DNA from: Bacteroidota bacterium
Lineage (GTDB): Bacteria > Bacteroidota > Bacteroidia > Palsa-965
Direction of reading: 5' to 3'
Length of the DNA stretch: 49,871 nt
Assembly: GCA_021299855.1 (NCBI GenBank)
Contig: JAJTEY010000027.1
Coordinates: 1-49,871 of the forward strand
In this document: one piece after another, positions 1 to 49,871 of the stretch
How positions within the stretch are numbered: position 1 is the stretch's first letter
Layout of the letters: every line of letters starts with the position of its first letter
Made by a program: the position numbers and the translations under genes
Notes under the pieces: model-generated
What the model was told of the DNA's origin: nothing
The model's input: only the letters and a program-made list of their open reading frames with translations
Database searches by the model: none

Positions 1-2
1 AT

Positions 3-1463
3 TTAAAACGCGTAGCTGATATCAGCTACGCCTCAGCTGTATTAAATTGGGATCAGGAAACCTACATGCCCGAAAATGGCGCTGAACAACGGGCTTCGCA
101 ATTGTCGACACTATCAGGCATTGCACATGAGCTCTTCATCGCAAAAGACTTCGGAGAGGTTTTAAATCAATTAATGAATGATTCTTCACTGGATGAAATT
201 CAAATAAGAAATGTCATTCAAACCAAACTTACATACGACCGCTCAACGAAGCTTACAAAAGAACATGTTGAAGAACTTGCACTATCTATTTCACAGGCAT
301 TTCAGGCATGGCAAAACGCAAAAACAAATAACCGATTTGAAGAGTTCGCGCCACATCTGAGACGATTGGTGGAACTGAAAAGAAAAGAGTGTGAATGGAT
401 CGGCTATCATGAGCATCCATACGATGCTATGTTGGATGAATATGAACCCGGTTTAACCGTGAAACAGTTAGATCAATTGTTTGCTGATGTTCGTGTCGAT
501 CTTGTTCCTTATGTACGACAATTAACTGCGCATCCTGTCCCGGAAATTAAATGGATGAATAAACATTATCCGAAGGATGCGCAGTGGCACTTAAGTCTGG
601 ACATACTTCACAAGATTGGTTTTGATTTTAATTCGGGTAGACAAGACATTTCCATGCATCCGTTCACGATTAATTTCGGAGCGCAAGATGTGCGGGTCAC
701 GACAAAAATTGATGAAAATGATTTAGCCGATTGCCTCACGGGAACCATCCACGAGGCGGGACACGCGCTATACGAGCAAGGTCTAAAAGCTGCTGCTTAC
801 GGAACTCCGGAAGGAGAAGCAACTTCATTAGGTATTCACGAGTCTCAATCGCGTTTATGGGAAAATCAGGTTGGACGCAGCGAAGCATTTTGGAAAGCGT
901 TACTACCTGATGTATTGAAACGTCTGGGAGAATCAGCCAACGGAATAACACCAAAGGATTTCACACGTGAACTTAATGTTGTTCAACCGTCATTGATACG
1001 TATCAGTGCAGATGAACTAACGTATCATTTTCACATCATGGTGCGCTACGAAATTGAAAAGGAGTTATTTGAAGGGAAACTTGATGTTAACGATATCCCG
1101 GCAAAATGGAACGGTGCATACAAAAGTTATTTGAACGTTGACGTACCTGATGATGCGCGAGGATGCTTACAAGATGTGCATTGGTCCCACGGTAGTTTTG
1201 GGTACTTCCCTACTTACTCGATTGGAAGTTTTTATGCGGCCCAATTATATCATGCTGCCCAACAACAAATTCCCGAATTGGAAGAAGAGATTGTGAACGG
1301 GAATTTCAGCCCGTTGCTGAATTGGTTGCGAACTAATATTCATCAGCATGGTAAACTCTACTCTGCCGATGAGCTGTGTAAGCGTATTACAGGAGAAACC
1401 CTTAGCTTTTCATACTTCATGAATTACGCAAAACATAAATACGACCAATTATACCGGCAATAA
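3..1463 (+). CDS. M32 family metallocarboxypeptidase (Taq type), 5' end cut by window
   Basis: A zinc carboxypeptidase that removes C-terminal residues from peptides, probably in the cytoplasm. The reading frame is open from base 3, and the residues before the first ATG (66) include LNWDQETYMPENG, which is the conserved N-terminal motif of this family. The gene therefore starts just upstream of the window and ATG 66 is internal. The zinc motif HEAGH lies at about residues 250-254 of the visible protein and is followed by the HESQS motif that supplies the third ligand. The visible 486 residues compare with about 500 for full members, so only a short N-terminus is missing. No signal peptide can be judged. 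The assignment is firm at family level; the substrate is unknown. Confidence 0.93.
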   Translation, partial: LKRVADISYASAVLNWDQETYMPENGAEQRASQLSTLSGIAHELFIAKDFGEVLNQLMNDSSLDEIQIRNVIQTKLTYDRSTKLTKEHVEELALSISQAFQAWQNAKTNNRFEEFAPHLRRLVELKRKECEWIGYHEHPYDAMLDEYEPGLTVKQLDQLFADVRVDLVPYVRQLTAHPVPEIKWMNKHYPKDAQWHLSLDILHKIGFDFNSGRQDISMHPFTINFGAQDVRVTTKIDENDLADCLTGTIHEAGHALYEQGLKAAAYGTPEGEATSLGIHESQSRLWENQVGRSEAFWKALLPDVLKRLGESANGITPKDFTRELNVVQPSLIRISADELTYHFHIMVRYEIEKELFEGKLDVNDIPAKWNGAYKSYLNVDVPDDARGCLQDVHWSHGSFGYFPTYSIGSFYAAQLYHAAQQQIPELEEEIVNGNFSPLLNWLRTNIHQHGKLYSADELCKRITGETLSFSYFMNYAKHKYDQLYRQ

Positions 1464-1536
1464 CGTAACTTGTTAATCCAAATCGACCACGCTTTAATTT
1501 GGCATAATACTCGCAATTACTTCTACTAAAAAGACT

Positions 1537-2052
1537 ATGAAAACGATTACTCTTATAACCGTCACTGCTGTTCTTCTGGTGGCATCATCGTGTCACAGAA
1601 GCGTTAATCAGACATCTTCAAGCAGCAAAACTACAACTACAACAACAGTGAACGACAACACAACAACGACTACTACGCAGACCACTACGCAGACTACAAC
1701 TGTTACACAGTCGGGTGGCGTCAGCGGTAATGGAGGTGTTGTTGTGAATGTTCCGGTGAATGTTCCTGCTGATACATCTAATATTCGACCGCTGGTGGTT
1801 TCGTTTATCAGCAAAGGAGGTGGAATTGATCTGGTCGCTTTTGAAGCATTCGAGCAATGGCTGGGATCACATCCGTCAAAACCGCAGTATGAAAAGACCC
1901 ATTGGGGCCGTGAAGGAGAAACCAACCTGTGTTTCCGCTTATCCGAGTTTTCAACAGTTTCAAGGGCTAAATTTGTTGCCGACGTTCGTACTTATTTGGC
2001 AGACAAAGAGTTAGTATTGATACAGGAAAACGCGGCCTGTTCAAAGCGCTAG
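1537..2052 (+). CDS. Thr-rich lipoprotein, function unknown
   Basis: A 171-residue predicted lipoprotein: the N-terminus is a short signal peptide ending in the lipobox LVASSC (Cys19). After it comes a low-complexity stretch at about residues 25-60 made almost only of Thr, Ser, Gln and Asn, encoded by repeated ACN codons. This looks like a flexible, possibly O-glycosylated linker. The C-terminal 90 residues look folded and contain two Cys that could form a disulphide bond. I do not recognise this domain. The gene stands alone between the peptidase and pckA. An imperfect promoter-like TTAATTTG lies about 35 bases upstream of the start. Confidence 0.75.
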   Translation: MKTITLITVTAVLLVASSCHRSVNQTSSSSKTTTTTTVNDNTTTTTTQTTTQTTTVTQSGGVSGNGGVVVNVPVNVPADTSNIRPLVVSFISKGGGIDLVAFEAFEQWLGSHPSKPQYEKTHWGREGETNLCFRLSEFSTVSRAKFVADVRTYLADKELVLIQENAACSKR

Positions 2053-2086
2053 TATTATCTGCTGTAGATCGTGGTTAAGAAATCTG

Positions 2087-2095
2087 TAACTTTGC
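2087..2095 (+). promoter_or_regulatory. Bacteroidetes -7 promoter element for pckA
   Basis: TAACTTTGC matches the Bacteroidetes sigma-A -7 consensus TAnnTTTG. It lies 70 bases before the pckA ATG, which would give a leader of about 65 nt, the longest among the promoters seen here. That leader contains short GC-rich inverted repeats near 2123-2145. No clear -33 TTTG is visible. Confidence 0.6.
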
Positions 2096-2164
2096 CTATC
2101 ATTTTTCAACATTTCTTAACCCGACATCCGGGCTGAATCCGGAGTCGTAACAAAGACCAAAAAG

Positions 2165-3784
2165 ATGAACGAATTTGGGTTGAAAGGCAAGAATTCCAGT
2201 ATTGCCTCGTTGGGTCTCGGAAAAGTTTCCGCAGCCTATTGGAATCTCTCTCCGGCAGAATTAGTAGAAGAAACGGTTGATCGCGGAGAAGGTGTATTAA
2301 CAGATAACGGCGCTTTAGCCATCGACACCGGAGAATTTACCGGTCGTTCCCCTAAAGATAAGTTTATTGTATTGGACAGCGTTACTAAAGACGTTATCTG
2401 GTGGGGCGATGTGAACATCAAATTTGATGAGGCAAAGTTTGAAACGTTGTACAACCGAATGACGGCATACTTGACGGGAAAAGAAGTGTACGTGCGCGAT
2501 GCTTTTGCATGTGCAGATCCTCGTTACCGTTTAAATATTCGAGTGGTTACCGAGTTCCCTTGGTCTAACCTTTTCGCGAATAACTTATTCCTGCGTCCTA
2601 CTGCTGACGAAATCCGTGATTTTGCGCCGGAGTGGCATATTGTGTGCGCACCGGGTTTTATGGCAAATCCTGAAATCGATGGTACGCGCCAGCACAATTT
2701 TGCAGTGCTGAACATGACCAAAAAGATGATTATCATTGGCGGTACAGGTTACACCGGTGAAATCAAGAAAGGTATTTTCACGCTTTTAAATTACATCTTG
2801 CCGCACGAGAAAAGCGTGTTATCCATGCACTGCTCGGCAAACCAAGGTAAAAATGGAGATACTGCCATTTTCTTCGGCTTGTCAGGAACCGGTAAAACAA
2901 CATTATCTGCAGATCCTGAGCGTATGCTGATTGGTGATGATGAGCACGGTTGGGCAGATGACAGCGTTTTCAATTTCGAAGGTGGTTGTTATGCTAAGTG
3001 CATTGATTTGACACGCGAAAAAGAACCGCAAATTTGGGATGCCATTAAGTTCGGCGCATTAGTTGAAAATATCGATTTCGTTGATGGTACACGTACGGTT
3101 GATTACACGTCAACTTCTAAAACAGAAAACACACGTGTGGCTTATCCGATCAATCACATCAACAATGCGTTAGAACCGTCTATCGGTAAAGCACCGAAGA
3201 ATATTTTCTTCCTTACTGCCGATGCGTTTGGTGTGCTTCCTCCTATTTCCAAATTAACTGTTGAACAAGCGATGTATCACTTTATCAGTGGCTACACGGC
3301 AAAAGTTGCAGGTACAGAAGTTGGAATCACTGAACCTCAAACTACTTTCTCGGCTTGTTTTGGTAAGGCTTTCTTGCCTTTGCATCCGGGTAAATACGCG
3401 GAATTACTAGGTAAAAAACTGAAGTCGAACCCTGACATCAACGTTTGGTTGGTGAATACAGGTTGGACCGGAGGTGCTTACGGTGTTGGAAGTCGTATTA
3501 AGCTTTCATACACTCGTGCATTAATTACTGCGGCGTTAGAAGGTAAACTGGACAATGTAGAATACGGTCAGACACCATTCTTCCGTTTACGTTTCCCTAC
3601 TTCTTGTCCGGGCGTTCCATCAGAAATTCTGGAGCCTCGCAACACGTGGGCTGATAAAGCGGCTTTTGAAGCTACTGCTCAGAAACTGGCAGGATCGTTC
3701 GTTAAAAATTTCGAACAATATGCTTCAGGAGTTAGTGCTGACATTTTAGCCGCAGCTCCTGTAGTTGAAGCAGTAAACGCATAA
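2165..3784 (+). CDS. pckA: Phosphoenolpyruvate carboxykinase (ATP)
   Basis: Converts oxaloacetate and ATP to phosphoenolpyruvate, CO2 and ADP, the first committed step of gluconeogenesis in the cytoplasm. The 539-residue length is normal for the ATP-dependent family. Diagnostic motifs are GRSPKDKF (about 60-67), the kinase-1a P-loop GLSGTGKTT (238-246) and the metal-binding DDEHGW (258-263), with FPTSCPGVP in the C-terminal part. The gene is monocistronic: it has its own promoter-like element upstream and a strong terminator immediately downstream. Confidence 0.98.
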   Translation: MNEFGLKGKNSSIASLGLGKVSAAYWNLSPAELVEETVDRGEGVLTDNGALAIDTGEFTGRSPKDKFIVLDSVTKDVIWWGDVNIKFDEAKFETLYNRMTAYLTGKEVYVRDAFACADPRYRLNIRVVTEFPWSNLFANNLFLRPTADEIRDFAPEWHIVCAPGFMANPEIDGTRQHNFAVLNMTKKMIIIGGTGYTGEIKKGIFTLLNYILPHEKSVLSMHCSANQGKNGDTAIFFGLSGTGKTTLSADPERMLIGDDEHGWADDSVFNFEGGCYAKCIDLTREKEPQIWDAIKFGALVENIDFVDGTRTVDYTSTSKTENTRVAYPINHINNALEPSIGKAPKNIFFLTADAFGVLPPISKLTVEQAMYHFISGYTAKVAGTEVGITEPQTTFSACFGKAFLPLHPGKYAELLGKKLKSNPDINVWLVNTGWTGGAYGVGSRIKLSYTRALITAALEGKLDNVEYGQTPFFRLRFPTSCPGVPSEILEPRNTWADKAAFEATAQKLAGSFVKNFEQYASGVSADILAAAPVVEAVNA

Positions 3785-3800
3785 CTCATAAATTTAATTA

Positions 3801-3826
3801 GAGCCTCCTTCGGGAGGCTTTTTTTA
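3801..3826 (+). terminator. Rho-independent terminator after pckA
   Basis: A perfect 7-bp stem, AGCCTCC (3802-3808) with GGAGGCT (3813-3819), closed by a TTCG tetraloop and followed by a run of seven T. It lies about 17 bases after the pckA stop and ends just before the next lipoprotein gene. Confidence 0.93.
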
Positions 3827-3837
3827 TGCTCAACACT

Positions 3838-4383
3838 ATGAAACGAATTGTGATGCTTATCGGGCTAATGACTGCTCTGTTTGTGGGATGTACCACCTAC
3901 GACAGCGCGGAAGTATATCATAAAAACTTTCGTTCGGGTTCGCATGACTTGCTTCAAATAGAAGGATTTTACACGGACACATCGCGCAAGTCCACAAATA
4001 AGGGAGCACATTTGGCAACGCTGGAAGTTAAACCCATGTTTTTATATTCGGATGGAAGTGTTTGGAGCGCCAATCATTATGTACAAACCGGATTATTCCA
4101 ACCGACGAATTATAAGAATCCTCAGGATTATTCTTGGGGAAATTATAAAATCAAAGGCGATACTATATTAATCGAACGTTTTACTTTAAATCCTAACTCC
4201 GGAGCTTACGAACGTGTTATCCTGCGTGGAATAATGGTGTTAAACGGCATTAAGATTATCGGTCGCAGAGAACGCAAAATGCCTGAGGTTGCAGTGAATT
4301 ACGACATGGTATTTATGCCGTTTGCAGCTAAACCCGATCCGGCCGGTAACTGGACCAGAACGAAAAAGAAATACAATAAATAA
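3838..4383 (+). CDS. Lipoprotein, function unknown
   Basis: A 181-residue predicted lipoprotein: the signal peptide from Met 3838 (MKRIVMLIGL...) ends in the lipobox LFVGC. An in-frame ATG at 3826 sits at the end of the T-tract of the pckA terminator, so 3838 is the better start. The mature part looks like a small beta-rich envelope protein (many Tyr, Trp and Thr, with alternating hydrophobic residues), but I recognise no family. It is followed by two more lipoprotein genes on the same strand, although the next one has its own promoter-like element. Confidence 0.75.
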   Translation: MKRIVMLIGLMTALFVGCTTYDSAEVYHKNFRSGSHDLLQIEGFYTDTSRKSTNKGAHLATLEVKPMFLYSDGSVWSANHYVQTGLFQPTNYKNPQDYSWGNYKIKGDTILIERFTLNPNSGAYERVILRGIMVLNGIKIIGRRERKMPEVAVNYDMVFMPFAAKPDPAGNWTRTKKKYNK

Positions 4384-4413
4384 GGTTGCCCTTCGCTTTA
4401 TTGAAGTAGTCAT

Positions 4414-4422
4414 TAACTTTGA
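4414..4422 (+). promoter_or_regulatory. -7 promoter element directly before the start codon
   Basis: TAACTTTGA matches TAnnTTTG and ends four bases before ATG 4426. Transcription from it would begin at or a few bases inside that ATG, so the mRNA would be leaderless or start at the in-frame ATG 4435. Confidence 0.55.
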
Positions 4423-4425
4423 ATC

Positions 4426-5076
4426 ATGAATCGAATGTTCACTTGGTGTTTTGGTTTTACGCTGTTAATTGCAGCATGTGGAACCGAACACACAACTAAC
4501 CCGGGAGATAGTGTTACAAAAACAATTGTAACGGCCGGCGGAGACACCATTCAAATTCAGCAGAACGGAGATACCGTAGTGCGTTATTCCAATACGCGAA
4601 AAGATTGTTCGATTCTTACGCGCAAACTTCCGGCTGATACGGCTTCGCGCACTTTCGGTGAGGACATACGTCAATTGTATGGTTGTGGTGTGGACAGTTT
4701 TGACCTGGTGTATGTGGTTCCTAATTTATTACCCGGTTTTGCCGGCGAGCAATACATTGCAGGGAATACATCCGCAACATATGGTGATTTCGTCAAGCAT
4801 CTTAACCAATTTAAACTCACCGAAGCATACGCGCAGTTACATATTCAGGTGAAGACGTTAGATAGTTTAAGATCTGTTTCGTTTAATGCATTGCAACTTC
4901 CCAATATGAAACCCACATTTGGACGCTTAGGTATGACAGAACCCGAGTGGCAGCAGTTCTCGGGTTTTGCACGCACCTACCCTGTTCCACAAAACGGAGT
5001 TTTTACATGGGGCGATATGCTCAATGCGTTTGAAACTTACAGTGCCGAATATCAACAACGTCAAAGAAAGCAATGA
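4426..5076 (+). CDS. Lipoprotein, function unknown
   Basis: A 216-residue predicted lipoprotein with the lipobox LIAAC near residue 18, followed by a Thr/Asp-rich linker. The remainder is soluble, with an Asn/Gln-rich middle and a basic C-terminus (QQRQRKQ). I do not recognise the family. The stop overlaps the start of the next gene in an ATGA arrangement, so the two lipoproteins are probably translated together. The start is ambiguous: ATG 4426 lies almost on the predicted transcription start, and ATG 4435 would still give a complete signal peptide. Confidence 0.72.
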   Translation: MNRMFTWCFGFTLLIAACGTEHTTNPGDSVTKTIVTAGGDTIQIQQNGDTVVRYSNTRKDCSILTRKLPADTASRTFGEDIRQLYGCGVDSFDLVYVVPNLLPGFAGEQYIAGNTSATYGDFVKHLNQFKLTEAYAQLHIQVKTLDSLRSVSFNALQLPNMKPTFGRLGMTEPEWQQFSGFARTYPVPQNGVFTWGDMLNAFETYSAEYQQRQRKQ

Positions 5077-6353
5077 AATACGTTTACTTTTTAGCGATTA
5101 CTTTTCTTACAGTTTTCACCTCTTGCAGCAACGAAAACCCTAATAAAAAAGAGCAAGAAAGCACGATACAGGTTAGCGGTTTCACAGGCAAAGTTCGCCT
5201 GTTAAAAAGCGCCGGATTGCTGGCACGATTTGATTCGACTCAGGTGGATTCGTTAGCAGCTATTTTTGAAAAACAAAAAGTCAACGGGCTGGCGGACTTA
5301 TTGAAACTCTCGGGTGATTTAACAGTAATTGATGCAACTATTCGAAATAATGATATTCGGGAAACTTATAAAATTATTTGCGATAGTATTTCAAAACTGG
5401 TTCCTTCAATAAAGCTTTCCGCAACTGAAGCAGCTTACTTACCCGAAGAACCGGGCGGCAAAGACACCGGATGGGTTAAATTGTCTTTACGATTGGATAG
5501 CGTGAACTACATACGTAAAATGTATTACTTCGAAAACTGGCCTATCGACAACTTTGTCTACAGAATTTTTAATTCCCGACTTACCGACAAGAATGCTCCT
5601 GAACGTCTTTACCTCGTGGACTTTGAACTTGAACAAGTAGACACTACTTCGGAGCGTGATTTTCTGGGTTCATTAGATGTAACACGATTCGGATTATTAA
5701 AATTAAATCGGGAACAAGCAGATAAGTTGGGATGGATGGAAGATTTGTTTGGTGTTGAGGCTGAAAACGAGTTTATGATGTGGTCAACAGCAGCTACATC
5801 AGCCTATATCAATAAGTTCGAGAAATCCGGATTAATTGGTGCAGCAGATAAAAAGTGGTTTTCGCTGAGGAAGGATGAAATATTGATGTCTTCATTATAT
5901 GGTGACGAAGACTTCTACGACTATATGGATACCCTATTCGTGAGTTTGAATTTCGACACCATTATTGATTTCAATCCGTACGAAGAGATTTTAACAAGTC
6001 TTGCGGCAATTTCACGAGAGCAATTTGTTCCCGGCGATATCGTTGACGAAGTCTCATCAAATCCTGAAATGCATTTTTTACGTTTTAATATCAAATCGAA
6101 AAACTATCAATACCAAATGCGCAGAAAGAACGGTTTGCACGATCCGAACATAATTGATCTTGCTAATCAGGCGTTAGAAGAAAATAACATTCCGGGAGCG
6201 TTTTATACCGTATTTGCCGATGACAAACGCGTGAGTGTGATTTATATTGAGGATGAAAAATTGAATACTGTTAAGGCTTCCGGAATTTTCAGCAACATGG
6301 TAAAAGGATCTCCTTCAGAACTAAAAAGTCGTTACCAAAGTAGCTTGCTATAA
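5073..6353 (+). CDS. Lipoprotein, function unknown
   Basis: A 426-residue predicted lipoprotein with signal peptide and lipobox VFTSC (Cys18), then a charged linker rich in Asn, Lys and Glu. The body is acidic and soluble with many Leu, Asp and Phe; I see no known motif. It overlaps the preceding lipoprotein gene by four bases (ATGA), which implies a two-gene operon driven from the element at 4414. It converges on the minus-strand sigma-factor operon with only about 20 bases between the stops and no clear hairpin there. Confidence 0.72.
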   Translation: MKYVYFLAITFLTVFTSCSNENPNKKEQESTIQVSGFTGKVRLLKSAGLLARFDSTQVDSLAAIFEKQKVNGLADLLKLSGDLTVIDATIRNNDIRETYKIICDSISKLVPSIKLSATEAAYLPEEPGGKDTGWVKLSLRLDSVNYIRKMYYFENWPIDNFVYRIFNSRLTDKNAPERLYLVDFELEQVDTTSERDFLGSLDVTRFGLLKLNREQADKLGWMEDLFGVEAENEFMMWSTAATSAYINKFEKSGLIGAADKKWFSLRKDEILMSSLYGDEDFYDYMDTLFVSLNFDTIIDFNPYEEILTSLAAISREQFVPGDIVDEVSSNPEMHFLRFNIKSKNYQYQMRRKNGLHDPNIIDLANQALEENNIPGAFYTVFADDKRVSVIYIEDEKLNTVKASGIFSNMVKGSPSELKSRYQSSLL

Positions 6354-6374
6354 GAGCTTCATTGCACTGTAAAT

Positions 6375-7031
6375 TTACTTCCGCTTTTTAGTAAGCGGTT
6401 CCATCATCCGATATCGCGGATCGTAAGCATAAGCCGTTATCGTAACACGACAGTTCATGCTTTTCAATTTCGATGAACGCTCCTGCAATTGTTGGGCAGG
6501 AAACCATAAATAAAGCGCCCTGATCATTGGATCTACTTTTCGTCCCAGTTCCTGAGCACCATCATCTGCACCAATCAACACACGAACCACTTTCATTTCA
6601 CCCTTCCTATTGATGTCTACAACATATGTAACACTATCAATTCGTGCCGAATCAGTCCATTTATAATAGTAGTTTACGGGCTCAAAATATTGAACCCAGT
6701 TAAAGAAAGCAGGACGGTCATTCTTCCGACGATTGATTGCACGCTTGATGCTGTCACTCTTTGCATCTCCTTCTTTGTCAGCAGCTACTGTAATGGGCTC
6801 AGGAGCAACCGGATCAGCAAGCCAGCTTTTGTACCTGCGCATCGCTTTCTTAAATCGTCGTTCCCAAAAACGCTGTGAATTGGATTTATTGGAATAATCA
6901 TACACCACCTTAAGACTGATTAATGCTTTCACGGGAGGACGAGCAACATAAATCTTTCCTTCCGGCAACGTGTCTTGCGCCGATAAGTGAAGTGTTAAAC
7001 CAATGAAAAAAATAACCGGAATCCACTTCAT
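6375..7031 (-). CDS. Secreted protein with TonB-C-like region, sigma-operon member
   Basis: A 218-residue exported protein with a signal peptide probably cut after LSA (about residue 18). The mature N-terminus QDTLPEGKIYV resembles that of the upstream neighbour (QDTVPQGVIRV), so the two are probably diverged paralogues. The C-terminal half has a strand-turn-strand pattern (VVDINRKGEMKVVRVLIGADD) like the TonB C-terminal fold. The middle is very basic. It overlaps the upstream gene by four bases (ATGA) and is the last gene of a four-gene minus-strand operon headed by a sigma factor. A role in envelope sensing or output of that system is inference. Confidence 0.7.
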   Translation of the reverse strand: MKWIPVIFFIGLTLHLSAQDTLPEGKIYVARPPVKALISLKVVYDYSNKSNSQRFWERRFKKAMRRYKSWLADPVAPEPITVAADKEGDAKSDSIKRAINRRKNDRPAFFNWVQYFEPVNYYYKWTDSARIDSVTYVVDINRKGEMKVVRVLIGADDGAQELGRKVDPMIRALYLWFPAQQLQERSSKLKSMNCRVTITAYAYDPRYRMMEPLTKKRK

Positions 7032-7744
7032 CGTTGCACGCGACGTTTAAAGTCTTCCTGTTGCTTATCTGTCGTCGGAACATTAAGTGGCACATCGAAT
7101 GGAGCCCACACAGATCCCGTATTTTTCTGCTCAACCGACAAAGGTTTTGGCGATACCAGCACCATCATTTCACAATAATAACTCTCGGGAACAAACGTAC
7201 TTCGTCTATACCATTTGGGTATAGTTTTATATCCGCCACCTTCTCCCCAACTGTTCAATTTTCTGACACCAACATATAATTGCTCAATTAGAATATCATC
7301 CATGCCGGGCGAGAAATAAGGAAACTCTTCCGTCCATTTAATAATTCCTTTGGGCGTAATCCACATTCCCACGATCATGGTATCTATTTTCTGTGTGTCG
7401 GCAACAACATACTTGTAACTAATAAAAGACGCGTAGTGTTTTGAAAAAATAAAAGTTGTACGCGGATAAACACGCTGAAATTTCTTCGAATAGCGGGCAG
7501 AATCAAAAAATGGAATTTTATCCAATTCCACTGCACCTTCTACTCCTTTATTGGCCGGCACTTCCACCACCACTTCCGTAACTGCGGCTAACTGCATTTT
7601 ATATTGCACCATCACATACGCCGGTAATGTGGATTTACTGACGCGAATTACTCCTTGTGGAACAGTATCCTGACCAAAAAGCATTGCCCCGCCTAAGAGC
7701 AGGGAAATACTTAGCACCAACCAACTCATTCTTGTTTGAATCAT
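7028..7744 (-). CDS. Secreted protein with TonB-C-like region, sigma-operon member
   Basis: A 238-residue exported protein with a hydrophobic signal peptide ending near residue 24 (GGAMLFG). The mature N-terminus parallels that of the next gene, and the stretch MIVGMWITPKGIIKWTEE resembles the strand-turn-strand of TonB C-terminal domains. It contains many aromatic residues. It is the third gene of the sigma-factor operon, five bases after the membrane protein gene and overlapping the fourth gene by four bases. It may interact with the periplasmic part of the putative anti-sigma factor; this is inference from context only. Confidence 0.7.
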   Translation of the reverse strand: MIQTRMSWLVLSISLLLGGAMLFGQDTVPQGVIRVSKSTLPAYVMVQYKMQLAAVTEVVVEVPANKGVEGAVELDKIPFFDSARYSKKFQRVYPRTTFIFSKHYASFISYKYVVADTQKIDTMIVGMWITPKGIIKWTEEFPYFSPGMDDILIEQLYVGVRKLNSWGEGGGYKTIPKWYRRSTFVPESYYCEMMVLVSPKPLSVEQKNTGSVWAPFDVPLNVPTTDKQQEDFKRRVQR

Positions 7745-7749
7745 CTGAT

Positions 7750-9171
7750 CTACTTCGCCGCTAAAGGTTGAAGATTAAACATCGTACGTAATTCATCAGC
7801 AGTAGTTATCTCCTTTTCGGATTTTTTTAGCGGCACCTCAACCACTCCGGACTTTGGAAGTAAGCGTGTCTGATCCTCGTTAGCATAATACAACATGCCA
7901 TCGGCAACCAACCAAATAATATTACGCGTATTCGGATTAAACTTAAAGCTCCCAAACGGATTACCGTAATACTTATATGTTGCGTTGAGTTCGGGATCAA
8001 TCAAATGACTGAAGTAAGAATTGGGGATACGAACACCGTTATCATCCGTAAACGTTACCGAGATCTGAGCACCTTGAGGAAGATTTACAGGATTATCACA
8101 ATTATAAATTCCCGTTTGATTAATGGTAAAGGCCCGATAAATCTCTGCATCCTGAGTAGATTGCTTAGGAATAACAGTAGGAATAACAGCGGCTTGTTGT
8201 TTCTCCATTGCCTCTTGCCAGTTTTCCTGTGCAACACGTTCTGCTTCTTTTCGCTTGTTTAAAGCAGCAGTATACGTCGCAAACTTTTCATCGAACACCT
8301 TTTTTGCCGCCACGTAATTCTGTTCGTCAAATACCGGATACACATCCAGATTTACAACCTCCAATCCTTTTGTCAGCGCGATGACATATTTTTCGCGCTC
8401 TTCACCCTTTTTCAAAACTACCGTTTGCCATGTTTTATTATAAATAGCACGATCAAATTTTTCACTCGTTTCATCTACTTCAAATATGACGTTTTTGTAG
8501 GAAGCCATTTCCGGAAACTCGCGATCGTTAAATGCAACTGTAAATCTGTTCTTGGTTTTATCCGCCTTCTTGGGTTCAATCGGTTCATCGGGAACAGGGT
8601 TTTGCACTCTTACCGCGCTAAGTTGCTGTTGTAATTCCGCATCATCGCTCACAACATATTCGCCTAATCCGGGTTCTCGAGCTTGTTCCTCCAACTTATT
8701 TTCTTCTACTTTATCTTTCCCTAGGAACACCCAATTATTAACGATGGTATCATAACGATACAGATTGTAAGCAGTTCCTTGCTTATAAGAACGCATCTTA
8801 ATATTTAGACCTTTCTGCTCATCAATTTTCGCGATTTTACCATCTACAAATGCGTTCAGTTCCATCATTCCCGCAGAAGCAAACGTGTAGGTTTTTCCGG
8901 CGGAATCGTAATCCATAGGGATACCGCTCAACAAGAAGTCAGCTGCATCGTGCATATCATCGCCTGCTCTAAACAACAACACAGCAACTGCCACTGAAGC
9001 GGCTATTCCAACGGCAGCAAAGGCCAATTTCGTCCCCGTTGACCATTTACCCTTTACTTGCCCACCGGAACCGGCTTTGTATTGGGAAAGTACCTGATCA
9101 AAGTTGCGTCCCTTCAGAATTTCTTCCGAAGTTGGGCGGGTTTGATCAATTTTTACATTTATCTTTTTCAT
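7750..9171 (-). CDS. Single-pass membrane protein, putative anti-sigma factor
   Basis: A 473-residue protein with a cytoplasmic N-terminal segment of about 48 residues, one transmembrane helix (about 49-67, Ala/Val rich) and about 400 extracytoplasmic residues. The gene lies directly behind a sigma-70-family gene with a 25-base gap. That position and this topology (short inner segment, one helix, large outer domain) are those of anti-sigma factors, but the N-terminal segment lacks the HxxxCxxC zinc motif. The outer part has a Lys/Glu-rich coiled-coil-like segment around residues 290-330 and a C-terminal beta-rich region. I recognise no named domain, so the anti-sigma role is inferred from position and topology. 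Confidence 0.65.
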   Translation of the reverse strand: MKKINVKIDQTRPTSEEILKGRNFDQVLSQYKAGSGGQVKGKWSTGTKLAFAAVGIAASVAVAVLLFRAGDDMHDAADFLLSGIPMDYDSAGKTYTFASAGMMELNAFVDGKIAKIDEQKGLNIKMRSYKQGTAYNLYRYDTIVNNWVFLGKDKVEENKLEEQAREPGLGEYVVSDDAELQQQLSAVRVQNPVPDEPIEPKKADKTKNRFTVAFNDREFPEMASYKNVIFEVDETSEKFDRAIYNKTWQTVVLKKGEEREKYVIALTKGLEVVNLDVYPVFDEQNYVAAKKVFDEKFATYTAALNKRKEAERVAQENWQEAMEKQQAAVIPTVIPKQSTQDAEIYRAFTINQTGIYNCDNPVNLPQGAQISVTFTDDNGVRIPNSYFSHLIDPELNATYKYYGNPFGSFKFNPNTRNIIWLVADGMLYYANEDQTRLLPKSGVVEVPLKKSEKEITTADELRTMFNLQPLAAK

Positions 9172-9196
9172 GACTTACGTCGTTTACAAAATTCGT

Positions 9197-9811
9197 TTAA
9201 GCATGTTTCTTTTTATTCGCAATCAAGATTTTTTTCAATTTCTCCAAAATGCGATAGGTTTTTACCTTGGCATTATTCTCGGTGATATCGAGTATCTCAG
9301 CTATTTCTTTAAAAGCTCTTTTTTCAAAAAATCGCATTTGAATCAGTGATATGTCATCTTCAGGAAGTTCGCTGATGCTTTCGGATAGTATTGGCAAATA
9401 CGGCCCTAATACATCTTCCTCCATTTCATCCTGCATGTCTTTTATTCCGGCACTATCCATTTGAACCGTCGGTTGCACTTTTAGTTTCCTGTAAGCATTA
9501 TACACCTCGCTTTGCGCAATGCGATACAACCAGGACGCAAAAGGCACGCCTCTGAATTGATATTTATGCAAGTTGGTGAGCGCTTTCAGGAATACCTGAG
9601 AAGTGACATCATGAGCTGATTCTTCATCATCTACGCGTTGCCATACAAACAGAAATATCCGTTCGTAATATTTATTGTACAAGGGGCGGAAATGCTCGGC
9701 GTCGCGACGCGCTAACTCCACTTGCTCCTGTTCTTGCCGCATGTCCTCCTGCGACGCGTGATATTTGGAAACCACCTCCATACCCGGGGGTTTTATAGTT
9801 AATGACCGCAT
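9197..9811 (-). CDS. RNA polymerase sigma factor, ECF/sigma-70 family
   Basis: A 204-residue alternative sigma factor. Region 2 is clear at about residues 40-110: HFRPLYNKYYERIFLFV, then the DVTSQVFLKAL helix and SWLYRIAQSEVYNAYRK. Region 4 at about 150-195 has LPEDDISLIQMRFF followed by the helix-turn-helix FKEIAEILDITENNAKVKT. The first 35 residues are an extra charged N-terminal extension, and Met11 or Met24 could be alternative starts. It heads a four-gene minus-strand operon with a putative membrane anti-sigma factor and two secreted proteins. A 13-bp palindrome lies about 30 bases upstream. Confidence 0.9.
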   Translation of the reverse strand: MRSLTIKPPGMEVVSKYHASQEDMRQEQEQVELARRDAEHFRPLYNKYYERIFLFVWQRVDDEESAHDVTSQVFLKALTNLHKYQFRGVPFASWLYRIAQSEVYNAYRKLKVQPTVQMDSAGIKDMQDEMEEDVLGPYLPILSESISELPEDDISLIQMRFFEKRAFKEIAEILDITENNAKVKTYRILEKLKKILIANKKKHA

Positions 9812-9856
9812 TTGCGTATGGTTTTTACATCATAACGCGGTAATCTAAATTAGATA

Positions 9857-9895
9857 CAAAAAAAATACGGGCATCATGAAAGTTCATGACACCCG
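9857..9895 (-). terminator. Rho-independent terminator (minus strand) of the T9SS relic
   Basis: On the minus strand, GGGTGTCATGAA pairs with TTCATGATGCCC (with wobble pairs) around a very small loop and is followed by eight or more T. It lies just past the stop of the decayed sorting-domain gene, so the relic has kept its terminator. It also insulates the sigma operon. Confidence 0.85.
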
Positions 9896-9916
9896 CATAA
9901 TTACAATTTATTATTG

Positions 9917-10200
9917 TTATCGTGCAATAATCACACGAATTACAGACTTAGTTCCATGTACAGCCACTTCAATCAGGTAAGTTCCTTCCGCCCACGTGGA
10001 TGTATTAAATGCAATGCGATTATTTACGGCTGTTGTAACGGATGACTCCTGCTTTAGTGGTTAAATATGCAGTTAATGAATTCGCAGGCGTTTGGCATGT
10101 CCTTTCCACACAGCGTGCCACCATGATTAAATCGTGACTCCACGCCGAAGAACCCGACGAAACCACAGAATCCGCGAACTCAAAATTCTAGTAAAAAAAC
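9917..10200 (-). pseudogene. Relic of a T9SS-secreted protein (C-terminal sorting domain)
   Basis: On the minus strand, 10060-9917 encodes a C-terminus ending NTSTWAEGTYLIEVAVHG then TKSVIRVIIAR and a stop. This is the usual end of a type A type IX secretion sorting domain. In that frame a stop lies just upstream at 10061-10063. A second frame over about 10187-10020 reads TPANSLTAYLTTKAG, which resembles the beginning of the same domain. The two pieces meet at about 10045-10055, with the middle of the domain missing and the frame shifted. No long open frame continues upstream, so only the tail of the gene survives. It has kept its own terminator at 9857-9895. The region 9860-10350 otherwise holds no gene that I can support. 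Confidence 0.7.
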
Positions 10201-10350
10201 AAGCACCTGAGCCGGTGAATAAACAAATGGTATCAGGAAACAAATTGCCGTTTAAAGCTTCTTCATATGAAATAAAATTTATCACGAGAAAGGTACAAAA
10301 ACGGTACTTCGTCCAGTTGAATTATTCGTCTCTTATTTGGAGTTTACGTG

Positions 10351-10359
10351 TACCTTTGC
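10351..10359 (+). promoter_or_regulatory. Bacteroidetes -7 element for fahA
   Basis: TACCTTTGC is an exact TAnnTTTG match, 17 bases before ATG 10377, which would give a leader of about 12 nt. No correctly spaced -33 motif is seen; a TTTG at 10336 is too close. Confidence 0.65.
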
Positions 10360-10376
10360 CCATCAGCATTTGAACT

Positions 10377-11630
10377 ATGAAAGCATTACAATCCTGGATT
10401 CCTATCCCCGCCAATAGCGATTTTACACCCGAGAATTTACCTTTCGGTATCTTTTCAACTACCTCTAAATCAGCTCGTGCAGGAATAGCGATCGGCGAAC
10501 ATATTATTGACTTATCGGAGCTTCACCGTGCAGGTTTGATTAATCAGGTACCGTCGGAAGTTTTGCTCTCCAAGGCATTGAACGAGCTTATTGCTTGCGG
10601 CAAAAAAAACACATCTGCATTGCGTTTACGGGTTCAACAATTGGTAACCGCCGAAAATAATGAGTTGCAAGCGCACCCGAACCTTCAGGATATTTTGGTA
10701 AAACAAAGTATTGCGACCATGCATATGCCTGTTAACGTAGGCGATTACACAGATTTCTATTCCAGCATTGATCATGCCACCAACATGGGCAAAATGTTTC
10801 GTGACCCTGAAAACGCACTTTTGCCCAACTGGAAACATATTCCTGTAGGATATCATGGACGTGCTTCTTCTATTCGTGTTAGCGGATTTAAATTTCATCG
10901 TCCGATGGGACAACTGAAACCGGCAGACGCAGAAGTTCCGGTATTTGCTCCTTCCAAGCTGATGGATTTTGAGTTGGAAACCGCGTTTATCATTGGTAAA
11001 AATTCCAATTTGGGAGAACGTATTTCAACAGAACAAGCAGACGATTACATATTCGGTATGGTATTGTTCAACGATTGGAGTGCGCGTGATATTCAATCAT
11101 GGGAATACGTTCCACTCGGGCCGTTCCTGGCAAAAAATTTCGCGAGCGTTGTTTCGCCGTGGATAGTGACTTTAGATGCTTTGGAACCTTTCCGCGTTGA
11201 AGGCTATAAACAAGAGCCTAAGGTTCAACCGTATTTGGAATACAGTGGAAACAAAAACGTTGATATTCATTTAGAGGTATCCATTAAGCCGGAACACGGT
11301 GAAGAAACAATTGTTAGTCGTTCCAATTACAAATATATGTATTGGACTATGGAACAACAATTAGCACATCATACCGTCAATGGCTGTAACATGAACGTTG
11401 GTGATATGTTGGCTTCGGGAACTATTTCAGGTCCTGATGAAGGTTCTTACGGCTCCATGATGGAAATTACCTGGCGCGGCACAAAACCGGTAAAAATGAA
11501 CGACGGCAGTGAACGTAAGTTTATCAATGATGGTGACACCGTAATTATTCGCGGTAATTGCGAAAAAGATGGTGTTCGTGTCGGATTCGGTGAATGTTCT
11601 TCAACATTATTGTCGGCAATCGCATTTTAA
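10377..11630 (+). CDS. fahA: Fumarylacetoacetase
   Basis: Hydrolyses fumarylacetoacetate to fumarate and acetoacetate, the last step of tyrosine/homogentisate breakdown in the cytoplasm. At 417 residues it has the length of the full fumarylacetoacetase rather than the shorter FAH-fold isomerases. The N-terminal SH3-like domain occupies about residues 15-110. Catalytic-domain motifs follow: VGDYTDFYSSIDHATNMG with the active-site Asp and His, GYHGRASSI, the metal-ligand block DFELETAFIIG and NDWSARDIQ with a further metal Asp. The C-terminus has GTISGPDEGSYGSM. No other tyrosine-degradation gene is in the window. A lipoprotein gene follows after nine bases. Confidence 0.97.
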   Translation: MKALQSWIPIPANSDFTPENLPFGIFSTTSKSARAGIAIGEHIIDLSELHRAGLINQVPSEVLLSKALNELIACGKKNTSALRLRVQQLVTAENNELQAHPNLQDILVKQSIATMHMPVNVGDYTDFYSSIDHATNMGKMFRDPENALLPNWKHIPVGYHGRASSIRVSGFKFHRPMGQLKPADAEVPVFAPSKLMDFELETAFIIGKNSNLGERISTEQADDYIFGMVLFNDWSARDIQSWEYVPLGPFLAKNFASVVSPWIVTLDALEPFRVEGYKQEPKVQPYLEYSGNKNVDIHLEVSIKPEHGEETIVSRSNYKYMYWTMEQQLAHHTVNGCNMNVGDMLASGTISGPDEGSYGSMMEITWRGTKPVKMNDGSERKFINDGDTVIIRGNCEKDGVRVGFGECSSTLLSAIAF

Positions 11631-11639
11631 CAAGAACCT

Positions 11640-12419
11640 ATGAAATTAGCTTTCGCTTTATCTATTGCTGTCGTTTTTGTTGCGTGTTCACCGAAAGAAA
11701 AATCCGAAACACCTGTTGTTGTTAAGGATTCACTAAAAACAGATTCCGGAATTTTAACCGGTACGTTTACAAATAATACGCCTAACGGAATTACTGAATT
11801 ACGCGATAAGGACGGAAAACTTTTACAACGTGGACGTTTCGAACAAGGTCAGCCGGTTGGTGCGTGGGTGCAATATGATACATCCGGTAAAGTAATTGCA
11901 GCAAAACATGTTTTCGGATCGAAAGTGCTAACCGAGTTGGATCCGAAAGATTTTGAATTTAAACGCTGGCACAATGATGCCATGGGTTTGTCTTTGAATA
12001 TTCCGAATAACTGGAAAGAACTGCCAACTCCAAATGCCAATCTTGTCGCCAGTTTCGAGAAACAAATTGTAGACACTGCTTTGCGCATTAAACCAAGTGT
12101 AAATGTTGCGGTTGCACAACTGGAAGCTGACCAAACAATGGAAAAACTGGCTGCAACACAACTCGAAATGTTGCATCAGCAATCCGGAAGAATTGAGTTA
12201 GTGAACGAAAGCGCCATAACGATAGATTCCTGCAGTGCATTTCGTCGTTACGGAATGTTTTACAACGAAAACAGCAAAGTCGGTTTTTTGATGACTATCG
12301 TTGTGAAAAATAATCGCGCGTGGTTTTTCAGCTGCAATGCGCAAAACATGACCAACGGCGAATTCCTTCGCTATCAAGGAGTTTTTGAAGAAATTGTGGA
12401 AACTGCACAGTTCGATTAA
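11640..12419 (+). CDS. Lipoprotein with MORN-like repeat
   Basis: A 259-residue predicted lipoprotein with a lipobox at FVACS (about residue 16). Residues about 38-75 hold a MORN/YwqK-like repeat (NGITELRDKDGKLLQRGRF, then GQPVGAWVQYD). From about residue 110 onward there is a domain beginning GLSLNIPNNWKEL, which looks like the PsbP-like or lipoprotein domain often found behind signal peptides in this phylum. It follows fahA closely and is probably transcribed with it, but no functional link to tyrosine breakdown is evident. Confidence 0.75.
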   Translation: MKLAFALSIAVVFVACSPKEKSETPVVVKDSLKTDSGILTGTFTNNTPNGITELRDKDGKLLQRGRFEQGQPVGAWVQYDTSGKVIAAKHVFGSKVLTELDPKDFEFKRWHNDAMGLSLNIPNNWKELPTPNANLVASFEKQIVDTALRIKPSVNVAVAQLEADQTMEKLAATQLEMLHQQSGRIELVNESAITIDSCSAFRRYGMFYNENSKVGFLMTIVVKNNRAWFFSCNAQNMTNGEFLRYQGVFEEIVETAQFD

Positions 12420-12432
12420 TCGTATCCGAAGT

Positions 12433-12440
12433 TAAATTTG
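12433..12440 (+). promoter_or_regulatory. Bacteroidetes -7 element for the RelA/SpoT gene
   Basis: TAAATTTG matches TAnnTTTG exactly, 30 bases before ATG 12470. It lies just after the stop of the preceding lipoprotein gene, so the stringent-response gene can be transcribed on its own. Confidence 0.6.
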
Positions 12441-12469
12441 TAACTTCAAGAAACCATTTACGAATTAGT

Positions 12470-14704
12470 ATGGCCACCAAACCTTCAGGTGTTATTATAG
12501 ATTTAGAGGCGGAACGAAAAGAGATTCTGAAGAGGTATCGCGCTTTATTAAAAGCCAGCCGCCGCCAACTCGAAAAAGGCGACAAACAAATTATTCGTAA
12601 AGCATTTGACGTTGCTCTGGAAGCGCATAAAGACATGCGCCGCAAAACCGGGGAACCATACATTTATCACCCTATTGCAGTTGCACAAATTTGTGCGGAA
12701 GAAATCGGATTAGGGACAACTTCCATTGTTTGCGCATTACTTCATGATACCGTTGAAGATACCGACATCACATTAGATGATGTACGCGGGATGTTCGGCG
12801 AAAAAGTCGCAAAGATCATTGACGGACTTACCAAAATTTCAGGTGTGTTCGATCAGCAAACCAATTCCATTCAAGCGGAAAATTTCCGTAAAATGTTATT
12901 GACGCTTTCAGATGACATTCGTGTTATTCTCATCAAGCTTGCCGATCGCTTGCACAATATGCGAACGCTGGAGTCGATGAAACGCGACAAGCAACTCAAG
13001 ATTGCGTCGGAAACGATGTACTTGTATGCACCACTCGCCCATCGTTTAGGATTAAATGCGATTAAAACGGAGCTGGAAGATCTCGGTTTGAAATATACAG
13101 AGACTGAAGAATACGATGACATCGCGTTGAAGTTGAAGGAAACAGAGCCCGAGCGTAAACGGTTCATTCAAAAATTTATTCTTCCGATTTCTGAAATACT
13201 CAAAGAGCAAGGATTTAAAGCGCGTATTTTTGGAAGACCGAAATCTATTTACTCCATTTATAATAAAGTCCGTTTTAAAGGAGTTCGGTTCGAAGAGATA
13301 TACGACATTTTCGCTATTCGCATAATTATAGATACGCCATCGGAACGTGAAAAATCTGATTGCTGGAGAGTATATTCTATTGTAACGGACTTTTATCATC
13401 CCAACCCGGATCGTTTGCGCGACTGGATCTCTACGCCTCGTGCCAACGGTTATGAATCATTGCACACTACAGTTATGGGTCCTGATGGGAAATGGGTAGA
13501 AGTGCAAATTCGCACAGAACGAATGGATGAAGTGGCAGAGAAGGGTTATGCGGCACATTGGAAATATAAAGACGCCGTTACCGGTGTGGAAAGCAAAGAA
13601 AGTCAGCTGGAAGAGTGGTTGCGAAAAATTCGGGATGTTCTTGAAAGTACTGAAGAAAATGCACTGGACTTTATCGATGATTTTAAATTAAACTTATTCG
13701 CGGAAGAAATTTTCGTCTTCACTCCGAAAGGTGAAATGCGAACGCTGCCGATTGATTCCACTGCGCTTGATTTTGCATTTGATATTCACACCAAAGTCGG
13801 AGAAAGCTGCATTGGTGCGAAGGTGAACCATAAGCTGGTTCCGTTGAGTCATTCATTAAAAAGCGGCGATCAGGTTGAAATCCTCACGTCCAAAAAACAA
13901 CAACCTAAAGAAGATTGGCTGAACTTCGTTGTAACGGCGCGCGCAAAATCAAAGATTAAAGCAGCCCTTAAGGAAGAGAAACGAAAAGTTGCAGAAGAAG
14001 GCCGTGAGTTGCTGGAACGAAAATTCGAGCACCAGAAAATTGAGTTTACGGTTCAAAATATTAATGAACTTCAGATGTACCTGCGTTTGCCAAGTGCACA
14101 GGAATTGTTTTACCGTGTAGCAAAAGGAGCTATAAGCGTTAAACACATTAAAGCGTGGCACAAAGAAAAGCTCAAGCCAACAAAGACTGCTAAAAATGAG
14201 CCATCTCTTGAACAGGTGGTTAAAGAAATTCGTGGGAAAAAGGCTGGTGAAGATGCATTGGTCATTGGCGACAACCTGACAAAAATTGAATATAAATTAT
14301 CACCTTGCTGTAATCCGATTCCGGGTGATGACGTGTTCGGCTTCATTACCATCAACGAAGGAATAAAAATCCATCGTGTAACTTGCCCGAATGCATTGCA
14401 GATGATGTCGAATTACGCTTACCGTATTGTAAAGGCGCGCTGGACTCAGCAAGAGCAAATTTCTTTCCTTGCCGGTATTCACATTACAGGAATTGATGAA
14501 GTAGGATTGGTTAATAACGTTACCAAAATTATTTCGAGCGAATTAAGTGTAAATATGCGCTCCTTGAGTTTCGATACCAAGGATGGCACATTCGAAGGAA
14601 CAATAATGTTGTTTGTACACGACACTATGCATTTAACCGAACTGATTAAGAAACTTCGAAAGGTAAACGGCGTTATTGCTGTGACGCGAATCAACCCCAA
14701 TTAA
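12470..14704 (+). CDS. spoT: Bifunctional (p)ppGpp synthetase/hydrolase, RelA/SpoT family
   Basis: Makes and degrades the alarmone (p)ppGpp in the cytoplasm. The 744-residue protein has the full long RSH layout. The HD hydrolase domain spans about 45-200, with His67, the HD pair at 92-93 in ALLHDTVEDT, and LADRLHNMRTL. The synthetase domain spans about 240-370, with GRPKSIYSIYNK, YDIFAIRI and NGYESLHTT. The TGS domain begins near 410 (VFTPKGEMRTLP). A conserved Cys-containing helical region (YKLSPCCNPIPGDD) lies near 610 and an ACT domain covers about 667-744. The intact HD motif supports hydrolase activity, so this is the bifunctional type rather than a RelA-only enzyme. It is followed by fur on the same strand. 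Confidence 0.96.
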   Translation: MATKPSGVIIDLEAERKEILKRYRALLKASRRQLEKGDKQIIRKAFDVALEAHKDMRRKTGEPYIYHPIAVAQICAEEIGLGTTSIVCALLHDTVEDTDITLDDVRGMFGEKVAKIIDGLTKISGVFDQQTNSIQAENFRKMLLTLSDDIRVILIKLADRLHNMRTLESMKRDKQLKIASETMYLYAPLAHRLGLNAIKTELEDLGLKYTETEEYDDIALKLKETEPERKRFIQKFILPISEILKEQGFKARIFGRPKSIYSIYNKVRFKGVRFEEIYDIFAIRIIIDTPSEREKSDCWRVYSIVTDFYHPNPDRLRDWISTPRANGYESLHTTVMGPDGKWVEVQIRTERMDEVAEKGYAAHWKYKDAVTGVESKESQLEEWLRKIRDVLESTEENALDFIDDFKLNLFAEEIFVFTPKGEMRTLPIDSTALDFAFDIHTKVGESCIGAKVNHKLVPLSHSLKSGDQVEILTSKKQQPKEDWLNFVVTARAKSKIKAALKEEKRKVAEEGRELLERKFEHQKIEFTVQNINELQMYLRLPSAQELFYRVAKGAISVKHIKAWHKEKLKPTKTAKNEPSLEQVVKEIRGKKAGEDALVIGDNLTKIEYKLSPCCNPIPGDDVFGFITINEGIKIHRVTCPNALQMMSNYAYRIVKARWTQQEQISFLAGIHITGIDEVGLVNNVTKIISSELSVNMRSLSFDTKDGTFEGTIMLFVHDTMHLTELIKKLRKVNGVIAVTRINPN

Positions 14705-14718
14705 GCCGCATTATTTAG

Positions 14719-14727
14719 TACCTTTAC
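14719..14727 (+). promoter_or_regulatory. -7 promoter element for the fur-STAS-purA operon
   Basis: TACCTTTAC fits TAnnTTT with A in place of the final G. It is 19 bases before ATG 14746, which would give a leader of about 12 nt. It sits in the 41-base gap after the spoT stop. Confidence 0.5.
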
Positions 14728-14745
14728 AGCAATAAGTCAGGCGGT

Positions 14746-15237
14746 ATGTCGGAAGCAGAAATCAGAGAGCGCGTTAAACATATTTTTTCAGAACATTTGG
14801 GCAAACACGGTCATCGTAAAACGCCCGAACGTTTTGCAATACTTGATGAAATTTATTCGCATACCGGACATTTCGACATCGAATCGTTGTACGTGTACAT
14901 GAAGAATAAAAAGTATCGTGTTAGTCGTGCAACGCTCTATAATACCATTGAACTTCTGTTAGAATGCGGATTAGTTTCCAAGCATCAGTTTGGAAAAAAT
15001 CAAGCGCAGTTCGAACGCTCGTATGCATACAAACAACACGATCATTTAATCTGTCAGGATTGCGGTAAAGTATTCGAATTTTGCGACCCGCGTATTCAAC
15101 AAATTAAGTTAACTACCGAACAGTTTCTTGAATTTGATATTGCGAGTCACTCGCTTAATTTTTTTGGCAAATGCCGTAAGCTGCAGCATAACGGTACGTG
15201 TGAACACCTGAAAAACGGACCGAACAGATTATCATGA
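14746..15237 (+). CDS. Fur family transcriptional regulator
   Basis: A 163-residue metal-dependent regulator. The N-terminal winged helix (about 15-90) contains KTPERFAILDEIYSHTGHFDIESLY and the recognition-helix region YRVSRATLYNTIELLLECGLV. The C-terminal dimerisation domain has HDHLICQDCGKVFEFCD with the CxxC pair, plus a late Cys pair near the C-terminus (CRKLQHNGTC). Which subfamily it belongs to (Fur, PerR or Zur) cannot be settled by eye. Its stop overlaps the start of the STAS gene (ATGA), and purA follows 14 bases after that, suggesting one transcript. Confidence 0.92.
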   Translation: MSEAEIRERVKHIFSEHLGKHGHRKTPERFAILDEIYSHTGHFDIESLYVYMKNKKYRVSRATLYNTIELLLECGLVSKHQFGKNQAQFERSYAYKQHDHLICQDCGKVFEFCDPRIQQIKLTTEQFLEFDIASHSLNFFGKCRKLQHNGTCEHLKNGPNRLS

Positions 15238-15587
15238 CCTTTTCGTTTAGCATAATTCAAAAAGAGCCGGTACAAATTATCGGTTTGTATGGGCAGTTAA
15301 TTGAAAAAAGTGCTGCATCGGAACTGGTGCAGTATCTGGATGATGCATTTGACGCGGGTAATGCGCGAATTGTGCTCGATTTATCGGAACTGAAGTACAT
15401 GAACAGCTCGGGACTAAATCTATTAATTTCCATCATGACCAAAGCCCGAAAATCAGAAGGAGACGTTGTGCTGGCCTGTATTTCCGATAAAATCCGCGAA
15501 TTACTTTTGATCACAAAATTGAACTCCGTATTTACGTGTACGGAAACTATAGACGAAGCCGTATCTTCGTTATCTAACATACAATAA
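15234..15587 (+). CDS. STAS-domain protein, anti-anti-sigma factor-like
   Basis: A 117-residue single-domain STAS protein. The core motif LDLSELKYMNSSGLNLLISIM (about 46-66) carries the Ser pair that anti-sigma-factor antagonists use as a phosphorylation site. The C-terminal part, with a strand followed by an ELLLITKL helix, also fits the family. Such proteins normally work with a partner-switching kinase/phosphatase, and none is in the window. It overlaps fur by four bases and precedes purA by 14 bases, so it is probably co-translated with fur. Its target is unknown; there is no evidence that it acts on the ECF-type sigma factor at 9.2-9.8 kb. Confidence 0.88.
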   Translation: MTFSFSIIQKEPVQIIGLYGQLIEKSAASELVQYLDDAFDAGNARIVLDLSELKYMNSSGLNLLISIMTKARKSEGDVVLACISDKIRELLLITKLNSVFTCTETIDEAVSSLSNIQ

Positions 15588-15601
15588 CACCGATTTACAA
15601 C

Positions 15602-16882
15602 ATGAAGGCAGACGTTCTTCTTGGTCTCCAGTGGGGAGATGAAGGCAAAGGAAAAATTGTTGATGTATTAACTCCGAAATACGATTACATCGCACGTTTT
15701 CAGGGAGGTCCAAATGCAGGACACACCTTAGAATTCAACGGTATTAAGCACGTTTTACACACTATTCCTTCCGGAATTTTCCACGATACTACCACTAATA
15801 TTATTGGAAACGGTGTTGTAATTGACCCTGTTATTTTAAAACGTGAAATTGACGCATTAGTAAAAATGGGTGTTGATGTAAAAAAACGTCTATTGATTTC
15901 GCGTCGTGCACATTTAATTCTTCCTACGCACAGCCTTCTCGACAAAGCTTCGGAAGCCGCGAAAGGAAAGGAAAAAATCGGTTCTACACTAAAAGGTATA
16001 GGACCAACTTACATGGATAAAACCGGAAGAAACGGTTTGCGTGTAGGTGATATCGAAAGCCCTGATTTTAAAGAAAAATACAATAAGCTGGTGGCCAAAC
16101 ACCGCGAATTGCTTCGCTTTCACGATGCCGACACCGATCCTTCCGCGTTGGAAGGCGCATGGTTTGAAGGAATTGAAACAATTAAATCGTTGACCCGCAT
16201 AGATACCGAGCACTTCGTGAATGAGGCGTTGTCCTCGGGGAAATCAGTTTTGGCGGAAGGTGCTCAAGGCTCATTGTTGGACATCGACTTCGGAACTTAT
16301 CCGTTTGTTACATCGTCTAACACCATGACAGCCGGCGCTTGCACAGGATTAGGTGTTGCTCCTCGCCATATCGGAAATGTATTGGGAATTTTTAAAGCGT
16401 ATTGTACGCGTGTCGGAAGCGGCCCTTTCCCTACTGAATTGGAAGATGAAACAGGTCAGCGATTGCGTGATGTTGGACGTGAATACGGTTCAACTACCGG
16501 TCGTCCGCGTCGTTGCGGTTGGTTGGATATTCCGGCATTGAATTACGCGATTATGATCAACGGAGTTACAGAACTGATCATGATGAAAGCAGATGTACTA
16601 AGCGGTTTGGATACTATTCGCGTTTGTACTGCATACAAAGTAAACGGAGTGGAAACAAAGAACTTCCCGTATGACATTTGCACTGCGGAAATTGAACCCG
16701 TTTACACCGATCTTCCGGGCTGGACGGAAGATTTAACCGGCGTAACACATGCAGAAGATATGCCGGGCGCATTGATGGAATACATTTCCTTCATTGAAAA
16801 AGCTACCGGTGTTCCGGTTTCTGTTGTAAGTGTTGGTCCGGATCGTACACAAACATTGCTGCGTTCAGCGGCATGGGCATAA
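15602..16882 (+). CDS. purA: Adenylosuccinate synthetase
   Basis: Joins IMP and aspartate using GTP to form adenylosuccinate, the first step of AMP synthesis. The 426 residues are normal. Motifs are the N-terminal phosphate-binding loop GLQWGDEGKGK (about 7-17), GPNAGHT near 38-44 with the catalytic His, GIGPTYMDKTGR, the substrate loop TTGRPRRCGWLD and the nucleotide-base motif SVGPDRTQT at the C-terminus. It follows the STAS gene closely and is followed by an OstA-like gene after 18 bases. Confidence 0.98.
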   Translation: MKADVLLGLQWGDEGKGKIVDVLTPKYDYIARFQGGPNAGHTLEFNGIKHVLHTIPSGIFHDTTTNIIGNGVVIDPVILKREIDALVKMGVDVKKRLLISRRAHLILPTHSLLDKASEAAKGKEKIGSTLKGIGPTYMDKTGRNGLRVGDIESPDFKEKYNKLVAKHRELLRFHDADTDPSALEGAWFEGIETIKSLTRIDTEHFVNEALSSGKSVLAEGAQGSLLDIDFGTYPFVTSSNTMTAGACTGLGVAPRHIGNVLGIFKAYCTRVGSGPFPTELEDETGQRLRDVGREYGSTTGRPRRCGWLDIPALNYAIMINGVTELIMMKADVLSGLDTIRVCTAYKVNGVETKNFPYDICTAEIEPVYTDLPGWTEDLTGVTHAEDMPGALMEYISFIEKATGVPVSVVSVGPDRTQTLLRSAAWA

Positions 16883-16900
16883 TTCTTGCAGCTTTTGCAT

Positions 16901-18415
16901 ATGCGAAATTTGTTCCTCGTCGGGTTGTGTTCATTCGTTTGGATGAGTCTAAGCTTTGCACAAACCTCCGGAGGGAAACAAATCAATATCAAACACGCTG
17001 GTTCCTTAAAAGGCGACAAAAAGCGCGGCTATCAACGTCTCATTGGTGATGTTCAATTCGAACATCAAGGCGCGTTAATGTTCTGCGACAGCGCCCATTT
17101 CTTTCCTGATGCCAATGCCATGGATGCGTTTGGTCGTGTGCATATTCAGCAAGGCGATTCGGTGCATTTGTGGGGCGATTTTTTACACTATGACGGAAAA
17201 AACTCCAAAGCGGAAGTGCAAAAAAGTGTACGCATGACCGACGGAGATATGACGTTGACTACCGATGCTATCACCTATGATATTAAAGGGAAATACGCGA
17301 GTTATTCGAACGGTGGTAAAATCATCAATAAAAGTAACGTCCTCACCAGTGTTATCGGAGCCTATTCATCCGAAAATAAAACGTTGACGTTTAAGAAAAA
17401 TGTAAAACTGGACAATCCGTCATATGTAATGACGTGTGATACGTTGCGTTATCAGCCATTGAGTAAAGTGGCTTATTTTCTCGGACCCACTACTATTAAA
17501 TCCAAGAATTCCGACAATTTCATTTATTGCGAAAACGGATTTTACGATACGAATAAAGACATCTGTCAGTTTAACGAAAACGCCTACATCATTACGAATG
17601 GCCAAATGTTGAAGGGCGATAGCATCTGGTACGATCAAAAAAACGGAATCGGAAAAATGATGCAAAATGTGTCCATCATTGATACTGCACAACGCGTCGT
17701 AATCAAAGGTGACCTGGCTACACACAACGAGAAAAAAGAAATTTCGCAAGTAACCGGTAAAGCACTTTTTATTCAAGCATTTGAAAAAGATTCCTTGTAC
17801 CTCCATGCAGATACCTTACAATCACAAACCGTTGCCGTTAAAGGTGATTCAGCTGGAAAAATAATCAAAGCATTTCATCATGTTGCGTTTTTCAAATCGG
17901 ACATGCAGGGACGCTGTGATTCATTAGCATGGACAACACAAGACTCGGTAATGAAAATGTTGGGAAATCCTGTTTTGTGGTCTGATGGCAACCAACTCAC
18001 CGCAGATACTATTTTGATTCACACGTTCAATGGTGCCTTGAAGCGATTGGATATGATCAACAATGCATTTATTGCGTCAGTTGAAGACAGCGCGCATTTT
18101 AACCAGATTAAGGGTAAAAAAATGACCGGCTATTTTAAAGACAACGAATTGCATAAGATTTATGTGGAAGGCAATGCTCAAACATTATACTACGCGAAAG
18201 ATAAAGGTGTGATGATTGGCGTGAACCGCGCCGATTGCGTGCGCCTGATGATTTATCTGGAAAACAGCGCAGTTAGTTCGATCAGCTTTTATTCACAGCC
18301 CAATGCCGTGCTATATCCTCCGGGTGAATTACCTCCAAAAGAATCGATGTTAAAGGATTTTAAGTGGAGAGGAAAGGAACAACCCGATTCCGTGCAGTCG
18401 CTGTTTTTGCGTTAA
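16901..18415 (+). CDS. OstA/LptA-like periplasmic protein
   Basis: An exported protein of the OstA-like family of Bacteroidetes, related to the periplasmic lipopolysaccharide-transport protein LptA. From ATG 16901 there is a signal peptide ending SLSFAQ (about residue 20), then a repeating beta-strand pattern along the mature chain: GDVQFEHQGALMFCDSAHF, AFGRVHIQQGDSVHLWGDF, VRMTDGDMTLTTDAITYD and so on. This suggests a long beta-jellyroll or helical stack. The 504 residues match the long Bacteroidetes form, much longer than the roughly 180-residue E. coli LptA. An in-frame TTG at 16886 is less likely as the start. The stop codon directly abuts that of the convergent minus-strand gene. Confidence 0.85.
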   Translation: MRNLFLVGLCSFVWMSLSFAQTSGGKQINIKHAGSLKGDKKRGYQRLIGDVQFEHQGALMFCDSAHFFPDANAMDAFGRVHIQQGDSVHLWGDFLHYDGKNSKAEVQKSVRMTDGDMTLTTDAITYDIKGKYASYSNGGKIINKSNVLTSVIGAYSSENKTLTFKKNVKLDNPSYVMTCDTLRYQPLSKVAYFLGPTTIKSKNSDNFIYCENGFYDTNKDICQFNENAYIITNGQMLKGDSIWYDQKNGIGKMMQNVSIIDTAQRVVIKGDLATHNEKKEISQVTGKALFIQAFEKDSLYLHADTLQSQTVAVKGDSAGKIIKAFHHVAFFKSDMQGRCDSLAWTTQDSVMKMLGNPVLWSDGNQLTADTILIHTFNGALKRLDMINNAFIASVEDSAHFNQIKGKKMTGYFKDNELHKIYVEGNAQTLYYAKDKGVMIGVNRADCVRLMIYLENSAVSSISFYSQPNAVLYPPGELPPKESMLKDFKWRGKEQPDSVQSLFLR

Positions 18416-18925
18416 TCAGCGTTGATCGAATAACTGCGCAATTCGTCCTTCCGGATTTAGAAGTACCATAAAAAGTAGAATTCCGGCCAAAATACTTTGC
18501 AGACATAAGATCCAGCCGCCCCATGCTAATCCGACGGTATGTACTGTATCTGCGTACGCTATACTTCGAAACGTAATCATGTAATAACAATAAGGGCCTC
18601 CGATAAACATCAGCATGGCCTGCAACTGAATAAATGCACGCGCCGGTAATGAGAACGGACGTTTAATACTGAATGATTGCCACAATACTAAAAAAGGGAG
18701 TAACGCAAAAAGTATCAGACCCGCGATGCCCGCAGGGTGTCCAGGAAAATTGATAAGTACGGAAGCAGTGAATACATCGTTCGCAGGGCGAATTGTTTGC
18801 GTGTCGGGTAAATCACCGATGTAATAACCGGTTACATACTCGTTGCGAACAGGAAGAAATAAAACAATGATTCCAATAGCCAGCGCATTGAATAACAAAA
18901 CCCGTTTAGTGCGCAGACTTACCAT
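18416..18925 (-). CDS. Small integral membrane protein
   Basis: A protein of 169 residues with about four predicted transmembrane helices (the first is LLFNALAIGIIVLFLPV). The frame is open from 18988, but starting there would overlap the upstream gene by about 60 bases. ATG 18925 lies two bases after that gene's stop and gives a normal membrane-protein N-terminus (MVSLRTKRVLLF). I recognise no family. It is the last gene of a long minus-strand run that starts with the amidase at 25604. Its stop touches that of the convergent OstA-like gene with no spacer. Confidence 0.7.
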   Translation of the reverse strand: MVSLRTKRVLLFNALAIGIIVLFLPVRNEYVTGYYIGDLPDTQTIRPANDVFTASVLINFPGHPAGIAGLILFALLPFLVLWQSFSIKRPFSLPARAFIQLQAMLMFIGGPYCYYMITFRSIAYADTVHTVGLAWGGWILCLQSILAGILLFMVLLNPEGRIAQLFDQR

Positions 18926-18927
18926 GC

Positions 18928-19431
18928 CTATCGTGTAGTAACCGGTAAAAGACGCGCATGCCAGCTTTGAGTAACGGGCACTTCCCACTTGGTAAACAAA
19001 TCTGTTTTAGTAGCAATAAGATTATTAAACACAATTTGAGAAGGCTTCACTTCACCATTTTCCAGAAAACGCTCGAAGTACTGCAATTTCGTATCCTGCA
19101 ATTTGCCTTCGGCATCGCGATACAACACCAACAAACGATCGAACAGATTCATGCCGTAATCTTTTTCCAATTGCTGCATAAAACGCACGGATTTATCAAT
19201 GCCGCAACCACTCGCAGCAGCAACACCTTCATCTACCATGACTATGATAAAGCGGTTGTGTACTACTTCAATTATCGCACGCATCGCACTTCCATGTGAA
19301 CTCCAATCGAGCAGAAACATAGCAGCACGCTTTCTGATTTCTGATGCTTCCAAATCTGTAATCACACGATCACTTTGGTATATCCAAACGCGACTGTGAT
19401 CCGGCATATCATTAAATGCGGTAGTGTTCAT
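18928..19431 (-). CDS. Conserved Bacteroidetes protein (often labelled ABC transporter ATPase)
   Basis: A 167-residue cytoplasmic protein. The pattern SRVWIYQSDR, then LDWSSHGSAM, NRFIIVMVDE, AASGCGIDKSVRFMQQLE, IVFNNLIAT and a C-terminal SWHARLL matches a small family that is nearly universal in Bacteroidetes. It is commonly annotated as an ABC transporter ATPase, but no Walker A or B motif is present, so that label is unfounded. The function is unknown. It sits ten bases after the desaturase gene in a conserved-looking gene run with two Fe-S proteins. Confidence 0.8.
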   Translation of the reverse strand: MNTTAFNDMPDHSRVWIYQSDRVITDLEASEIRKRAAMFLLDWSSHGSAMRAIIEVVHNRFIIVMVDEGVAAASGCGIDKSVRFMQQLEKDYGMNLFDRLLVLYRDAEGKLQDTKLQYFERFLENGEVKPSQIVFNNLIATKTDLFTKWEVPVTQSWHARLLPVTTR

Positions 19432-19440
19432 CTTAAAATA

Positions 19441-20559
19441 TTAAGCAGCGTTTTTCTGCGGATTACCAAACTCGTTCAACAATTTCAAATGCGAAACAAT
19501 CGCGCTCGCAAATGTTGGTTCTACATTATACGGATAACCGAATTCCTTAGCAGTTTGTTCAACTATAGGTGCAATTTTCTCGTAATGAACGTGGCAAATT
19601 GAAGGGAACAAATGATGTTCGATTTGACGGTTAAGTCCACCGGCATACCATGCGAAAATTTTACTTTTCGGTGCAAAGTTGCATGTAGTGTACAATTGAT
19701 GAACCGCCCAGTCGTGCTCCATTTGACCTTTTTCATCGGGTTGCGGAAACTCTGCTTCAGGCATTACGTGTGCAGTTTGGAAAATCAATGACAACAACAA
19801 ACTCGCCGTGAAGTGATTGATAAAGAAACCTATCAGTACTTGCCACCACACGTACTCTGTAACCAATAGTGGTAAAACCATCATGAGCATGTAATAACCG
19901 ATTTTGGTCAAGATCATTTCCGTAAGATGCTGGCCAACCTTTTCTTTTCGCTGACGTAACAACCCCATTTTGGAGAAGCGAATCAGTTGTGAAAAATCTT
20001 TTAACGTTACCCAAGAAAGTGTAAGCAAACCGTAGAAAAACCAGGCGTAGTATGCCTGCCCACGGTGAATTTTACGCCATTCAGCATGCGGTGAAAAGCG
20101 AAGGAAAAATGGGGGTACAATATCCTCATCATGTCCGTCCACATTCGTGTATGTGTGATGCAAAACGTTATGTTGCATTTGCCAGTTGAAATAATGGCCG
20201 CCCACAAAATTTAAGGTGCGCGACATCAAGTTATTCAACCAAGGAATAGAAGAATAACTGCCGTGATTAGCGTCATGCATTACCGAAAGTCCGATTCCGG
20301 CTGTTCCTAAACCAACCACCACACAAAGTAAGATCGAGACCCAGCCCGGCATTACCATGTTGCTGATCAAAATTGAATAGGGCACAAAAAACAAGGCAAA
20401 CATGAATACCGTTTTGATATACATCTCGGTATTGCCGGTTTTTTTAATGTTATTCGATTTAAAATATTCATCCACACGTTTGTGTAACGTGGAGTAAAAC
20501 AATCTTTCTTTTGTTCCAAATCGCGGCTGTGCCGCCCCCTCTGTGTTATGCGTAGTCAT
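19441..20559 (-). CDS. Acyl-CoA/lipid fatty acid desaturase
   Basis: A membrane-bound di-iron desaturase of 372 residues that introduces double bonds into fatty acyl chains. All three histidine boxes are visible: HDANH (about 95-99), HNVLHH (about 130-135) and QIEHH (about 312-316). The Gln in the third box is typical of front-end-type desaturases, although many bacterial members with this box have other regioselectivity. Four or more hydrophobic segments flank the boxes. There is no fused cytochrome b5, so an external electron donor is needed; whether the neighbouring Fe-S proteins serve is unknown. Confidence 0.93.
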   Translation of the reverse strand: MTTHNTEGAAQPRFGTKERLFYSTLHKRVDEYFKSNNIKKTGNTEMYIKTVFMFALFFVPYSILISNMVMPGWVSILLCVVVGLGTAGIGLSVMHDANHGSYSSIPWLNNLMSRTLNFVGGHYFNWQMQHNVLHHTYTNVDGHDEDIVPPFFLRFSPHAEWRKIHRGQAYYAWFFYGLLTLSWVTLKDFSQLIRFSKMGLLRQRKEKVGQHLTEMILTKIGYYMLMMVLPLLVTEYVWWQVLIGFFINHFTASLLLSLIFQTAHVMPEAEFPQPDEKGQMEHDWAVHQLYTTCNFAPKSKIFAWYAGGLNRQIEHHLFPSICHVHYEKIAPIVEQTAKEFGYPYNVEPTFASAIVSHLKLLNEFGNPQKNAA

Positions 20560-20594
20560 TGTATTTAAATTTAATCTTGGCCAATTGAATTATA

Positions 20595-21389
20595 TCAAAG
20601 ATCGTTAGCCTGAGCGATCATTTCGGCGACATCCATCACCTTAATTTGTTGTTCTTTGTTAAAATGTTTCACTCCGTCCGTCATCATGGTCATACAAAAC
20701 GGACAACCCACCGCAATTACATCCGGATTTGTTTCTAATGCATCTTCGGTGCGCTCAACGTTTACCTCCTTATTGCCTTTCTCAGCTTCCTTAAACATTT
20801 GTGCTCCGCCGGCTCCACAACACAAGCCGTTTTGACGACTTCTTTTCATTTCTGCCAATGCAACGTCCAGTTTCTTAATTACTTCACGTGGCGCTTCGTA
20901 TACATCATTAGCACGTCCTAAATAACATGGATCGTGATACGTAATTTTTTTCCCTTTAAACTCACCGCCTTCCACCTTTAGTTTACCCGAATCAATGAGT
21001 TCTTGCACCAGCTGAGTGTGGTGAATGACTTCATATTTTCCGCCCAGTTCAGGGTATTCATTCTTCAAGGTATTAAAACAGTGCGGACAGCCGGTTACAA
21101 TTTTCTTGACGTCATACCCGTTCAACACCGAAATGTTTGTCATCGCCTGCATCTGAAACAAAAATTCATTTCCTGCTCGTTTCGCCGGATCACCGGTACA
21201 GGACTCTTCGGTTCCCAAAACAGCAAACTTCATTCCCACATGATTCAGAATACGCACGATTGCACGTGTAATTTTTTTCGCACGATCATCAAAGCTACCG
21301 GAGCAACCCACCCAAAACAAAATTTCAGGAGTCTCGCCGCGTGCCATCATATCCGCCATGGTTGGTACTTGTAAAGTCTCGTTGGCCAT
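20595..21389 (-). CDS. Fe-S oxidoreductase with CCG domains (HdrB/GlpC-like)
   Basis: A 264-residue soluble protein with two Cys-rich CCG-type domains: GCSGSFDDRAKK early, GCPHCFNTLKNEYPE near 100, CCGAGGAQMFKEAEKG near 190 and GCPFCMTMMTDG near 230. These domains bind the special [4Fe-4S] clusters of heterodisulphide reductase subunit B and of the GlpC and LutA subunits. The partner is almost certainly the membrane Fe-S protein encoded two genes upstream (21823-23139), which supplies ferredoxin-type clusters and membrane helices. A single such enzyme is usually one polypeptide or this pair. The electron donor and acceptor are unknown. Confidence 0.88.
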   Translation of the reverse strand: MANETLQVPTMADMMARGETPEILFWVGCSGSFDDRAKKITRAIVRILNHVGMKFAVLGTEESCTGDPAKRAGNEFLFQMQAMTNISVLNGYDVKKIVTGCPHCFNTLKNEYPELGGKYEVIHHTQLVQELIDSGKLKVEGGEFKGKKITYHDPCYLGRANDVYEAPREVIKKLDVALAEMKRSRQNGLCCGAGGAQMFKEAEKGNKEVNVERTEDALETNPDVIAVGCPFCMTMMTDGVKHFNKEQQIKVMDVAEMIAQANDL

Positions 21390-21394
21390 AACTT

Positions 21395-21814
21395 TTATTT
21401 TTCAAAAACCTGAATTGTCACTTCTCTTTCCACTAATCCTGTAAATTTTCCCGAATAACATGTCGCACGAACAATGTGATTATCGATCCAATGGTAATTA
21501 CCACCACGCGGCTTTCCCATCAATAAACCATGAAACTTAAATCCGTTTCGCAACAACCACTCTTCCGTTACTTCACGGTGCTCTTCTGTTCGTGATGTAA
21601 AGAATGTAATGATGTGTCCTTCATCAAACCATTTATTGATGGTCTCCAATGCATCAGGATAAAGAGCTGCATCCTTCATTCTCCACGGTTCCTCATTCGG
21701 AATATCATCACAAATGGTTCCGTCAATATCAATCAGGTAATTCTTTATTTCAGGAGGAAGAATAGGACTGATTTTCTGCCCGTTTTCTTCTGTTACTATC
21801 AAATTCGGATTCAT
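21395..21814 (-). CDS. HAD-like hydrolase
   Basis: A 139-residue protein of the HAD superfamily, with motif I DIDGT (about 29-33), motif II FFTSRTEEHR (about 71-80) and the C-terminal GGNYHWIDNH region. It has no cap domain, so a small or macromolecular substrate is possible. Homologues in this phylum are sometimes mislabelled phosphoheptose isomerase, but no SIS domain is present. The gene lies between the two Fe-S protein genes with gaps of five and eight bases, so all three are surely co-transcribed. Its link to electron transfer is unclear. Confidence 0.8.
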   Translation of the reverse strand: MNPNLIVTEENGQKISPILPPEIKNYLIDIDGTICDDIPNEEPWRMKDAALYPDALETINKWFDEGHIITFFTSRTEEHREVTEEWLLRNGFKFHGLLMGKPRGGNYHWIDNHIVRATCYSGKFTGLVEREVTIQVFEK

Positions 21815-21822
21815 ACTTCAAA

Positions 21823-23139
21823 TTAATTTTCGTTCGCCCAATTCAGACGATCCGAAGGAGAAAATTGCCATGGAGCACCATTGTTTTCCATGTTGGTCAT
21901 CATCATGTTCAACTCGTTAGGAGCAGCGGACTGTTCCATCACAAGGTAACGGCGCAAGTCGACAATAATACCTAAAGGATCAATATTTACTGGACATTCC
22001 TGCACACACGCATTACAAGAAGTACACGCCCAAACTTCTTCCGGCGTTATAAAATCTCCCAGCAACGATTTTCCGTCATCCACCCATTTACCGCCATTCG
22101 CATCCACCACCTTCCCTACTTCATCCAAACGATCGCGGGTATCCATCATAATTTTACGAGGCGACAATTTCTTTCCGGTAATATTTGCAGGGCAAGATGA
22201 CGTACAACGACCACATTCCGTGCATGTGTACGCATCGAGCAATTGTTTCCAGTTTAAGTCGGTAACGTCTTTTGCTCCGAAACGCTGAGGCCCTTCGGTA
22301 GCAGGTGGTGTGAAGGAAGGATCCATCATGGCTTTCACTTCATTCGATACGCTTTCCAGATTGGTAAATTTCCCTTTCGCATTGAGGTTGCTAAAAAACG
22401 TATTCGGGAACGCCAGGATAATGTGAAAATGCTTGGAATAAGGCAAATAATTTAAAAATGCCATGATGCCAATGATGTGAAACCACCAGGTGAATCGTTC
22501 AGCCAATACTAATGATTCCGGAGACGCATTACCATAAAAACCCGCCAATATGGATGATATCGGAAATGCATTTTCAGATATTACCGTGTAATGATCGTAG
22601 TTAATTTGCTGCAAACGAAAATCAGCTGCATTCATCATCAAAAATGCAGACATCAATAAAATTTCGATTACCAATATCATATTGGCATCAGAACTTGGAA
22701 AACCTTTCAGTTCAGGACTTCTGAAACGACCGATATTCGCGACATTTCTGCGCAACAAGAACACTACGCATCCTGCAAGCACCAGAAATGCCAATATTTC
22801 AAATGATGCGATGAGAAACGTGTAGAGTCCGCCGGTAAATGAAAGAATACGATGAGCACCTGTGATGCCGTCGAGCACGATTTCAACTACTTCGATATTG
22901 ATGATCACGAATCCGACATAAACGAACAAATGCAAAAATGCCGCGAATGGACGCGCCATCATTTTCGACTGACCAAATGCCACGCGCAACATAGTTTGCC
23001 AACGCTCAGATTTACGATCTGAACGATCGACTTCTTTACCCAATAAAATATTCCGTCTGATTTTGCGCACGTTAACCGCAAATAGCGCTCCGCCTCCAAT
23101 CAATAACAGCGCGAATAAAATGTTGTCGATGTACTGCAT
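21823..23139 (-). CDS. Membrane Fe-S oxidoreductase with two 4Fe-4S motifs
   Basis: A 438-residue membrane protein. The N-terminal half holds about five to six hydrophobic helices with several His that could bind haem, as in NarI/HdrE-like subunits. The C-terminal half has two ferredoxin-type cluster motifs, CTECGRCTSSCP (about 304-315) and CTSCNACVQECP (about 370-381). Together with the CCG-domain protein at 20595-21389 it would form a membrane-bound electron-transfer complex like heterodisulphide reductase DE or a quinone-linked oxidoreductase. The redox partner cannot be told from sequence. Confidence 0.87.
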   Translation of the reverse strand: MQYIDNILFALLLIGGGALFAVNVRKIRRNILLGKEVDRSDRKSERWQTMLRVAFGQSKMMARPFAAFLHLFVYVGFVIINIEVVEIVLDGITGAHRILSFTGGLYTFLIASFEILAFLVLAGCVVFLLRRNVANIGRFRSPELKGFPSSDANMILVIEILLMSAFLMMNAADFRLQQINYDHYTVISENAFPISSILAGFYGNASPESLVLAERFTWWFHIIGIMAFLNYLPYSKHFHIILAFPNTFFSNLNAKGKFTNLESVSNEVKAMMDPSFTPPATEGPQRFGAKDVTDLNWKQLLDAYTCTECGRCTSSCPANITGKKLSPRKIMMDTRDRLDEVGKVVDANGGKWVDDGKSLLGDFITPEEVWACTSCNACVQECPVNIDPLGIIVDLRRYLVMEQSAAPNELNMMMTNMENNGAPWQFSPSDRLNWANEN

Positions 23140-23182
23140 AATTTACGATCGATATCGTTCCGTGAAGAACGGTATTACAACT

Positions 23183-24199
23183 CTATTTTGGTATACGGTT
23201 GATGCTGTCCAACTTACGCTGGCGCTCTGCTTCTTCCTTTTTGTTTGGTTTTTTCTTGCCAAACAGCTTAATGTATCGTCCGGGGTAACGAGAAATGTCT
23301 TCTACTAAAAACTCCATACGGGCATTCGTGCGACGCAAATCCTTAAGAACTACAGAATCTTCTCCCAATAATACACGTGCTCCACCCTCAGCGTTCAACT
23401 TCGCCAGGAAGTCGGCCGCGTTGGTCATTACACGTCCTGCCTCATTAATGGTGGTTTTCAGGTTGGATGCTGCCAACGAATCGGAGATATTTTTGAAATT
23501 AGCTATCGCCATGGCCAAGGTATCTTTGTTCGCAGCCATCATGCCAGATAGTTGCTTAAAGTCCTGAATAATAGCGACTATGGTACGATCACTTGATGCA
23601 ATAGTTGTATCCAGATTTTGAGCAACATTCTTGAAACTTTCCATCGCCAACTTCATGTTGGTGAAGCTTGCTTCAATATCTTTCATGGTGTTCTCATTCA
23701 GTATTCCGGAGAATATCTGAACCATAGAATCGATAGAACCAACCAGGGATTCCACTTTTACTTTTAACGGTAACATTTGCTCGTTCACCTGATCCTTCAA
23801 CGATACTTCGTTGAACCCAAAAAGTGTATCACCATCTTCCAACGTCTTTCCTTTACCTGATAACAAAAGAAGAATCTCTTTGTTGCCCAAAAGACCTCCA
23901 CTAATAATTTCAGCTCTTGCAGAATCGGTAATCTTGACGTTTTTATCGGTAATGATGAAATGTACTAGCAGCTTACCGGTTTTAGGATCGATTTTAATTT
24001 CACGAACCGTTCCCACTTTGAAACCATTTACCTGCACCGTATTGTTGGCAGTTAAGCCGTCAATATGGTCGTAAACCGCATAAACATTAAGACTGGTTGA
24101 GAAAATATCTTTTCCTTTAAGGAAATTGAAACCGTAAATGAAAAGAGCAATGGCTAGAATAACCACAACTCCGGTTTTAACTTGCTTGTTATACTTCAC
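23183..24199 (-). CDS. MCE/MlaD family protein
   Basis: A 338-residue protein with one N-terminal transmembrane helix (about 10-28, VVVILAIALFIYGFNFL) and then one MCE domain (about 35-120) with NTVQVNGFKVGTVREI and the strand pattern ISGGLLGNKEILLL. A long helical region follows to about residue 300, as in MlaD-like substrate-binding subunits that form hexameric rings for phospholipid or hydrophobic-compound transport across the periplasm. The MlaE permease and MlaF ATPase are not in the window. It lies between the amidase and the membrane Fe-S protein on the same strand. Confidence 0.9.
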   Translation of the reverse strand: MKYNKQVKTGVVVILAIALFIYGFNFLKGKDIFSTSLNVYAVYDHIDGLTANNTVQVNGFKVGTVREIKIDPKTGKLLVHFIITDKNVKITDSARAEIISGGLLGNKEILLLLSGKGKTLEDGDTLFGFNEVSLKDQVNEQMLPLKVKVESLVGSIDSMVQIFSGILNENTMKDIEASFTNMKLAMESFKNVAQNLDTTIASSDRTIVAIIQDFKQLSGMMAANKDTLAMAIANFKNISDSLAASNLKTTINEAGRVMTNAADFLAKLNAEGGARVLLGEDSVVLKDLRRTNARMEFLVEDISRYPGRYIKLFGKKKPNKKEEAERQRKLDSINRIPK

Positions 24200-24254
24200 A
24201 GGTGCTTGATAATTGGGTGGTCAAAAATACGTAAAATATGCATTTAGCCGACCT

Positions 24255-24318
24255 AATAAAGACAGGCAACGGGCAGCAGCAAAAGTAGTTTCCGCACAGC
24301 CGCTGCCCGTGCCTTTAT
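24255..24318 (-). terminator. Large hairpin overlapping the amidase stop codon
   Basis: On the minus strand, AATAAAGGCACGGGCAGC pairs with GCTGCCCGTTGCC..CTTTATT across a loop of about 25 bases, with small bulges. The TAA stop of the amidase lies inside the 5' arm. The T-run after the 3' arm is poor, so it may be a weak terminator or an mRNA 3'-end stabiliser that reduces read-through into the MCE gene. Confidence 0.5.
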
Positions 24319-25604
24319 TGTGCATTTATTAACTTTTTGGCTTCTTCAGCCGTAATTCGTTCCCCTTTCTGATTAAAAATGACCACAAACGCTTCCGGAA
24401 ATCCGTTTTTGCGGAGTTCGTTTTGTTTTTTGGAAGCGTCCTGCATGGATGAAAAATGTCCCACAGTGTATTTGTAGGAATTGTCGCGCTTATAAAACCA
24501 GATATGTTTCTCGCCTTTAAAACGGGAATCATTTGGTTCTAACTGCTTATCAGACGCCATTATTTGAACTCGATAAATTACCGGCCAAGTTGCGACTGCA
24601 GAGTCTGCTACAGCAGGTCCTTTGGCAATTACTGAATCTGATACTTTAGGAGCAGAAGGCTGTGGTTTTGGCGCATCCTGATTTTTTACATGATTTACAG
24701 GTTTACGCAATCCCGCTGTATCGTCAACGCCGGGTTTGAACGCCGGCATACGTTCCAAGTCATCATCATAATTTTTAGTTGTGCCCTCCACTTCATCTTT
24801 CCACTTTCGAAATGCACGGAAAATACAAGTCGCCATGTGGGTCTGCCCTTTTTCCGATCCCAAAAAACGTTCCTCAGCAGGGTTCGTTAAAAATCCGGTT
24901 TCAATAAGCACAGAAGGCATGCTTGTTTTCCACAACACCAAAAATCCTGCTTGTTTTACGCCTTTATTCGCACGACATGCTTTTTCACTGACTTGTATCT
25001 GACACAATTCTGCAAATCGCACGCTTTGATCGAGGTATAAATTCTGATACGCGCTCAGTATTATCACGGCTTCATCCGTATTAATACTCATGTCGTATTT
25101 ATTTTCATAGTCGTCCTCATACTTTACAGCATCATTTTCGCGTTTAGCAACTTCGAGGTTACCTTCTGTCTTATGCAAACCCATTACATACGTCTCCGAT
25201 CCTTGCGCTTCTTCGTTACAGATATCCTTCTTCGTCTTTTTACTGCGCACACATGCCGAATTGCAGTGAATACATATAAACAAGTCGGCTTTGTTACGAT
25301 TGGCAATCGCGGCACGCTCATTCAATTCCACGAAAACATCGGTTTTACGGGTATAAATGACCTTGATATCGGGAAAATGTTTGTTGATATATTCGCCCAA
25401 CTTCAGCGCTACAGCCAAAGCCACATCTTTTTCGTACGTCTTATCACCATGACATCCGGGATCTTTTCCGCCGTGTCCGGGATCAATACACACCACTTTA
25501 ATCTTGGGCTTTTCCGGCGCAATGCGTGCAACGAACGATCCCGACAAAATCAAAACCAGCAGCGCAATTGCAGCAATCCAATATGTACGTGACTTTGTAT
25601 TCAT
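24315..25604 (-). CDS. N-acetylmuramoyl-L-alanine amidase with C-terminal SPOR-like domain
   Basis: Cuts the amide bond between MurNAc and the stem peptide in the periplasm, acting in cell separation or wall turnover. From ATG 25604 there is a membrane anchor/signal sequence (about 8-24), then an Amidase_3 domain. This has VCIDPGHGGKDPG with the first zinc His, ERAAIANRNKADLFICIHCNSA with the second, and VLIETGFLTN with the catalytic Glu. A long insertion after CNSA is typical of Bacteroidetes AmiC-like enzymes. After a Pro-rich linker, the C-terminal 80 residues (YRVQIMASDKQ, VGHFSSMQDA, GFPEAFVV) form a SPOR-like domain. A TTG start nine bases upstream (25613) is possible but less likely. 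Confidence 0.93.
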   Translation of the reverse strand: MNTKSRTYWIAAIALLVLILSGSFVARIAPEKPKIKVVCIDPGHGGKDPGCHGDKTYEKDVALAVALKLGEYINKHFPDIKVIYTRKTDVFVELNERAAIANRNKADLFICIHCNSACVRSKKTKKDICNEEAQGSETYVMGLHKTEGNLEVAKRENDAVKYEDDYENKYDMSINTDEAVIILSAYQNLYLDQSVRFAELCQIQVSEKACRANKGVKQAGFLVLWKTSMPSVLIETGFLTNPAEERFLGSEKGQTHMATCIFRAFRKWKDEVEGTTKNYDDDLERMPAFKPGVDDTAGLRKPVNHVKNQDAPKPQPSAPKVSDSVIAKGPAVADSAVATWPVIYRVQIMASDKQLEPNDSRFKGEKHIWFYKRDNSYKYTVGHFSSMQDASKKQNELRKNGFPEAFVVIFNQKGERITAEEAKKLINAQ

Positions 25605-25635
25605 ATACAACAAACGATTAACAGACCTTTTTATT

Positions 25636-25643
25636 TAGTTTTG
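25636..25643 (+). promoter_or_regulatory. -7 promoter element for lptD
   Basis: TAGTTTTG matches TAnnTTTG. It overlaps the first possible lptD start (TTG 25641), so transcription would begin near 25650 and translation must start further downstream. Confidence 0.5.
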
Positions 25644-26924
25644 AGCCCGTTTCATCATATTTTACAAAAATACCGCCAAAGATTGCGCCTGTCCGGAAGT
25701 TCATTCGTACTTATCCGCTACCTATTGTTAATAACAGGGTTGATTTTCAGCACCCTAAGCAAGGCTCAGAACACACCGGACGATTCTTTAAAAGTCACTA
25801 AAAGCTCCGGAGCATTAGATGCCATCGTAGAATATCAGGCGCGCGATTCCATGCGCTTCGACTTGGTCAATCAAATCGTGTATTTGTATGACAGCGCCAC
25901 TGTGAAGTACCAGAATATCGCTCTGTATGCACATTACATCGAGATCGATTTCAGGAACAACACCATCATGGCCGATGGTAAGAAGGATTCAACGGGCAAG
26001 TACATACAAGAAGCCATGTTCGATGAAGGCAGTCAGCAATTTGCAGCAAAAAAGTTGCGGTATAATTATCTTACTCGGAAAGGAAAAATTTTAGAAGCGG
26101 CTACACAGCAAGGTGACGGCTACGTGTTGGCTGAAGCTGCCAAGAAGGATTCTAACAATGTCATGTACATCGCAAATGGACGTTATACCACCTGCGATCT
26201 AAATCATCCGCACTTTGCAATTCGCGCACGAAAACTTAAAATTATTCCGGACGATAAAATTGTAACTGGCCCTGCATATCTTGAAATTGCAGATGTTCCT
26301 ACCCCACTCGCAGTACCATTTGGTTTCTTCCCGAATAAAAAAGGTCGTGCTTCGGGCATTTTGATTCCAGCTTACGGTGAATCACCACAATTGGGATTCT
26401 TCTTGAAAGATGGTGGTTACTACTGGGGCGTGAATGATAATTTGGACATGGCCGTGCGTGGCGATATTTATTCGAAAGGAAGCTGGGGTGCAAAAATGTT
26501 CACCAATTACCGATCACGTTATCATTATAATGGTAATGTCGCCTTTCGCTATTCCCGTATTCGCACCGGTGATGCAGAACTCCCAACCAATGTTGTACGA
26601 AACGATTTTTTCGTCAACTGGGTGCATATTCAGGATCCGAAATCAAATCCGAGCATGACGTTTTCTGCCAATGTTAATGCGGGTTCCAGCTCATACAATA
26701 CCTTCAATGCAGAACGACCTAACGATTATCTGGCGAATACATTTCAATCGAACGTAGCGTGGTCTAAAAACTGGAAAGTTGGTCGCCTTTCTGCAAATTT
26801 GCGTCACAGCCAGAATACGGTGACGCGTCGTGTAGACATGTCCTTGCCTCAAGTGGCTTTCACTGCCAACCGTTTCTATCCGTTTAAGAATCCGAATCAG
26901 CGTTGCAGATACGTTGTTCCGTAA
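25641..26924 (+). CDS. lptD: LptD-like outer-membrane LPS assembly protein, N-terminal part, frameshifted
   Basis: The first 427 residues of an LptD homologue, the outer-membrane barrel that inserts lipopolysaccharide. It has a signal peptide ending LSKAQ (about residue 43), then an OstA/LptA-like beta domain (VNQIVYLYDSATVKYQNIALYAHYI, GKKDSTGKYIQEAMFDEG), then the barrel start (LEIADVPTPLAVPFGFFPNKKGRASG). The frame breaks after FYPFKNPNQR and runs out in a short non-homologous tail to the stop at 26922. The homologous reading continues in another frame from about 26900 (next entry). The start is unsure: TTG 25641 lies on the predicted promoter, and TTG 25683 gives a better signal peptide. 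Confidence 0.85.
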   Translation: MSPFHHILQKYRQRLRLSGSSFVLIRYLLLITGLIFSTLSKAQNTPDDSLKVTKSSGALDAIVEYQARDSMRFDLVNQIVYLYDSATVKYQNIALYAHYIEIDFRNNTIMADGKKDSTGKYIQEAMFDEGSQQFAAKKLRYNYLTRKGKILEAATQQGDGYVLAEAAKKDSNNVMYIANGRYTTCDLNHPHFAIRARKLKIIPDDKIVTGPAYLEIADVPTPLAVPFGFFPNKKGRASGILIPAYGESPQLGFFLKDGGYYWGVNDNLDMAVRGDIYSKGSWGAKMFTNYRSRYHYNGNVAFRYSRIRTGDAELPTNVVRNDFFVNWVHIQDPKSNPSMTFSANVNAGSSSYNTFNAERPNDYLANTFQSNVAWSKNWKVGRLSANLRHSQNTVTRRVDMSLPQVAFTANRFYPFKNPNQRCRYVVP

Positions 26925-28140
26925 CGAATATCTATACGAACTGCGCAAATACATGCGCAATGGTATTCGCCAAAGTATGCCGATTCAAACCTCGTTCAAT
27001 GTGTTGAAGTATTTCACATTAACACCGAGTGTCAATTTAAATTCTGTTACACAGTTTTCTACCATTCGTAAAACATGGGACGCAACAAATGAAGTTGTTG
27101 TAACCGATACCATTAACGGGCCCCGCATGAACGTCGATTGGAATGCAAGTGTTGCGTTGAGTACACGAATATTCGGAACGTTTAAATTCAGGGGCACCAA
27201 GTACAGCATGGCACGACACACAATGACGCCATCCTTAAGTATGACCTATGTTCCTGATTTTACACAATCTAAATTCGGTTATTTCGAAACGGTACAAACT
27301 TCCGCATCAGGCAGTACAGCGTTGTATTCGGTATTTGACGGCGGTATATACGGCGCTCCTCCATTCGGTCGCGTGGGTGCTTTAGGCTTTAGTTTACTCA
27401 ACAGCTTAGAAGGAAAATTGCGTCCTAAAAACGATAGTGACGCCGCTAACGTACGCAACATGATAATTGATGCGCTCAACTTTAGCATGAGCTACAACTT
27501 CATGGCGAAAAACTTCAACTGGTCCACCATTAATGCCGGTTTCCGAACCAAGCTGTTTAAAAAGGTGGATGTTAACGCCAGCATCATTGCTGATCCTTAT
27601 CGTGTGAATGAATTGGGTGTTCGCATTGAACGATTCGAATGGAGAACAGGGAAGCGAATTGCCCGACTTACTGCGGCAAATCTTGCATTAACAACCAGTT
27701 TGCGCAAAGGCGGATTAACGGCAGCACAAACGCGAACTTCCAATCGCGGCACTGATCAGGAATTACAAATGATTAATTCCAACCCCAATGCGTACGTAGA
27801 TTTTAATGTGCCGTGGTCGTTGAATGTAACGTACAATTTGAGTTGGAACCGATCTTTTCTGGAAACCAATATTGCGCAGTCGGTGCGATTAGCAGGTGAT
27901 GTGAATATTACTTCCAAATGGAAAGTAGGTTTTGATTCCAGCTACGACTTGCAGATGAAGAAATTTGGATTCACTTCCTTCAACTTATATCGTGACTTAC
28001 ACTGCTGGGAAATGCAGTTCAATTGGATTCCGTTCGGTTTCCGTCAGAGTTACAACATCACCATTAACGTGAAATCAGCGGTATTGCAAGACTTGAAGGT
28101 TGCCCGCAAACGCGATTGGTTCGACTTTGCAGCACAGTAG
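26914..28140 (+). CDS. lptD: LptD-like protein, C-terminal barrel part, frameshifted
   Basis: The C-terminal barrel of the same LptD homologue, 408 residues from the first in-frame codon usable as a start. It shows amphipathic barrel strands with aromatic ends, such as MPIQTSFNVLKYFTLTPSVNLN and GTKYSMARHTMTPSLSMTYVPDF, and a last strand ending in DWFDFAAQ. In this frame, homologous-looking sequence already begins before 26914 (VADTLFRNEYLYEL), so the ATG is only the first convenient codon and not a real start. By memory of the family, roughly 20 residues between FYPF and VADTLF seem to be missing, beyond the frame change itself. Unless the break is an artefact, no functional LptD is made. 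Confidence 0.8.
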   Translation: MFRNEYLYELRKYMRNGIRQSMPIQTSFNVLKYFTLTPSVNLNSVTQFSTIRKTWDATNEVVVTDTINGPRMNVDWNASVALSTRIFGTFKFRGTKYSMARHTMTPSLSMTYVPDFTQSKFGYFETVQTSASGSTALYSVFDGGIYGAPPFGRVGALGFSLLNSLEGKLRPKNDSDAANVRNMIIDALNFSMSYNFMAKNFNWSTINAGFRTKLFKKVDVNASIIADPYRVNELGVRIERFEWRTGKRIARLTAANLALTTSLRKGGLTAAQTRTSNRGTDQELQMINSNPNAYVDFNVPWSLNVTYNLSWNRSFLETNIAQSVRLAGDVNITSKWKVGFDSSYDLQMKKFGFTSFNLYRDLHCWEMQFNWIPFGFRQSYNITINVKSAVLQDLKVARKRDWFDFAAQ

Positions 28141-28158
28141 TCACTGGGTTGAAGTGTG

Positions 28159-28167
28159 TATATTTGC
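28159..28167 (+). promoter_or_regulatory. -7 promoter element for the M28 peptidase gene
   Basis: TATATTTGC is an exact TAnnTTTG match. It lies inside the longest version of the downstream reading frame (from 28156) and so shows that the real start is ATG 28183, giving a leader of about 11 nt. Confidence 0.65.
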
Positions 28168-28182
28168 GCATACTCCAATCAC

Positions 28183-29598
28183 ATGACACGTTTATTGTTT
28201 CCTGTTTCGCTTTTGCTTTTGGTACTTGGTTCGGCGTTCGTACATTACCGTGAACGTCCTGATTTCGTTATGAAAAATACCGATTCCGACAGCGTAGCTT
28301 TTGCCAAGTTGTATGGTTCAGCTTTAGTTGAAGGCGAAGCACACGACAACTTGCGCTACTTGTGTAAAAATTTACCTCCACGCTTAAGCGGTTCTCCCGG
28401 CGCGGCTGCAGCTGTAGAATACACGTATCAGTTGCTTCAAAGTTTGAACGTGGACAGCGTTTGGAAACAACCTTGCATGGTTCCTCGTTGGGAACGTGGT
28501 GCTAAAGAACAAGCTAGAATTGTAGATTCCAAATCCGCAGGAAACGAACGTATGCGGATCTGCGCTTTAGGCGGATCTGTTGCCACTCCGGAAGGCGGGT
28601 TGATCGCTGATGTTATTGAAATACGGGACTTCTCACAATTGGAACTCTTGGGCAAAAAACACATTCAGGGCAAAATTGTGTTTTACAATTATTCATTCAA
28701 AGACGAATTGTATTCCTGTTTTGATCAATACGGCGATGCTGTAAAATATCGCTGGGCAGGTCCTTCAATGGCAGAAAAGATGGGCGCTGTAGGAGTTTTA
28801 GTTCGTTCCATGACGAATGCTATTGATACTTTTCCTCACACGGGCGTGATGCGTCAGGATTCACTGGCGGCTAAAATTCCTGCTGCAGCTATTTGTACTA
28901 AAGACGCCAATCGTTTAAGTCAGTTATTAAAACAAGAAGGACGCGTACAGTTTTACATGAACATGAATTGTAAAAAATATCCTGATGCACCATCGTTCAA
29001 TGTTATCGGAGAAATTAAGGGCAGTGAATTTCCGGAAGAGGTGATAGTATTTGGCGGGCATCTGGATGCATGGGATAATGGCGAAGGTGCGCACGATGAT
29101 GGTGCGGGCATTATGCAAGCCATCGAGATATTGCGATTGTTTAAAGCAACAGGAATTCGACCGAAACGTACCATTCGTGCAGTCATGTGGATGAATGAAG
29201 AAAATGGCGGTCGTGGTGCGGATGCTTATGCGAATGAGGCTTTTCGTAAAAATGAAAAACACATTGTAGCCATCGAGTCGGATGCGGGAGGATTTAGTCC
29301 ACGTGGTTTTGGAATGGACATGGCGAATGAGAAGAAACAGAAAATTCAAAGTTGGCAAAAGCTCTTTTATCCATGGGGTGTATATGAATTTACGCGTGGC
29401 GGTGGTGGTGCGGATATTGCTCCATTAAAGAAGCTGATGGGAACTCCTCAAATTGGTTTGCATCCTGACAGTCAGCGGTATTTCGATTATCATCATACAG
29501 CTAACGACATTTTCGAAAACGTTAATAAACGTGAACTGCATTTAGGAGCAGGAAGTATGGCAGCATTGATCTTCATGATTGACAAGTACGGTTTGTAA
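28183..29598 (+). CDS. M28 family zinc aminopeptidase
   Basis: An exported di-zinc peptidase of 471 residues. From ATG 28183 there is a signal peptide or membrane anchor (LLFPVSLLLLVLGSAF). A protease-associated-like insert is likely in about residues 120-260. The M28 catalytic core has GGHLDAWDNGEGAHDDGAG (zinc His, Asp and bridging Asp) and MWMNEENGG (catalytic Glu and zinc Glu), then ESDAGG and a late His in DYHHTANDIFENV. Members release N-terminal amino acids in the periplasm or outside. It is a single gene; thioredoxin follows with its own promoter. Confidence 0.93.
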   Translation: MTRLLFPVSLLLLVLGSAFVHYRERPDFVMKNTDSDSVAFAKLYGSALVEGEAHDNLRYLCKNLPPRLSGSPGAAAAVEYTYQLLQSLNVDSVWKQPCMVPRWERGAKEQARIVDSKSAGNERMRICALGGSVATPEGGLIADVIEIRDFSQLELLGKKHIQGKIVFYNYSFKDELYSCFDQYGDAVKYRWAGPSMAEKMGAVGVLVRSMTNAIDTFPHTGVMRQDSLAAKIPAAAICTKDANRLSQLLKQEGRVQFYMNMNCKKYPDAPSFNVIGEIKGSEFPEEVIVFGGHLDAWDNGEGAHDDGAGIMQAIEILRLFKATGIRPKRTIRAVMWMNEENGGRGADAYANEAFRKNEKHIVAIESDAGGFSPRGFGMDMANEKKQKIQSWQKLFYPWGVYEFTRGGGGADIAPLKKLMGTPQIGLHPDSQRYFDYHHTANDIFENVNKRELHLGAGSMAALIFMIDKYGL

Positions 29599-29716
29599 GG
29601 CTTTCAGAGATTATTGACTCGCAAACATTTAAACTAATTAACAATTCCGTGACAGCCTGTCAGTAAAAACATCAAGGCATAATACTTGTTCCTTCCAGTA
29701 CGTTATCGGAAATCCA

Positions 29717-29725
29717 TAATTTTGG
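29717..29725 (+). promoter_or_regulatory. -7 promoter element for trxA
   Basis: TAATTTTGG matches TAnnTTTG, 42 bases before ATG 29767. The start codon is preceded by an A-rich leader, as is usual in this phylum. Confidence 0.6.
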
Positions 29726-29766
29726 AAAACGATTAAAGGATTCATTCACATATAAAAATTAAAATC

Positions 29767-30087
29767 ATGGCACTCGAAATTACAGATGCAAACTTCGACG
29801 AAGTAGTAATGAAATCAGACAAACCGGTATTGGTTGACTTTTGGGCAGAATGGTGTGGACCTTGCCGCATGGTAGGACCGATCGTAGAAGAAATTTCTAA
29901 AGAAATGGAAGGCAAAGCTATCGTTGGTAAAGTTGACGTGGATCACAATCCAAATGTTTCAACCAACCATGGTATTCGCAATATCCCTACTATTTTGTTT
30001 TTCAAAAATGGTCAGGTTGTGGACAAGCAAGTTGGTGCAGTTCCAAAACAAGTATTAATGGACAAGCTGAACGCTTTGATGAACTAA
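29767..30087 (+). CDS. trxA: Thioredoxin
   Basis: A 106-residue cytoplasmic thioredoxin that reduces protein disulphides with electrons from thioredoxin reductase. The active site AEWCGPC puts the two Cys at 30 and 33. The cis-Pro motif is in RNIPTILFF, and the conserved Asp is in VLVDFWAEW. There is no signal peptide. It is monocistronic, with its own promoter element and a strong terminator directly after it. Confidence 0.98.
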   Translation: MALEITDANFDEVVMKSDKPVLVDFWAEWCGPCRMVGPIVEEISKEMEGKAIVGKVDVDHNPNVSTNHGIRNIPTILFFKNGQVVDKQVGAVPKQVLMDKLNALMN

Positions 30088-30103
30088 TAAATCGAAGACA
30101 TTT

Positions 30104-30131
30104 AAATCCCCGCAACTCGCGGGGATTTTTT
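30104..30131 (+). terminator. Rho-independent terminator after trxA
   Basis: A 10-bp stem, AAATCCCCGC (30104-30113) with GCGGGGATTT (30119-30128), a five-base loop, and a T tract to 30131. Confidence 0.95.
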
Positions 30132-30144
30132 ATGTCGTAATGCG

Positions 30145-30153
30145 TACCTTTAA
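30145..30153 (+). promoter_or_regulatory. -7 element directly before the DUF58 gene
   Basis: TACCTTTAA (TAnnTTT with A for G) ends six bases before ATG 30159, so the transcript would start at the start codon or within a few bases of it. Confidence 0.5.
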
Positions 30154-30158
30154 AAACC

Positions 30159-31091
30159 ATGAATACTTTACAGCAACAGGAAATTCAACAGTTCAGTCAC
30201 CTTGAGCTTCTTGCTCGACAAGTGGTGGAAGGTTTTATTACCGGTTTGCACAAAAGTCCGTTTCATGGTTTTAGCGTGGAATTTGCTGAGCATCGGTTGT
30301 ACAATAATGGGGAACCCACCAAGCATATCGATTGGAAATTATACGGACGGACGGATCGCATGTTCGTTAAGCGGTATGAAGAAGAAACCAATTTGCGTTG
30401 CCAGATTGTTATTGATCATTCCTCTTCGATGTACTACCCTGCTCCGGACCAATTAAAGCCGCGACAAGATTCGAAAATTACATTTGCCGTTAAATGTGCA
30501 GCGGCCATGATTGAGTTATTAAAAACACAACGCGACGCAGTAGGATTGTCGGTGTTTAGTGATAAGACTGAATTGCACACGGCAGCAAAGTCCGGATCTG
30601 TGCATCATAAAATGCTGTATCACGAGTTGGAGAAATTACTCCAAGCTCCGTCTTCCGATCAACGTCACACAACCCATGCTGTTCAAGCATTACACGAAGT
30701 AGCGGATAAAACACATCGCCGATCACTGATTGTAATTTTTAGTGATATGTTCGACTCCGGAACTGAGAGTGATGAATTGTTCTCGGCGTTGCAACACCTC
30801 CGACACAACAAACATGAAGTAGTGTTATTTCATGTTACGGATCGTCAGTCCGAACTGGATTTCGATTTTGACAATAAACCTTACACGTTTGTGGATGTTG
30901 AAACCGGAGAAGAAGTAAAAGCGCATCCTTCAGAAGTGCGGGAAGTATATCTGGAATCCATTCGCAAATTCAGTAACGAGCTTAAGTTACGTTGCGCTCA
31001 ATTTCGCATCGATTATATCGAAGTCGACGTCAGAGCGGGTTTTCATCAGGTGCTGATGCCTTATCTGGTGAAGCGTTCAAAGATGATATAA
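30159..31091 (+). CDS. DUF58 domain protein (vWA-like fold)
   Basis: A 310-residue soluble protein. The DUF58 signature is at about residues 28-75: [18 protein letters not shown] and [22 protein letters not shown] vWA-like core follows, with the MIDAS-type IDHSSSMY and later [12 protein letters not shown]58 proteins are usually encoded beside a MoxR AAA ATPase and BatA/BatB genes, none of which is near, so this is an isolated member. Its 3' end overlaps the 3' end of the convergent photolyase gene by 62 bases. Confidence 0.88.
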
Positions 31092-32547
31092 ACGATCGTT
31101 CCGGATCGGTATGCATGACAATAATGCGTTGAACTTCTTCCTGTGCAAGGCTGCGCTTCATAGCATGTCGAATTCTTTGCTGTGCTAGTTTTGCCGTGCT
31201 ATTCCAATCTATCATTCGTTCCGGATAAACTTCCGCTACATCGGAACTGTGCATGGCGCGCTCTAAGGGTGTCAACTTCCACGGTTCATGAATCAAACCT
31301 CCGGGAATGTGCGCCAGTTCAGGAATCCATTTGCGAATAAAATCTCCATGCGGATCATGCAGTTGACCTTGCAACACCGGATTGTAAACACGAATAGTAT
31401 GCGTACCCACAACCGAAGCCTGCATTTGTATTTGCGGATAATGAATGCCTGGTTCATAATCCAAAAACTGTTGCGCTAAATGTAATGCAGGAATTTTCCA
31501 GTCTTGCCAAAGATTATGACAAACGAACGAAACCAGCATGGCGCGCATTCTGAAGTTGAGATATCCTGTTTTGTTGAGTGAACGCATGCAGGCATCAATC
31601 ATTGGAAAACCTGTTTTTCCTTGCATCCATCGCCGCAATAATTCATCATCAACACCGCGATCGATATCCAGCAAACCGCGATTTAATGTTTCAAATTCGT
31701 AACGCGGTTCCGACTCCAGCTTCTGCATGAAATGACTTCTCCAACGAATACGCGATAAGAAACTGACATGATTGCCGCTCAAACGTGGTGCGGTGTAAAC
31801 GGCATGTATAACTTGTTTTAACGACAAGCAACCCCATGTTAAGTATGGCGAAAGTCTGCTGCAGCCCGTGCGAGCTGCTTCCGGTTTTGAGATGGAACGA
31901 TTGTAACGCTGCAAACGTTCTTCTAAAAAGCTATTCAAGTATCGATGTGCAGCACGCTCTCCTCCGGGCTGAAAACGGGCATTTCCGGGCCACTTCAAAT
32001 TCAGTTCATGTAAGTTGTGCGCTGTTATTGCCCGAAATTTTGACGAAACGGCAAACTGAACAGACGACGTGAATTTTCTTGTTGTGCTTTCCATCGCAGC
32101 TTCCCATCGCTCACTCCATCCCGATTTGCGAAGGCCTCGCTCTACGCCGTTGCACGGTAATTCAGTCCAAAGAATTTCGTTATCAGCAAACCACTTTTTC
32201 ATTCGAACATCACGTTGATAACTCACCCAATTACCCGTTTCCTCATAGCTGACTACCTCTACAACTTGAAAATGTTGAACCAGCTCATCAAAAAATTGAT
32301 TTGCACTATCATGACCAACAATGATATCACCACCAAGAGTCTGTAGTTGCGAACGGAGATCGAGAACACTTTCCAATGCGAATCGGAAATGTCTGTGTGC
32401 AGCATCCGGCGCAGCGTATAGTTCGGGCTCAAAAATGAAGACGGGAATAACGGGCAGTTGAAATGACGATGCAACGTGCAACGCATCCTGATCATTCAGC
32501 CGCAGATCTTTCTTCAGCCACCAAACAACAACACGAGGTTTTACCAC
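31030..32547 (-). CDS. Cryptochrome/photolyase family protein
   Basis: A 505-residue FAD protein, likely a DNA photolyase that repairs pyrimidine dimers with blue light. The N-terminal Rossmann domain starts [18 protein letters not shown]. The FAD-binding domain shows [39 protein letters not shown], the motif [15 protein letters not shown] and the conserved [18 protein letters not shown]-like segment (here [10 protein letters not shown]). It also has [21 protein letters not shown]. The start is GTG at 32547, overlapping the flavin reductase stop. The 30-residue tail overlaps the DUF58 gene. Neighbouring flavin reductase could help to supply reduced flavin; this is inference. Confidence 0.92.
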
Positions 32548-33185
32548 CGCTTAATTTCAATTTCTTCAGGAGCAAGGTCCGGTTTGGCGTAACGCAGCCG
32601 CACACCCTCATTCACCGGATGGTAGGTATCGAGTCCTGTTATAGCAACGGCTCCGGCGTTCACCAAATCAATAAATCCATCTTCCTGAATGATGCCTTGC
32701 TCCGACCATATTTCCATAATCTCGCCGACTACTAAAATCGTATCGTTATACGGAATGGGAATTTCACCTTTGAACTTGCAACCTACACGCAAACGCGACT
32801 CTTTCACATATGGTGCAGGATTATTAAACATAAAGTACGGCGTTAAGCCCACATGTTGAAATTCGCTTTGTTCTCTGGTATAACGCGCGCTGGTTTGATG
32901 CGCCTGCTTAACAATATCCTTATTCACCTGATTAATCGTGTAGTATCCGGTTGCCTTAATGTTCTCGTAAGTATGTCGCTCGACAGATGCCGGACGTTGA
33001 ATAAAACCAATTAGCGCAGGATCGGCGCCCAGGTGAATAACAGAATTGAAAATGGCCACATTTGGAATGCCGTCAGGACTTACCGTGCCAATAAGGTTCG
33101 CACTTTTAAATCCGGCTAAGCAATTAATCAATCTTCTTCTCGCCTCTTTTTCCATAGAGGCAATCATTTCTGCTGTGAATTTCAT
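32541..33185 (-). CDS. Flavin reductase-like FMN-binding split-barrel protein
   Basis: A 214-residue protein of the flavin reductase-like domain family. It has [20 protein letters not shown], then [21 protein letters not shown] with a phosphate-binding motif, [20 protein letters not shown] and [22 protein letters not shown]. The best start is ATG 33185; the frame is also open to a TTG at 33203. The stop overlaps the photolyase GTG start by seven bases, so the two are co-transcribed and translationally coupled. Confidence 0.87.
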
Positions 33186-33282
33186 GTTAGCATAAACAAA
33201 CAAGTTGCCGTTAAGTTTTGCAGGAGGCTGCGATTCTAATTCCTTGAAAAACAGGAAAAACAGAGAATATTTTCAAAAAGTA

Positions 33283-33313
33283 TTTGCAGATTCGGGAATT
33301 CAATTAATTTTGC
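33283..33313 (+). promoter_or_regulatory. Bacteroidetes promoter of tRNA-Asp (-33 and -7)
   Basis: TTTG (33283-33286) and TAATTTTGC (33305-33313) are separated by 18 bases, close to the TTTG-N19-21-TAnnTTTG consensus. This is the only promoter in the window where both boxes are clear. It would start transcription near 33320. Confidence 0.75.
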
Positions 33314-33350
33314 AGACCCATTTACGGCAATACGCTGTTTTCAGGAAAAC

Positions 33351-33424
33351 GGATCGGTAGTTCAGCTGGTTAGAATGCCGCCCTGTCACGGCGGAGGTCG
33401 CGGGTTCGAGTCCCGTCCGGTCCG
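33351..33424 (+). tRNA. tRNA-Asp(GTC)
   Basis: A complete 74-nt cloverleaf. The acceptor stem is GGATCGG with CCGGTCC (one G-U pair) and discriminator G. The D arm contains AGCTGGTTAGA, the anticodon stem is CCGCC/GGCGG with loop CTGTCAC (anticodon GTC at 33385-33387), and the T arm is GCGGG TTCGAGT CCCGT. The 3' CCA is not encoded. A promoter lies upstream and a terminator directly downstream, so it is a single-tRNA transcript. Confidence 0.98.
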
Positions 33425-33427
33425 CAA

Positions 33428-33454
33428 AAGCTCTCAGAAATGAGGGCTTTTTTG
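33428..33454 (+). terminator. Rho-independent terminator after tRNA-Asp
   Basis: A 9-bp stem, AAGCTCTCA (33428-33436) with TGAGGGCTT (33441-33449, one G-T pair), a GAAA loop and a run of T. Confidence 0.92.
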
Positions 33455-33567
33455 TTTCTTTTCAGTTCTGTATTGAACATAAAACGTAATTCATGTTCGT
33501 TGAATTCGTTTACCGACGCTGCAGTCAACACCCTCACGATATTTCCCCTCCTCTCCCTACAATTCCG

Positions 33568-33576
33568 TATTTTTAC
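33568..33576 (+). promoter_or_regulatory. -7 promoter element for the HAD-UbiA-DprE cluster
   Basis: TATTTTTAC fits TAnnTTT with A for G, about 20 bases before GTG 33596. It argues against any start further upstream. Confidence 0.45.
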
Positions 33577-33595
33577 CGCAATAACCAGAGCCCTT

Positions 33596-33709
33596 GTGAT
33601 TTTAGTTGTTGATTTCGACGGTACGTACTTGAAGAACGATTTTTTCGCTGAACAGTTTTATAAAAAACTTATCGAAAATCCGTCCTATTTACTCTATCAC
33701 GGAATGTAA
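33596..33709 (+). pseudogene. HAD phosphatase-like gene, 5' fragment before frameshift
   Basis: The beginning of a HAD-superfamily protein. From GTG 33596 it reads VILVVDFDGTYLKNDFFAEQF with HAD motif I (DFDGT), then KKLIENPSYLL, and stops at 33707 after YHGM. Homologous-looking sequence continues in another frame (next entry). Such HAD domains often precede, or are fused to, UbiA-family prenyltransferases like the one that follows. The suggested role is removing the 5-phosphate from polyprenyl-phosphoribosyl-phosphate; this is inference from the cluster. Confidence 0.7.
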
Positions 33710-34032
33710 ATCCGACTTATGCAGCTGAACAGCTGGTGCAGCCTACAGTTGCTGAATTTCTTCGCAATCGAAAAGCCCAATACAACAGCATAGTTTTGGT
33801 TACGGCAAGTCCGGAGGATTTTGTGAAACGCATTTTACATAACGACACTACCTTCGATGAAATTCACGGAACGAAAGACGTAAACCTCAAGGGTAATAAT
33901 AAGTTGCAATTCATTCGCGATAAATTCGGTGAGGAGTTCCATTATATCGGGGATAGTTCAGCGGACACACATATTTTTCAAGCAGCCCGAAAAGCTTTTC
34001 GGGTAAAAAACGGCAGCATACATGAACTCTAG
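33706..34032 (+). pseudogene. HAD phosphatase-like gene, 3' fragment after frameshift
   Basis: Continuation of the HAD protein in another frame: VNPTYAAEQLVQPTVAEFL, then motif II SIVLVTASPEDFVKRIL, EIHGTKDVNLKGNNKLQFI with the motif III Lys, and motif IV YIGDSSADTHIF. By comparison with family members from memory, about 15-20 residues between the first fragment and this one seem to be absent. The 3' end overlaps the UbiA start by 11 bases, so the two are probably coupled. All HAD catalytic motifs are present across the two halves. A sequencing or assembly error is therefore a real possibility. Confidence 0.7.
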
Positions 34033-34888
34033 TTTGGCCTTGTTGACGTTGATGCGCCCGAAACACTGGGTGAAGAATTTGCTGATTGCACTTCCGCCGG
34101 TGCTTGCAGGAAAACTTAATCACCCGGACGCGCTAATTCAATTGGCTTTGGGCATGCTGTCTTTCTCACTTATGGCATCGTCCGGTTATATCCTCAACGA
34201 CATTCGCGATATCGATCGTGATCGAGCTCACCCGAAAAAGATGTTGCGTCCTCTGGCTGCTGCCGCAGTAAAACCGCTGCATGCCTTGCTTTTTGCATTG
34301 GCTTTGTTGGGCATTTCCGTGCTCATTTCGTGGCAAATCAGCAAGTGGGCGGTGTTTGTGTTGGGAGTTTATTTTGTTTTGAATTACACCTACTCTACAT
34401 TTCTTAAGGCGCTGAGATTCTTTGATATCGTTGTGTTGAGCTCGTTTTACGTGATTCGTCTATTTTACGGCTCCGTTCTTCTTGATGCAGAATTAACAGG
34501 CTGGTTCCTTGCTACAACAACATTGGCGTTCCTTACGCTCAGCACACACAAGCGCTTTATGGAATGTCTTGTCAGTAAACACGAACAATTGCCGGGACGA
34601 GATTACGTAAAAGCAGACGCCTCATTACTTCAAATTTTCTCTGCCACATATGCGGTTGGAACTTTGGTATTACTCAACATGCACGCGTTCTTTGTATTAC
34701 AAGTGAAATCGCCGGTGTTTTTTGCACTGGTTAATTTATGCTCCGCCGGAATTACTTTCGCCTATTTCGATCACCGCAAAAACCATTCGGATGATCCTGT
34801 AGAACGTGTATTGAAAAACCCGTTGTTACTGGTAATGGGCGCTTTACTGATTGGCGTGTACATTTGGGAAGTAATGACGCACTTATAA
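34022..34888 (+). CDS. UbiA-family prenyltransferase, likely polyprenyl-phosphate phosphoribosyltransferase
   Basis: A 288-residue integral membrane protein with about eight to nine helices. The first prenyl-diphosphate/metal motif is NDIRDIDRDRAHP (about 59-71). The region after it, KKMLRPLAAAAVKP, and the early LMRPKHWVKNLLIALPP resemble decaprenyl-phosphate phosphoribosyltransferase (UbiA/Rv3806c type) rather than quinone-pathway UbiA. The reaction would be PRPP plus polyprenyl phosphate giving polyprenyl-phosphoryl-5-phosphoribose. It lies between the HAD gene and the DprE1-DprE2 fusion, one base before the latter. The substrate assignment rests on motif resemblance plus context. Confidence 0.85.
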   Translation: MNSSLALLTLMRPKHWVKNLLIALPPVLAGKLNHPDALIQLALGMLSFSLMASSGYILNDIRDIDRDRAHPKKMLRPLAAAAVKPLHALLFALALLGISVLISWQISKWAVFVLGVYFVLNYTYSTFLKALRFFDIVVLSSFYVIRLFYGSVLLDAELTGWFLATTTLAFLTLSTHKRFMECLVSKHEQLPGRDYVKADASLLQIFSATYAVGTLVLLNMHAFFVLQVKSPVFFALVNLCSAGITFAYFDHRKNHSDDPVERVLKNPLLLVMGALLIGVYIWEVMTHL

Positions 34889-34889
34889 G

Positions 34890-36911
34890 ATGGAACGGAA
34901 ACGAGAAGTGGTTGCCAACTGGGGGCTGTATCCAAAAACGGAAAGCGTGCTTATTTATCCTGAATCTGTTCAGGAAATTCAGGAAATTGTTACGTCGGGA
35001 CAACCATTAATCGCGCGCGGAAACGGCCGCTGTTACGGCGACGCTTCGTTATCCAATTATATTGTCTCCACAAGCATACTCAACAAAATAATTGATTTCG
35101 ATTCTTCTACCGGGATTATCCGTTGTGAAGCCGGAGTGTTGCTGGATCACATTTTAGAATTAGTGGTTCCGAAAGGTTTCTTTCTGCCTGTAACTCCGGG
35201 AACAAAATTTATTACCGTTGGCGGTGCGCTTGCTTCTGATATTCATGGTAAAAATCATCATGTTGACGGGGTTTTCAGCGATCATGTGACGTATTTTAAT
35301 TTGATTAATGCCACGGGAAATTTAATTACCGTTACTCCCGAAAATGAATTATTTATTCAAACAGCGGGTGGCATGGGAAGAACCGGCATTATCACAGAAC
35401 TGGGATTGCGGCTGAAGCGTATTGAAACATCTTTTATCCGACAACGTGCAATTCGTGCGAAAAATCTGGATGAAATATTTCGATTGTTCGAAGAAAATCA
35501 GGACACCACGTATTCTGTGGCATGGATTGATTGTTTGGCAAAAGGAGAACAACTGGGAAGGTCTGTTTTGTTGCTGGGTGAGCATGCCACGAAAGAAGAA
35601 ATCAAAAATTCAAAGCCACTACAAATTCATCGTGCTCCCGGATTAAAAGTACCATTCATGTTTCCGAAATGGGTATTAAATCCTTTATTTATTAAAATAT
35701 TTAATGCACTTTATTTTAATAAACCCAGTTCTTCCGGAAATGCTATCGTTCATTACGATCCTTACTTCTACCCGCTGGATAAAATCCATCATTGGAATAG
35801 AATTTACGGGAATAATGGATTTATTCAATATCAATTTGTGCTGCCGAAAGAGGTGTCTTACGAAGGAGTGAAAAAGGTTCTGGAGATTTTATCCGAAAAT
35901 AAATTGGGCTCATTCCTGGCGGTATTGAAATTGTTTGGTGCGTCTCACGAAGATCGTTACCTGCATTTTCCGATGAAAGGATACACATTGGCCTTAGATA
36001 TTAAAATTGAATCGCGTATCTGGCCCGTTCTCGACCGTATTGATGAACTGGTAACCGGATACGGAGGAAAAATATATTTGAGCAAAGACGCACGTTTAAA
36101 AAGAGATGACTTCCTTCAACAATACGCCAAAGCAGCTGTAATTCCCGACAGCACCGTTTTTCTATCGCATCAACAAATTCGACTACAAGAAATGGCTGAA
36201 CATCATTTTTTAATTATTGGAGCTAATAGTGATATCGCGCGTACAACTGCGCTGGCTTATCATCAGAAGTATCCTCATGGCAAGTTGATTTTAGCCGCAC
36301 GAGATACGAATGCGTTAAATACATTTATCAGTGCTAATAATTTAAGTTCTTGTGCAACAGCAGTACATGTTGATGTGGAAAATGAACAGGCCCTGTCTTC
36401 TTTCTACACATCTTTACCGAATAAGCCTTCTTGGGTAATGTATGCTGCAGGTGTTTTAATTACGAATGAGGAAGCTCAACAGCATCCGGAATTGTATCGT
36501 CGTAATTTAACTGTAAATTTTACCGCACCAGCTACATTATTAAATTTAATCGTTCATGATAATAATCCGAAACTGGAACGCATCATCGGAATGAGTTCTG
36601 TTGCGGGATTGCGAGGTCGAAAATCGAACTATGCGTATGGAAGCGCCAAAGCCGGTTTTCATGAATTTTTATTCGGATTACGTCAGGACATGAAAGGCCG
36701 AAACGTGATAGTACAAGCCGTAACTCCGGGATTTGTAAAAACAAAAATGACGGCTCATTTGGATCTTCCTAAAAATGCCAACACACCGGAAGAAATTGCC
36801 CATGCAATTATGAAGAACACGACTTCATTTGCTGTTTATCCGAATTTATTCTGGAGAATTATCGCTCTGGTAGTTCGTTTTGCTCCGGAATTTGTAATTA
36901 AAAAATTATAA
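34890..36911 (+). CDS. DprE1-DprE2 fusion: FAD oxidase plus SDR reductase
   Basis: A 673-residue two-domain enzyme. Residues 1 to about 433 are a DprE1-like FAD-linked oxidase (IARGNGRCYGDASLS, VTPGTKFITVGGALASDIHG then KNHHVDG, C-terminal YLSKDARLKRDDFLQQY). From about Met435 a DprE2-like short-chain dehydrogenase follows, with HFLIIGANSDIA, the active-site YGSAKAG and the PGFVKTKM motif. In Actinobacteria these are separate proteins that together epimerise C2' of polyprenyl-phosphoryl-ribose to the arabinose form. Fusion would channel the keto intermediate. ATG 36192 (Met435) could in principle start a separate DprE2, but no promoter element or stop is seen there. Confidence 0.88.
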   Translation: MERKREVVANWGLYPKTESVLIYPESVQEIQEIVTSGQPLIARGNGRCYGDASLSNYIVSTSILNKIIDFDSSTGIIRCEAGVLLDHILELVVPKGFFLPVTPGTKFITVGGALASDIHGKNHHVDGVFSDHVTYFNLINATGNLITVTPENELFIQTAGGMGRTGIITELGLRLKRIETSFIRQRAIRAKNLDEIFRLFEENQDTTYSVAWIDCLAKGEQLGRSVLLLGEHATKEEIKNSKPLQIHRAPGLKVPFMFPKWVLNPLFIKIFNALYFNKPSSSGNAIVHYDPYFYPLDKIHHWNRIYGNNGFIQYQFVLPKEVSYEGVKKVLEILSENKLGSFLAVLKLFGASHEDRYLHFPMKGYTLALDIKIESRIWPVLDRIDELVTGYGGKIYLSKDARLKRDDFLQQYAKAAVIPDSTVFLSHQQIRLQEMAEHHFLIIGANSDIARTTALAYHQKYPHGKLILAARDTNALNTFISANNLSSCATAVHVDVENEQALSSFYTSLPNKPSWVMYAAGVLITNEEAQQHPELYRRNLTVNFTAPATLLNLIVHDNNPKLERIIGMSSVAGLRGRKSNYAYGSAKAGFHEFLFGLRQDMKGRNVIVQAVTPGFVKTKMTAHLDLPKNANTPEEIAHAIMKNTTSFAVYPNLFWRIIALVVRFAPEFVIKKL

Positions 36912-36916
36912 TTCCG

Positions 36917-38947
36917 CTAAAATCGTTGAATCACCGCAGGATCAACAATAACGAATGATCCGTCTCCTTTAAGAAGTTTATATTTAATATATGTTTCCGT
37001 TGGTGGAACAATTGAATTATTAAAATTCCATCGTAAAGCCTGCACTTTTTTAGGTCCATCGGGATGCTTGCGTTCTTTTGTGTCCACATTAAACACCTTG
37101 GTTTCAATCAAACTATCGCCGATAAACAATTCCATTTGTAATTCCAACGGTTGATCATGCTTTTCAATACCACATGCAAACGCAACCAAAGGCTCATCAT
37201 CATGAAACGCCAGCGTTATTTGAGTTCCTTTAACACGGAACACGTGTTCGGATTTTTCAGATTCGCCTGCCCATACATTCGGCTCCGATATCATGATCGG
37301 GAATTCTCTTTTCACATTGCCATCCAAACGCTTATAAATTTGCCAGGAAGGATGACCGTAAGCCGTGATATCATAAAACATAGTATCCAGCGAATACGGA
37401 GGATGTTTGACAACTTCTGTGTAATCGTAGAACTGATGATTAACCGTATAATTCGGACGAAATTCTTTCAAAATCCGGGCTGAATTTCTCTCGTACTTCG
37501 TCACCAGTTTCGAATTCAATCCCGACATGTCCAACACGTAACCTTTGGTATAACGCCCGGGCAAACCGTGCCAGACCATTACAGTGTCTTGCTCGGAAAC
37601 ACGCTGTTCAATGTATCTGCCGATAGTTGCTCGTTCGTATTCAACAGTACTTAAATATTCATCTAACCACCATTTGCCACCGTACACATCGGGAAATAAA
37701 AACAGGAAAAGTGCAAAACCGGTTACGACAGTTGTTCCTGATCTTAACCATAAGTGATCAATCAACCGAAGTAAATACGACAAAGAAATCACCAATTGCA
37801 ATAATAGCAACACATCCGGCAACGCATAATACCACATCATACGTTCGCCTGGATTGTAGAAATAGTACAAAATCATGGTACCGATAAACGAAGCGCCGGG
37901 CAACAAGTAGCGCAACGTATTTCCTAACGACTCCTGATGACGGCGGACGTACGCGAAGACCAACATTATCAATGAACTGATCAGTGTAATCCACAAAACC
38001 GGCAGATAGAAGTCGTCTTTGGCATAACGCACAAAAAAGGGAAACCAATAATCATCCGGATGAAAATGATAATGAATTTTCGCATAAGCCGACTGTGGTA
38101 ACGGGCTTCCGAAAAAATATGTTGCTGCTGCAATCCATGTAACAACCGGCACTACAGCGAAGGTTAGAATATCACGAATGGCTTTTGAATTTAATCGTAA
38201 AGGCCACCACTCGTTGCGGTTTTCAATCAACCAAAATAAGCCAGTAATTACAACCAACGGAACCGCATCCAGTTTAGAAATGGCAGCTAATGCTAATAAA
38301 AACCACATTAAACGTGTACGTTTTTCGTAATACGCCCAGAACGCGCCCGTTACAACAGCAATGTGCATGGGTGATTCCAGTCCTGCTTTCATTACATTCA
38401 GAAAAAACTTACTGCTGACTAATATGATGCCTGTCCAGATTAAGAACTCAATATTCGATTTAGTATTTCCGCGAATAATTCGAATGAGGAAATAAATCAG
38501 CACAACTAAGCCGATAAAAGCTGTACGTCGCAAAGCTTGTTCCGGCAACCACATTCCGGTGGCACAAATAGCACCATTTACCAATCCCTGAAATGCCGAT
38601 GAAATACCGAATACAGGACCATCCGTTGAATTGTACGCATAGAAAAAGCCTTCCTTGAAATTCTCCATGTATCGCATCACGAAGCCGGCATCGTCAAAAA
38701 ATTCTCCCGGATAAACTTTGAAAATTAAAGCTGCCGCTGCGAGTGCAACACCTGCATCTAGCAGTATGTCTAAATTCTTGCTTCGATTGTACAACCATTT
38801 TCCCGCGAAAACTGCAGCAGCACTAACGGCGAGGAATACGGCCTTGAAAAATAAACTAGTATCGCCCCAGTGAAAACCGATAACCAATAGTGCAGGTGCA
38901 AGGATCAGCGCAAGGATGAGCAGCGTTTGTTTAGACAATTGAATCAT
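36917..38947 (-). CDS. GT-C type membrane glycosyltransferase (AftB-like)
   Basis: A 676-residue protein with about ten to twelve transmembrane helices in the first 440 residues and a soluble extracytoplasmic domain in the last 230. In the first outer loop it has FFDDAGFVMRYMENF, with the Asp pair at 85-86. This arrangement is typical of GT-C enzymes and resembles the DDA...RY..N pattern of mycobacterial AftB-type arabinofuranosyltransferases that use polyprenyl-phosphate arabinose. It converges on the DprE1-DprE2 gene (stops five bases apart). It could be the enzyme that uses the donor made by the cluster, but this is inference. Other polyprenyl-sugar substrates are possible. Confidence 0.75.
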   Translation of the reverse strand: MIQLSKQTLLILALILAPALLVIGFHWGDTSLFFKAVFLAVSAAAVFAGKWLYNRSKNLDILLDAGVALAAAALIFKVYPGEFFDDAGFVMRYMENFKEGFFYAYNSTDGPVFGISSAFQGLVNGAICATGMWLPEQALRRTAFIGLVVLIYFLIRIIRGNTKSNIEFLIWTGIILVSSKFFLNVMKAGLESPMHIAVVTGAFWAYYEKRTRLMWFLLALAAISKLDAVPLVVITGLFWLIENRNEWWPLRLNSKAIRDILTFAVVPVVTWIAAATYFFGSPLPQSAYAKIHYHFHPDDYWFPFFVRYAKDDFYLPVLWITLISSLIMLVFAYVRRHQESLGNTLRYLLPGASFIGTMILYYFYNPGERMMWYYALPDVLLLLQLVISLSYLLRLIDHLWLRSGTTVVTGFALFLFLFPDVYGGKWWLDEYLSTVEYERATIGRYIEQRVSEQDTVMVWHGLPGRYTKGYVLDMSGLNSKLVTKYERNSARILKEFRPNYTVNHQFYDYTEVVKHPPYSLDTMFYDITAYGHPSWQIYKRLDGNVKREFPIMISEPNVWAGESEKSEHVFRVKGTQITLAFHDDEPLVAFACGIEKHDQPLELQMELFIGDSLIETKVFNVDTKERKHPDGPKKVQALRWNFNNSIVPPTETYIKYKLLKGDGSFVIVDPAVIQRF

Positions 38948-38965
38948 AGGTAATGATTAAGGCGT

Positions 38966-38974
38966 CTAAAAGTA
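38966..38974 (-). promoter_or_regulatory. -7 promoter element for the GT-C gene (minus strand)
   Basis: On the minus strand TACTTTTAG fits TAnnTTT with A for G, 19 bases before the ATG at 38947. Confidence 0.45.
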
Positions 38975-38997
38975 CGAAAAGGAGCAATGATGCCTGT

Positions 38998-39213
38998 TTA
39001 ATTCTGACTAGATCGATACGCTTTCCACTCAATGATAACTAACGTCATTACGACCACAATTTCGCCCGCACTAAATGCAATTCCCCAATGTGTTATGTTA
39101 TTGTCGGTTAGTATTAACAGCAATGTGCCGATACAAAATGCCGTATTTAGCAAGATGAGTGCGAGTAAGGTTTGTTTTGATGATAAATTCAGGTATTCAT
39201 GAAACCATCCCAA
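38998..39213 (-). CDS. Small membrane protein, 3' part after an in-frame stop
   Basis: 71 residues from a TTG, with two predicted transmembrane helices (LLALILLNTAFCIGTLLLIL and FSAGEIVVVMTLVIIEW). It is in the same frame as the preceding 54-residue peptide and separated from it by one TAG (39216-39214). Together they give one four-helix protein that resembles a small Bacteroidetes membrane family of about 125 residues. This part is probably the C-terminal half of a broken gene, not a real separate gene, although reinitiation is possible. Confidence 0.5.
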   Translation of the reverse strand: MGWFHEYLNLSSKQTLLALILLNTAFCIGTLLLILTDNNITHWGIAFSAGEIVVVMTLVIIEWKAYRSSQN

Positions 39214-39378
39214 CTAAGAAAAGAGTAACGCAAAACTGCCCAACAACCAAGGTATCGGAGCAGATATGCCAAACGAATCAGGATTTGTTCCAATGAGTAA
39301 CCACCACAATAATCCGCTAATTGTTGCTCCGATGGCATCGAGACGAATCAGGCTAGAAGGCGATTTTTTTTGAAACAT
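39214..39378 (-). pseudogene. Small membrane protein, 5' part before an in-frame stop
   Basis: From ATG 39378 it encodes 54 residues: an N-terminal FQKKSPSSLIRLDAIGATI, then a hydrophobic segment with WWLLIGTNPDSFGISAP, ending PWLLGSFALLFS and TAG. The ATG directly abuts the TAA of the outer-membrane protein gene. The same frame continues past the TAG into the next entry. The probable intact product is about 126 residues with four helices and unknown function. Confidence 0.5.
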
Positions 39379-40275
39379 TTACCAACGTACTTTTAATCCG
39401 AATTGTTGAAGTAATTGAGCCTCCGGATAAACTCCCAGCTCCGGGATATTAGTGATCGTTAAGGCAGGACGAATTTCATAAATCAGATGTACTTGCTTCC
39501 AGAACGGACGTCTTTTGCCGATACGAAAATCAACACCAAGAGGTACATATCCGCAAAACGCAGTATTCGCCTTGTTTTTAAATTGTTCCGACTTACTATC
39601 CAATACACGTTGGTTGGAGTAACGTACGCTTGAGTTCCCTTGACCAATAGCAATACGTTGAGCAGCAAATTCGCCATAACTAATTTCGGACACTGCATTC
39701 AATGATATTCCTGCTGTCAATCCCAATCCACCATACAACGACCATCGTGCTTCAGAACTTGTACCGAATAATAATGAAACGTCTAAACGTAGTTGTTGGG
39801 AATAATACGATGCGGAATAGCTGCGTGTATTTATAGAATCTACAAAGTACATCTGACCGGTTTGTTGAGAAATCAATGTATCAACTATACTAGTACTTTC
39901 CATGTACTTTCCTGACGAGAAATAAACTCCGGAGCCGTACTGGAATCCTGCACGAAGCATTGGATTGCTGCGATATGCTTGACCTGATTTATCACGAAGT
40001 TGCATGCCTACCAAAACACCAAAATTTCCTGTCGTTTCCAAATAGCTGTAGAAATTTTCCTGATAACCCGCCATATTCTGTTGTAACAAGACCGAACCGG
40101 GAATAAGCTTTTCGAATTCGCTCATTTGCAACCGGGCTGAACGTGCAAATCCAAAACCTGAAACTACTGTCACTTCCTGAATGTGCAACAATTCCGGTTT
40201 TGGTTCTTCCACCACCTGAGCGGAACAATATAATGTTGCGATTACTAAACAAGTTGTTACAAATGCTCTGACCAT
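39379..40275 (-). CDS. Outer-membrane beta-barrel protein
   Basis: A 298-residue exported protein with a signal peptide ending in YCSAQ (about residue 20), then a beta-rich chain with alternating aromatic and polar residues. It has late barrel-like strands (YGGLGLTAGISLNAV, KQVHLIYEIRPALTIT) and the C-terminal sequence QQFGLKVRW, which ends in an aromatic residue as barrel proteins usually do. Its function is unknown. A variant promoter element TAACTTTC lies about 20 bases upstream. The small broken membrane protein follows immediately. Confidence 0.75.
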   Translation of the reverse strand: MVRAFVTTCLVIATLYCSAQVVEEPKPELLHIQEVTVVSGFGFARSARLQMSEFEKLIPGSVLLQQNMAGYQENFYSYLETTGNFGVLVGMQLRDKSGQAYRSNPMLRAGFQYGSGVYFSSGKYMESTSIVDTLISQQTGQMYFVDSINTRSYSASYYSQQLRLDVSLLFGTSSEARWSLYGGLGLTAGISLNAVSEISYGEFAAQRIAIGQGNSSVRYSNQRVLDSKSEQFKNKANTAFCGYVPLGVDFRIGKRRPFWKQVHLIYEIRPALTITNIPELGVYPEAQLLQQFGLKVRW

Positions 40276-40345
40276 ATCATCAAAATTTGATTGTTGAAAG
40301 TTAGACGAAACAGGTTTTAATTGGTGGCTTTACACAAAATCATTT

Positions 40346-40379
40346 CACAAAAAAAGGCAACCCGTTACGATTGCCTTTT
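40346..40379 (-). terminator. Terminator downstream of fabI (minus strand)
   Basis: A 9-bp perfect stem, AAAAGGCAA (40352-40360) with TTGCCTTTT (40371-40379), and a 10-base loop. On the minus strand it is followed by a T-rich tract, so it ends the fabI transcript. Confidence 0.9.
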
Positions 40380-40400
40380 GTTTCTCTTTTGAAATTTCAA

Positions 40401-41216
40401 TTATTCTTTACCAAACATTTCCATCACCTCATTGCTGATACCGGTATTTGAATATCCGCCATCGTGATATAAATTCTGCATGGTTACCATACGACTCATA
40501 TCCGAGAACATGAGTACACAGTAATCCGCACAAGCATTCGCATCGGCATTGCCTAATGGTGAAATTTTATCGGCGTAATCGTAGAAATCACCAAAACCTT
40601 TAATACCGCTACCTGCAGTAGTTTTAGTTGGAGACTGTGAAATCGTATTCACACGCACGTGACGATGCTTTCCGTAATGATAACCAAAGCTACGCGCCAC
40701 CGACTCCAACATGGCTTTGGCATCTGCCATGTCCGTGTAGAACGGATAAGTACGTTGTGCAGCGATATAAGACAATGCTACTACTGAACCCCATTCATTG
40801 ATGGCATCCATATTATAAGCAACACTCAGCATTTTATGCAAGGACATTGCACTTACGTCTAATGACTTCTGATAGAAATCGTAGTTCAATCCGGTGTAAG
40901 GAATGTTCTTACGAATATTTGGAGACATCCCTATAGAATGTAACACGAAATCAATCTTACCACCCAAATGCTCTGTTGCTCCTTCAAACAAAGCTTTCAG
41001 CTCATCCATGTTGGTAGCATCTGCAGGAATAATTTTGGAGTTGGTGCTTTCTGCCAACTTATTGATTTCACCCATGCGCATGGCAATAGGTGCATTCGTC
41101 AGCACAAATGATGCGCCTTCAGCATGACATTTTTCAGCCACTTTCCAGGCAATTGAATTTTCATCTAAAGCTCCGGAAATAATACCGCGCTTACCTTTTA
41201 ATAATTGATGTGACAT
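40401..41216 (-). CDS. fabI: Enoyl-[acyl-carrier-protein] reductase (NADH)
   Basis: Reduces the trans-2-enoyl-ACP double bond, the last step of each fatty acid elongation cycle. The 271-residue SDR has catalytic Tyr160 and Lys167 spaced Y-x6-K (YTDMADAK), with the additional Tyr150 in ALSYIAA, a pattern typical of FabI. The N-terminal cofactor site is GIISGALDENSIAW and the loop is SQSPTKTTAGSGI. It is monocistronic, with a promoter element 22 bases upstream and a terminator downstream. Confidence 0.96.
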   Translation of the reverse strand: MSHQLLKGKRGIISGALDENSIAWKVAEKCHAEGASFVLTNAPIAMRMGEINKLAESTNSKIIPADATNMDELKALFEGATEHLGGKIDFVLHSIGMSPNIRKNIPYTGLNYDFYQKSLDVSAMSLHKMLSVAYNMDAINEWGSVVALSYIAAQRTYPFYTDMADAKAMLESVARSFGYHYGKHRHVRVNTISQSPTKTTAGSGIKGFGDFYDYADKISPLGNADANACADYCVLMFSDMSRMVTMQNLYHDGGYSNTGISNEVMEMFGKE

Positions 41217-41237
41217 AGTTTCTAGTTTGAACTTTTA

Positions 41238-41245
41238 CAAATATA
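41238..41245 (-). promoter_or_regulatory. -7 promoter element for fabI (minus strand)
   Basis: On the minus strand TATATTTG is an exact TAnnTTTG match, giving a leader of about 15 nt before ATG 41216. It lies between fabI and the recN stop. Confidence 0.65.
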
Positions 41246-41260
41246 AAGTTTATCGGGAGT

Positions 41261-42916
41261 TCAGTTCTTCAATAATTCACGCGCATTCTTGCGGGCCGCA
41301 TCTCCCGGAGTTCCGGCACTCAGCATTTTGGCAATCTCCTCTACCCGCTCTTTATCATTCAAACGTCGTATTCTGCTCACTGTACGATCCTTGTCATCTT
41401 CTTTATACACGAACAAATGATGTTGACCTTTCGATGCTACCTGCGGCAAATGCGTGATAACCACTACTTGCATTCTTGTACCGAGTTGTTCCAGGATAAC
41501 ACCTGCTTTTGCAGCAATGTCACCTGAAATTCCGGTATCGATTTCATCAAATATGATTGTCGGTAGTAGCGTATGTCCTGCCAACACAGACTTCAAGCTG
41601 AGCATCAATCGTGATAATTCTCCACCCGATGCAATTTTGCTCAAAGCTTTGGGATACTCGCCTTTATTGGCATTGAACATGAACACCACTTTGTCGTTAC
41701 CGTCCTCACGAAGCTGTTCCAATTCGGTTAATTCAATTTGTAAAACGGCGTTCGGCATACCAAGATCTTTCAGCAATGCTGCAATCGCTTCCCTAAACTC
41801 GGGAATGGCTTTAGCTCGGGCTTTATGAAGTTGTTGTGCCAATTGTTTCAACTTCTTTCCGGCTTGTTCCATAGCTGCGGATGCTTTCACAATATCCTCT
41901 TCCAACGAACCGATTTGTTGCAGCTTGGCATCCGTTTCACTTTGAATACGCAACAAATCGCTTGTAGTATTTACACCGTGCTTTTTAAATAAACGGAACA
42001 TATCATCCAAACGCTCGCGCAGCAAGGAAGTTCTGGTCGGATCGTGATGAATTTCTTCATTCACGGACTCCAGTTCGTTGGCAATATCCTTTAATTCAAT
42101 AAATGCACTGTTGAGTCGATCTAATAATTGCTGAATACTTCCATTATATTTTGCAACTCCGGACAGTGTCGCCTTAACAGCATTCAGCGCTTGCAACACA
42201 CCGCTTTCTTCACCATCTAATCCACTATATGCGCGGGTTAATGCCAGCTTAATTTCTTCAGCATTTTCGAGTGTTTCCAACTCTTGTTCAATGGTCTGCT
42301 CCTCTCCGGGAACAAGTTGCATTTTCAAGAACTCATCAAGTTGAAACTGCAAATAATCAAAATCCTTTTTGCCTTGTAGCTCCAACGCTTGCAACTCCTG
42401 AAGTCTTGCCGTAAGCTGCTTGACAATCTTAAATTGCTGCTTATAATCACTCAAGAGTGCATGATTATCCGCAACACTGTCCAACATATTTAACTGATAT
42501 GAAGCTTCATTCAATGCAATCGTTTCGTGTTGAGAATGAATATCAATTAACCAGCTGCCGAGATTTTTCAATTGCGTCAAATTCACCGGGGTATCATTGA
42601 CAAATGCTCTGGATTTGCCTTCCGCATTGATTTCGCGGCGAATGATAGTTTCTTCTTCAACATCAACATCCAATTCTGCCAAAGCTTGTCGGAAAGAAGG
42701 ATGTTGCACAACGAAGTTTCCTTCAACAATGCATTTTTTGTTTTTGTCGCGCAATGCGGATGAATCGGCACGTTCGCCCAACAACAATCCTAAAGCGCCC
42801 AACAGAATTGACTTCCCTGCTCCTGTTTCACCGGTAATAATAGTGAGTCCCGAATGCAAGTCCAGTTGCACTTCATCTATCAACGCGTAATTCTGTACGT
42901 GCAGTTTCGTCAGCAT
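41261..42916 (-). CDS. recN: DNA repair protein RecN
   Basis: A 551-residue SMC-like ATPase involved in double-strand-break repair. The Walker A is GETGAGKSI (about 29-37), followed by the RecN-type segment LLLGERADSSALR. A long coiled-coil region spans about 150-370. The ABC signature SGGELSRLMLSLKSV and the Walker B TIIFDEIDTGISG lie in the C-terminal ATPase half. Length and order match RecN. The gene is transcribed separately from sucD, since a terminator lies between them. Confidence 0.96.
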   Translation of the reverse strand: MLTKLHVQNYALIDEVQLDLHSGLTIITGETGAGKSILLGALGLLLGERADSSALRDKNKKCIVEGNFVVQHPSFRQALAELDVDVEEETIIRREINAEGKSRAFVNDTPVNLTQLKNLGSWLIDIHSQHETIALNEASYQLNMLDSVADNHALLSDYKQQFKIVKQLTARLQELQALELQGKKDFDYLQFQLDEFLKMQLVPGEEQTIEQELETLENAEEIKLALTRAYSGLDGEESGVLQALNAVKATLSGVAKYNGSIQQLLDRLNSAFIELKDIANELESVNEEIHHDPTRTSLLRERLDDMFRLFKKHGVNTTSDLLRIQSETDAKLQQIGSLEEDIVKASAAMEQAGKKLKQLAQQLHKARAKAIPEFREAIAALLKDLGMPNAVLQIELTELEQLREDGNDKVVFMFNANKGEYPKALSKIASGGELSRLMLSLKSVLAGHTLLPTIIFDEIDTGISGDIAAKAGVILEQLGTRMQVVVITHLPQVASKGQHHLFVYKEDDKDRTVSRIRRLNDKERVEEIAKMLSAGTPGDAARKNARELLKN

Positions 42917-42934
42917 ATTCCGATACCGTAGTAA

Positions 42935-42961
42935 ATGAAAAAGGCTGCACGCGCAGCCTTT
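42935..42961 (-). terminator. Terminator between sucD and recN (minus strand)
   Basis: A perfect 9-bp stem, AAAGGCTGC (42940-42948) with GCAGCCTTT (42953-42961), an ACGC loop and a T-run on the minus strand, placed just after the sucD stop and before recN. Confidence 0.93.
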
Positions 42962-42980
42962 AATTTCAATCTATGACTGA

Positions 42981-43865
42981 TTAGGCAGTAACCTTACCCA
43001 TCACTTCGGCCATTGTTTTACCGATTTGTGCAGGCGATTCTACCACATTAATTCCATTTTCACGCATGATCGCCATTTTCGCTTCCGCAGTATCATCAGC
43101 GCCACCAACAATTGCTCCGGCGTGACCCATGGTACGACCTTTAGGTGCAGTACGTCCTGCGATAAATCCTACAACCGGCTTCTTATTGCCGTTTTCGCGA
43201 ATCCAACGAGCAGCTTCAGCTTCCAAAGTACCGCCGATCTCTCCGATCATAACAATACCATCGGTATTAGGATCATTCATTAACAACTCAACTGCTTCAC
43301 GAGTAGTTGTTCCAATGATGGGATCACCACCGATACCGATCGCAGTGCTCACGCCTAAACCGGCTTTTGCAATCTGATCAGCAGCTTCGTATGTTAATGT
43401 TCCTGACTTTGATACGATTCCGATACGTCCCGGAATGAACACGAAGCCCGGCATAATGCCCACTTTCGCTTCACCGGCTGTAATGACGCCCGGACAGTTT
43501 GGACCGATCAGGCGGCAATCTTTTCCTTTAATGTATTCTTTGGCGTTAACCATGTCTTTCACCGGAATTCCTTCGGTGATACAAACAATCACTTTAATGC
43601 CGGCATCCGCAGCTTCCATGATAGCATCCGCAGCAAAAGCCGCAGGAACGAAAATGATGGAAACATCAGCACCGGTCGTTTTTACGGCGTCAGACACCGT
43701 GTTAAATACAGGACGATCCAGATGCAAACTTCCGCCTTTACCCGGCGTAACACCACCCACCAAATTCGTACCGTATTCAATCATTTGAGTAGCGTGGAAA
43801 GTACCTTCACTACCGGTAAAACCTTGAACTATAACTTTAGAATTTTTGCCAACAAGAACGCCCAT
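42981..43865 (-). CDS. sucD: Succinate-CoA ligase, alpha subunit
   Basis: The ADP/GDP-forming succinyl-CoA synthetase subunit that carries CoA binding and the phosphohistidine, a TCA cycle enzyme. At 294 residues it has the normal length. Motifs are [13 protein letters not shown] (about 14-26, CoA site), [33 protein letters not shown], and the active-site His in [10 protein letters not shown] (His248). The beta subunit gene sucC is not adjacent, so the two subunits are encoded apart. Confidence 0.98.
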
Positions 43866-43898
43866 ATTCGGATGTGTTTAAAAGATTAAGATGAGGAA

Positions 43899-43906
43899 CA
43901 AAAATA
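43899..43906 (-). promoter_or_regulatory. -7 promoter element for sucD (minus strand)
   Basis: On the minus strand TATTTTTG matches TAnnTTTG, about 33 bases before ATG 43865. Confidence 0.55.
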
Positions 43907-43950
43907 AGGTTTTTACCTATTCCTGCGCGCCTGTTGAAAACTCGGTAATA

Positions 43951-44110
43951 CTACTTCTTTACCCGCTCCAGATTGATCATATTCGTCGGATCGACAATCA
44001 ATCCGCTAACATTTTTCTGCACCAAACGAACAATTCTATCGTAATACAGCGGAACCACCGGCGATTCGTCCACCAAGATTTGATCCATTCTCAGGAACAA
44101 CTCGCTGCGC
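43951..44110 (-). pseudogene. C-terminal fragment of the peptide-binding protein, after frameshift
   Basis: In a different frame from the main reading frame, this stretch reads NDSVRSELFLRMDQ (the first codons lie upstream of 44110), then ILVDESPVVPLYYD, RIVRLVQKNVSGL and NMINLERVKK before TAG at 43953-43951. This is the normal end of oligopeptide-binding (SBP_bac_5) proteins. It directly continues the truncated gene at 44091-45497. About 35 residues that normally separate DYPDPEN from this segment appear to be missing, judged from memory of the family. Confidence 0.7.
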
Positions 44111-45497
44111 ACCGAATCATTTTGTTCTCCGGATCAGGATAATCTCCAATCCACGATTTACGGAAAAACAACACCTTATTGTCTGCAACAGCAGTTTTGA
44201 AAGCGGTTGGTTGTAATATTTCAATTTCCACGGGAATACCAACCTCCTGCAACTGATGACGCACTTCTTCCGCAATATCCATGTAGGTTGAAGTTGTGGT
44301 CAATCGAATTGGAGTCAAGCCTTTTCCACCCGGAAATCCTGCCATATCCAGCAATTCTTTCGCTTTATCAGGATTGTAGGTAAATCCCCGAAGTTTGGCG
44401 TGGTCGTATGCGTGCATATCAGGCGGAATGAATCCCCGATTAGCTCCTGTGCCCAAATTGTAACGACGAAAGCGGACAATTTTATCGCGGTCAATTGCAA
44501 AATTGATAGCCTGGCGCAAGTATTTGTTACTCAACGGACTGGATTTCACCAAATCGTTTGTTGGATCAACCACTATTCCGAGATAATCGGTTTTTAGGAA
44601 TGGTTCGCTTTGCAATACGATTTTGTTTTGCAATTCGGTTTTTAACGATCCATCACGTTCCAATACTTTTTCCTTGTTAATGGCATCGATACCGGAAACC
44701 ATATCGAGATCACCGGCCATAAACTGCATAAATGCCGATTCCGGATCACGAATGAATGAAATGGCTACGGCATCCAAATATGGCAAGCGATTCCCTGATT
44801 CGTCCATCTTAAAATAATTCGGATTTTTTTCGAGTACCAAACTGGTATTGCTCTTCCAGAATTTCAATTGAAACGGGCCTGTACCAACGGGATGATTGTA
44901 GTAATCGTCGCCATAAAACTGCACCACTTCTTTCGCAACAACCGAGAAATATTTCATGGTTAAGATGCCCAAAAAAGGTTTGAACGGTCGTTTCAATTTT
45001 ATGGTAAACACCGAATCATTTATGGCCGAAAAACCTGTATTTCCTGCTACAGGATCGTGATCTACGACATCCAACAGCGTCGATGCATTGGATATGCGAC
45101 GGTCGAACAGGCGATCGAAACTATACACCAAGTCGGAAGCTGTAACTACACGACCTTTTCCACCCGAGAACTGCGGATTATCATGAAATACAACATCATT
45201 GCGCAGATAAAACGTGTACTCCATCCCGTTATCGCTAATCGTCCAGTACTTCGCAATCGAAGGCTGAACCTTAAGATCCGCATCCATTTCCACCAAACCA
45301 TTGTATAGCTGATTCAGCACCCAGTTATTTTCAAAAGAACCTGCCATTGCTGGATCAAGAGAAGTAACCGCACCCAATTCATTCAGTTTAAATATGGATT
45401 TATCCGAATGCTCTGCGGTACCTGACCCACAAGAGTTATGGAGCAAAAGCGAAAAGGTGCCTGCAAGCCACAAAGTCGGTAAAAAAATCTTTTTCAT
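44091..45497 (-). CDS. Oligopeptide ABC transporter substrate-binding lipoprotein, frameshifted near the C-terminus
   Basis: A solute-binding protein of family 5 (DppA/OppA type). From ATG 45497 there is a signal peptide with lipobox LLHNSC, then the conserved EMDADLKVQPSIAKYWTIS, YSFDRLFDRR, FKPFLGILTMKYFSVV, VGTGPFQLKFWKSNTSLVLEK-like pattern (a recognised GTGPF motif) and AINFAIDRDKIVRFR. The frame is open further upstream to 45593, but the lipobox fixes the start. After WIGDYPDPEN it leaves the homologous frame and stops at 44093-44091. The true C-terminus lies in another frame down to 43951. No permease or ATPase genes adjoin. Confidence 0.88.
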   Translation of the reverse strand: MKKIFLPTLWLAGTFSLLLHNSCGSGTAEHSDKSIFKLNELGAVTSLDPAMAGSFENNWVLNQLYNGLVEMDADLKVQPSIAKYWTISDNGMEYTFYLRNDVVFHDNPQFSGGKGRVVTASDLVYSFDRLFDRRISNASTLLDVVDHDPVAGNTGFSAINDSVFTIKLKRPFKPFLGILTMKYFSVVAKEVVQFYGDDYYNHPVGTGPFQLKFWKSNTSLVLEKNPNYFKMDESGNRLPYLDAVAISFIRDPESAFMQFMAGDLDMVSGIDAINKEKVLERDGSLKTELQNKIVLQSEPFLKTDYLGIVVDPTNDLVKSSPLSNKYLRQAINFAIDRDKIVRFRRYNLGTGANRGFIPPDMHAYDHAKLRGFTYNPDKAKELLDMAGFPGGKGLTPIRLTTTSTYMDIAEEVRHQLQEVGIPVEIEILQPTAFKTAVADNKVLFFRKSWIGDYPDPENKMIRCAASCS

Positions 45498-45535
45498 ATG
45501 ATAATGTTTCGGTACAACAAGTTTACTTAACCGCT

Positions 45536-45563
45536 GTTCGCGCACGAACCCGCAAGCGCTTGC
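45536..45563. promoter_or_regulatory. Tandem palindromes between divergent genes
   Basis: GTTCG-CGCA-CGAAC (45536-45549) is followed two bases later by the perfect 12-bp palindrome GCAAGCGCTTGC (45552-45563). They lie in the gap between the divergent starts of the peptide-binding gene (45497) and mtaB (45623). They could be operators or short mRNA hairpins. No regulator is identified. Confidence 0.35.
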
Positions 45564-45606
45564 TTTATAAACAGTGTTATCAACACCACGCATCCCTTGC
45601 TTTTAT

Positions 45607-45615
45607 TACCTTTGC
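45607..45615 (+). promoter_or_regulatory. -7 promoter element for mtaB
   Basis: TACCTTTGC is an exact TAnnTTTG match, eight bases before ATG 45623. It shows that the longer reading frame from 45560 is not used and implies an almost leaderless mRNA. Confidence 0.65.
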
Positions 45616-45622
45616 ACCCATT

Positions 45623-46957
45623 ATGAATCAGCCGTCTGTTGCTTTTCACACTTTGGGTTGCAAACTGAATTTTTCGGAAACTTCTGCTATTGGCAGACAA
45701 CTGAAAGAAGCAGGCTTTGCCAAGCGTGAATTTAAAGACGGCGCTGATGTTTACGTAATCAACACGTGCTCGGTAACCGATAATGCAGACAAGGAATGTC
45801 GCAAAATTGTGCGAGATGCTTTGCATGTAAATCCCGAAGCATTTATTGTGGTAATTGGTTGTTACGCTCAATTGAAACCGGATGAAATCGGGGCAATTGA
45901 AGGAGTGGATTTGGTTTTAGGCGCGAAGGAAAAATTCAATTTGCCGAATTATCTGGATGTTATCACCAAGCGCGATACGGCATTGGTGAACAGTTGTGAA
46001 GTGGACGATGTCAACTTTTTTGTGGATGCGTATTCCGCAGGTGACAGAACCCGTGCATTTTTGAAAGTTCAGGACGGTTGCGATTACAGTTGTACATTTT
46101 GCACTATTCCATTGGCTCGAGGAAAAAGCAGAAGCGATAGTATTTTCAATGTGATGAACAATGCGCGAAAACTGGCTCGGGAGGGTATCAAAGAAATTGT
46201 GTTGACAGGAGTTAATCTCGGCGATTTCGGGAAAGGCAATGCCGGAGGAAAACAACATGGAGCAAACTTCCGCCAGTTAATTGAAGAATTGGATCAGGTG
46301 GAAGGCATTGAACGATTTCGAATTTCTTCGATTGAACCGAATTTGTTGAAGGATGAATCCATTGAATTCGTGGCAAAATCAAAACGATTTGTGCCGCATT
46401 TTCACATTCCGTTGCAATCCGGCTCAAATACCATTCTGAAAAAAATGAAACGACGCTACTTGCGTGAATTATATGCAAGTCGTGTAGAGAGCATTAAACG
46501 TCACATGCCGCACGCATGCATTGGAGTGGACGTTATTGTTGGTTTTCCGGGAGAAACGGAACAAGAATTCATGGAAACTTTCAATTTCCTTCAGCAACTC
46601 GACATTTCATATTTGCACGTATTTACCTACTCGGAACGTGCCAATACGGAAGCACTAAACATGAAAGGAGTTGTCCCTGTAAATGAACGCAGAAGAAGAA
46701 ATAAGATGTTGCGCAATTTGTCCGATAAAAAATTGAGAGCTTTTTACGAACAACATGTTGGGTCGGTACGTGAGGTATTATTTGAACATGAAAATAAAAA
46801 TGGCATGATGAGCGGTTACACGGACAATTACATTAAAGTTATACTTCCTTATCAGCCCGAATTATGCAATACTATAGTTCCTGTGTATTTGGACAGTTTC
46901 AGTGCAGAAGGACATATCATCGGTGAACCAACAAAACAGCGCGCCACCGCAATTTAA
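45623..46957 (+). CDS. mtaB: tRNA (t6A37) methylthiotransferase MtaB
   Basis: A radical-SAM enzyme that converts t6A37 to ms2t6A37 in tRNAs reading ANN codons. The 444 residues from ATG 45623 hold the MTTase domain with cluster cysteines C13, C49 and C80, then the radical-SAM motif CxxxCxxC in DGCDYSCTFC (C153, C157, C160). The TRAM-like C-terminus follows. The opening VAFHTLGCKLNFSETS is that of MtaB rather than MiaB or RimO. lgt starts six bases after the stop, so the two are co-transcribed. Confidence 0.93.
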   Translation: MNQPSVAFHTLGCKLNFSETSAIGRQLKEAGFAKREFKDGADVYVINTCSVTDNADKECRKIVRDALHVNPEAFIVVIGCYAQLKPDEIGAIEGVDLVLGAKEKFNLPNYLDVITKRDTALVNSCEVDDVNFFVDAYSAGDRTRAFLKVQDGCDYSCTFCTIPLARGKSRSDSIFNVMNNARKLAREGIKEIVLTGVNLGDFGKGNAGGKQHGANFRQLIEELDQVEGIERFRISSIEPNLLKDESIEFVAKSKRFVPHFHIPLQSGSNTILKKMKRRYLRELYASRVESIKRHMPHACIGVDVIVGFPGETEQEFMETFNFLQQLDISYLHVFTYSERANTEALNMKGVVPVNERRRRNKMLRNLSDKKLRAFYEQHVGSVREVLFEHENKNGMMSGYTDNYIKVILPYQPELCNTIVPVYLDSFSAEGHIIGEPTKQRATAI

Positions 46958-46963
46958 TATACT

Positions 46964-48163
46964 ATGTATCCAAGTCTTTTTGAATTATTTCAGGATTTAT
47001 TCGGTATTGAAATTAATGCTTTGCGTTTGTTTCAGATGTTCGGAACAATCGTCGCCATTGCGTTCCTGCTCTGCGCCTATGTTTTTGCAAAAGAATTGCG
47101 CCGTAAAGAAGCCGAGGGAAAGCTTACAGCTACTTTCCGAAAAGTGTTGAAAGGAGCGAAAGCCGGCACCAATGAATTAGCGGGACAATTCATATTCGGT
47201 TATATCGTGGGTTGGAAACTGTTGTCCATCCCATTTTATAGCGATTTATTTAATGCGGATCCCCGGGGTTATATTCTCTCCTCAGAAGGAAATCATGTTT
47301 TAGGATTGCTGGTTGGCGCTGCAATGGCCTATTGGAAATATCGTACAGCCGAGAAAGAACGCCTGCCGGAACCTAAAGAAATTACCGAAAAAATGTCGCC
47401 TGCCGAGCACGTAGGAAATATGACTTTGTTGGCTGCTTTGTTTGGTTTTCTGGGGGCCAAGATTTTTCACTTGCTGGAAAACTTTGGTGATTTTCTGGAA
47501 GATCCGGCCGGGATGTTTTTGTCCTTCGGAGGACTTACCATGTATGGAGGATTAATCATGGGCGGTGCCGCTGTTTTAATTTATGCCAGAAAGCAAGGTT
47601 TTAGTTTACTTCAAATAATGGATGCCTGCGCACCGGGGTTATTTCTAGCGTATGGTGTAGGTAGATTGGGGTGTCACATGGCCGGCGATGGCGATTGGGG
47701 AATTGTCAACACCGCACCAAAGCCCAATTGGATGGGATTTTTACCGGATTGGTTCTGGGCTTATGATTATCCGAATAACGTCAATCGGGATTGCAATCCG
47801 TATATTGAAGGAACTCCGGAATTCTTTATGAATATGTTTTGCGATTTTGACACCACACCGCATCTCGTTGCACCGGTATTCCCTACTCCGTTATATGAAG
47901 CAATTGCGTGCATAGGATTATTCTTTATGTTCTGGTATTTCCGTAAGCGCATTGTAATACCGGGCTTATTATTCAGTCTGTATCTCATTTTTAACGGCAT
48001 GGAGCGTTTCTTCGTGGAATTAATTCGCGTGAATACCACATTATTCACGATCGGAGGATTCCGCGTGACGCAGGCAGAAGTTATTGCAGTAACGTTGATG
48101 ACATTAGGGGTAATTGGTGTCATTTTAACCCGTAAACGTTACCGTACCACGAATGTCGGATAA
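46964..48163 (+). CDS. lgt: Prolipoprotein diacylglyceryl transferase
   Basis: Transfers diacylglycerol from phosphatidylglycerol to the lipobox Cys of prolipoproteins in the inner membrane. The 399 residues carry the Lgt motif SFGGLTMYGGLIMGG and the signature GRLGCHMAGDGDWG, with a late FVELIRVN. It is about 100 residues longer than E. coli Lgt, with an N-terminal extension and a loop around residues 260-300 (PNNVNRDCNPYIEGTPEFF). As I recall, such long forms are usual in Bacteroidetes. It is consistent with the many lipoproteins in the window. It overlaps the next gene by 11 bases. Confidence 0.93.
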   Translation: MYPSLFELFQDLFGIEINALRLFQMFGTIVAIAFLLCAYVFAKELRRKEAEGKLTATFRKVLKGAKAGTNELAGQFIFGYIVGWKLLSIPFYSDLFNADPRGYILSSEGNHVLGLLVGAAMAYWKYRTAEKERLPEPKEITEKMSPAEHVGNMTLLAALFGFLGAKIFHLLENFGDFLEDPAGMFLSFGGLTMYGGLIMGGAAVLIYARKQGFSLLQIMDACAPGLFLAYGVGRLGCHMAGDGDWGIVNTAPKPNWMGFLPDWFWAYDYPNNVNRDCNPYIEGTPEFFMNMFCDFDTTPHLVAPVFPTPLYEAIACIGLFFMFWYFRKRIVIPGLLFSLYLIFNGMERFFVELIRVNTTLFTIGGFRVTQAEVIAVTLMTLGVIGVILTRKRYRTTNVG

Positions 48164-48965
48164 CCGCAATATAGTATTAAGCAATTTGTGTGATGGCATA
48201 CAAACCATTGCCATGCAGGCCGGCGCATACATCAAAGCACAACGCGCTCAATTTAAATCAACATCGGAAGAACTGAAATCCTTCAACAATCTTGTTTCCT
48301 ACGTTGATCAGGAAGCAGAGAAAATGATTGTTGATGCACTGGGCAAATTACTTCCCGAAGCCGGGTTTATTGCAGAAGAAAGCAGCCAACTACCTCAAAT
48401 GGAACGTTACAATTGGATTATTGATCCGTTGGATGGCACTACCAACTTTATTCACGGTGTTCCTTGTTTTGCGGTGAGCATTGCATTGGCGGAATACGGC
48501 AAACCTGTTGCGGGAGTTATTTATGAAATCAATCTCAATGAATGCTTCTATGCTTTTGAAGGTGGCGGAGCTTTTTTGAATGGTTCGCGCATTCATGTTT
48601 CTCAACGAACGCAACTCAAAGAAGCACTTCTGGGAACAGGATTTCCGTATTACGATTTCGGATTAACAGAACCCTACTTGCGTTTATTTGCAGACTTAAT
48701 GCAATCGACAAGAGGTTTGCGGCGTCCGGGCTCTGCTGCAACCGACATTGCTTACGTAGCTTGCGGTCGTTTTGAAGCGTTTTACGAATACGGTTTACAC
48801 CCCTGGGATGTGGCCGCCGGAATAATCCTTGTGCGCGAAGCAGGAGGATGTGTTACCACTTTTATGGGTGATGATCCCGGTATTTCGGGAGCACGATTTG
48901 TTTGCAGTAATGCGCGTATCCATAATGAATTACTTGAAAAAATTCAGCACCATTTTCCGCTGTAA
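48153..48965 (+). CDS. Inositol monophosphatase family protein
   Basis: A 270-residue Mg-dependent phosphatase of the IMPase/SuhB family. Metal and catalytic motifs are AEES (about 74-77), IDPLDGTTNFIHG (about 90-102) and WDVAAG (about 222-227). Family members act on inositol or sugar phosphates, or on PAP (CysQ type); the exact substrate is open. The start overlaps the lgt stop by 11 bases, so translation is coupled. Confidence 0.93.
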   Translation: MSDNRNIVLSNLCDGIQTIAMQAGAYIKAQRAQFKSTSEELKSFNNLVSYVDQEAEKMIVDALGKLLPEAGFIAEESSQLPQMERYNWIIDPLDGTTNFIHGVPCFAVSIALAEYGKPVAGVIYEINLNECFYAFEGGGAFLNGSRIHVSQRTQLKEALLGTGFPYYDFGLTEPYLRLFADLMQSTRGLRRPGSAATDIAYVACGRFEAFYEYGLHPWDVAAGIILVREAGGCVTTFMGDDPGISGARFVCSNARIHNELLEKIQHHFPL

Positions 48966-48989
48966 GCACTTTATTACGAAATTCACCTT

Positions 48990-49763
48990 ATGACCAAAAT
49001 AAAACTTCATCGTCCGCTTTGCTTTATTGATTTGGAAACAACCGGAGTTAATGTAGCAAGTGATCGAATTATCGAAATCGCCATTCTTAAATTATTTCCG
49101 AATGGAGATAAAGAAATGAAGTCGGCACGCATTAATCCGGGAATTCCGATTCCTCCCGTTACATCGGCCATTCATGGCATTTACGATGATGATGTGAAAG
49201 ACCGTCCGGTATTTAAAGAAGTTGCCGGAATGTGGTACAAGTTTATTGAAGGTTGCGATTTGGCCGGATACAATTCCAACAAGTTTGATATTCCGCTACT
49301 GGCAGAAGAATTTCTTCGTGCCGAAATTGAATTTGATATTACAGCGCATAAACTGATAGATGTTCAGAACATCTTTCACAAAATGGAACAGCGCACACTT
49401 GCTGCTGCATATTTGTTTTATTGCGGGAAGCCATTGGAAAACGCTCATAGCGCAGAAGCTGACATCTCGGCAACAGCAGAAATTCTTGAAGCTCAATTGG
49501 AACGTTATCCCCAATTAGATCCGGGTGTTCCGGCATTGAGTGAATTTTCGACCATGACACGTAATGTCGATTTGATGGGGCGAATTGTTTACAATGCTCA
49601 AAATGTGCCGGTATTTAATTTCGGAAAACACAACGGCAAACCTGTGCGCGATGTTTTTGAAAAAGAACCATCGTATTACAGTTGGATGATGGATGGGGAT
49701 TTTCCCCTATACACCAAGAAAGTAATTACAAAGATTCGTCTCGATTTGAAATTGGGGAAATAG
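48990..49763 (+). CDS. 3'-5' exonuclease, DnaQ/DEDD family
   Basis: A 257-residue protein. The N-terminal DEDD exonuclease domain has [10 protein letters not shown] with catalytic Asp14 and Glu16, [13 protein letters not shown] with the second Asp, and [16 protein letters not shown] with the His and Asp of motif III. A C-terminal segment, [19 protein letters not shown], resembles a small domain often attached to such exonucleases in this phylum. It may be a proofreading or repair nuclease; no polymerase adjoins. The FAH-family gene starts two bases after the stop. Confidence 0.92.
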
Positions 49764-49765
49764 TT

Positions 49766-49871
49766 ATGAAGATCATCTGTATTGGAAGAAATTACGCGGA
49801 ACACGCCAAGGAAATGAATGCTCCTGTGCCTTCAGAACCAGTGGTGTTCCTGAAGCCGGATACGGCATTAC
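49766..49871 (+). CDS. FAH-family hydrolase/isomerase, 3' end beyond window
   Basis: The first 35 residues, [17 protein letters not shown] then FLKPDTAL, match the N-terminus of the short fumarylacetoacetate-hydrolase-fold family. These act on 2-keto acids or as oxaloacetate decarboxylase/isomerase-like enzymes. They are distinct from the full fumarylacetoacetase at 10.4 kb, which has a different N-terminus. The gene runs off the window, so its active-site residues are not seen. Confidence 0.85.

Follow-up and report, generated by a model that had tools for sequence, protein, structure and literature searches.

The window analysed here, the whole stretch of 49,871 nucleotides, is a contig of a Bacteroidota draft genome (88 contigs, 2.08 Mb, completeness 72%). 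At 33596..38947 it contains a HAD gene that is interrupted, genes for UbiA and for a fusion of DprE1 with DprE2 and, on the opposite strand, a gene for a large, putatively GT-C-like membrane protein (called GT-C for simplicity). The initial annotation had described four genes lying together, and their adjacency was confirmed; a common operon was not, since the GT-C gene converges on the other three (5 nt from stop to stop) and therefore lies outside their operon. The UbiA, DprE1-DprE2 and GT-C genes are all open across their full length (Table 1). The tRNA-Asp gene beside the cluster is a possible insertion point. An empty insertion site was not found: the flavin reductase adjoining the cluster has matches of 45-49% in three of six congeners, and tRNA-Asp was absent from the stretches around these matches. 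Base composition did not mark the module as a genomic island (GC 0.416 versus 0.425 for the window). A small membrane ORF without a Pfam match adjoins the GT-C gene on its other side.

Table 1. Features of the cluster, in positions of the window.
Feature	Position	Strand	Basis and remarks
tRNA-Asp (gtc)	33351..33425	+	ARAGORN; just 5' of the cluster
HAD gene, piece 1	33596..33709	+	GTG start; DFDGT motif (catalytic Asp); terminal stop at 33707-33709
HAD gene, piece 2	33664..34032	+	different frame; later HAD motifs; PF12710, E 6.2e-6
UbiA-family polyprenyl-phosphate phosphoribosyltransferase, 288 aa	34022..34888	+	PF01040; PDB and NCBIfam matches; motifs
Fused DprE1 (7-414) and DprE2 (439-673), 673 aa	34890..36911	+	NCBIfam, Pfam and PDB matches; motifs
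Putative GT-C-like membrane glycosyltransferase, 676 aa	36917..38947	-	DD pair D85-D86; residues 546-676 form a C-terminal extension; family not catalogued
Small membrane ORF	39001-39378		interrupted by a stop

The UbiA-family assignment made earlier was upheld by PF01040 and by the best solved match, the decaprenyl-phosphate phosphoribosyltransferase 8j8j of the family of Rv3806c (E 5.5e-26). Among NCBIfam models, the HAD-UbiA model PRK08238.1 (6.9e-55) and the decaprenyl-phosphate phosphoribosyltransferase models (4.6e-45 to 4.6e-34) matched the protein, as compared with 8e-12 or weaker for the quinone and heme models. On these scores and the 8j8j match a quinone-type enzyme was ruled out, and the suggested comparison with Rv3806c thus placed the protein with the Rv3806c type, at scores below the equivalog cut-offs (186.6 of 351 for PRK08238.1 and 153.9 of 207 for PRK12324.1-4). 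The motifs NDxxDxxxD (NDIRDIDRD at 59) and KRxxE (KRFME at 177) are both kept; another UbiA protein of the same genome (L003) has NDxxDxxxD and lacks KR..E. The matching N, D, D, D, R and E residues were mutated in Citrobacter ORF15, where the R and E mutants retained activity (PMC11127046). A UbiA tree of 34 rows, 32 of them different (two identical pairs; eight duplicate loci omitted; L001 and L003 absent for lack of a match), joined the window row to two HAD-UbiA rows (SH-aLRT 95), a placement to which we gave no weight because the end branch of the window row is very long (5.54).

DprE1 and DprE2 form a single ORF, as had been read from the sequence at the outset: residues 7-414 matched NF053785 (3.7e-110) and residues 439-673 matched NF053786 (5.8e-30), with scores below the equivalog cut-offs in both cases (369.2 of 500 and 104.7 of 250, respectively). 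The first half contains an FAD domain and has DprE1 as its best solved match. In the second half, an SDR domain with the YxxxK motif SSVAGLRGRKSNYAYGSAK at 569, the general SDR model PRK07102.1 (8.1e-53) outscored the DprE2 model, and the best solved match was DprE2 (21gq_C, 2e-13). KNHH (121) and the SKDAR lysine (398) are conserved in the DprE1 half, and in the alignment to its solved match an alanine occupies the position of the cysteine that benzothiazinones attack in mycobacteria. The fusion recurs in six of the 32 other rows of our DprE1 tree (L020, L021, L022, L024, L064 and L098), from three other families of the class and from Fluviicola, and is therefore not an artefact of this assembly; the resulting seven of 33 rows is not a rate, since the rows are mostly best-scoring loci and L064 was included for its fusion. 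On this quick tree the fusion needs five label changes, two of them forced by starred branches. A gain of DprE1 from Proteobacteria was unsupported: the window row, contained in no starred set, groups among its own class, apart from the sole proteobacterial row. Among open-licence PMC papers we found none that names the fusion, and none on DprE1 and DprE2 in Bacteroidetes.

Across 395 genomes of the class (UbiA counted at E 1e-12), DprE1 was present in 57 and this UbiA type in 72. Both occurred in 54, that is in 54 of the 57 DprE1 genomes (Fisher 6e-47), and lay at most 4 kb apart in 36, a co-occurrence and proximity that make the donor assignment firm and answer, for the donor genes, the question of co-occurrence in related genomes raised in the initial annotation. 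At nine DprE loci inspected (L058-L066), a HAD gene lies 3' of DprE2 and a large membrane protein adjoins in the same five (L059, L060, L061, L062 and L064); HAD was not found in L058, L063, L065 and L066. Within the order, the DprE protein (E 1e-30) and GT-C (E 0.001) were absent from the 11 other genomes. UbiA of this type was found in two of them, one of the same genus (G002) and one of the same family (G011), both without DprE1 and with the gene in another cluster. Given a UbiA of the Rv3806c type together with real DprE1 and DprE2, polyprenyl-phospho-arabinofuranose is the best reading of the donor, and on gene company and motifs we consider it highly probable; the earlier proposal that the organism makes a polyprenyl-phospho-furanose donor gains support from the same identities.

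The HAD gene fared less well. The piece with DFDGT and the catalytic Asp is present as annotated, and an intact gene is not: the Asp nucleophile and the other motifs lie in two frames with a stop between. With the HAD-UbiA protein of G302 (L127) as tblastn query, residues 13-38 fell on 33602-33679 and residues 73-171 on 33736-34026 in different frames, the latter at 39% identity, so that the window HAD resembles the HAD-UbiA kind in sequence. The gap between the pieces is 34 residues (102 nt) in L127 and 56 nt in the window, which is about 46 nt short; the HAD-UbiA protein of Trinickia as query returned the same two pieces, with the window about 49 nt short. The break could be either a real loss or an assembly fault. 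Two further HAD (PF12710) matches in the source genome are weak and under the family cut-off. The suggestion that this HAD stands in for the Actinobacterial phosphatase is thus not supported as written, the gene being interrupted.

For the protein encoded on the opposite strand, a simple scale gave nine hydrophobic segments, and D85-D86 is invariant in all 14 aligned proteins, that of the window included; the catalytic Asp of AftB sits in a DD motif (PMC12041299). No Pfam family matched. NCBIfam gave a weak match to AZOBR_p60025 (7e-4, 18.9 of 150 bits), and three of the 14 aligned proteins had weak hits (E 0.062 at best) to LA_3751/LA_3752, a model for a putative glycosyltransferase. Searched against the PDB at E up to 10, a 14-row profile retrieved no glycosyltransferase chain, and the comparison with AftA-D and Emb called for in the initial annotation yielded no sequence match to a solved arabinosyltransferase. 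Profile comparison gave a probability of 1.2% with the membrane proteins of DprE cassettes and of 6.8% with three PMT_2 proteins (set A4), of which two adjoin HAD-UbiA in G302. Relatives came from scanning a collection of 84,980 species with two peptide patterns, which returned 16 loci with Fluviicola nearest (52%). Two shorter proteins, L070 and L072, lack residues 546-676 (L077 is truncated at a contig end), indicating an added C-terminal part. The ORF and its Asp pair therefore stand as first described, and its membership of the GT-C class, for which no library model matched convincingly, is putative; it draws on the invariant Asp pair, the hydrophobic stretches and a genomic layout that recurs at one other locus.

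With the identities of UbiA and DprE1/DprE2 and the break in the HAD gene established by sequence, we infer the following pathway. UbiA would transfer the phosphoribose of PRPP to polyprenyl phosphate, and the 5-phosphate would be removed by a phosphatase, once perhaps the upstream HAD and now another phosphatase of the cell, or none. The fused DprE1-DprE2 would oxidise C2 of the ribose and re-reduce it within one polypeptide, yielding polyprenyl-phospho-D-arabinofuranose, which a flippase would move outward, and the convergent GT-C, with its outer-loop DD pair, would pass the arabinofuranose to an envelope glycan. No candidate gene for the flippase was recognised by eye at the locus, and GtrA was not found in the 72% complete source genome. 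We favour this explanation as a whole, with some reserve.

The pairing of GT-C with the donor pathway, which we likewise hold with moderate confidence, has to be weighed against a real donor pathway beside which GT-C stands independently and works with another lipid-linked sugar. Such independence would fit the opposite strand of GT-C and its distribution: among the 12 class genomes in which the GT-C family occurs, five have DprE1 (p 0.019; four of 11, p 0.056, without the window), and seven lack it, six of them without this UbiA as well, some of these genomes being incomplete. Nine further genomes among the 16 GT-C loci include two with DprE1 (E 1e-25), Fluviicola and Trinickia, leaving seven without, and in Fluviicola, the nearest relative, the DprE genes are on a separate contig. 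Against it stands Trinickia terrae (L080), from another phylum, where GT-C is convergent with DprE2-DprE1-[HAD-UbiA] and GtrA genes are found on both sides (1.4e-7 and 1.2e-17). It is the sole such locus of the 16; at the other 15, several of them short, neither UbiA nor DprE1 is near GT-C. Two of 150 sampled genomes of its family have GT-C, T. terrae included; the second has two distant copies, on an 8.9-kb contig that carries no donor genes. The same convergent layout in two phyla, one case as it is, is hard to explain by chance, and we regard an independent GT-C as rather unlikely. The earlier claim that GT-C uses this donor is accordingly strengthened by the Trinickia layout and weakened by the missing match to a solved arabinosyltransferase and by the seven class genomes without DprE1.

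A further explanation, overlapping with the others, is that the module is decaying and, with its phosphatase lost, makes no finished donor. The short and interrupted HAD gene points in this direction, as do the stop in the small membrane ORF, the very long UbiA end branch and the absence of DprE and GT-C from the 11 other genomes of the order. However, UbiA, DprE1-DprE2 and GT-C are open throughout and the motifs sought in UbiA, DprE1 and DprE2 are retained, the HAD break could stem from an assembly error in the draft genome, and a D18A HAD mutant of ORF15 from Citrobacter youngae still yielded some product (PMC11127046), so that we judge decay unlikely. That the finished pentose is a furanose other than arabinofuranose appears very improbable: DprE1 and DprE2 are defined here by sequence similarity, at scores under the NCBIfam cut-offs, but both halves of the C2 epimerase are present and their best solved matches are DprE1 and DprE2.

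The favoured reading, an arabinofuranose donor pathway paired with GT-C, is likely a known kind of pathway with variant features, namely the DprE1-DprE2 fusion, a GT-C that is unclassified, an impaired phosphatase gene and no recognised flippase. Pentofuranose pathways of Gram-negative bacteria with HAD and UbiA synthases, DprE1/DprE2 homologues (for Araf) and GT-C enzymes were described in 2024 (PMC11127046), so the pathway type is not new outside Actinobacteria; the main text of that paper makes no mention of "Bacteroid". D-arabinofuranose polymers have been reported from Pseudomonas pilin (PMC10115798) and from Devosia (PMC8707391), and no open-licence PMC paper was found for D-arabinose furanose in a Flavobacterium O-polysaccharide. 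With the three-component systems of Citrobacter youngae O1/O2 the cluster shares a HAD and a UbiA phosphoribosyltransferase, an epimerase step and a GT-C (PMC11127046), whereas in the window the HAD is separate and interrupted, DprE1-DprE2 is fused, no flippase is recognised and GT-C is not placed in GT136 (our comparison included no GT136 sequence). The mycobacterial decaprenylphosphoryl-arabinose pathway (Rv3806c, Rv3807c, DprE1, DprE2, Rv3789 and Aft/Emb) has in common with it the UbiA, DprE1 and DprE2 homologues and the DD pair as in AftB; unlike there, the window has a HAD instead of Rv3807c, a fused epimerase and a GT-C without sequence match to Aft/Emb chains. Other DprE cassettes of the class (such as L059, L062 and L064) show the same UbiA-DprE1-DprE2 set, sometimes fused, but with HAD 3' of DprE2 in five of the nine loci, followed by a PMT_2-like or unassigned membrane protein. 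The Trinickia terrae locus, alike in its convergent arrangement, differs in having an intact HAD fused to UbiA, separate DprE1 and DprE2 and the two GtrA genes.

DprE1 is a tuberculosis drug target, and its repeated fusion to DprE2 agrees with the idea that both work as a single unit. The GT-C family, so far in no catalogue, could be assayed. More speculatively, and at present doubtfully, the protein may found a new family of polyprenyl-phosphate pentofuranosyltransferases, thinly spread over Bacteroidota, Omnitrophota, Krumholzibacteriota and Burkholderiaceae, with a donor that varies by genome. Some copies lie directly 3' of mreB-mreC-PBP2-rodA, which would hint at a wall-linked glycan with arabinofuranose in some Bacteroidota, as in mycobacteria. 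From the occurrence of DprE1 with UbiA in 54 of 395 class genomes, Bacteroidota envelopes may contain D-arabinofuranose more often than the few Gram-negative structures that we found in print would imply.

Immediately upstream of the putative membrane glycosyltransferase (GT-C) gene of the window lies a small hydrophobic ORF with four helices as judged by eye; an in-frame TAG splits it into two pieces, neither of which matched a family in a Pfam search. Close to the module of the window lies a gene that is enoyl-ACP-reductase-like by eye; its homologue (78%) is found at L132, a locus in a genome of the same family as the window genome. There it lies ~3 kb from another UbiA of the same type as that of the window, which is grouped with a methyltransferase, a 343-aa protein, a HAD and a 451-aa protein. 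Loci L131 and L130 resemble this cluster, judged from ORF sizes only.

Coordinates of the features described
Feature	Locus	Position	Strand
Small hydrophobic ORF	window	39001-39378	minus
Enoyl-ACP-reductase-like gene	window	40401-41216	
UbiA cluster	L132	5619-10074	
mreB-rodA genes and GT-C relative	L052	2221-10831	
HAD-UbiA locus	L127	7774-12574	

At L052, MreB, MreC, a 171-aa ORF (no Pfam match), PBP2 and RodA are directly followed by a GT-C relative, and L055 shows the same arrangement, judged from gene order and size only. Two distant GT-C relatives (25-28%) stand in tandem in a genome of Trinickia's family (L096, G488:C116), and no donor genes were found on this 8.9-kb contig.

The fused HAD-UbiA at L127, in genome G302, is flanked by two PMT_2-like membrane proteins, one of which scores under Pfam's cut-off. 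A search for DprE1 in this genome found none; the locus is possibly a ribofuranose system.
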